Assembly: GCA_946886255.1 (NCBI GenBank)
Contig: CAMPIG010000012.1
Span: 1 to 28,395, forward strand
Reading direction: 5' to 3'
Length of the DNA: 28,395 bases
DNA from: an uncultured Cellvibrio sp.
Lineage (GTDB): Bacteria > Pseudomonadota > Gammaproteobacteria > Pseudomonadales > Cellvibrionaceae
Below are positions 1 to 28,395 of the stretch, piece after piece. The notes beneath the pieces are model-generated. The model had not been told where the DNA came from, ran no database searches, and saw only the letters and a program-made list of their open reading frames with translations. A program made the position numbers and the translations under genes. The stretch's first letter is position 1. The number at the start of each line of letters is the position of its first letter.

Positions 1-2
1 AC

Positions 3-374
3 GCCAGCATCATCGCACGCGAGACATCGCCTGACCAGGTGATGGTCTTCGCTGAACGCTTACCACCACCGGACTTACCTGCACCAGCGACGCAATTGGT
101 AAGCGGTTCAGTGGTGATCTCCTCGGATTATTTCAAACGCTTTGTTGCCGGTTTGCGGATGCTGATTGGTGGACGATTAAACACCTATGAATCCCTGCTC
201 GACCGCGCGCGCCGTGAAGCGATTTTGCGCATGCGCGAAGAAGCCAAAGCCCTCGGCGCTACACAGATCTTTAACGTCAAACTGGAAACCATGTCTATCG
301 GCGGGCGTAATCCCAACAGCGTCAGTTGCCTGGAAGTACTTGCCTACGGCACCGCCGTTATTCCACGCAATTAA
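3..374 (+). CDS. YbjQ/UPF0145-type putative heavy-metal-binding protein, 5'-truncated by window edge
   Basis: The reading frame is open from the first bases of the window, so the gene probably starts outside; an internal GTG-ATG at 39-44 is the first start seen inside. The visible part matches the YbjQ (DUF74) pattern: a Val-Ser-Gly segment, an aromatic-rich stretch, IGGRLNTYESLLDRARREAI, a helix with REEAKALGAT, and a terminal YGTAV strand. Members form small pentameric folds often annotated as heavy-metal binding; their cellular role is not settled. It ends 23 bp before the M48 peptidase start, so the two may be co-transcribed. The family call is good; the function is not known. Confidence 0.75.
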   Translation, partial: ASIIARETSPDQVMVFAERLPPPDLPAPATQLVSGSVVISSDYFKRFVAGLRMLIGGRLNTYESLLDRARREAILRMREEAKALGATQIFNVKLETMSIGGRNPNSVSCLEVLAYGTAVIPRN

Positions 375-397
375 TTTTTCCCCACAAAGGCCGCCAC

Positions 398-1213
398 ATG
401 CGTTACGAAAATCGTCAGCCGCCGGAAGGGATAAACGTCGTCGAACATGGTTGGGCGCGGGATTTTATTTTATTAGTTGTTGGCTTTTTTGCCGGGCTCG
501 CGCTGTTGTGCTGGCTATTGTTACAACTCGTCGCCTGGACCGCGAAGTGGATGCCCTTCTCCTGGGAGCAAAGATTAACGCAATCCTGGATGATGGAAGA
601 ACAACCGGGAGAACAACAAAAATATTTGCAACAACTCACTGACCAACTCGCACAAGCCGGTGGTCTATCACCGGAACTTGCGTTGCAGGTTCGGTACAGC
701 GAGGACGAGACTATCAATGCCCTCGCCACCCTCGGCGGCAACATGATGATCTTTGAAGGTCTGGTGGATGCTGTAGACAGCGAACAGGGCCTCGCTTTTG
801 TGATCGCTCATGAAATAGCCCACATCCAACACCGCCACCCGGTGCAAGCCGTTGCGCGCGGCTTAAGTATGAGTCTGTTAAGCGCCATGATCTTCGGCCA
901 AACCGATCTTGCCCACCTCGCCGGTGTCGGCGGTAATCTTGCACTATTAAATTATTCCCGCCAACAGGAAAACGAAGCGGATCGCTGGGCTTTGCAGGCG
1001 TTGCATAATCATTATGGTCATGTGGCTGGTGCCGATGAGTTATTTCGTAAACTTAAAGAAGAGAATAATGGCTTGCTATTGCCTGAGTGGATGTCTACGC
1101 ATCCGGATCTGGATGCGCGTATTGCGAACCTGGAGAAGATTGCGCGAGATAATAATTATGAGCTGAATGGTGAACCATTACCAATTAACAGTTCATATAA
1201 AACACCTCAATAA
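398..1213 (+). CDS. Membrane-anchored M48-family zinc metallopeptidase
   Basis: This is a 271-residue protein from ATG 398, preceded by an AAGG about 9 bp upstream; a longer frame from 326 overlaps the previous gene and is unlikely. One hydrophobic helix at about residues 24-50 anchors it in the inner membrane. The catalytic zinc motif HEIAH is at residues 138-142, and the downstream ENEADRWALQAL helix supplies the third ligand (Glu), as in M48 enzymes of the HtpX/BepA/LoiP kind. A C-terminal STHPDLDARIANL segment is also typical of the family. The likely role is quality control of envelope or membrane proteins; the exact substrate cannot be read from sequence. A long palindrome begins about 40 bp downstream and may end transcription. 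Confidence 0.88.
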   Translation: MRYENRQPPEGINVVEHGWARDFILLVVGFFAGLALLCWLLLQLVAWTAKWMPFSWEQRLTQSWMMEEQPGEQQKYLQQLTDQLAQAGGLSPELALQVRYSEDETINALATLGGNMMIFEGLVDAVDSEQGLAFVIAHEIAHIQHRHPVQAVARGLSMSLLSAMIFGQTDLAHLAGVGGNLALLNYSRQQENEADRWALQALHNHYGHVAGADELFRKLKEENNGLLLPEWMSTHPDLDARIANLEKIARDNNYELNGEPLPINSSYKTPQ

Positions 1214-1253
1214 TAACGTTATCAGCACCATCTTCATCTACAGGGTTGAGTGA

Positions 1254-1359
1254 GTTTGTCGTTAAGGGGTTTATTTTGAAACCCTCAAGTCACGGACGAC
1301 TTGAGGGAGCTACAGGGATGTATTCATGCGTTTTCAAAATAAACCCCTTAATGACAAAC
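1254..1359. repeat. Long palindromic repeat element, copy 1 (conserved core, private arms)
   Basis: Arms at 1254-1281 and 1332-1359 are complementary over 28 bp with one G-T wobble. Inside sits a second hairpin with a 10-bp stem (1282-1291/1298-1307) and loop ACGGAC, followed by a single-stranded segment at 1308-1331 containing AGCTACAGGGATGTATTCAT. The same inner hairpin and segment recur in reverse orientation at 20511-20620 with different arms. It lies between the M48 and DUF885 genes. It could act as a terminator or mRNA 3'-end stabiliser, or be a small mobile element; no transposase is nearby. The reading frame running through it (from 1246) is not thought to be translated. Confidence 0.85.
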
Positions 1360-1419
1360 GGGGTGCAAAGTGCCTACTTTCAATTTGGACCGACAATAAA
1401 TCTTCACGACGAGGACGTT

Positions 1420-3228
1420 ATGATACGCGCAAGATTTTTTATCACTCTTTTTCTATTATTCGTCACCACCGGCACCTTTGCTGCCGACACGGATACAGAC
1501 ACTAAAGCGCGTGCACTTTTCGAGCTATTTTTTGAAGAGTCAGTGTCACTCAGCCCCATGTGGCAAACTGACCTGGGGCGTAAAACCAATTACGATAAAT
1601 GGGACGATATCAGTCCGCAGCAAAGTGAGCTTTATCATCAACTGTATAAAGATCAACTGGCGCGCTTGAAAAAACTGGATAGGAATTCGCTCAACTCCGA
1701 AAACCAGCTTAGTTACGAACTGCAAAAATTTGAACTGGAAAAGGATATCGCAGGCTATAAGTGGCGCGATCACAATTATCCGGTCAATCAAATGTTTGGA
1801 CTGCACGCTGGCATTCCTGCCTTTCTCATTAACTCGCACAATGTCGCATCCAAAGAAGATGCTGAAGCTTATGTAGCACGGCTTGCCGGTGTGGGAAAAC
1901 TGATTGATCAGCTGATCGATAACCTGCAACGTCGCGCCGACAAAGGTATTCTTGCGCCTGCGTTTGTTTATCCCTATGTGCTGGATGATAGTCGTAATAT
2001 CATCAAAGGCCAGCCCTTCGATGACAGCAAAGCAACCAGTCCTTTGTTGGAAGATTTCACCAAAAAAGTAGAGACTTTGAAGCTCAAGGATAAACAACAG
2101 ACAAAATTACTCAGCGCCGCAAGATATGAATTGCAACATACCGTACAGCCAGCTTATCAACGCTTAATTAAAGCCGTCGAAAGTTTACAAGCGCGCGCAG
2201 ACAGCCGTGACGGTGTCTGGAAATTGCCGCAGGGTAAAGCGTTTTATAACCACGCACTTGAGCGGATGACTACAACCACGCTCAGTGCCGATGATATTCA
2301 CAAGATCGGTTTGGCCGAAGTGGCGCGGATTCGCAAAGAGATGGAACAGGTCATGAAGACGGTCAAGTTTGATGGCGATCTGCAAGCCTTTTTTACATTT
2401 ATGCGCGATGACCCACAATTTTATTATCCCGACACTGCTGCCGGCCGTGAACAGTATCTGCAAGACACTCGCGCAATCATTGATGCGATGCGCAAGCGCC
2501 TGCCGGAATTATTTGGTCATCTGCCCAAAGCCGATCTGGTCGTTAAAGCCGTTGAACCCTTTCGCGAAAAGTCCGCCGGAAAGGCGTTTTATAACGGTCC
2601 GGCAGAGGACGGGGCGCGCCCCGGAATCTACTACGTTAACTTGTACGATATGAGCGGCGTGCCGCGTTACCAAATGGAAGCGCTCGCGTATCATGAAGCG
2701 TTGCCAGGCCATCACATGCAAATTGCTATTGCACAGGAAATGAAAGATTTACCTTCTTTCCGTCGCCATGGCGGTTACACCGCTTACATCGAAGGTTGGG
2801 GCCTTTATGCGGAACTGGTACCCAAAGCCATGGGTTTTTATGCCGATCCCTATTCTGATTTCGGTCGCTTGGCGATGGAACTCTGGCGCGCGGTACGCTT
2901 GGTGGTGGACACCGGCATCCACAGTAAAAAATGGACGCGGGAACAAGCTATCGATTATTTTGTTGCCAACAGTCCGATGAATCGCGCCGATGCGACTCGC
3001 GAGATTGAGCGTTACATCGTTATGCCCGGCCAGGCAACGACTTACAAAATCGGTATGAATAAGTTTGTTGAATTACGAGATAAAGCAAAGCGCGAATTAG
3101 GCGAGCAATTTGATTTGCGTGCATTTCACGACTTTGTTCTCGGCGGCGGTGCCTTACCGCTGACCGTACTGGAACGTCAAGTGGATGAATGGATTCGTAA
3201 AGAAAAAGCTGTAGCTGCTGCAGGTTAG
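1420..3228 (+). CDS. DUF885 family metallopeptidase-like exported protein
   Basis: This is a 602-residue protein from ATG 1420. A purine-rich GAGGACG lies just upstream and a clear signal peptide follows (MIRARFFITLFLLFVTTGTFAAD, cleavage likely after TFA). Starting at 1246 would bury the signal peptide and translate the palindromic repeat, so it was rejected. The zinc-binding-like motif HEALPGHH starts at residue 425, the hallmark of DUF885 (M32/M3-like gluzincin) proteins; the domain fills almost the whole chain. Members are periplasmic or secreted putative peptidases with largely unproven substrates. The next gene starts 6 bp after the stop, so the two are probably one operon. Confidence 0.88.
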   Translation: MIRARFFITLFLLFVTTGTFAADTDTDTKARALFELFFEESVSLSPMWQTDLGRKTNYDKWDDISPQQSELYHQLYKDQLARLKKLDRNSLNSENQLSYELQKFELEKDIAGYKWRDHNYPVNQMFGLHAGIPAFLINSHNVASKEDAEAYVARLAGVGKLIDQLIDNLQRRADKGILAPAFVYPYVLDDSRNIIKGQPFDDSKATSPLLEDFTKKVETLKLKDKQQTKLLSAARYELQHTVQPAYQRLIKAVESLQARADSRDGVWKLPQGKAFYNHALERMTTTTLSADDIHKIGLAEVARIRKEMEQVMKTVKFDGDLQAFFTFMRDDPQFYYPDTAAGREQYLQDTRAIIDAMRKRLPELFGHLPKADLVVKAVEPFREKSAGKAFYNGPAEDGARPGIYYVNLYDMSGVPRYQMEALAYHEALPGHHMQIAIAQEMKDLPSFRRHGGYTAYIEGWGLYAELVPKAMGFYADPYSDFGRLAMELWRAVRLVVDTGIHSKKWTREQAIDYFVANSPMNRADATREIERYIVMPGQATTYKIGMNKFVELRDKAKRELGEQFDLRAFHDFVLGGGALPLTVLERQVDEWIRKEKAVAAAG

Positions 3229-3234
3229 CGAACC

Positions 3235-3702
3235 ATGCCCGACAAGTCTTCATTGATCACTGAAATCCGCGACATGATGGCGGAGTGTAATTTGTTTAAT
3301 AACCTGGCGGCAGCAGAACTACTTTCTGCTGCCGGTTATTTCAGCCTCAATAAAATCCCCAAAGGCAAGATTATCTTCAAGGAAGGGGATGCGGGCACGT
3401 TTATGGGCATCATCAACAGCGGTAGTGTTGCTGTTTATAAAGCCAATGCCGAAGAAAAAAATATTCAGATCGCCACCTTACCCAAAGGCCAAAGCTTTGG
3501 CGAAATGGCAGTACTTGACGGTGAGCGCCGCTCCGCCATGTGCGCCACCGCCAGTGAATGTGTGCTGCTGTTGCTATCCAAAGATTCCCTGGAAAAAATG
3601 ATGCAGGAAAACCCCAAAGTCGCCGCCAAAGTGATTCGCGCTATTGCCGTATCACTTTCTCGCCGACTGCGTATCGCCGCCGGGAAACTCGTTGGCGGTT
3701 GA
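3235..3702 (+). CDS. Single-domain cyclic-nucleotide-binding protein
   Basis: This 155-residue protein consists of one Crp-type cNMP-binding beta-roll followed by a short helix. The phosphate-binding cassette is clear: FGEMAVLDGERRSA (about residues 88-101), with the conserved Glu and Arg. A GTFMGIINSGSVAVYK strand and a terminal helix (KVAAKVIRAIAVSLSRRLRIAAGKLV) complete the domain. There is no helix-turn-helix, so it is not a transcription factor of the Crp type; it may bind cAMP or cGMP to control a partner, or have become a structural module. It starts 6 bp after the DUF885 stop and is probably translated from the same message. Confidence 0.85.
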   Translation: MPDKSSLITEIRDMMAECNLFNNLAAAELLSAAGYFSLNKIPKGKIIFKEGDAGTFMGIINSGSVAVYKANAEEKNIQIATLPKGQSFGEMAVLDGERRSAMCATASECVLLLLSKDSLEKMMQENPKVAAKVIRAIAVSLSRRLRIAAGKLVGG

Positions 3703-3801
3703 TTTTTCCGCCATTCGCACACCTGTAATCACAACTTACTTGAAAAAGTGCTTTGATGCTGAATATGCTTTCTCATTTTCAACTGTTTATAAGGACGGAT
3801 T

Positions 3802-4278
3802 ATGCCTCTCAAGAAACGATATTCACTGTCAGAGCAAGTAATCACTCATATTTTTGATGGCGAGGTAAGTGGTAACAGTTTTTCAGGTTTTCATTGTGAA
3901 GCGCGTAAGAATCCAACGAATGGACGTATGATAATTTCACAGATCAGTGGTGACCAAAACGCAAATCGGGAAGCAAACCGCCCTTATAAAGCCCACGTAA
4001 GAATAAGTGTTGGTGGCTCCATGAGAGGGCCTGTGCTCAAATCCATGTTTCCAAAGAACTGGCGTGAAGCCGATATTATTCGATGGATTGAACAAGCCTT
4101 AACGGACCCTAAAGATAAAAATCGCCCCTCCAGAGAATCCTGGACGACAAGCCCGAGATCACTCCGCAGTACCAATGTGCCAGGGCAACAGCTTTCACGA
4201 ATTAAAATTAATAAAGTTTCCTGTACTGTCTTGTACCAGAATGGCGCAATCGCGTCTATTTACCCCAACATCGTTTAA
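3802..4278 (+). CDS. EndoU-type RNase toxin domain protein, stand-alone
   Basis: This is a 158-residue protein from ATG 3802 with an AAGGA about 6 bp upstream. It resembles the bacterial EndoU domain found at the C-termini of contact-dependent and polymorphic toxins: THIFDGE (His16), a second histidine in SGFHCEA (His31), FPKNWREADIIRWIEQAL (83-100), and a final strand pair ending ASIYP (151-155), where the family has its catalytic Ser/Thr-x-Tyr-Pro. EndoU enzymes cut RNA after uridines. There is no signal peptide, no N-terminal delivery region and no small immunity gene next to it, so it is either an orphan toxin tip, a cytoplasmic RNase or an effector. It converges with the C58 remnant. Assigned by motif, without alignment. 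Confidence 0.68.
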   Translation: MPLKKRYSLSEQVITHIFDGEVSGNSFSGFHCEARKNPTNGRMIISQISGDQNANREANRPYKAHVRISVGGSMRGPVLKSMFPKNWREADIIRWIEQALTDPKDKNRPSRESWTTSPRSLRSTNVPGQQLSRIKINKVSCTVLYQNGAIASIYPNIV

Positions 4279-4317
4279 AAAATTGTCCGAAAAGCTTCGC
4301 GATGTTGATCAGTATCC

Positions 4318-4340
4318 ATGGGAGCACCGAGTGCTTCCAT
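4318..4340. terminator. Hairpin between convergent genes, possible bidirectional terminator
   Basis: A 10-bp stem with one G-T pair (ATGGGAGCAC / GTGCTTCCAT) and a 3-nt loop lies between the EndoU stop at 4278 and the C58-remnant stop at 4356. No T-run follows on either strand, so efficiency as an intrinsic terminator is doubtful. Confidence 0.35.
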
Positions 4341-4355
4341 AGGCATACTGCATGG

Positions 4356-4673
4356 TCAGATGCGCTTGGCATATGACTTGATAACGAAGTCACCACCGAG
4401 TTCTTCCATGTAACCCGATGTCCAGTAGAACCCTCCCGGCTCACCGATCCACTGGCGAAAGTTGTCTGCTTTTTCAAAATAGAAAATGCCGTAGTTGGGA
4501 TCAAAAAACATGGCGTCGGCACCGACAAAAGCCGCCACCGCATGACCACCGGCCCGACCATGGAGGCTGATGATCTTATAGGACCAGTAATTAGCGGAAT
4601 GGATACCGACGATTTTTTTGCAAGGTTTATCCACTAGGCTATCAGCGCCTGATTTTCCGAGCCGGCAATCACT
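4356..4673 (-). pseudogene. C-terminal remnant of a C58 (YopT-type) cysteine protease
   Basis: This frame encodes the His-Asp half of a C58 protease: GGHAVAAFVG (catalytic-type His) followed by MFFDPNYGIFYFEKADNFRQWI (catalytic-type Asp in the classic FFDPNxG motif). The cysteine-bearing N-terminal half is absent. It is in the same reading frame as the intact protease directly upstream (4674-5297), separated only by that gene's TAA. The only starts available are internal (for example GTG at 4634) without a convincing ribosome site. The sequence is closer to the canonical C58 motif than the two intact copies are. It is best read as what is left of a third tandem paralog after a deletion; a short expressed regulator cannot be excluded. 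Confidence 0.65.
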
Positions 4674-5297
4674 TTATACGAGGTGGAAGAACCGGTAATT
4701 GGATGTTGCGTCGATGCCGTAACCCACGAAAAGCAGCCATTCGAAGAAGCAGAAAAATTCATAGCGATCCCGAAACAAAAACTCCCCAAAATTCACGTCA
4801 AAAAACCGAACCGGAATCTTGCCTCGTCTTGCTGTACCGAAATACATCGCCACCGCATGCCCACTACCGTCCGGCGGCATAAAACCGAACAGCATATACC
4901 CGGCGTTGACGGCCAGGATGGAATTCACCAATTTCATTCTGGTGACAGGACCGCCACCGTAGCCGCGCTTTTTCACTCCACTCTTATGATGCAGCCAAGC
5001 TTCGAAAGCCGGTGTCTCAAAATGCCTGAAATGTTTCTGCTCGGTTTTAATCAGGCCTACCGCCTTTTGGTTCAAGGGAACGAAGGTTCGCTTGTTATTT
5101 TCCAAATACATGCCGATGAACTCTCTCAATGAGCCACCCGCTTTGTGCTTTGAAATGTAATAACAGGAAGCGGCAAAGCAAACACCCCGCCCCGCCTGTC
5201 TGCCCAATATCGTATGAGATTGGGACACGTCCCACGAGTGAATGCCTTTGTAGGCTTCGGCTTTTTCCAGAACTTCCAGGTCGGTGGGTAAGGGCAT
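4674..5297 (-). CDS. C58 (YopT/AvrPphB-type) cysteine protease-like protein A
   Basis: This 207-residue protein has the ordered catalytic residues of peptidase family C58: Cys40 in GRGVCFAASCYYIS, His147 in GSGHAVAMYFG and Asp167 in VRFFDVNFGEFLF. C58 enzymes include YopT and AvrPphB, which cut host GTPases or kinases, and domains in large bacterial toxins; here the protein is little more than the catalytic core. No signal peptide or membrane helix is seen. It is a paralog of the protein at 5677-6297, sharing the EAYKGIHSW/EAFKGIHSW opening, KHKAGGSLRE/MHKRGSSLRE and the FFD-N-GEFLFRD block. A shared promoter box lies 133 bp upstream of the ATG. The target is unknown. Confidence 0.72.
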   Translation of the reverse strand: MPLPTDLEVLEKAEAYKGIHSWDVSQSHTILGRQAGRGVCFAASCYYISKHKAGGSLREFIGMYLENNKRTFVPLNQKAVGLIKTEQKHFRHFETPAFEAWLHHKSGVKKRGYGGGPVTRMKLVNSILAVNAGYMLFGFMPPDGSGHAVAMYFGTARRGKIPVRFFDVNFGEFLFRDRYEFFCFFEWLLFVGYGIDATSNYRFFHLV

Positions 5298-5676
5298 AGG
5301 AGTTTTTCAACCTCATTGTTGGTGTCTCAAATCCATGAGCGAGCGGAAGAACACACGGTTGCGATGGCTCACCTGGAAGACAGGGGGTAAGACGAGTCTT
5401 TATGCTACGTCAAATATTGGATATGCAGTACCCGCCGAATGGGGGGATATGCCGAGTGTCACCAACGACCATGGCGTGATTTCGAGCGCCATGGCCGTTT
5501 TGCATTCTCTATCAAGGCGTTTGAACGCGCCTCAAAATGAGCTTTGGATTTGTCTATGAAAGTTTGGGAAGTTCAATACACGTTTTGAATGTCATAGTAA
5601 CCCGATAGGTTGGTGTGTAATCGTACCTATCTGGCCCAAGCTTTTAATCTTAATGATGGCCGTTTGTAACTATTGC
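5298..5676. other. Intergenic region between the two C58 genes: promoter plus unexplained sequence
   Basis: About 380 bp without a supported gene. It holds the promoter of the downstream C58 gene (5402-5447), its 5' leader of about 100 nt (5298-5401), and a perfect 8-bp inverted repeat CCATGGCG/CGCCATGG at 5469-5476 and 5487-5494, just upstream of the promoter box on the minus strand. From 5495 to 5676 no coding, RNA or repeat signal could be made out. A plus-strand frame spans 5284-5559 but runs across the promoter and resembles nothing. Confidence 0.5.
5402..5447 (-). promoter_or_regulatory. Shared promoter, site A (C58 protease A)
   Basis: On the minus strand a box reading TCCCCCCATTCGGCGGGT (5430-5447) is followed by exactly 20 bp, then CG and the -10-like hexamer TAGCAT (5402-5407). 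The start codon is 133 bp from the box edge. The layout is identical to sites B-E, with one base changed in the box centre (ATTC for ATTT). Confidence 0.75.
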
Positions 5677-6297
5677 TTAAAGAAAATGCTGAAATTCGTA
5701 GGTGGCAGGCTGGTTATTAGCGTAAACACACCTCAATAACCAATCAAAAAAGAACAAAAATCGCACATGATCACGAAAGAGAAATTCACCGACGTTGATA
5801 TCAAAGAAGCGTACAGGAACTCGATTGTTTCTTCTCGCACCAAAGTACGCAACCACAGCGTGCTTGGATTCTTCAGCCGGAGCAACAATAAGCATCATGT
5901 ATCCTCCTGAAGGCAGAATGCCACGGATCGAAGCTGATAACTTTGCCATGGTAAGCTCACCTTGGCCGTATCCTTTCCTCTTCAGTTTGCTCTCCTCATC
6001 TACCCAACTTTTAAACGTGGTTGTATTTATTGTGTTGCCAAAACGTGTCTGCTGGCTTTTAAGAAACGTTATGGATTCTTCATTCAACTGAGCGAAGAGG
6101 TTCCTGCTACCGTGCTGCAATCCCAAGCCTTCCCTTAACGAACTTCCTCGTTTATGCATAGACATATAGTAACAAGAGGCAGCAAGACAGATCCCTGTGC
6201 CCACATAAGGTGCAAGAAAATGTCCGCCTTGAGATATATTCCAGGAATGTATTCCTTTAAATGCTTCGGCCTTTTTTATGATCAACCAATGTGTCAT
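5677..6297 (-). CDS. C58 (YopT/AvrPphB-type) cysteine protease-like protein B
   Basis: This 206-residue protein is paralogous along its whole length to the neighbour at 4674-5297. The C58 triad is in place: Cys37 in GTGICLAASCYYMS, His146 in ESKHAVVAYFG and Asp166 in VRFFDINVGEFLF. A good ribosome site (AGAGGG, 6 bp before ATG) supports the start at 6297. There is no signal peptide, so it works in the cytoplasm or is delivered by a machine not in this window. It has its own copy of the shared promoter 104 bp upstream, so the tandem copies are separately transcribed. As in family members, the substrate may be a GTPase or kinase, but nothing here identifies it. Confidence 0.72.
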   Translation of the reverse strand: MTHWLIIKKAEAFKGIHSWNISQGGHFLAPYVGTGICLAASCYYMSMHKRGSSLREGLGLQHGSRNLFAQLNEESITFLKSQQTRFGNTINTTTFKSWVDEESKLKRKGYGQGELTMAKLSASIRGILPSGGYMMLIVAPAEESKHAVVAYFGARRNNRVPVRFFDINVGEFLFRDHVRFLFFFDWLLRCVYANNQPATYEFQHFL

Positions 6298-6372
6298 GGA
6301 AAGCCCTCTTTTTATTACAGCAGCGACAGATAATTTGTTGAGTTCATTTTGAAATACGCCGACGAAGACTGA

Positions 6373-6418
6373 ATTTTACGCTCGATCTCCGCGGGTCAAT
6401 ACCCGCCAAATGGGGGGA
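6373..6418 (-). promoter_or_regulatory. Shared promoter, site B (C58 protease B)
   Basis: The box TCCCCCCATTTGGCGGGT (6401-6418) is followed by 20 bp, CG and the good -10 hexamer TAAAAT (6373-6378). A TTGACC inside the 20-bp gap could serve as a -35. The box starts only 16 bp after the stop of the propeller lipoprotein gene. Confidence 0.8.
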
Positions 6419-6433
6419 GCCACTTTTATTTAT

Positions 6434-9400
6434 CTAGCGTGCCACCATCACTCGCTCACCGCTGATTAAGTCCACCGCAAACAATTGATCAACACCGCTA
6501 TCTATCACGAAGACAATATTGTTTTCACCCAGCGCTATGCCTGAAGGCGATCCGAACAATGGACCGCTGCCGGTATTAGGCCCTGATACTTCCACCCGGT
6601 CACCGGTGGTTAAATCGACTGCGATGATCGCATTTGACTTGCTGTCTGCAGCTAAGAGGCGATTGTTAGCAGTATCAGAGGCAATGTAAGCAACACTGCC
6701 AAAAGGCGTTCCTCCACCCACACCGAGACCGGAGATAATATTTCTATTACCCGTAGTCAGATCTATGGCACAGATAAAACCGCCATCAGAGAAGTTACTG
6801 TTGGCTGCCAATACACGATTGTTGTCCTTATCCAAAATAATCGATTGCACACTCCTGAGCGTGGGCCCGGTTCCCTTTGTGCTGGCAGATAATAATGTTC
6901 TAGCGCCCGTCACCGTATCTACAACAAATAACTTGGCATCGGCTTGAACTGCTGTCCCGACATAAGCAATATTATTTTCGGTATCTAATGCAACGGAGAA
7001 GGGTGAGTCCAGCGTAGGGCCAGATCCGGCGCCCGCGCCCGACAATAGCGAGCGGTTACGCGTGGAATCGCCCACCGTCAGGTCCACGGATATCAAACCT
7101 TCCGGTACATCAGGCACCAGTATGCGGTTGTTATCCCGGTCAAAGGCAACATTAAAAGGCAAATCAAAATCCAGAATGCCATCGGTTTGCGCTCCGCTGG
7201 ATATGATGCCTATCTGCGCGCTATTTAAATCCACGGAAAATAAAGCGCCCCGGGTATGATCTACGGTAAATACGCGGTTATTGTCACTATCAAGCGCCAA
7301 GCCGTTGGGTGTCTCAAATAGTGTTGCGTTTGTTTGATTGGCGATGGTGAAGCGAAGCCCATTCCTCACATTAATGATGAGATCTCGAGCGGCATCCAGT
7401 ACCAGGTTATTACCGGTGAGGCTGTTGAACGCTACGGAGATCGCTTCCGTAAAAGGATCTTTTGTGCCCGTGGAACCACCGCCATCGCGCGGGCCGGACA
7501 ACACCGTGCGAAAGCCGGTTGTTAAGTCGACACCAAACAAAGCACCCAAGCCATCGGTGTCGGCGTCTAAAACAATGGCGCGATTGCCGGCGACATCCAT
7601 GCTGATGGATACCGGATTTGCAAAATCATTTTGGCCGCCTCCTACAAGGCGATTGCCGTTGTCGCCTGAAAATACCGTTCTGGTTCCGGTGGCAAAATCG
7701 ATCGCTAATACACTGGGCGTATTCCGGGGAACATCGCCGACAAAAAAGGACTGGCCAAAAGCACTCACCAAAGCACGACCATTCAGGCTGTCTACTGCGA
7801 TACCGGTGACGTTCTCCATGCGTGCCCCTCCAGTGTCCAGCCGACTGCTTTCACCGGTGGTTAGATCTATCGCCATCACCGCTGCTGCTATGCTGATGCA
7901 ATCCAATGTCAGCGCGCGGTTGTTGGCTTTGTCTATGGCAACAGCGAGCGGAATCTTGTCTTTAAGTCCTGACAAAACACAGCTTGAGCTGGTGGAAAAA
8001 ATACTTCTATCACCTGTTGTCAGATCGACGGCAATAACGGCCTTTTTACCGATGTCAGTTACCAGCGCACGATTGTTATCACGATCAAGCGCAACTGATG
8101 TCGGTTTACTAAAGGTTGGTCCTTCGCCCGTGTCAGCACCGGACAACATAATGCGACCGCCTGTGTCCAAATCGACAGAAAGCAGTGCTTTCAAGGTTTC
8201 ATCCACCACCAGTGCTCGATTATTTTCCGCATCAAATTCAATCGCTCGCGGCCGTTCAAAGTTTTCTACGGAGGTACCTGAGGTCATCGTGATTCTGGCG
8301 GCATTCGTGTCGATATTGCCGTTGATATCTTGCGTGGTTACATCCAGTAAGGTTTTGCCCAGTGCGAGTGGCACCTGCGCTTGCCAGGTAGCAAAGTCAT
8401 CATCGCTGGTGGCAGGCACACCCTCAATCGTAACAGCGGTAATCTCATTATTTTCTGCGTCACTTGCTGTGCCGCGAACCAGAAGGCTATTGCTGGTTGT
8501 GGTGCCGACTGGCAGTGGAAAGATGACCTTTGCCGTCGGGGCCAAAGTATCCTTGATGGTGGTAACAATAAAATCTGCACTGGTATTACCGACAAGGAGG
8601 GTAGCGGTTTTGGTAGTACCGAAGGTGTCTGCTGCTTCCAGGCGTAACCTGACACTCTCGCCAGCCTGAATAACACCGTCTTCCGGTGTAAAGCCTGCGC
8701 CGTCGATACTGTATTCACCACCGGTAATGCTGATCATGACTGGCTCATCCAGCCCGCTTATCGTCACGCTGTTCGACTCGACGAGCGCAGCGAGTGCGAC
8801 ATCGGTTTGTGCTTCAAACGCAAACGCGTCCGGTGTGATATCCACCTGGGTCGTCACGTCAAAATGACTGCTGATGCCACCAATGGTTAATGTGGCGGTG
8901 GTGGCGGTTAATCCGGTCTCTGCAGCCAAGACACGAACGCGCACCGTTTGTCCGTTCGTGATGCTTCCTTCGGCATCGGTGAAGAGGGAATCATCAATGG
9001 CGTATTCGCCACCGACAATTGAGATAGGTGTGGGCGCATTAATTCCAGCGATGGTGATCGCTTCCGACATAACAAAAGTACCGGGAGTTACATCGAGCTG
9101 AACGGCAAACGCAAAAGTGTCTGGTGTTGTGTCTTCGCTGGCTTCACTGGAGCTGCTGTCAGAGCTGCTACTAGAACTATTTTCTACGCTGCTACTGCTA
9201 CTTGAGCTACTTTCTTCGCTGCCAGTACTGCTTTCGGCATTACTACTTGAACTACTCTCTTCGCTGCTGCTTGCGCTACTTTCGGCGTTACTGCTTGAAC
9301 TATTTTCTTCGCTATTACTGGCACTACTTTCTGTACTGCTATGTGAACTGCTTTCTGCGCTGCTACTTGAACTTGTGTCCGGGATAGCGATGACGCTGCT

Positions 9401-9694
9401 CGCGGTGCTACTGCTGGCACTTTCAACGCTGCTGTGTGCAGTACTACTTGCACTAGTCTCGACGCTACTGTTTGCACTGCTCTCTGTAACACTGCTTGAA
9501 CTATTTTCTGAGGCGTTATTTGCGCTGCTGTCTGCACTACTCACAGCACTACTATTTGTGCTGCTGGCATTACTCGCCACGCTACTGTTTGCACTGCCGC
9601 CATCGTCACTGCCACCGCTACCGCCACCACAAGCAGTGAGAACAAACACCAGCGACAGCATGCACAAACGGATTAACGCATTAATGTGTTTCAT
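6434..9694 (-). CDS. Serine-linker lipoprotein with Ig-like repeats and 12-repeat beta-propeller
   Basis: This 1086-residue protein opens with a lipoprotein signal (MKHINALIRLCMLSLVFVLTAC, lipidated Cys22), then Gly/Asp-rich residues and a serine-rich linker to about residue 187. Two Ig-like repeats follow (about 190-286 and 287-382), each with an ISI-GGEYxID core, then a further Ig-like segment (APTAKVIFPLP onwards). From about 478 to the end are 12 repeats of 45-60 residues of the type ALDRDNNRALVTD...IAVDLTTGDR, resembling NHL/SMP-30 propeller blades; 12 would fit two six-bladed propellers. It is probably held on the outer membrane and exposed on long stalks. Leader and promoter match those of the DUF285 lipoprotein at 14121-17174. 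The binding partner or enzymatic role is unknown. Confidence 0.85.
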   Translation of the reverse strand: MKHINALIRLCMLSLVFVLTACGGGSGGSDDGGSANSSVASNASSTNSSAVSSADSSANNASENSSSSVTESSANSSVETSASSTAHSSVESASSSTASSVIAIPDTSSSSSAESSSHSSTESSASNSEENSSSSNAESSASSSEESSSSSNAESSTGSEESSSSSSSSVENSSSSSSDSSSSEASEDTTPDTFAFAVQLDVTPGTFVMSEAITIAGINAPTPISIVGGEYAIDDSLFTDAEGSITNGQTVRVRVLAAETGLTATTATLTIGGISSHFDVTTQVDITPDAFAFEAQTDVALAALVESNSVTISGLDEPVMISITGGEYSIDGAGFTPEDGVIQAGESVRLRLEAADTFGTTKTATLLVGNTSADFIVTTIKDTLAPTAKVIFPLPVGTTTSNSLLVRGTASDAENNEITAVTIEGVPATSDDDFATWQAQVPLALGKTLLDVTTQDINGNIDTNAARITMTSGTSVENFERPRAIEFDAENNRALVVDETLKALLSVDLDTGGRIMLSGADTGEGPTFSKPTSVALDRDNNRALVTDIGKKAVIAVDLTTGDRSIFSTSSSCVLSGLKDKIPLAVAIDKANNRALTLDCISIAAAVMAIDLTTGESSRLDTGGARMENVTGIAVDSLNGRALVSAFGQSFFVGDVPRNTPSVLAIDFATGTRTVFSGDNGNRLVGGGQNDFANPVSISMDVAGNRAIVLDADTDGLGALFGVDLTTGFRTVLSGPRDGGGSTGTKDPFTEAISVAFNSLTGNNLVLDAARDLIINVRNGLRFTIANQTNATLFETPNGLALDSDNNRVFTVDHTRGALFSVDLNSAQIGIISSGAQTDGILDFDLPFNVAFDRDNNRILVPDVPEGLISVDLTVGDSTRNRSLLSGAGAGSGPTLDSPFSVALDTENNIAYVGTAVQADAKLFVVDTVTGARTLLSASTKGTGPTLRSVQSIILDKDNNRVLAANSNFSDGGFICAIDLTTGNRNIISGLGVGGGTPFGSVAYIASDTANNRLLAADSKSNAIIAVDLTTGDRVEVSGPNTGSGPLFGSPSGIALGENNIVFVIDSGVDQLFAVDLISGERVMVAR

Positions 9695-9737
9695 TTATTT
9701 AGCCCGATGTTTTTTGTGTTGAGAAGAGCTTGTCTAA

Positions 9738-9759
9738 TGAGCATAATTTTTTATGCTCA
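9738..9759 (-). promoter_or_regulatory. Hairpin in the 5' leader of the propeller lipoprotein mRNA
   Basis: A perfect 9-bp stem (TGAGCATAA / TTATGCTCA) with a 4-nt loop lies 43 nt before the start codon and about 30 nt after the -10 hexamer. No T-run follows, so it is more likely a leader stabiliser or protein-binding hairpin than a terminator. Confidence 0.4.
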
Positions 9760-9788
9760 ACAGCAAATACTTCTACTTCAGGCTGATC

Positions 9789-9834
9789 ATCATACGTTTG
9801 ATGCGCAAGTGGTAAAACCCGCCAAATGGGGGGT
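9789..9834 (-). promoter_or_regulatory. Shared promoter, site C (propeller lipoprotein)
   Basis: The box (9817-9834) reads ACCCCCCATTTGGCGGGT on the minus strand; after 20 bp come CG and TATGAT (9789-9794). Similarity to site E extends beyond the box, through TTTT-CC-CTTGC and CGTATGATGA-CAG, indicating a common origin of the two promoters. Confidence 0.82.
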
Positions 9835-9887
9835 GCTTGCTAAGTAGGAGGGAATGTATATCAAGAGCAACTCTGCAACGATAATGT

Positions 9888-10748
9888 TTAAACGCACAGA
9901 CTTTGTTCAAAGTTGTAGGTTGGTGCAACGAAGGGACGAAATCCTTCGATCATGGTTAACACATAGAGTGCGCGGTTCGGGCGACCATTGCCATCAGGAA
10001 AGCCGTGGGTACGCATGTAAGCACTGAGAAAGTAGCAGGCAAAGCTATCCCAGTCTTCGTCTGTCAATAACTTTGTGCGAGCACCGATGGTGCGGACATT
10101 ATCAGCAACCATTTTCTGTAGTGCTTTTGCTGCACCCGAACTTGGCCAGGGTTGTTCATGATTCAGCGGTCGGCGTTCCACGATGGAACCTTTTGGGACC
10201 AAGCGATCATGCAGAAATTTTAATGTGTCCAACTCAAAGACTGAACGATTGGTGCGGCGGCATTCGATGATGACATCGGCAATATCATTCGCAGACATCT
10301 TGGATGAGTTGGAAGCCATGACAATCCACTTTGCGCCTTTGAGGGAGTCGATGTCCGCATTACTCGCGCCGTATCTTGCCATCGGTAAAATGTTTTGCGT
10401 TTGACGTAAATTCTTTCCCAGGTCGTTCGCCAGTGCCTTGCGGAAAAGGCGCTGAACGAGCTCCTTTGTACTGAGCGCTTTTTCCCGTTGCCGAATGAGA
10501 GTCTGGCGAAAATTGGAGGTATAGGTACTTTCCCAATCCCCATCATCAAGGATAGCTCCCTTAAACTTGTTGCTGGTGTACCGCCAGTGCATATCCCTGA
10601 TGGATTCTTCTGCTGCTTCCGGCCCAACAGCCGCCACCAAGGCCGCAAATTCATGCTTTGTTTTTATCAGGTAAGAAAACTGAGGGAGCGTGAGCATCGT
10701 TTTACGGTTGGTAATCTCAATTTCTTTACGTTTACTTTTGAATACCAT
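9888..10748 (-). CDS. Fic-domain protein (putative AMPylase or related transferase)
   Basis: This 286-residue protein carries the complete Fic active-site motif HGFPDGNGRPNR at residues 248-259 (HxFx[D/E]GNGRxxR), including the catalytic His and phosphate-binding Gly-Asn-Gly-Arg. Fic enzymes transfer AMP or other nucleotide-derived groups onto target proteins. No inhibitory [S/T]xxxE[G/N] helix motif was found in the chain, and no small antitoxin gene is adjacent. The N-terminal 200 residues are helical-looking without a recognised extra domain. The chain ends only 27 residues after the motif. A strong ribosome site (GAGGAG) precedes ATG 10748; Met18 is an alternative start. It has the shared promoter 95 bp upstream. 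Confidence 0.82.
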   Translation of the reverse strand: MVFKSKRKEIEITNRKTMLTLPQFSYLIKTKHEFAALVAAVGPEAAEESIRDMHWRYTSNKFKGAILDDGDWESTYTSNFRQTLIRQREKALSTKELVQRLFRKALANDLGKNLRQTQNILPMARYGASNADIDSLKGAKWIVMASNSSKMSANDIADVIIECRRTNRSVFELDTLKFLHDRLVPKGSIVERRPLNHEQPWPSSGAAKALQKMVADNVRTIGARTKLLTDEDWDSFACYFLSAYMRTHGFPDGNGRPNRALYVLTMIEGFRPFVAPTYNFEQSLCV

Positions 10749-10814
10749 TTCACATCTCCTCGTAAGCTAATGTCCGGACATACACGACCCAGCATAGATC
10801 CAATTGAAAGATTC

Positions 10815-10860
10815 ATGATACGCCCCATCCTTGGCAGCCAATACCCCCCAAATGGGGGGA
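10815..10860 (-). promoter_or_regulatory. Shared promoter, site D (Fic gene)
   Basis: The box (10843-10860) is TCCCCCCATTTGGGGGGT: here the two arms CCCCCC and GGGGGG form a perfect inverted repeat around ATTT. After 20 bp follow CG and TATCAT (10815-10820). This copy best shows the dyad nature of the box. Confidence 0.8.
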
Positions 10861-10886
10861 CGAGAAGAAAGTACTTGCTGAGATAG

Positions 10887-10917
10887 AAAACGCCCTGGCT
10901 TAAAAAGCGCAAGGCGT
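10887..10917 (-). terminator. Probable terminator of the two-component operon
   Basis: On the minus strand, directly after the response-regulator stop, ACGCCTTG pairs with CAGGGCGT (one G-T pair) across a loop that can itself pair, and TTTT follows. It separates the regulator operon from promoter D about 30 bp further on. Confidence 0.5.
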
Positions 10918-10927
10918 GTTGTGCGAA

Positions 10928-11557
10928 TTACATTAAATGATCGATCAGTAGCCCATGCTTTTGTGCGATAAGCACGGCTTGAGTGCGATTGGCGGCGTTG
11001 AGGCGTTCAATGACTTTGGAGACATATTCTTTGGCCGTGAGCGGGGATACACCGAGTCGATTGGCGATTTCTTTGTTCGATAATCCCTCCGCTAGATAGC
11101 GCAGCGTAGCCAGCTGTTGTTGTGATAAATCAATAAAGTCCGTTCCTTCGCGCTCGGACTCAATCACGATATTTCCATCAAGAACTTCAGCTATCGCCTT
11201 TTTCATTAAGTGCTTGGGTGTGGACTTGGCAATAAACCCGTTTGCGCCCGCATCAATCATCTGCCGGGTGCTCGTATCAAAATCCAGCGTGGACACGACA
11301 ATGATCGTCAATGTCGGAAAGCGGCTGCGTATTTCTTTCAAGCCATCCAGATCCTGGGTTCCTGGCATTCGGATATCGAGCATAACCAACACGATATCCG
11401 GTTCACGCAGAAGTATTGTCAGCGCATCGGGGAAATTTCCTGCCAGATATATGTGCGTTTCGGGGTTTATTTCCTCGAAAAGCAATTTCAAGCCGTCGCG
11501 ATAGAGCTCGTGATCTTCCGCGATCAGTACTTTTTCGCCTGCAAGTAATTCTGCCAT
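10928..11557 (-). CDS. NarL/LuxR-family response regulator
   Basis: This 209-residue protein has a receiver domain (1-120) and a C-terminal LuxR-type helix-turn-helix (about 145-205). Receiver residues are all present: acidic pair Glu14-Asp15, phospho-acceptor Asp61 in LDIRMPG, Thr90 and Lys111. The DNA-binding part shows LATLRYLAEGLSNKEIANRL and SPLTAKEYVSKVIERL, standard for the family. It follows its histidine kinase with a 57-bp gap, so they are one operon. The pair lies in the middle of five genes sharing a dyad promoter box, while its own upstream region lacks the box. I infer, without proof, that this protein activates those promoters. Confidence 0.9.
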   Translation of the reverse strand: MAELLAGEKVLIAEDHELYRDGLKLLFEEINPETHIYLAGNFPDALTILLREPDIVLVMLDIRMPGTQDLDGLKEIRSRFPTLTIIVVSTLDFDTSTRQMIDAGANGFIAKSTPKHLMKKAIAEVLDGNIVIESEREGTDFIDLSQQQLATLRYLAEGLSNKEIANRLGVSPLTAKEYVSKVIERLNAANRTQAVLIAQKHGLLIDHLM

Positions 11558-11614
11558 ACATTTATTCCAACAAATTTTTAAGCGTGGTGATATGCCATGC
11601 TGTAACGCAAATAG

Positions 11615-13990
11615 TTAAGTTTGCTTTTTTAACAAAAAGCTTTCCAGGTAACGAAGCAAAGAACGCAATTGCGCGGGGCGATAATGCGCCGAAAGAATAT
11701 GGACATTAAGCGCCGTTAATTTTCCGGACAATTCCCGATCAACATGGTCGCAAAACATGGCAACCACGACATTCCCGTACTGTTCTTCCAAATGACTCAC
11801 ACACTCAGTCATGGATTCAGCGGTCAACTGACCGGCACATGCCATGATGATCAGCGTTATCGGAACACTGCCACCCTCGCTGGATTCATCGGTCGTTAAA
11901 TAACCCCAACTTTTTAAACTACCGGACACTTTGCTCAGCATGGGTGTATCAGGCAGGTCGACAATAATGCGCAAACCGGTCTTGGCCTTACTCTCGGTTT
12001 CCTGGTGACTGGCTTCTGTATACGGCAACTTGATCTGAAATAATGTTCCCGTTTTCGACCGAGCATTCGGCTCTGTTGATCGTACAAGGATTTCACCACC
12101 CAATAGATCCACCAGGTGTCTGACAATCGCCAAACCAATCCCCATGCCTTTATGACTGGCTGACACTTTTTCTGAGCGCTCGTAGATATCAAAGATCACG
12201 CGCTGATCATCCGCGCTGATGCCACAACCCGTATCCCAGACCTGAATAAGCAGGTGCCCCTTCCGGCGACGAAATCCTACCAGCACGCCGCCTGTTTCCG
12301 TGTACTTGATGGCATTAGTTAACAAATTCCGGAGAATTCTTTCCAGCAGCTCCGGATCGGTGTCGAGCTTTTTAATATTGCTTCTAAAGCGGATTTTTAA
12401 CCCTTTGGTACAAGCATAAGGTTCGAACTCGAGCTGCATGCGCGCAATGAGTAGGCGCAGGTCAACAGATTCACTGTTTAACTTGACCGCACCCGCCTCA
12501 AGGCGACTCAGATCCATTAATTTTTTAAACGAGTCATTCATCGCCGTGTGCAAGCTATAGACTTTGGTCAGAACATTTTGACCTGCCGGCGAACTCACGT
12601 AATCATTCAGGTGCGCCAGAAACATACCCATGCTGTGTAATGGCTGACGCAAGTCATGGCTTACCGATGCGAGGAAACGCGATTTAGCTTCATTCTTCAT
12701 CTCTGCCTGATGTTTTTCTTTTTTCAATGTGTCGATACGTATCACCATCGCGACAAAATGAATCAGCATATGGATGATCTGATAAAATGGCTCGCGCAAA
12801 ATTTTATACGACAGCGTACTTTCGCCAGGCTTTGGCTCAATGGTAACCGTTCCGACAAGCTCCACCAGCGAGAAAAGTACAGGAATCCAACCCAACATAA
12901 AGATCAGGTAATAGCGGCCTTTTTCAATGACCCGCACGATACCGGCAGAAAAGATAAGCATCATCATGATGATGCCGTTTAACAGATACATCGCTACGTT
13001 CCACTGTCGCGGAAAAAAATGGCTTAATAGCAATGAAAATAGAAAGATAACGATAGCTGCATTAAATATTTTTTTGATCGGACGGTCTTCCGGCTCCGGC
13101 AATAAAAACGAGCGCGCGAATAACATAAAACTCAACAGTGCTATCGTGGCCCACAACCAAATCCAGGGAGGTAGATCTTCATCACCATGCAGAAGGAAAA
13201 GCCCCAAATGACTTCTGATGGCAAAGAACGAGAACAAGAACAGTGATGAGATACCGAACCAGAAAAATGTAATATCCTTGAGGATGACACTGCATAACAA
13301 CGCCATTAATACCAAGCCCAGTACCACGCCGGTGCTGAGGCTGTACAGGTCGCTCATGGCAGCTGACCATGCCAGGTAGTGTTTCTTTGTCATCAAGGCC
13401 ACATAAGGTGCTGCAACCAGACCGCGTGAGCTTAACTCCACGGCCATAAAATAATCTTTATCCTGCTCCAGTGTCAGTGAAAACGCCCTGCCCAGTACAT
13501 TGATGTTTTCTCCATCAATACCCGCGATCCAATCTGACTGATACTGTTGTGCCATGGATTCATCGAATAATATTACTGTTATCTTTTGCAGGAAGAAGTT
13601 ACTGAAATGCAGCTTCCATTGGTACTGATCCGTTTCATTACGAAATGCAATAAACATACAGTAGCGGTGATTTTTCTGAAAATCTGGCAGTGTTGTGGTT
13701 TGAAGGCGGTGTGGGTCTATCCGCTCAAGCATTGCCATGCGTTGAAGCTTTACGACGGCGTCAGGACTTAAACCCTGTGGGCAGGCATAGAGCCCCGATG
13801 CCTGGGGAGCGGAGTTAACATCATGGCGTGCTTTGGGGTCGCTCAGGATCAATACATTCCCTGTGTCTGGCACAGCACCAACCGTCGGCATGGTGAAACC
13901 AAGCAGAAGAATAAGCAGCAAAACAAGAACAACCCATGTCACCGCGAGGTGGACGGGTAATTCTGAAAAGGTTGATTGAGAGATGTGCAT
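11615..13990 (-). CDS. Sensor histidine kinase with 7TMR-DISM-like sensor and degenerate receiver
   Basis: This 791-residue kinase begins with an N-terminal membrane segment (about 14-36), a periplasmic region to about 205 resembling the DISMED2 extracellular domain, and about seven membrane helices (215-420). The kinase core follows: H-box SVSHDLRQP with His445, N-box RNLLTNAIKYT (Asn559), G1 DTGCGI and G2 GMGIGLAIV (615-623). The last 120 residues (from about 671) have receiver-like alternating strands and helices, but no clear phospho-acceptor Asp, so this is probably a dead receiver. 7TMR-DISM sensors often respond to carbohydrates or other small ligands. The response regulator next to it lacks nothing, suggesting direct phosphotransfer. 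Confidence 0.88.
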   Translation of the reverse strand: MHISQSTFSELPVHLAVTWVVLVLLLILLLGFTMPTVGAVPDTGNVLILSDPKARHDVNSAPQASGLYACPQGLSPDAVVKLQRMAMLERIDPHRLQTTTLPDFQKNHRYCMFIAFRNETDQYQWKLHFSNFFLQKITVILFDESMAQQYQSDWIAGIDGENINVLGRAFSLTLEQDKDYFMAVELSSRGLVAAPYVALMTKKHYLAWSAAMSDLYSLSTGVVLGLVLMALLCSVILKDITFFWFGISSLFLFSFFAIRSHLGLFLLHGDEDLPPWIWLWATIALLSFMLFARSFLLPEPEDRPIKKIFNAAIVIFLFSLLLSHFFPRQWNVAMYLLNGIIMMMLIFSAGIVRVIEKGRYYLIFMLGWIPVLFSLVELVGTVTIEPKPGESTLSYKILREPFYQIIHMLIHFVAMVIRIDTLKKEKHQAEMKNEAKSRFLASVSHDLRQPLHSMGMFLAHLNDYVSSPAGQNVLTKVYSLHTAMNDSFKKLMDLSRLEAGAVKLNSESVDLRLLIARMQLEFEPYACTKGLKIRFRSNIKKLDTDPELLERILRNLLTNAIKYTETGGVLVGFRRRKGHLLIQVWDTGCGISADDQRVIFDIYERSEKVSASHKGMGIGLAIVRHLVDLLGGEILVRSTEPNARSKTGTLFQIKLPYTEASHQETESKAKTGLRIIVDLPDTPMLSKVSGSLKSWGYLTTDESSEGGSVPITLIIMACAGQLTAESMTECVSHLEEQYGNVVVAMFCDHVDRELSGKLTALNVHILSAHYRPAQLRSLLRYLESFLLKKQT

Positions 13991-14080
13991 ATTTCACCAC
14001 GAGGCATAGCGATCAAGTGATCCTGGAGTATGCCTGAAATCTCTATTAAACAACCAGCGGACAGTTGCCTCGTGTAACAA

Positions 14081-14110
14081 CTGACACAGCCTCCCATGAG
14101 GCTGTGTCAG
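14081..14110 (-). terminator. Hairpin after the DUF285 lipoprotein gene
   Basis: A perfect 13-bp stem (CTGACACAGCCTC / GAGGCTGTGTCAG) with loop CCAT lies 10 bp after the stop codon at 14121. Only a weak TTGTT follows, so it may end transcription or protect the mRNA 3' end. It sits between this gene and the histidine kinase. Confidence 0.6.
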
Positions 14111-14120
14111 CTACAAGGGA

Positions 14121-17100
14121 TTACTCTGCTAAGCCACCATCCGTGATAGTCCAGCCAGCGTTATTGATCAACGTATCGCGCGCGGTTTGCGCAGCGGCGG
14201 AGAAGGTTGTTGTTCCCGCATTAAGGGTCACATCAGGTTGAACGCTGGGCAACTGGCTCCAACCGATTAACAGAGCATCGTAATTTGCAGTAGTAAGCAC
14301 ACTATCGACAAACAAGTTACTCATATTATTTACGTTAGCGATATTCCAGTTGCCAAGGTTTTGATCAAACGCTTTTGTACCTTGGAACATGGTCGACATA
14401 TTGGTAACTTTAGAAACATTCCAGCTGCTAATGTCTGCATTAAACACGTCGGCAAGCATGAACATCTCGTTCATTCTCGTGACATTCGCGACATCCCAAT
14501 TATCAATAGGTTGATTAAACGCTCTTGCCTCTCTGAACATATTGCCCATATCAGTAACCCTGGATGTGTTCCACTGGCTAATGTCCTGATTAAACGGGGT
14601 ACGGAAAAACATCTCGCGCATACTGGTCACATTGGCGACATTCCAATTACCAATAGGTTGATTAAACACGCCGGTCTCTCTGAACATATTGCCCATATCG
14701 GTGACGTTGGAAACGTTCCAATTGCTAATATCAGCATTGAACACGTTGGCTCCAAAAAACATATCGACCATATTCCTGACATTGGCGACATTCCAATTAC
14801 CAATAGACTGATTAAACGCATCGGCCTCTCTAAACATAGCGAACATGGTCGTGACATTACCGACGTTCCAATTGCCAATGGGTTGGTTAAATACTCTTGC
14901 CTCCTGAAACATAGCATTCATGTTGGTGACTTTAGCTACATCCCAGTTACTAATATCGTGATTGAATTTTGTGCCTCGGAACATGTTGTCCATATTGGTT
15001 ACATTGGAAACATTCCAGCTACTGATATCCAGATTAAAATTGTCGGCACCCTCAAACATACGGCTCATAGTGGTCACTTTTGAAACATCCCAGTTACTGA
15101 TATTGCCACTTAAATTATCAGCGTTTCTAAACATGCTGGCCATGCCGGTGACCTGTGACAAATCAGGACTTTCTGTATCATTAATGGTTAGGTTGCGGCA
15201 ATCAAAAAAGGCTTGGTTCATTGCGCGCCAGGTTCGATTGCCCCACTGTTCAACCGATAATAATTTTTGTGAATCTGTTTGCGTTGCATCGAATGTGGCT
15301 TTGAAAAAAGATTGTGGAAATGTTCCCGTAATCGATACCGTATATTCACCGGGTGATGCATAGGTATGGGTAATTTCACCAGTCACATTTTCATCAAATG
15401 ATCCATCACCCCACTCAACTCGATAGTTGTAAGCCATACCAGATGCGGTGTGAATGGTGATTTGATTGTCGTCACTCATGCCGGGATTATCTGTCTTCCA
15501 GCGCGTGACAAACGGCGTTTGCTCTTCGACTGTCAGCGTGATAAGCGCAGAATCGCTGCCCAACGCGTTGGTTGCAGTAACCGTAAATTCGATTGCTGCT
15601 TGCGCTGTTATGGGCGTGCCGACGATGGCGCATGTGTTGTCAACCACCTCGACTTCAAGCCCATCAGGTAAGGCATCGGCAACACAGCTATCGGGTTTTC
15701 CGCCGCTATTGACGATATTGATGCTGGCCAAGTCATTGGTTTGCACCTTCAGCGCCTGGTCTTGCAGATCAGGAACGACCAACAAGCCACCATCAGACAC
15801 TGACCAGACAGTGGTCAGGATAAGGCGCGCTGCTTCGGCCGCTGCGCTGTATTGGGTTGGAAAGAAACTGATATCAAGTTCTTGTTGTAGCGGCAATAAC
15901 GACCAGCCGAGCAAGATGGCATCATAATTTTGCAGCGTTAACCCCGACCTTTCCGCGAAGTCACTCATGGTTGTCGCGTTCGAGACATTCCAGCTGCCAA
16001 GGTTTTGATCAAAGGCTTCTGCGTCTTCAAACATGGCAGAAAAATTAGTGGCATTGGCGACGTCCCAGCTGCTGATATCCTGATTAAATGCAATTGCACC
16101 TGAGAACATGTCTGCCATGTTCGTTACGTTAGCAACATCCCATTGACTGATATCACTGTTAAACGTCACCGTATCACTGAACATGAACTCCATAGTGGTT
16201 ACGTTGGATACATTCCAGCTGCTTAAATCACCATTGAAATTTTCCAAAGAAAAAAAAGTTCCAGTCATGTCTGTTACATTTGAAACATCCCAGTGACTGA
16301 TATCGCTGGTAAAGTTAACGGCGCTGGCAAAGGTACCTAACATACTGGTCACGCGAGATAAGTCAGGTGCTTGATTGTCGTTAATCACCAGATTAGCTGC
16401 GCCTGCAAATGCAAATTCCATCGACAGCCAGACCCGGTTACCCCAGGCATCTACCGATAAAAGCTTGTTGGCATCGGTAATCTCTTCAAACAAATTGAAA
16501 TAGGTTTGAGGAAAGCGCCCCGTAATCGAAATTTGATACTCACCGGGCGTGGCATAGGTGTGGGTAATATCACCCGTTACATTTTCGTCTGCGTTACCAT
16601 CACCCCAGTCAATGGTGTAGTCGTAACTGAAATTCGGCGATGTGGTAATCGTGATTTGATTATCGTCACTGGCGCCTTCGTTATCGGTTTTCCAGGTGGT
16701 AATAAAAGGCGAAGCCGCTACGATTTCCATCGGGACCAGAGCTGAGTCACTGCCTTCTGCGTTAACCGCCGTGACCGTAAAATTGGTTAAAACCAACAAA
16801 GCCGTAGCCTCACCGCTGATCTCGCAGGTTGACGCATTCGCTGACACTACAATCGTGAAGGTGTCCGGTAAATCAGATGAACACTCGGTCAGCGCCTGAC
16901 CACCGATATTGTTCAGGCTTACGCTGATTAATTCATCCAGCACAAAGCTTTGTATGTTTGCATCGACCAAATCCGGTGGTGTTGGCACGGGGGGAACACT
17001 GCTACTGGAACTGCTATCGGATGAACTCGTGACGCTGCTAACGGCGCTGCTTGCACTACTGGCAACGCTGCTGTTCCCGCCACCGCCATTACCGCCGCCT

Positions 17101-17174
17101 CCCCCACCACAAGCGGTGAGGATCAAGACCAGCGATACCATGCACACACGGCCCCAAGAAATAACCTGCTTCAT
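14121..17174 (-). CDS. BspA/DUF285-repeat surface lipoprotein with PKD domains
   Basis: This 1017-residue protein has a lipobox leader (MKQVISWGRVCMVSLVLILTAC, Cys22), a Gly run, and a short serine-rich linker to about residue 60. Two similar modules follow. Module 1 (about 68-465) has a putative-Ig segment, a PKD-like domain (WGDG, THTYATPGEYQISITG, 189-219) and five DUF285 repeats of about 25 residues (DISxWDVSNVTxMxxMF). Module 2 (466-1017) repeats the order with about 11 DUF285 units. Both modules close with a similar NYDALLIGWS...AAxxARxxL...WxxxDGGL tail. Such repeats occur on adhesins such as BspA. It is probably anchored in the outer membrane; the ligand is unknown. It is preceded by the shared promoter. 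Confidence 0.88.
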   Translation of the reverse strand: MKQVISWGRVCMVSLVLILTACGGGGGGNGGGGNSSVASSASSAVSSVTSSSDSSSSSSVPPVPTPPDLVDANIQSFVLDELISVSLNNIGGQALTECSSDLPDTFTIVVSANASTCEISGEATALLVLTNFTVTAVNAEGSDSALVPMEIVAASPFITTWKTDNEGASDDNQITITTSPNFSYDYTIDWGDGNADENVTGDITHTYATPGEYQISITGRFPQTYFNLFEEITDANKLLSVDAWGNRVWLSMEFAFAGAANLVINDNQAPDLSRVTSMLGTFASAVNFTSDISHWDVSNVTDMTGTFFSLENFNGDLSSWNVSNVTTMEFMFSDTVTFNSDISQWDVANVTNMADMFSGAIAFNQDISSWDVANATNFSAMFEDAEAFDQNLGSWNVSNATTMSDFAERSGLTLQNYDAILLGWSLLPLQQELDISFFPTQYSAAAEAARLILTTVWSVSDGGLLVVPDLQDQALKVQTNDLASINIVNSGGKPDSCVADALPDGLEVEVVDNTCAIVGTPITAQAAIEFTVTATNALGSDSALITLTVEEQTPFVTRWKTDNPGMSDDNQITIHTASGMAYNYRVEWGDGSFDENVTGEITHTYASPGEYTVSITGTFPQSFFKATFDATQTDSQKLLSVEQWGNRTWRAMNQAFFDCRNLTINDTESPDLSQVTGMASMFRNADNLSGNISNWDVSKVTTMSRMFEGADNFNLDISSWNVSNVTNMDNMFRGTKFNHDISNWDVAKVTNMNAMFQEARVFNQPIGNWNVGNVTTMFAMFREADAFNQSIGNWNVANVRNMVDMFFGANVFNADISNWNVSNVTDMGNMFRETGVFNQPIGNWNVANVTSMREMFFRTPFNQDISQWNTSRVTDMGNMFREARAFNQPIDNWDVANVTRMNEMFMLADVFNADISSWNVSKVTNMSTMFQGTKAFDQNLGNWNIANVNNMSNLFVDSVLTTANYDALLIGWSQLPSVQPDVTLNAGTTTFSAAAQTARDTLINNAGWTITDGGLAE
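14304..15161 (-). repeat. DUF285 repeat block 2 (about 11 units)
   Basis: Units of about 75 bp inside the lipoprotein gene encode the repeat (D/P)IxxWxVxxVTxMxxMFxxAxxF. Alternate units differ in a regular way, DIS-W-V-S units against PIG-W-V-A units, suggesting amplification of a two-repeat pair. A shorter, more diverged block of five lies at 15945-16364. Confidence 0.75.
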
Positions 17175-17236
17175 TTGTTTAGCTCACTCTATTGGAATGT
17201 ATTAAGGGGAGTCTGGCCGTCGAATGCAAAGCCCTC

Positions 17237-17255
17237 GCCCAGCAAAAAGCCGGGC
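17237..17255 (-). promoter_or_regulatory. Hairpin in the 5' leader of the DUF285 lipoprotein mRNA
   Basis: A 7-bp stem with one G-T pair (GCCCGGC / GCTGGGC) and a TTTTT loop lies 62 nt before the start codon. It is at a position similar to the leader hairpin of the propeller lipoprotein, though the sequences differ. Confidence 0.3.
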
Positions 17256-17285
17256 TCTAACGACACCGTCTACTCGAAACTGGTC

Positions 17286-17331
17286 ATCATACGTTCAAGA
17301 TGCAAGCGGCAAAACCCGCCAAATGGGGGGA
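17286..17331 (-). promoter_or_regulatory. Shared promoter, site E (DUF285 lipoprotein)
   Basis: The box TCCCCCCATTTGGCGGGT (17314-17331) is followed by 20 bp, CG and TATGAT (17286-17291). The box edge is 140 bp from the start codon. The promoter resembles site C well beyond the box. Confidence 0.82.
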
Positions 17332-17382
17332 GTCTTTCAATTTACAGAGGGACTTGCGGAGTGTTATTCGTAATATTCGTAG

Positions 17383-17410
17383 GTCGGATTAGCCAAAGGC
17401 GTAATCCGAC
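17383..17410. repeat. Short intergenic palindrome of the GTCGGATTA...TAATCCGAC type
   Basis: A perfect 9-bp inverted repeat with a 10-nt loop (GCCAAAGGCG, which itself can pair GCC/GGC) lies between promoter E and the end of the small membrane protein gene. The form resembles REP-like intergenic palindromes common in gammaproteobacteria; only one copy is in this window. Confidence 0.5.
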
Positions 17411-17460
17411 TGACAAGCTATCAGGTAATTGACTAACGGGTGCAATACTCGAATTACAGA

Positions 17461-17943
17461 CTACTGTCCTTCAATCGATCTGACCTTTTCTGGTCTTGCG
17501 CCACCGAATATACCCAAGAATATTATTAACAGCAGCGATGCGTTATACCACAGCGGATAATCAGAAATTGAATTCTTGTATATGTAGAACGCGAGATGAA
17601 TTAAGAATGTTAAGACGGATAGCACCAAGGCATATTTTATTTCCTGCCCTCGGGCGTATTTTCTAACCCTTGTTCCCGCAAAATAAAGAATTAAAAATGA
17701 CACGACAATGTCAATTATCAAAAAAGAAAGATTGCCCGTGAAATAATTTTTTGCATCCTCCGGACTTTCAAACGCCATCACATCTTCAAAGTTGATTAAT
17801 GTGAATGCAACTCCCTGAATACCGCTGGCTATTACAATCAATACCACGGATACCAATAGCCCATAAATTATCGCTTTAAAGGGTTGTGGCTTTTTTTCTT
17901 CAACCAGCTCAACATCTGCGTCTGGCGTTTTGTATATGCTCAT
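17461..17943 (-). CDS. Small four-helix membrane protein, unknown function
   Basis: This 160-residue protein has a polar N-terminus (about 1-22) and four hydrophobic segments at about 23-50, 70-90, 103-121 and 131-149. A basic loop (RVRKYARGQEIK) between helices 2 and 3 suggests a cytoplasmic side there. No family motif was recognised. An AGGAGGC-like ribosome site (AAAAGGAGGCTTATCC on the minus strand) precedes ATG 17943. It stands alone between an intergenic palindrome and the pirin operon and lacks the shared promoter box of its neighbours. It is real by length, start signal and helix pattern. Confidence 0.7.
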   Translation of the reverse strand: MSIYKTPDADVELVEEKKPQPFKAIIYGLLVSVVLIVIASGIQGVAFTLINFEDVMAFESPEDAKNYFTGNLSFLIIDIVVSFLILYFAGTRVRKYARGQEIKYALVLSVLTFLIHLAFYIYKNSISDYPLWYNASLLLIIFLGIFGGARPEKVRSIEGQ

Positions 17944-18048
17944 GGATAAGCCTCCTTTTAGAGCAGTTTAATCAGCGTTACCGATAAATGATTCGTCTAT
18001 TATCATTACGAAGCGCTTTTACCAAAGCCTAGTGTAAACGATGTTGGC

Positions 18049-18084
18049 AAAAAAAATGCCCACTGGTACTCGACCAGCGGGCAT
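18049..18084 (-). terminator. Intrinsic terminator of the DoxX-pirin operon
   Basis: On the minus strand a 12-bp stem with one mismatch (ATGCCCGCTGGT / ACCAGTGGGCAT, loop CGAGT) is followed directly by a run of T. It lies 31 bp after the pirin stop codon. Confidence 0.85.
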
Positions 18085-18115
18085 AATTTACAAAACCACC
18101 TGTTTTCCAACTCAC

Positions 18116-18811
18116 CTACTTCGGCAAATCAAATACCAACGCCCTGACCTTTTGCTCACCCGCCACTAACTGCAACACATCCACACCATCCAGTTGTGCA
18201 CCGTCACCGGGTTTTAGCACTTCGCCTTCCACCGTTAGCTCGCCATCAATCACATGCACATAGTGTTTGCGCTTGTAGGGATTTGCCAAACTCGCGCTGC
18301 CTTTTGGTTGTAGCAACAATTGGTAGAGCGATGCATCCTGCTTGATGGTCAGGCTGCCGTTTTCACCGGTAGGGCTGATCACTAACGTCAAGCCATCTTT
18401 ACGACCAAAATCTTTTTGTTGATAACCGGGTTCTTGTCCATACACATTCGGTTGAATCCAGATTTGCAAGAATTTCAGCTTGTCTTTTTTGGACGCGTTG
18501 AACTCGCTGTGCGTGATGCCACTGCCCGCCGACATCAACTGAAATTCTCCCGCCGGTAGTGTTGCAATATTGCCTTCACTGTCGCGGTGGGCAATTTCGC
18601 CTTCCAGCACGTAGCTGATAATTTCCATATCGCGGTGGCCGTGGGTGGGGAAGCCAGCGCCGGGAATCACTTCGTCGTCGTTGATCACGCGCAGTGCGGA
18701 GTAGCCCATGTGTTTGGGGTCGTAATAGTTACCGAATGAAAAAGTGTGGCGACTCTTCAACCAATCGAACTGCGCCGCGCCGCGTTCTTTATTGCGTCTG
18801 ATATTAATCAT
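18116..18811 (-). CDS. Pirin-family bicupin (YhhW-like)
   Basis: This 231-residue bicupin has the pirin metal site His57 and His59 (PTHGHRDME), His101 and Glu103 (GITHSEF), the same residues known for E. coli YhhW. The start MINIRRNKERG is fixed by a strong GGAGGT ribosome site. Pirins of this group have quercetin 2,3-dioxygenase activity in vitro and are often linked to stress or aromatic-compound metabolism; the in vivo role is uncertain. It follows the DoxX gene by about 70 bp, ends in a clear terminator, and the operon is divergent from a LysR regulator, a common arrangement. Confidence 0.92.
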   Translation of the reverse strand: MINIRRNKERGAAQFDWLKSRHTFSFGNYYDPKHMGYSALRVINDDEVIPGAGFPTHGHRDMEIISYVLEGEIAHRDSEGNIATLPAGEFQLMSAGSGITHSEFNASKKDKLKFLQIWIQPNVYGQEPGYQQKDFGRKDGLTLVISPTGENGSLTIKQDASLYQLLLQPKGSASLANPYKRKHYVHVIDGELTVEGEVLKPGDGAQLDGVDVLQLVAGEQKVRALVFDLPK

Positions 18812-18884
18812 GGTGTGACCTCCGTTGCTTTTCGTTGTGAAACGAGAGCGACCTGATTCGCTCCCGGCGTCTCTGTATTGCGTG

Positions 18885-19325
18885 TTATTTCACTTGTCTG
18901 GCGAGCAGGGCGTCGAGGCTCAAGCGACCGCCGCCGGACAGCACCAGCGATACGGTTCCGGCCAACAAGGCCAAACCGAATTCGTAACCGTTGTTGCTCA
19001 TAAACAGACCGTTGCCGATGTGCACCGCGAAGATTGCGACCACCATGGTGAATGCCAGTACCAGCGCTGCCGGGCGTGTCAGCAGACCGAACAGCAGGAA
19101 CAAACCGCCGAAAAATTCTGCCGAGCCCGCGCCCAGCGCCATTAGGTAACCCGGTTGCAGGCCGATGGAGGCCATCCATTGTCCGGTGCCTTCAAGGCCG
19201 TAGCCGCCAAACCAGCCAAACAATTTTTGCGCGCCGTGAGCGGCGAAGATGATGCCGAGCGGTACTCGCAGCACCAGGGATGACCATTGTTGACCGGGGT
19301 TAATGATGTTTTTGATTGCGCTCAT
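18885..19325 (-). CDS. DoxX-family membrane protein
   Basis: This is a 146-residue protein from ATG 19325, with GGAG about 8 bp upstream; a longer frame to 19439 adds an arginine-rich stretch unlike the family and is rejected. There are four membrane helices, with the family opening LVLRVPLGIIFAAHGAQKLFGWFGGYGLEGTGQWM and the AGSAEFFGGLFLLFGLLTR block. DoxX proteins are inner-membrane proteins linked to redox or thiol stress and to quinone-related processes. First gene of a DoxX-pirin operon, probably controlled by the divergent LysR protein. Confidence 0.9.
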   Translation of the reverse strand: MSAIKNIINPGQQWSSLVLRVPLGIIFAAHGAQKLFGWFGGYGLEGTGQWMASIGLQPGYLMALGAGSAEFFGGLFLLFGLLTRPAALVLAFTMVVAIFAVHIGNGLFMSNNGYEFGLALLAGTVSLVLSGGGRLSLDALLARQVK

Positions 19326-19456
19326 GATGCGTGCTCCACATAAAAGTTTAGGGTTGTGTCGGCGAAGAAGGTCTTCGTCTTCCTTGCGGCGTAAACCTGT
19401 CGTCGCCTCAGTGGTTGTCACTTTATGCTTGCGTCGCATCGCTTAAAAGCGGAACA

Positions 19457-19477
19457 TTTTGAGCCTAGACTTCAAAA
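19457..19477. promoter_or_regulatory. Candidate LysR operator in the divergent intergenic region
   Basis: A perfect inverted repeat TTTTGA-N9-TCAAAA lies 29 bp before the LysR start codon and about 130 bp before the DoxX start. Its position and symmetry fit a LysR-type binding site, but the DNA here is AT-rich, so chance is possible. Confidence 0.35.
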
Positions 19478-19505
19478 AATTTGAACAAACGAATTGGAGC
19501 TGGCT

Positions 19506-20408
19506 ATGCACCATGCGATTACCCTGGATGCCCTGCGAGTACTGGATGCTATTGACCGTAAAGGCAGCTTCGGTGCGGCGGCGGAGATGCTGTTCAAAGT
19601 GCCCTCGGCACTGTCCTATACCGTACAAAAGCTGGAATCCGAGCTCGGCGTCAATCTATTTGATCGATCGAAACAACGGGCCCAACTCACGGCAGCGGGC
19701 CGTTTGCTGCTGGAAGAAGGTCGCACACTCTTGCAGGCCACCAGCCGCCTGGAGGATGCGGTCAAGCAACTGGAGTCGGGCTGGGAGACGCGGCTGCGCA
19801 TCGCCAAGGACACCATTCTGCCCAACGAACCGTTGCTGAAGCTGATTCCGGCTTTTCATCAATTGGACAAGCAGGTTGCCATCGATATCAGCGAGGAGGT
19901 ACTCGGAGGCAGTTGGGATGCACTGATCTGCGACCGTTGCGACCTGACCCTGGGTGTCGGCGGTGAGTTTCCCAAGGGGACGTTTGAGTATCGCTTGATG
20001 GGCGAGGTGGAATTTGTGTTTGCGGTGGCGCCGGACCATCCACTGACCTTGCATAAAGGCCCGGTGGATGCAGCGGCGATTCGGGCGTTTACGACGATTG
20101 TTGCGGCGGATTCGTCGTTGACTTCACCCCTGCGCTCCAGCGGTTTGCTGGACAGTCGCCAGACGGTGCGGGTGGCGAATATGACGGCCAAGATTGATGC
20201 GCAGCGGTTGGGCGTGGGTGTGGGTTTTCTGGCGCGGCATTTGATTGGAGATTTGCTGGCGCGCGGTGAGTTGGTGGCGCTGCCGTGTAATGTGCCACGG
20301 CCGAATATGCCGTTGTATATGGCGTGGCGGAAAGATAATAACGGTAAGGCGTTGGCGTGGTTTGTGGAGGCGTGTGGGGGAATAGATTGGTTTGCGTCGC
20401 AGGATTAG
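19506..20408 (+). CDS. LysR-family transcriptional regulator
   Basis: This is a 300-residue protein from ATG 19506 with GGAG 6 bp upstream; a TTG at 19494 is in frame but lies over that site. The N-terminal winged helix-turn-helix (about 5-62) reads ALRVLDAIDRKGSFGAAAEML...LSYTVQKLESELGVNLFDRS...LTAAG, standard for the family. The rest is a LysR substrate-binding domain. It is divergent from the DoxX-pirin operon and probably controls it; the inducer is unknown. The domain opens with a weak RIAKDTILP strand as in regulators near pirin genes. Confidence 0.92.
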   Translation: MHHAITLDALRVLDAIDRKGSFGAAAEMLFKVPSALSYTVQKLESELGVNLFDRSKQRAQLTAAGRLLLEEGRTLLQATSRLEDAVKQLESGWETRLRIAKDTILPNEPLLKLIPAFHQLDKQVAIDISEEVLGGSWDALICDRCDLTLGVGGEFPKGTFEYRLMGEVEFVFAVAPDHPLTLHKGPVDAAAIRAFTTIVAADSSLTSPLRSSGLLDSRQTVRVANMTAKIDAQRLGVGVGFLARHLIGDLLARGELVALPCNVPRPNMPLYMAWRKDNNGKALAWFVEACGGIDWFASQD

Positions 20409-20730
20409 TGCGTGGGGGTTGTGTTGGGGCGGGGTTGTGCTTATGGTGGGTTTTATCGACTGATAATAATTATGTGGTGAATCTAATCGCCTTAGAAGTA
20501 CTTGGCTAGAAGTTTGTTATCCGGGTTACCTGTTTCGAAAACGCATGAATACGTCCTTGTAGCTCCTTCAAGTCGTCCATGACTTGAAGGTTTCGAAACA
20601 GGTAACCCGGATAACAAACTCACTTCGAACAGAGTTTGGCAGTATTTAATTTTTCGACAATAAAAATAGTCAACGCGCAAAAAAGATAAAAACTAAATCT
20701 TGTGCGCAATATCGAGGGAGAAACCTGATC
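20409..20730. other. Intergenic region after LysR gene: palindromic element and promoter leader
   Basis: No gene is supported here. 20409-20510 shows nothing recognisable, 20511-20620 is the second long palindrome, and 20621-20730 is an AT-rich leader ending in a GAGGGAGAA ribosome site for the next gene. A minus-strand frame (20492-20680) translates the palindrome and is spurious. Confidence 0.6.
20511..20620. repeat. Long palindromic repeat element, copy 2 (conserved core, private arms)
   Basis: Perfect 30-bp complementary arms lie at 20511-20540 and 20591-20620. The core, read on the minus strand, has the same order as copy 1: a 10-bp stem CCTTCAAGTC/GACTTGAAGG with loop ATGGAC, then AGCTACAAGGACGTATTCAT and GCGTT. 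Against copy 1 the stem changes C to T on one side and G to A on the other, so pairing is kept. The arms share with copy 1 only an outer GTTTGT and an inner GAAA. Confidence 0.88.
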
Positions 20731-22851
20731 ATGCAATGCCTGTCCAGCGTTATATTACGCGTGTCCTTTCTATTGGTTTTCATATTATTCGGTTGTTCAG
20801 AGAAATCTGCATCGCCGGAAAAAGTGGTTCATTATCAACCCGAAGTTATTAATCCCAATTACACCGGCGCGATGGTTGAACCGACTTCGCAGGCGATGTT
20901 GGTGTGGGGTAGTGATGGTGTTATTCAGCGTTCAACCGATGCGAGGACGTGGGAGTTTGTGGGGACGCTGACGACGGCGCAGTTGAATGAAATCGTTAGC
21001 GGTGGCGATGCGTTGGTTGCGGTGGGCGAGCAGGGGACGGTGTTGCGTTCTGTCGATCAAGGTAAAGCGTGGAATAGAATTTCTGCGGATACGATGGCGA
21101 ATCTGAAGGCGTTGATTTACAGCAGCGAGCATAAGCGGTGGTTTGCTGTCGGTACCGGCAGTACGGTTTTGCGTTCTGATGATGGCCAGCATTGGCAAAA
21201 GATTGCGCTCGGCAAAGGTTTGGCGATTCTGGATATTGAAGCGATTTTTGTTTCACCGAAGAGCCAGCGTTTATTTATCGGTGGCTCGCGCGGTTTGTTT
21301 GGTTTTTCGGATGATGGCGGTTTGAATTGGCAGGTGATGCAGCTGGATCTGGATACGCCGTTGAGTGGCTTTTATCAGTTCAATGATGTGTTGGTGGCGA
21401 CCAGTGCTTATGGAAAATTGCTGGTGTCGCGCGATGAGGGTAGCAACTGGCAATTGATTGAGACCGATGGCCAGGCGTTTTTTAATGATGGCGTGTTTGA
21501 CAGTGGCGCGAACGTTTTTTTGATGGCGAGCCACAACGGAAAAATTTTACGCACGGCGGATAATGCAGAAACCTGGCAATTGATTGATGCACCCTTTCAC
21601 GGCGCGGCTAATTATTTAAGCAATCTGATTATTGATAAGCAAGAAAAAGTATTGCGTGCATTTGGCCATTACGGCACGCATCTGATATCGCGCGATGCCG
21701 GGTTAACCTGGGAGTCGCAAACCCAGCATATGCAAACGCCGTTTGAGGATGTGCTCGTACTTGAAGATGAAAAAAACTATATTGCTTTCGGTCGGGGCGG
21801 CTTGTTGGCTACCAGCAATGATCGTGGCGATCATTGGCGAAATCATCGCATGCAGCTGGATATTTATTGGCGCAACGCATTGATCAGTTCGCAGGGCACC
21901 TGGTTAGTGGCTGGCGAGTTGGGCTATATGCTGAGGTCTACCGATCAAGGAAAAAATTGGCAACTCCTGAATATCGCTTATACCGACTCCATGACGCCGC
22001 CAACCTACCGGGCGCTGATTGAAGAGCCGCAATCACATGCGCTCATTGCCGCCGGACCGACCGGTACCATTGTGCGCTCAACGGATGATGGCGTGAGCTG
22101 GAACGAGGTCCATTACACACCCTTTAATGAAGCAGAAGCCTTTACCGATTTATTAATTGATTCAACAAATAAACAGCTCATCGCGATCGAAGCCGATGGA
22201 CGTCATTACCTGTCAAAAGATCAGGGTAAAAGTTGGGTTGCTTCACCGATCACCACGCAACGCAAATTCTGGCACGGCAGTGTATTGACGCGCACGCAGG
22301 AGAGCGTTGTTCTCATAACGGGCCAAGCGGGCGTAGCAGCACGTAGCCTCGACGGTGGCCAGACGTGGGAGGCGATTGATACCAACACCACTGCTGATTT
22401 GTTTGGTAGTTATGCAGATCAACACCATCAACAATTGTTTTTACTCGGCGCGGACGGGACCTTGTTACGCTCTCGGGACGATGGACAGAGCTGGCAGGTA
22501 ATCGCCTTGCCCACACACGCCGATCTGCGGCGAATGATAATGGACCCCAACACTAAAGCCTTACTGGCTTTTGGGGGCGATGGCACCCTTCTGCGTTCAT
22601 CCAACGCGGGCGATAGCTGGCAAGCGATGGATAGTGGAACAACCCAGGAATTGCGCGATGCCGTAGTGGAACCTGATACAAACAATCTGCTGCTCACTGG
22701 TCGCGATGGCAAGGTTATTCGCTCAACAAACGGCGGCGTGAGCTGGGAAACTTTACCCACCCACACCGCCAGCCATTTCCGGAGTCTGGCGGCTGATCCG
22801 AACACGGGCGCGGTGCTTGCGGCGGGAGAGCGAATTGTGCGGATCGATTAA
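20731..22851 (+). CDS. Ycf48/BNR-repeat beta-propeller lipoprotein
   Basis: This 706-residue protein has a lipobox (LVFILFGC, Cys22) and then, throughout, about 15 repeats of 40-48 residues of the form GTVLRSxDxGxxWxxI, as in Ycf48-like and BNR/Asp-box propellers. The number suggests two seven-bladed propellers plus a partial blade, or a stack. Ycf48 itself helps assemble photosystem II; in non-photosynthetic bacteria such proteins are envelope proteins of unknown role, some linked to surface sugars. There are no serine linkers, unlike the other lipoproteins here. Its stop codon overlaps that of the convergent deacetylase gene by a few bases. Confidence 0.85.
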   Translation: MQCLSSVILRVSFLLVFILFGCSEKSASPEKVVHYQPEVINPNYTGAMVEPTSQAMLVWGSDGVIQRSTDARTWEFVGTLTTAQLNEIVSGGDALVAVGEQGTVLRSVDQGKAWNRISADTMANLKALIYSSEHKRWFAVGTGSTVLRSDDGQHWQKIALGKGLAILDIEAIFVSPKSQRLFIGGSRGLFGFSDDGGLNWQVMQLDLDTPLSGFYQFNDVLVATSAYGKLLVSRDEGSNWQLIETDGQAFFNDGVFDSGANVFLMASHNGKILRTADNAETWQLIDAPFHGAANYLSNLIIDKQEKVLRAFGHYGTHLISRDAGLTWESQTQHMQTPFEDVLVLEDEKNYIAFGRGGLLATSNDRGDHWRNHRMQLDIYWRNALISSQGTWLVAGELGYMLRSTDQGKNWQLLNIAYTDSMTPPTYRALIEEPQSHALIAAGPTGTIVRSTDDGVSWNEVHYTPFNEAEAFTDLLIDSTNKQLIAIEADGRHYLSKDQGKSWVASPITTQRKFWHGSVLTRTQESVVLITGQAGVAARSLDGGQTWEAIDTNTTADLFGSYADQHHQQLFLLGADGTLLRSRDDGQSWQVIALPTHADLRRMIMDPNTKALLAFGGDGTLLRSSNAGDSWQAMDSGTTQELRDAVVEPDTNNLLLTGRDGKVIRSTNGGVSWETLPTHTASHFRSLAADPNTGAVLAAGERIVRID

Positions 22852-23765
22852 TCAGTAATGATTCCTGCGGCTGAAAATGTTTTATTTAAATAATCAACAT
22901 TTTCAGATGCATGACGCAACTCAGCTTCAGGTATGCCTTTGGTATGGGCGATAGCCGCAACTCTGCCTTGCTTATGGAAAACCGTTTGAGGAAAATCTTT
23001 CGCGATCTTGTCTTGATAGGCCCGTTGCGACGAAATAATTTTCCAACCTTTATGACGCAAGTGCTCTACCAGATCAGCGACAAATAATGCGGCCGCGTCG
23101 TTCTCATGCAGCAGCAATACGTGTCTGGGTGAGCGGCCGAGGGATTTTCTGGCAAGCGCATCATAAAATTCTATATTGTCATAGAGCGTATTCACGTAAA
23201 AATCACGCGCCCGCTCATAATCTATTGACTTACCCTCTTCCGCCGCTTTGACGAGCAAGGCATTTATATACCAATCAAAATTATCTATGGTGACATAGCC
23301 GTCCTTGTAACCCAGCTTAGCCAATAACTGTTGCAGCTTATTGATTGACGCCAACTCCTTGCCGTAATGCAAGTAAGGAAAGCGATGATACATCACGACA
23401 TTATCAAAGGATTTTAATTGCAGATGCGCTTTATACGCATCCATTGCATAAGTATCAACACCCAGTTCATTGGCTGAGACGTGACTAAAGCTGTGATTGG
23501 CCAGATGAAACCCGGCTTTGGTATATTGATCAAGACGCTTCGCCGTCTTTGGGTTTATATAGTCGGCCTTTACATAAAACAGCGCATCGCGAACATTGGC
23601 TTTTTGTAACGCCGTAATTAACTTCGTGGTACGTTCCGTACCCGTCATCAACGCAGAATCCGGTGTCGGCGCATCATCAAACGTTAGCGCGATCTCGCCT
23701 GCAAATGCGCCGAAAGGAATAACGAAGATGGCGATAAGCGTGTAGCGTAAGATTATTTTACTCAT
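22848..23765 (-). CDS. Exported polysaccharide deacetylase (NodB-type, CE4)
   Basis: This 305-residue protein has a signal peptide cleaved near AFA-GE. The NodB homology motif TFDD (28-31, Asp30 and Asp31) and the zinc-binding HSFSH (91-95) are intact, as is an RFPYLHYG segment corresponding to the RxPY motif. The C-terminal LLLHENDAA is the usual last catalytic motif (H). CE4 enzymes remove acetyl groups from chitin oligomers, peptidoglycan or acetylated polymers such as xylan; the substrate here is open. A good ribosome site (AAGGAA) precedes ATG 23765. Confidence 0.88.
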   Translation of the reverse strand: MSKIILRYTLIAIFVIPFGAFAGEIALTFDDAPTPDSALMTGTERTTKLITALQKANVRDALFYVKADYINPKTAKRLDQYTKAGFHLANHSFSHVSANELGVDTYAMDAYKAHLQLKSFDNVVMYHRFPYLHYGKELASINKLQQLLAKLGYKDGYVTIDNFDWYINALLVKAAEEGKSIDYERARDFYVNTLYDNIEFYDALARKSLGRSPRHVLLLHENDAAALFVADLVEHLRHKGWKIISSQRAYQDKIAKDFPQTVFHKQGRVAAIAHTKGIPEAELRHASENVDYLNKTFSAAGIITD

Positions 23766-23814
23766 TGGAATTCCTTTCTAAACATTGGAAAAATAGATTG
23801 TTAGCTTTCGTCTT

Positions 23815-24162
23815 TCAATGCGCTAACTCAGTAATATGCCAAAGCTCCCCCGATGGGCCCCACAAATAAATCACCTTGCCCCAGCTTTCCTGTTTTATGG
23901 GACTGTATCTAACATCGTAGCCCTCGATCCCGGACACGACGTTATAAGCTGCTTCAATATTTTCCACAACAAGTTGCAGCATCAGATTCTCTGCAAACTC
24001 CTTGCTGTAATATCGCTGAAGAAAGAATGTCGTACCGTTCTTTTCTAAAATAGATAAATCATTAGACGCCTTCGATAGGGAAAATCCCAACGCCTGATAA
24101 AAGGATTGGGATATTTTGTAATCCTTACTGGGGATAAACACTCTGATATCGTTGATTCTCAT
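23815..24162 (-). CDS. VOC-superfamily (glyoxalase/bleomycin-resistance fold) protein
   Basis: This single-domain 115-residue protein shows the paired beta-alpha-beta pattern of the VOC fold: INDIRVFIPSKDYKISQSFYQALGF at the start and IYLWGPSGELWHITE at the end, where the terminal Glu is a typical metal ligand; the usual N-terminal His is not present (Arg at that place). The role is unknown; it may be an isomerase-like enzyme or a ligand-binding protein. AGGAGT precedes ATG 24162, and the upstream terminator separates it from the pectinase gene. Confidence 0.78.
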   Translation of the reverse strand: MRINDIRVFIPSKDYKISQSFYQALGFSLSKASNDLSILEKNGTTFFLQRYYSKEFAENLMLQLVVENIEAAYNVVSGIEGYDVRYSPIKQESWGKVIYLWGPSGELWHITELAH

Positions 24163-24182
24163 AAATACTCCTTTTACCTTGC

Positions 24183-24216
24183 AAAAAAAGCCCCTCGCAA
24201 CACTGCGCGAGGGGCT
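24183..24216 (-). terminator. Intrinsic terminator of the pectinase gene
   Basis: On the minus strand AGCCCCTCGC pairs over 10 bp with GCGAGGGGCT, loop of 8 nt, followed by a run of seven T. It lies about 20 bp after the stop codon at 24238. Confidence 0.9.
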
Positions 24217-24237
24217 GAGTCTACCATTGTTATACGT

Positions 24238-27200
24238 CTATGGCTGTGGGTTCCACCCTTCCCCATTGTTATACGCCGAGAAAATTTTCTCTCGATCTGA
24301 AAATTCATTCAGGTATTCCGTTTCCGTCAGAGTATATCCCAGCGTCCACGCAGAGATATCCAGCGGTGCGCCATTGAGGTTCATGATGTTGTATTGCCGC
24401 CATCCGGCTGTTGCAGATCCAATGGCCGGGTTTGGCGTTTTAGAACCATTCCAGCCGGTGGGTTGGATGTGGCTGTCAATGCGCGTATTGATAAACGCAA
24501 TGTTGTCGTAATAACTGCTGCTACCACCACTGCGCGCGAGCCAGGTTTCGCCATCGGGGATTGTGTGTCCAAGTGGCCCAGGGCCGCGTGTCAATTGGCT
24601 GTTGAGAAACACGAAGCCTTTATCGGTGATATTAGCGGTGCGGGCTTGCAGAATATAACCACCGCCACCAGTACCGCGCGAATCGCCGAGCGAACGGATT
24701 TCCGATTCTTCAAACAACGAAACATTGTTGCCGCCCCAGATAAAATCTACATTGCCGGCAATCAGCGATTGATAGAACCAGTTATAACCTTTTACTAACA
24801 AGGTGTCCTGTTCACTGATGAGGTTGATTTGTTTTGCAATCAGCCGGCCGCCGCTGTTGAAATACATCGTCTCGGCCTGACCACCATCACCGATCAAGGT
24901 AGTGTTTTTAATGGTAAAGTTTTCCAGCGTGAGCAAATCAACAGCTTCAATCAGGAACACGCTACGTCCACCGTTTGCACCGCCGGCTACGCCACTGCCA
25001 CCCGCGCCGGGGTTCAGTTTGTCGTTGTTGCGATACTGGATTACAACTCCATCGCGACTTTCACCTTGAATCGTGAGTTGATTTTTATCGCGCAGAAACA
25101 ACAACTCTTCGTACAAGCCATTATTTAACGTGATCGTCGCAGGTTCATCCTTGGCAATATTATCCATCACATAGTTCAATGCGCCTTGCAACGTGCGGAA
25201 ATCCGCTGCGCCATCATCATCCACAACGACGACATTTTCTGTCGGCGCAGCGGCGCGCGTCGTGAATTTCCAACCTGTGGTCTTACCGATGCCTTCAAAC
25301 GGTTGATTCGCCAGTGTTGCACCCGTGAATACACCTGCGGTAATCGCAACGTAATAGGGTGTGTTGTAAGCAAGACGGTTATTGTGCAAATTAATGGTAA
25401 CCGTGTTGCCGTCAACACGTACCGGGTTGGTATTTACTGTACGCAAACGGTTTGGGTCAATACCAATTGCATCGGATTCACCGTCGAGTTTAATCGTATC
25501 CACCAAGGTATCGTCGTTGCCGTTGAAGATGCGAATACTGCCGGTGCCTAACGTGGGTGGTGAATCAAATGTGAGCCGAAGAAAAGTATCCACCGGCGTG
25601 TTGATTTCATCAGCGGCAGGAAATGCAGAGGCGGCAGACAAATCATAGGTCGCAACCGGCTGCACAAACTCCGGCGCAATAATCGCAGCGATTGTGCGCG
25701 TTAAGCTCGGATCGGAACCGCTGGTGAAGGTAATAGTTGCGGAGCCTTCCGTAAGTGCTGCCAAGGTCACCAGGTTATCCGCAACATCCACATGCACGAC
25801 TGCAGGATCACTGGATTCCACAGTAAAGGTATCCGCAGCGCCGTTTGGATTAATCGCCGTAACTGTCACTTCATAGGGATCATCATTTGCTTCCGCATTC
25901 CAGATAGTTGCTTCCGGTGAAAGTGTGAGCTGCGAGGGTTGCAGCGGTACATCATCGGCGTTGCCGACACGGATATAATCCACATCAAACGAAAAATTAT
26001 GCGTGAACAATCCGATCTGCCCACGCTTGGACAAACTGGCGTCGGTACCACTGATCACCGGAATACCGTCGAGATAAACCGTCAACGCTTCACCTTTGAG
26101 CGTAAAGCGCACTGTGTACCAGGTATCTGGATACAGCGAAAGATTATGACGTGGGAGGAAATTTTCTCCGCGCACTCCACCGACGTTTTTGTCAATGGCA
26201 ACACGACTGCCTGAAGCCGAGCTTTGCACATTCAAGCCCGCACCATACCAGTTGTTTTCGTCCTGATAACGCGCCAGTAAATAGAGCTGTTTGTTGCCGC
26301 CGATCTTGGTGATGCGCAGGCGTGCTTCCACATAATAATCCTCGCCTTCCACATCACCCAGCGCCGCCGGATCACTCAGCAATAACACACCACCGGTACT
26401 GCCCGAGGTATAACCCAGGTACGCTGCATCGCCCTCGTTGGTGATGGCGAAACCGCCATTCGCGCCACTCGGATTTCCGGCTTGCGCTACTTGCGTCCAG
26501 CTAGCGGTGAGGCCGTTGGAAAAATCATCACAGAAATATTCACCGGTATCCGGACAACCCACCACCGGCGCACTGGATGATGACACGCTACTGCTTACCG
26601 ATGAGCTGGTGCTGCTGGAGGGCGCACTGAACGAGGAATGTTGGTAAGATGAACTGCTGGAGGAAGACCAATCGTATTCGTCAGGATTATTGGAAAAGCC
26701 TGCACCCGGCACCTGTTTAACCAGGCTATACCAATAGACTTCAGCGTTGGTGTACCAGCCTTTTGCTTCAGGATACTGTTGTTGGGAATCCTGAAAAATT
26801 TCCCAGGCATCATCTGCATTTTGCGGATTGAGGCCATTGGCTTCTTCCCACGCATCTGGCATGCCGTCTTCATCTGAATCTGCCGGCGGCGTAGCGCTGT
26901 GCAGTACCGGGTATCCACCGACGTCGTCTGGTCGATTGATAATACCGTTACCCACACTGGCAATTCCATGACGCACCGTGTCGAGCACGCGTTCGTCTAC
27001 GTCATCGCGATGTAAACTGGCACCGGCACCCGCGAGAACCCAGTCAAACACATCTTCTGTCGATTGTGTCGTGACTTCACCGTGTTCGATGGAAAAGGCC
27101 TCCGCTTGAATGATGTTATCTTTCAAACTCTCATCGTCGTAACGCACACCCAATACGTTGTTTGCTGTGACTTCGGCGTTGCCTGCCAGATAATTGCCGT

Positions 27201-28347
27201 TTACAAAAACCCGACCCACCGGTTTGGCCGGCGAGCCATTAACTAAAAATTTTGGATCAAGCGTACCGGCGGCAGCCATCGCACTGTAATCACCCAAGGT
27301 ATAGAGGCGATCTTCTTCATAGAGCGGGCGGCGACCACTGGCAAGGAAGATAAAATTCTTCACATTCTCTGCCGTTGTTGCCGGGCCAGGTTTGTAATAG
27401 TTATTGATAAACTGCACGCTTCTGCCTTCTGCACCATAAGGTGGAAATGTTGCGTGATTGTAAAAAATATTATTGCGCACATCCGCCACACCATCGACGC
27501 TGGGGATTTCTTTGTGGTCGCTCCACTTGTCGAGAATTCCATCAATACGCGGCGCACGACTTTTATGATGAGCCATGACATTGTGGTGGAAACTTGCATT
27601 CACACCGCCCCAGTTCGAACCGTACCCGTGTTCACCTTTGCCATGGCCTGCATCATTCAAACTCTCACTGATGACGCTCCACTGAAAGGTCACATTGTTG
27701 TTCGCATAAAATGACGTTGTCTCATCAATGGCCCAACTGAAACTGCTGTGGTCAACGATTATGTTTTTCAGATAGCGGCCTTCAAATGCATCCGCTTCGT
27801 TTTCGATGGCGCCGAGACGCGAGCGAATAAAACGTATCACCACATTCTCTACGCCTGACCGAATACGCAGACTGCCACCACGCAAGGTAATACCGTCGCC
27901 CGGAGCAGTTTGACCGAGGATGGAAACGTCGCCGTTAGCGATATCAAGATTGCTATTCAAATCGATGTAACCGCTCACTTTGAATAAAATAATGCGCGGT
28001 CCAGTCTGGTTTATGGCATAACGTAAACTACCGGGCTCAGTATTGTCGGCAAGATTGGTTACATAATAAATGTCACCACCGCGCCCACCGCTGGCTTGTT
28101 TACCGAAGCCCTCTGCGCCAGGAAAAGCGGTTTCGATGTCTTGCCAATTCATGTAGGGTCCGGCAGCGATAGAAGAAGCGCTGCTGGAACTTTCATTTGT
28201 AGACGATTGACTGCTGTCGATTGCTGAACTGTTCTCTGAACTTGTTGTGGAACTGCTACTGGAGTTTTGATCGGGTTCGTCCTCGGAACCGCCACAAGCG
28301 CTAAGGCTGAGCGCGGCGACGATGAATAGACTGGTTAATGTTTTCAT
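24238..28347 (-). CDS. Bifunctional pectate lyase (PL1-type) / pectin methylesterase (CE8) lipoprotein
   Basis: This 1369-residue protein, in order: lipobox leader (LSLSACGG, Cys18); serine-rich linker to about 60; a pectate lyase beta-helix (about 65-480, AFPGAEGFGKQASGGRGG, NIIVDHSSFSWAID, and HHKSRAPRIDG with the catalytic-type Arg); a DSDEDGMPDAWEE calcium-binding-like segment; a second serine linker (about 555-595); a LamG/concanavalin-like domain (about 600-800); two Ig-like domains; and a CE8 pectin methylesterase (about 1036-1369) with both aspartate motifs (EQDTLL and GNVDFIWGG near residue 1200). The lyase cuts polygalacturonate by beta-elimination and the esterase demethylates pectin first, so the two fit one task on the cell surface. 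It is annotated complete at the start by ATG 28347 after GAGA. Confidence 0.9.
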   Translation of the reverse strand: MKTLTSLFIVAALSLSACGGSEDEPDQNSSSSSTTSSENSSAIDSSQSSTNESSSSASSIAAGPYMNWQDIETAFPGAEGFGKQASGGRGGDIYYVTNLADNTEPGSLRYAINQTGPRIILFKVSGYIDLNSNLDIANGDVSILGQTAPGDGITLRGGSLRIRSGVENVVIRFIRSRLGAIENEADAFEGRYLKNIIVDHSSFSWAIDETTSFYANNNVTFQWSVISESLNDAGHGKGEHGYGSNWGGVNASFHHNVMAHHKSRAPRIDGILDKWSDHKEIPSVDGVADVRNNIFYNHATFPPYGAEGRSVQFINNYYKPGPATTAENVKNFIFLASGRRPLYEEDRLYTLGDYSAMAAAGTLDPKFLVNGSPAKPVGRVFVNGNYLAGNAEVTANNVLGVRYDDESLKDNIIQAEAFSIEHGEVTTQSTEDVFDWVLAGAGASLHRDDVDERVLDTVRHGIASVGNGIINRPDDVGGYPVLHSATPPADSDEDGMPDAWEEANGLNPQNADDAWEIFQDSQQQYPEAKGWYTNAEVYWYSLVKQVPGAGFSNNPDEYDWSSSSSSSYQHSSFSAPSSSTSSSVSSSVSSSSAPVVGCPDTGEYFCDDFSNGLTASWTQVAQAGNPSGANGGFAITNEGDAAYLGYTSGSTGGVLLLSDPAALGDVEGEDYYVEARLRITKIGGNKQLYLLARYQDENNWYGAGLNVQSSASGSRVAIDKNVGGVRGENFLPRHNLSLYPDTWYTVRFTLKGEALTVYLDGIPVISGTDASLSKRGQIGLFTHNFSFDVDYIRVGNADDVPLQPSQLTLSPEATIWNAEANDDPYEVTVTAINPNGAADTFTVESSDPAVVHVDVADNLVTLAALTEGSATITFTSGSDPSLTRTIAAIIAPEFVQPVATYDLSAASAFPAADEINTPVDTFLRLTFDSPPTLGTGSIRIFNGNDDTLVDTIKLDGESDAIGIDPNRLRTVNTNPVRVDGNTVTINLHNNRLAYNTPYYVAITAGVFTGATLANQPFEGIGKTTGWKFTTRAAAPTENVVVVDDDGAADFRTLQGALNYVMDNIAKDEPATITLNNGLYEELLFLRDKNQLTIQGESRDGVVIQYRNNDKLNPGAGGSGVAGGANGGRSVFLIEAVDLLTLENFTIKNTTLIGDGGQAETMYFNSGGRLIAKQINLISEQDTLLVKGYNWFYQSLIAGNVDFIWGGNNVSLFEESEIRSLGDSRGTGGGGYILQARTANITDKGFVFLNSQLTRGPGPLGHTIPDGETWLARSGGSSSYYDNIAFINTRIDSHIQPTGWNGSKTPNPAIGSATAGWRQYNIMNLNGAPLDISAWTLGYTLTETEYLNEFSDREKIFSAYNNGEGWNPQP

Positions 28348-28395
28348 CAGGAATCTCTCAACGTTGTTATGCGTTATTGGAAATGACTTCTTGAT

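Follow-up and report, generated by a model that had tools for sequence, protein, structure and literature searches.

Five dyad promoter boxes in an uncultured Cellvibrio sp. and the putative NarL-type two-component system encoded among them

Five genes in the window (the whole stretch of 28,395 nucleotides analysed here) are each preceded by a near-identical dyad box, with a -10-like hexamer at a fixed distance behind it. These boxes are very probably the operators of a two-component system encoded among them, the phosphorylated regulator of which would act as a dimer to activate a small regulon. The boxes, their fixed spacing, their co-occurrence with the kinase and regulator genes and the families of the genes involved are all read directly from the DNA.

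The five boxes and their promoters

All five boxes lie on the minus strand at the places given in an earlier note on this DNA. A search of the window with ACCCGCCAAATGGGGGGA at up to three mismatches returned these five and no more (1, 0, 1, 1 and 0 mismatches for boxes A to E), in agreement with the claim that the box is confined to five genes; shuffled sequences gave a mean of 0.03 matches and reached five in 0 of 100 shuffles. Box A (5430-5447; TCCCCCCATTCGGCGGGT) stands 132 bp ahead of the C58 gene at 4674-5297, with the hexamer TAGCAT (5402-5407) 22 bp past it at conserved spacing; its counterpart in G001, the nearest genome compared, is CCCCCCCATTTGGTGGGT. Box B (6401-6418; TCCCCCCATTTGGCGGGT; TAAAAT at 6373-6378) lies 103 bases from the start codon of 5677-6297, box C (9817-9834; ACCCCCCATTTGGCGGGT; TATGAT at 9789-9794) 122 bases from that of 6434-9694, box D (10843-10860; TCCCCCCATTTGGGGGGT; TATCAT at 10815-10820) 94 bases from that of 9888-10748, and box E (17314-17331; again TCCCCCCATTTGGCGGGT; TATGAT at 17286-17291) 139 bases from that of 14121-17174. 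The succession of 20 bp, CG and hexamer proved exact in all five, and the distances to the start codons, put at 95-140 bp in the earlier note, measure 94-139 bp. The dyad is indeed perfect in copy D, and its architecture can be refined to 7-2-7, CCCNNCA-NN-TGNNGGG.

A sigma-70 scan at loose settings passed one of the five promoters (9816-9789, box C), which bears out the view that -35 elements are poor at most sites. As at class II sigma-70 promoters, the site abuts the -35 region, the distance to the -10 is fixed and the -35 is poor; a class II activator-dependent sigma-70 promoter is therefore a supported prediction from box position, spacing and the mostly poor -35. Across 29 boxes from several genomes the constant element is box-N22-TANNNT, with TANNNT exactly 22 bp from the box in 25 of 29 and no more than three occurrences at every other offset. 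The misfits are three order-level dyads upstream of the kinase gene (G276, G513 and G451), which lack TANNNT at N22, and a fourth in G087, with TTATTG at the -10 place. The CG ahead of the -10 occurs in 9/29 sites (4/24 outside the window). The proposal of a single fixed promoter design, dependent on an activator and with its dyad near -43, thereby gains comparative evidence, but the CG as an essential part of it does not stand.

G001 (5.26 Mb, one contig) is a near-duplicate of the window and is not the window's own genome. At up to two mismatches it contains exactly five boxes, all with 0 mismatches and all within the island, and the reversed control gave five matches at that threshold and none at up to one mismatch. 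The earlier note had set as its test whether the box turns up at random positions inside genes; in G001 the full pattern with CG-TANNAT was found at these five island sites only. It was absent from the 142 other family genomes searched, and CG-TANNAT was dropped as a search requirement for being too narrow, only G001 of 143 genomes matching. The box at up to one mismatch matched in 32 of 144 family genomes and its reversed control in 18, so lone loose matches are mostly due to chance. Exact boxes in G023 and G028 are followed by T-runs and look terminator-like, and one in G114 has neither the kinase/regulator pair nor a -10; thus, the dyad by itself is not diagnostic.

The candidate regulator and kinase and their occurrence with the box

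Between the boxed genes sit, on the minus strand, the genes of a NarL/LuxR-type response regulator (10928-11557) and a histidine kinase (11615-13990). Judged from sequence, these two are most likely the regulator of the five boxes and its sensor; the earlier note named no regulator, and the candidate falls inside the very region that it described. The regulator has the NarL/FixJ domain composition (Response_reg, 60.6 bits; GerE, 54.4 bits), its D61, K111 and E14-D15 are invariant across 11 aligned sequences, and solved structures related to it include NarL. The kinase combines 7TMR-DISM_7TM (54.5 bits), HisKA (36.7 bits) and HATPase_c (86 bits), all above the Pfam cut-off, with a phospho-His motif SHDLRQP at H445, and so belongs to the 7TMR-DISM histidine kinases. 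A defence system was considered and rejected, PADLOC giving only a weak match in the regulator HTH and one in the kinase ATPase part. A search of contigs with the regulator returned remote relatives only, the best segments being at most 41% identical, and the 50 loci from this search served as background.

Within the family, relatives of the kinase (E <= 1e-60) occur in 9 of 143 genomes and relatives of the regulator (E <= 1e-30) in 10. Box-N22-TANNNT occurs 11 times in the 143 genomes, in seven of the ten regulator genomes and always at the kinase/regulator locus, against 0 for the reversed control (5.7e-10); this test is not independent, because the variant dyad was first noticed in loci also counted among the 11. 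A box-only scan found dyads in 10/10 family regulator genomes. Among 22 genomes fetched via regulator relatives, 18 carry the dyad, in 17 cases at the kinase/regulator locus, and the other four have remote regulators adjoining other kinases. Twelve further regulator loci in the order constitute a less trained test: a linked dyad is present in seven, with TANNNT at N22 in 4/7; the four loci with other kinases had no dyad at the threshold applied, and in G484, the last of the twelve, which has a 7TMR-DISM-like kinase, the site stands away from this locus.

In an order-wide scan of 390 genomes, 14 of the 17 sites fell in genomes that also have the pair. The overlap of sites and pair, with the four family genomes excluded, has a probability of 4.4e-8, or 5.8e-7 with one pair genome per genus, and 2.1e-5 when the genome whose sole site was already known is also removed. 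Some of these sites are unlinked to the pair and yet stand ahead of the same lipoprotein families. Sites without a close intact regulator were seen in G340, G462 and G312, the last with a T-run behind a hairpin and terminator-like, and G093 has a perfect dyad with neither a -10 nor a close intact regulator. In G081 the kinase and regulator lie on separate contigs, the boxes accompanying the kinase; the boxes of G050 have two mismatches, and no kinase was seen on the short contig.

A variant form of the dyad, missed by the earlier note, accompanies relatives of the pair in other families. The arms change together between species (CCCGACA/TGTCGGG, CCCTACA/TGTAGGG), and a recognition helix with T[AV]K goes with CCCNCCA in 6/6 cases and one with T[AV]R with CCCNACA in 12/12. 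The Lys rows form one clade on the regulator tree, in which the window and G001 are near-duplicates, so the correlation of Lys/Arg with C/A in the half-site counts as one evolutionary event. The paired difference nevertheless offers a small, well-defined example from which NarL-type specificity might be decoded.

Boxed genes, proposed mechanism and alternatives

Boxes A and B precede two paralogous C58 (YopT-type) cysteine peptidase-like proteins, 43-44% identical, of 207 aa (4674-5297, minus strand; PF03543, 26.8 bits) and 206 aa (5677-6297, minus strand; 25.4 bits). Both exceed the Pfam cut-off of 23 and contain Cys-His-Asp in aligned positions; they are putative proteases. In a C58 alignment Cys and Asp are kept in 6/6 sequences and His in 5/6 (Asn in the G087 copy), both window copies keeping all three. 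With the NCBIfam YopT-type model TIGR01586, one copy scored 22 bits vs a cut-off of 52.95 and the other had no match; three homologues of the first protein were found, without context. Behind box C lies a 1086-aa lipoprotein (6434-9694, minus strand) with an LTAC lipobox (by eye), a Ser-rich linker and NHL/beta-propeller repeats. Its homologues in G079 and G081 (46%) and, at about 30%, in G276 and G513 likewise follow boxes. Box D precedes a Fic-like protein (9888-10748, minus strand; motif HGFPDGNGR at 248), possibly a distant VopS-family relative (NCBIfam NF010653, 2.4e-11, 43.4 bits vs a cut-off of 364; Pfam Fic 18.2 vs 24). Box E precedes a 1017-aa lipoprotein (14121-17174, minus strand) with a Ser-rich linker, PKD domains and DUF285/PARCEL repeats (DUF285, 576 bits). 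This gene may head a run that includes the kinase and regulator genes on the same strand, and the order box-DUF285-kinase-regulator is repeated in G136 and G137.

In the proposed mechanism, the 7TMR-DISM kinase would sense an outside signal and phosphorylate the response regulator. A regulator dimer is predicted to occupy the inverted repeat, one subunit per heptamer, as the 7-2-7 geometry would allow, with its centre at about -43.5, and would recruit sigma-70 polymerase to a -10 TANNNT fixed 22 bp downstream of the box, with a poor -35, in class II fashion. The outputs would be the two C58 protease-like proteins, the Fic-like protein and the NHL-propeller and DUF285/PARCEL-PKD surface lipoproteins. 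The DUF285, kinase and regulator genes follow one another in this order on the same strand, so that read-through from the first could yield positive feedback. From the observed arrangement we infer the binding itself, whether it activates, where transcription starts, the signal, the feedback and what the outputs do.

The same regulator might bind the boxes and repress, the dyad abutting the -35 region and blocking polymerase until a signal arrives. NarL-type regulators are capable of this, as described for NarL at frdA (PMC4549865), and deletion of erdR is reported to have raised most of the ErdR targets tested (PMC9927353). Repression is nonetheless unlikely here: the box stops at about -35 and does not cover the -10, which together with exact spacing and mostly poor -35 elements is the pattern of activation, and CrbR is described as activating from the same position (PMC5715377). 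It is very unlikely that a different regulator, global or unlinked, reads the boxes and that the local two-component system is an island passenger. The assignment of the local regulator is itself drawn from sequence, and some boxes are far from the pair (G276, G513, G484, G417 and G087); against this, the regulator has few close relatives (10/143 genomes) and the sites track them across families, the box type follows the recognition helix, and remoter regulators adjoining other kinases lack boxes.

Rigid spacing and the CG ahead of the -10 in 5/5 window copies could also suggest a bipartite promoter for an alternative (ECF-like) sigma factor, with no activator site. This reading is hardly credible and was rejected on the 7-2-7 dyad with arms that co-vary between species, the end of the box 22 bp before the -10 and the absence of CG from 20/29 sites. 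Recent duplication within the island, leaving the box as inherited similarity without function, is barely conceivable as the source of all five promoters. Window promoter E and G001 promoter C are 81% alike over 62 bp, and the two C58 genes are paralogous; because the C and E promoters are alike beyond the box, the five are not fully independent. Yet the spacers have diverged (among the 29 sites, pairs of spacers share a median of 6/22 positions), whereas the box and its distance stayed fixed, and the same arrangement is present in other families.

Beyond activation of a small regulon by the local pair, a tentative and rather doubtful extension takes the box as the mark of a so far undescribed response, to contact or for predation, that moves horizontally. 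In it the dyad operator of the sensor-regulator pair would travel with a changing set of surface lipoproteins and intracellular-type effectors, used by a non-type-III route, possibly type VI. The effector set in such a reading would comprise C58 proteases, Fic and other papain-like and hydrolase proteins, with neighbouring cells or protists as targets. Type III delivery was rejected for ten relatives by a search with the hrcV model of the export gate, which was above its cut-off in 0/10. Weaker matches in 7/10 are interpreted as flagellar, since E. coli, B. subtilis, C. vibrioides and T. maritima controls also match below the cut-off. VipB of type VI is present in 9/10, a count for these ten genomes alone.

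Comparison with known systems

The NarL heptamer consensus is TACYYMT. Like NarL of Escherichia coli, the regulator described here is a GerE-type HTH response regulator with a candidate target of two inverted heptamers 2 bp apart, and an engineered NarL site, TACCCCTAAAGGGGTA, has a C4/G4 core in common with box D. Unlike NarL, the heptamer here is CCCNNCA, the kinase is 7TMR-DISM, the predicted targets are lipoproteins and protease-like proteins instead of nitrate respiration, and the regulator is far under the NCBIfam NarL cut-off (68.5 of 250 bits). NarL 7-2-7 sites are described at napF, yeaR and ogt, and at yeaR a single site immediately upstream of the -35 element is reported to be sufficient (PMC4549865; PMC7419079).

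Of the NCBIfam models, ErdR matches the regulator best (1.2e-26), although by the curated model NF041830 it is not CrbR/ErdR (93.8 bits, cut-off 390). The likeness to CrbS/CrbR (MxtR/ErdR) is one of position: the ACTU motif of acs in Pseudomonas, described as an imperfect inverted repeat from -52 to -36 and required for CrbR activation (PMC5715377), occupies the same place in the promoter as the boxes. CrbS is described as a hybrid kinase that includes a symporter domain, and the genes controlled by CrbS/CrbR are acetate genes, unlike in the system here.

The C58 proteins match solved chains including PfhB2 (6u8t) and AVRPPH3 (1ukf). In contrast to YopT/AvrPphB/PfhB2, they are short, single-domain and behind a dyad promoter, with no hrcV above cut-off in the ten relatives. 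The DUF285 repeats match TIGR02167 above and NF045896 below the curated cut-off, as in PARCEL/DUF285 surface lipoproteins, whose family names cite Mycoplasma and Listeria; the protein differs in its Ser-rich linker and PKD domains and in its gene lying ahead of those for the kinase and regulator.

By sequence alone, a little-known two-component family can be assigned a probable operator, the promoter architecture around it and a regulon, and the box-spacing pattern is specific enough to locate unlinked regulon members. One switch ties together several orphan families, namely C58 proteins of non-pathogens, the NHL and DUF285/PARCEL lipoproteins and a Fic protein like VopS, and their function thereby becomes testable. 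Among the literature matches listed, mostly outside subscription journals, no title or abstract was recognised as treating the pair or the box. Set beside NarL and CrbR, the mechanism is known in kind, while this two-component system appears to be undescribed.

Boxed genes in the window and in the nearest genome

The box, a 7-2-7 dyad, is matched five times on the minus strand of the window (5430-5447, 6401-6418, 9817-9834, 10843-10860 and 17314-17331), each time with at most 1 mismatch, against 0.03 matches expected at up to 3 mismatches. Every copy is followed downstream, after a gap of exactly 20 bp, by CG and a TANNAT hexamer, and a start codon lies 94-139 bp from the box. The boxes, which an earlier note described with their rigid spacing and the start codons behind them, are thus real and unexpected, and its interpretation as a shared promoter is supported and extended here by a candidate regulator. 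The boxed genes encode two C58 (YopT-type) peptidase-like proteins, a lipoprotein with a Ser-rich linker and NHL/propeller repeats, a Fic-motif protein (HGFPDGNGR) and a DUF285/PARCEL-PKD lipoprotein (14121-17174). Between the Fic and DUF285 genes lie a LuxR/NarL-type response regulator (10928-11557) and a 7TMR-DISM histidine kinase (11615-13990), for which the box search of the window found no box of their own.

A motif typical of C58 proteins, DPNYG-F, occurs in a truncated frame at 4256-4634 (minus strand), which adjoins a boxed C58 gene and is likely the remnant of a third copy. Just beyond the island is a stand-alone EndoU_bacteria nuclease-domain gene (3802-4278, plus strand). Two similar intergenic palindromic repeat-like elements (about 1255-1365 and 20515-20620) share, by eye, a TCAAGTCGTCC-type core.

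The island is common to the window and its nearest genome, G001 (92.7% over 12.8 kb). Immediately beside it the two sequences differ, but they agree once more in genes at a greater distance, so that the cluster has the character of a mobile or variable block. All five box matches in G001 at up to 2 mismatches are exact and lie within the island; the reversed control also gave five, so that this count alone says little, but at up to 1 mismatch the control gave none in G001. In the genome-wide search that the note had proposed, the full promoter pattern turned up five times in G001, always in the island, and was absent from the 142 other family genomes. G023, G028 and G114 also have exact boxes with no -10 behind them; those of G023 and G028 are followed by T-runs and look like terminators.

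Co-occurrence of the dyad with the kinase and regulator

Searches of the 143 family genomes matched the kinase in nine and the regulator in ten, namely G001, G136, G137 and seven remoter genomes, six of these with a kinase match. In G136 and G137, of another genus than the window (kinase 48%, regulator 66-67%), the box is exact and has 1 mismatch, respectively, with TATTAT 22 bp on, and the gene behind it is a DUF285 lipoprotein homologous to that of the window. The remoter loci carry a variant dyad, CCCGACA-TT-TGTCGGG or CCCTACA-TT-TGTAGGG. A unified pattern, CCCNNCATTTGNNGGGT-N22-TANNNT, partly learnt from the loci in which it was counted, occurs 11 times in the family, always at kinase/regulator loci of seven genomes; its reversed control gave none in the 143 genomes. 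The box alone (up to 2 mismatches) is present in all ten regulator-bearing genomes, with 2 mismatches in G050 and beside the kinase in G081, where the regulator is on another contig. In 50 background loci totalling 810 kb the same box search had 13 matches, all lacking TANNNT at N22. The variant-only pattern CCCNACATYTGTNGGGT was found 12 times in seven of the 143 genomes, nine times at kinase/regulator loci; two sites elsewhere in G087 keep the spacing, and one in G093, with no close regulator, is without the -10.

Among the boxed genes of relatives, near-identical boxes precede the G050 regulator itself and an AMP-binding/carrier/aminotransferase gene (L119 1352 and 2427). In a 209-aa protein without a Pfam match (L114 11059-11685), Cys and His motifs of papain-like type can be made out by eye, and two alpha/beta-hydrolase proteins (L117 12929-14572 and L118 6630-8411), 59% identical mutually, have an extra N-terminal region.

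At order level, where the pattern was less trained on the tested loci, the regulator profile matched 16 of 390 genomes, 12 of them new. Seven of the 12 new loci have the dyad at up to 1 mismatch, four of these with TANNNT at N22; the 50 background loci gave four dyads, none with the hexamer. These seven are exactly the loci whose neighbouring kinase passes the 7TMR-DISM cut-off. The kinase of G484 falls just under it (28.4 vs 29 bits), and this genome, which has no linked dyad, has an unlinked site; the gene behind it encodes a DUF285/PKD lipoprotein (35% over 466 aa). The four other loci have no dyad at up to 1 mismatch, and the kinases next to them carry PAS domains, match dCache below the threshold or show no match to a sensor domain.

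An order-wide pattern scan gave 17 sites in 12 of the 390 genomes (reversed control, 1), 14 of them in nine pair-bearing genomes; of these 14, the regulator-locus test had already shown the G444 site and one of the two G417 sites. New are the unlinked site of G484 and others in G276, G513 and G417 that precede NHL-type lipoproteins. As for the three exceptions, G340 has, within 7 kb of its box, a relative of the kinase (37%) and the two ends of a regulator; the G312 site looks like a terminator, and the G462 site stays an exception. The overlap odds of sites and pair genomes are 4.4e-8 with the four family genomes left out, 5.8e-7 when each genus is represented by a single pair genome and 2.1e-5 if G444 is dropped as well.

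At this G340 locus (L188 8371-8651 and 8727-10886) most of the regulator's receiver is gone, its middle being missing, but the HTH part is kept, as are kinase and box. Beta/gamma-crystallin proteins encoded between kinase and regulator are preceded by the box in two other families (L163 10426-11493 and L165 8797-9873).

Promoter architecture, proposed mechanism and known systems

TANNNT lies at offset 22 in 25 of 29 boxes, every other offset reaching at most 3, and any two spacers agree at a median of 6 of their 22 positions. This set counts the window once and leaves out the five duplicates of G001, the other-strand row of each palindrome, the G093 site, sites first found in the order-wide scan and five loose matches in regulator loci that were judged non-boxes (L111 8264, L114 10938, L115 648 and 4178, L116 18718), of which L114 10938 does have TANNNT at N22.

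Lys at a recognition-helix position (T[AV]K) accompanies the half-site CCCNCCA in 6 of 6 regulators, and Arg the half-site CCCNACA in 12 of 12. The Lys-bearing regulators form one clade, so the pairing amounts to one change; it is suggestive of helix-operator specificity rather than statistical.

The window regulator is a candidate reader of the five boxes. The 7TMR-DISM kinase would sense a signal and the regulator then be phosphorylated; its dimer would bind the dyad and recruit sigma-70 polymerase. The gene orders box-DUF285-kinase-regulator (window, G136, G137) and kinase-box-crystallin-regulator (G207, G444) suggest feedback. As to outputs, no injectisome export gate scored over the cut-off in 10 relatives, and VipB of type VI secretion is present in 9 of 10, a figure without a background rate for comparison.

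Among the papers that the literature searches listed, neither the system nor its regulon appears to have been described; the kind of mechanism is already known. A transcription start about 6-8 bp beyond the hexamer would put the dyad centre near -43.5. A single NarL 7-2-7 site occupies this position at yeaR, and those at napF and ogt are close to it (PMC4549865, PMC7419079); the repeat required by CrbR, which spans -52 to -36, lies there too (PMC5715377).
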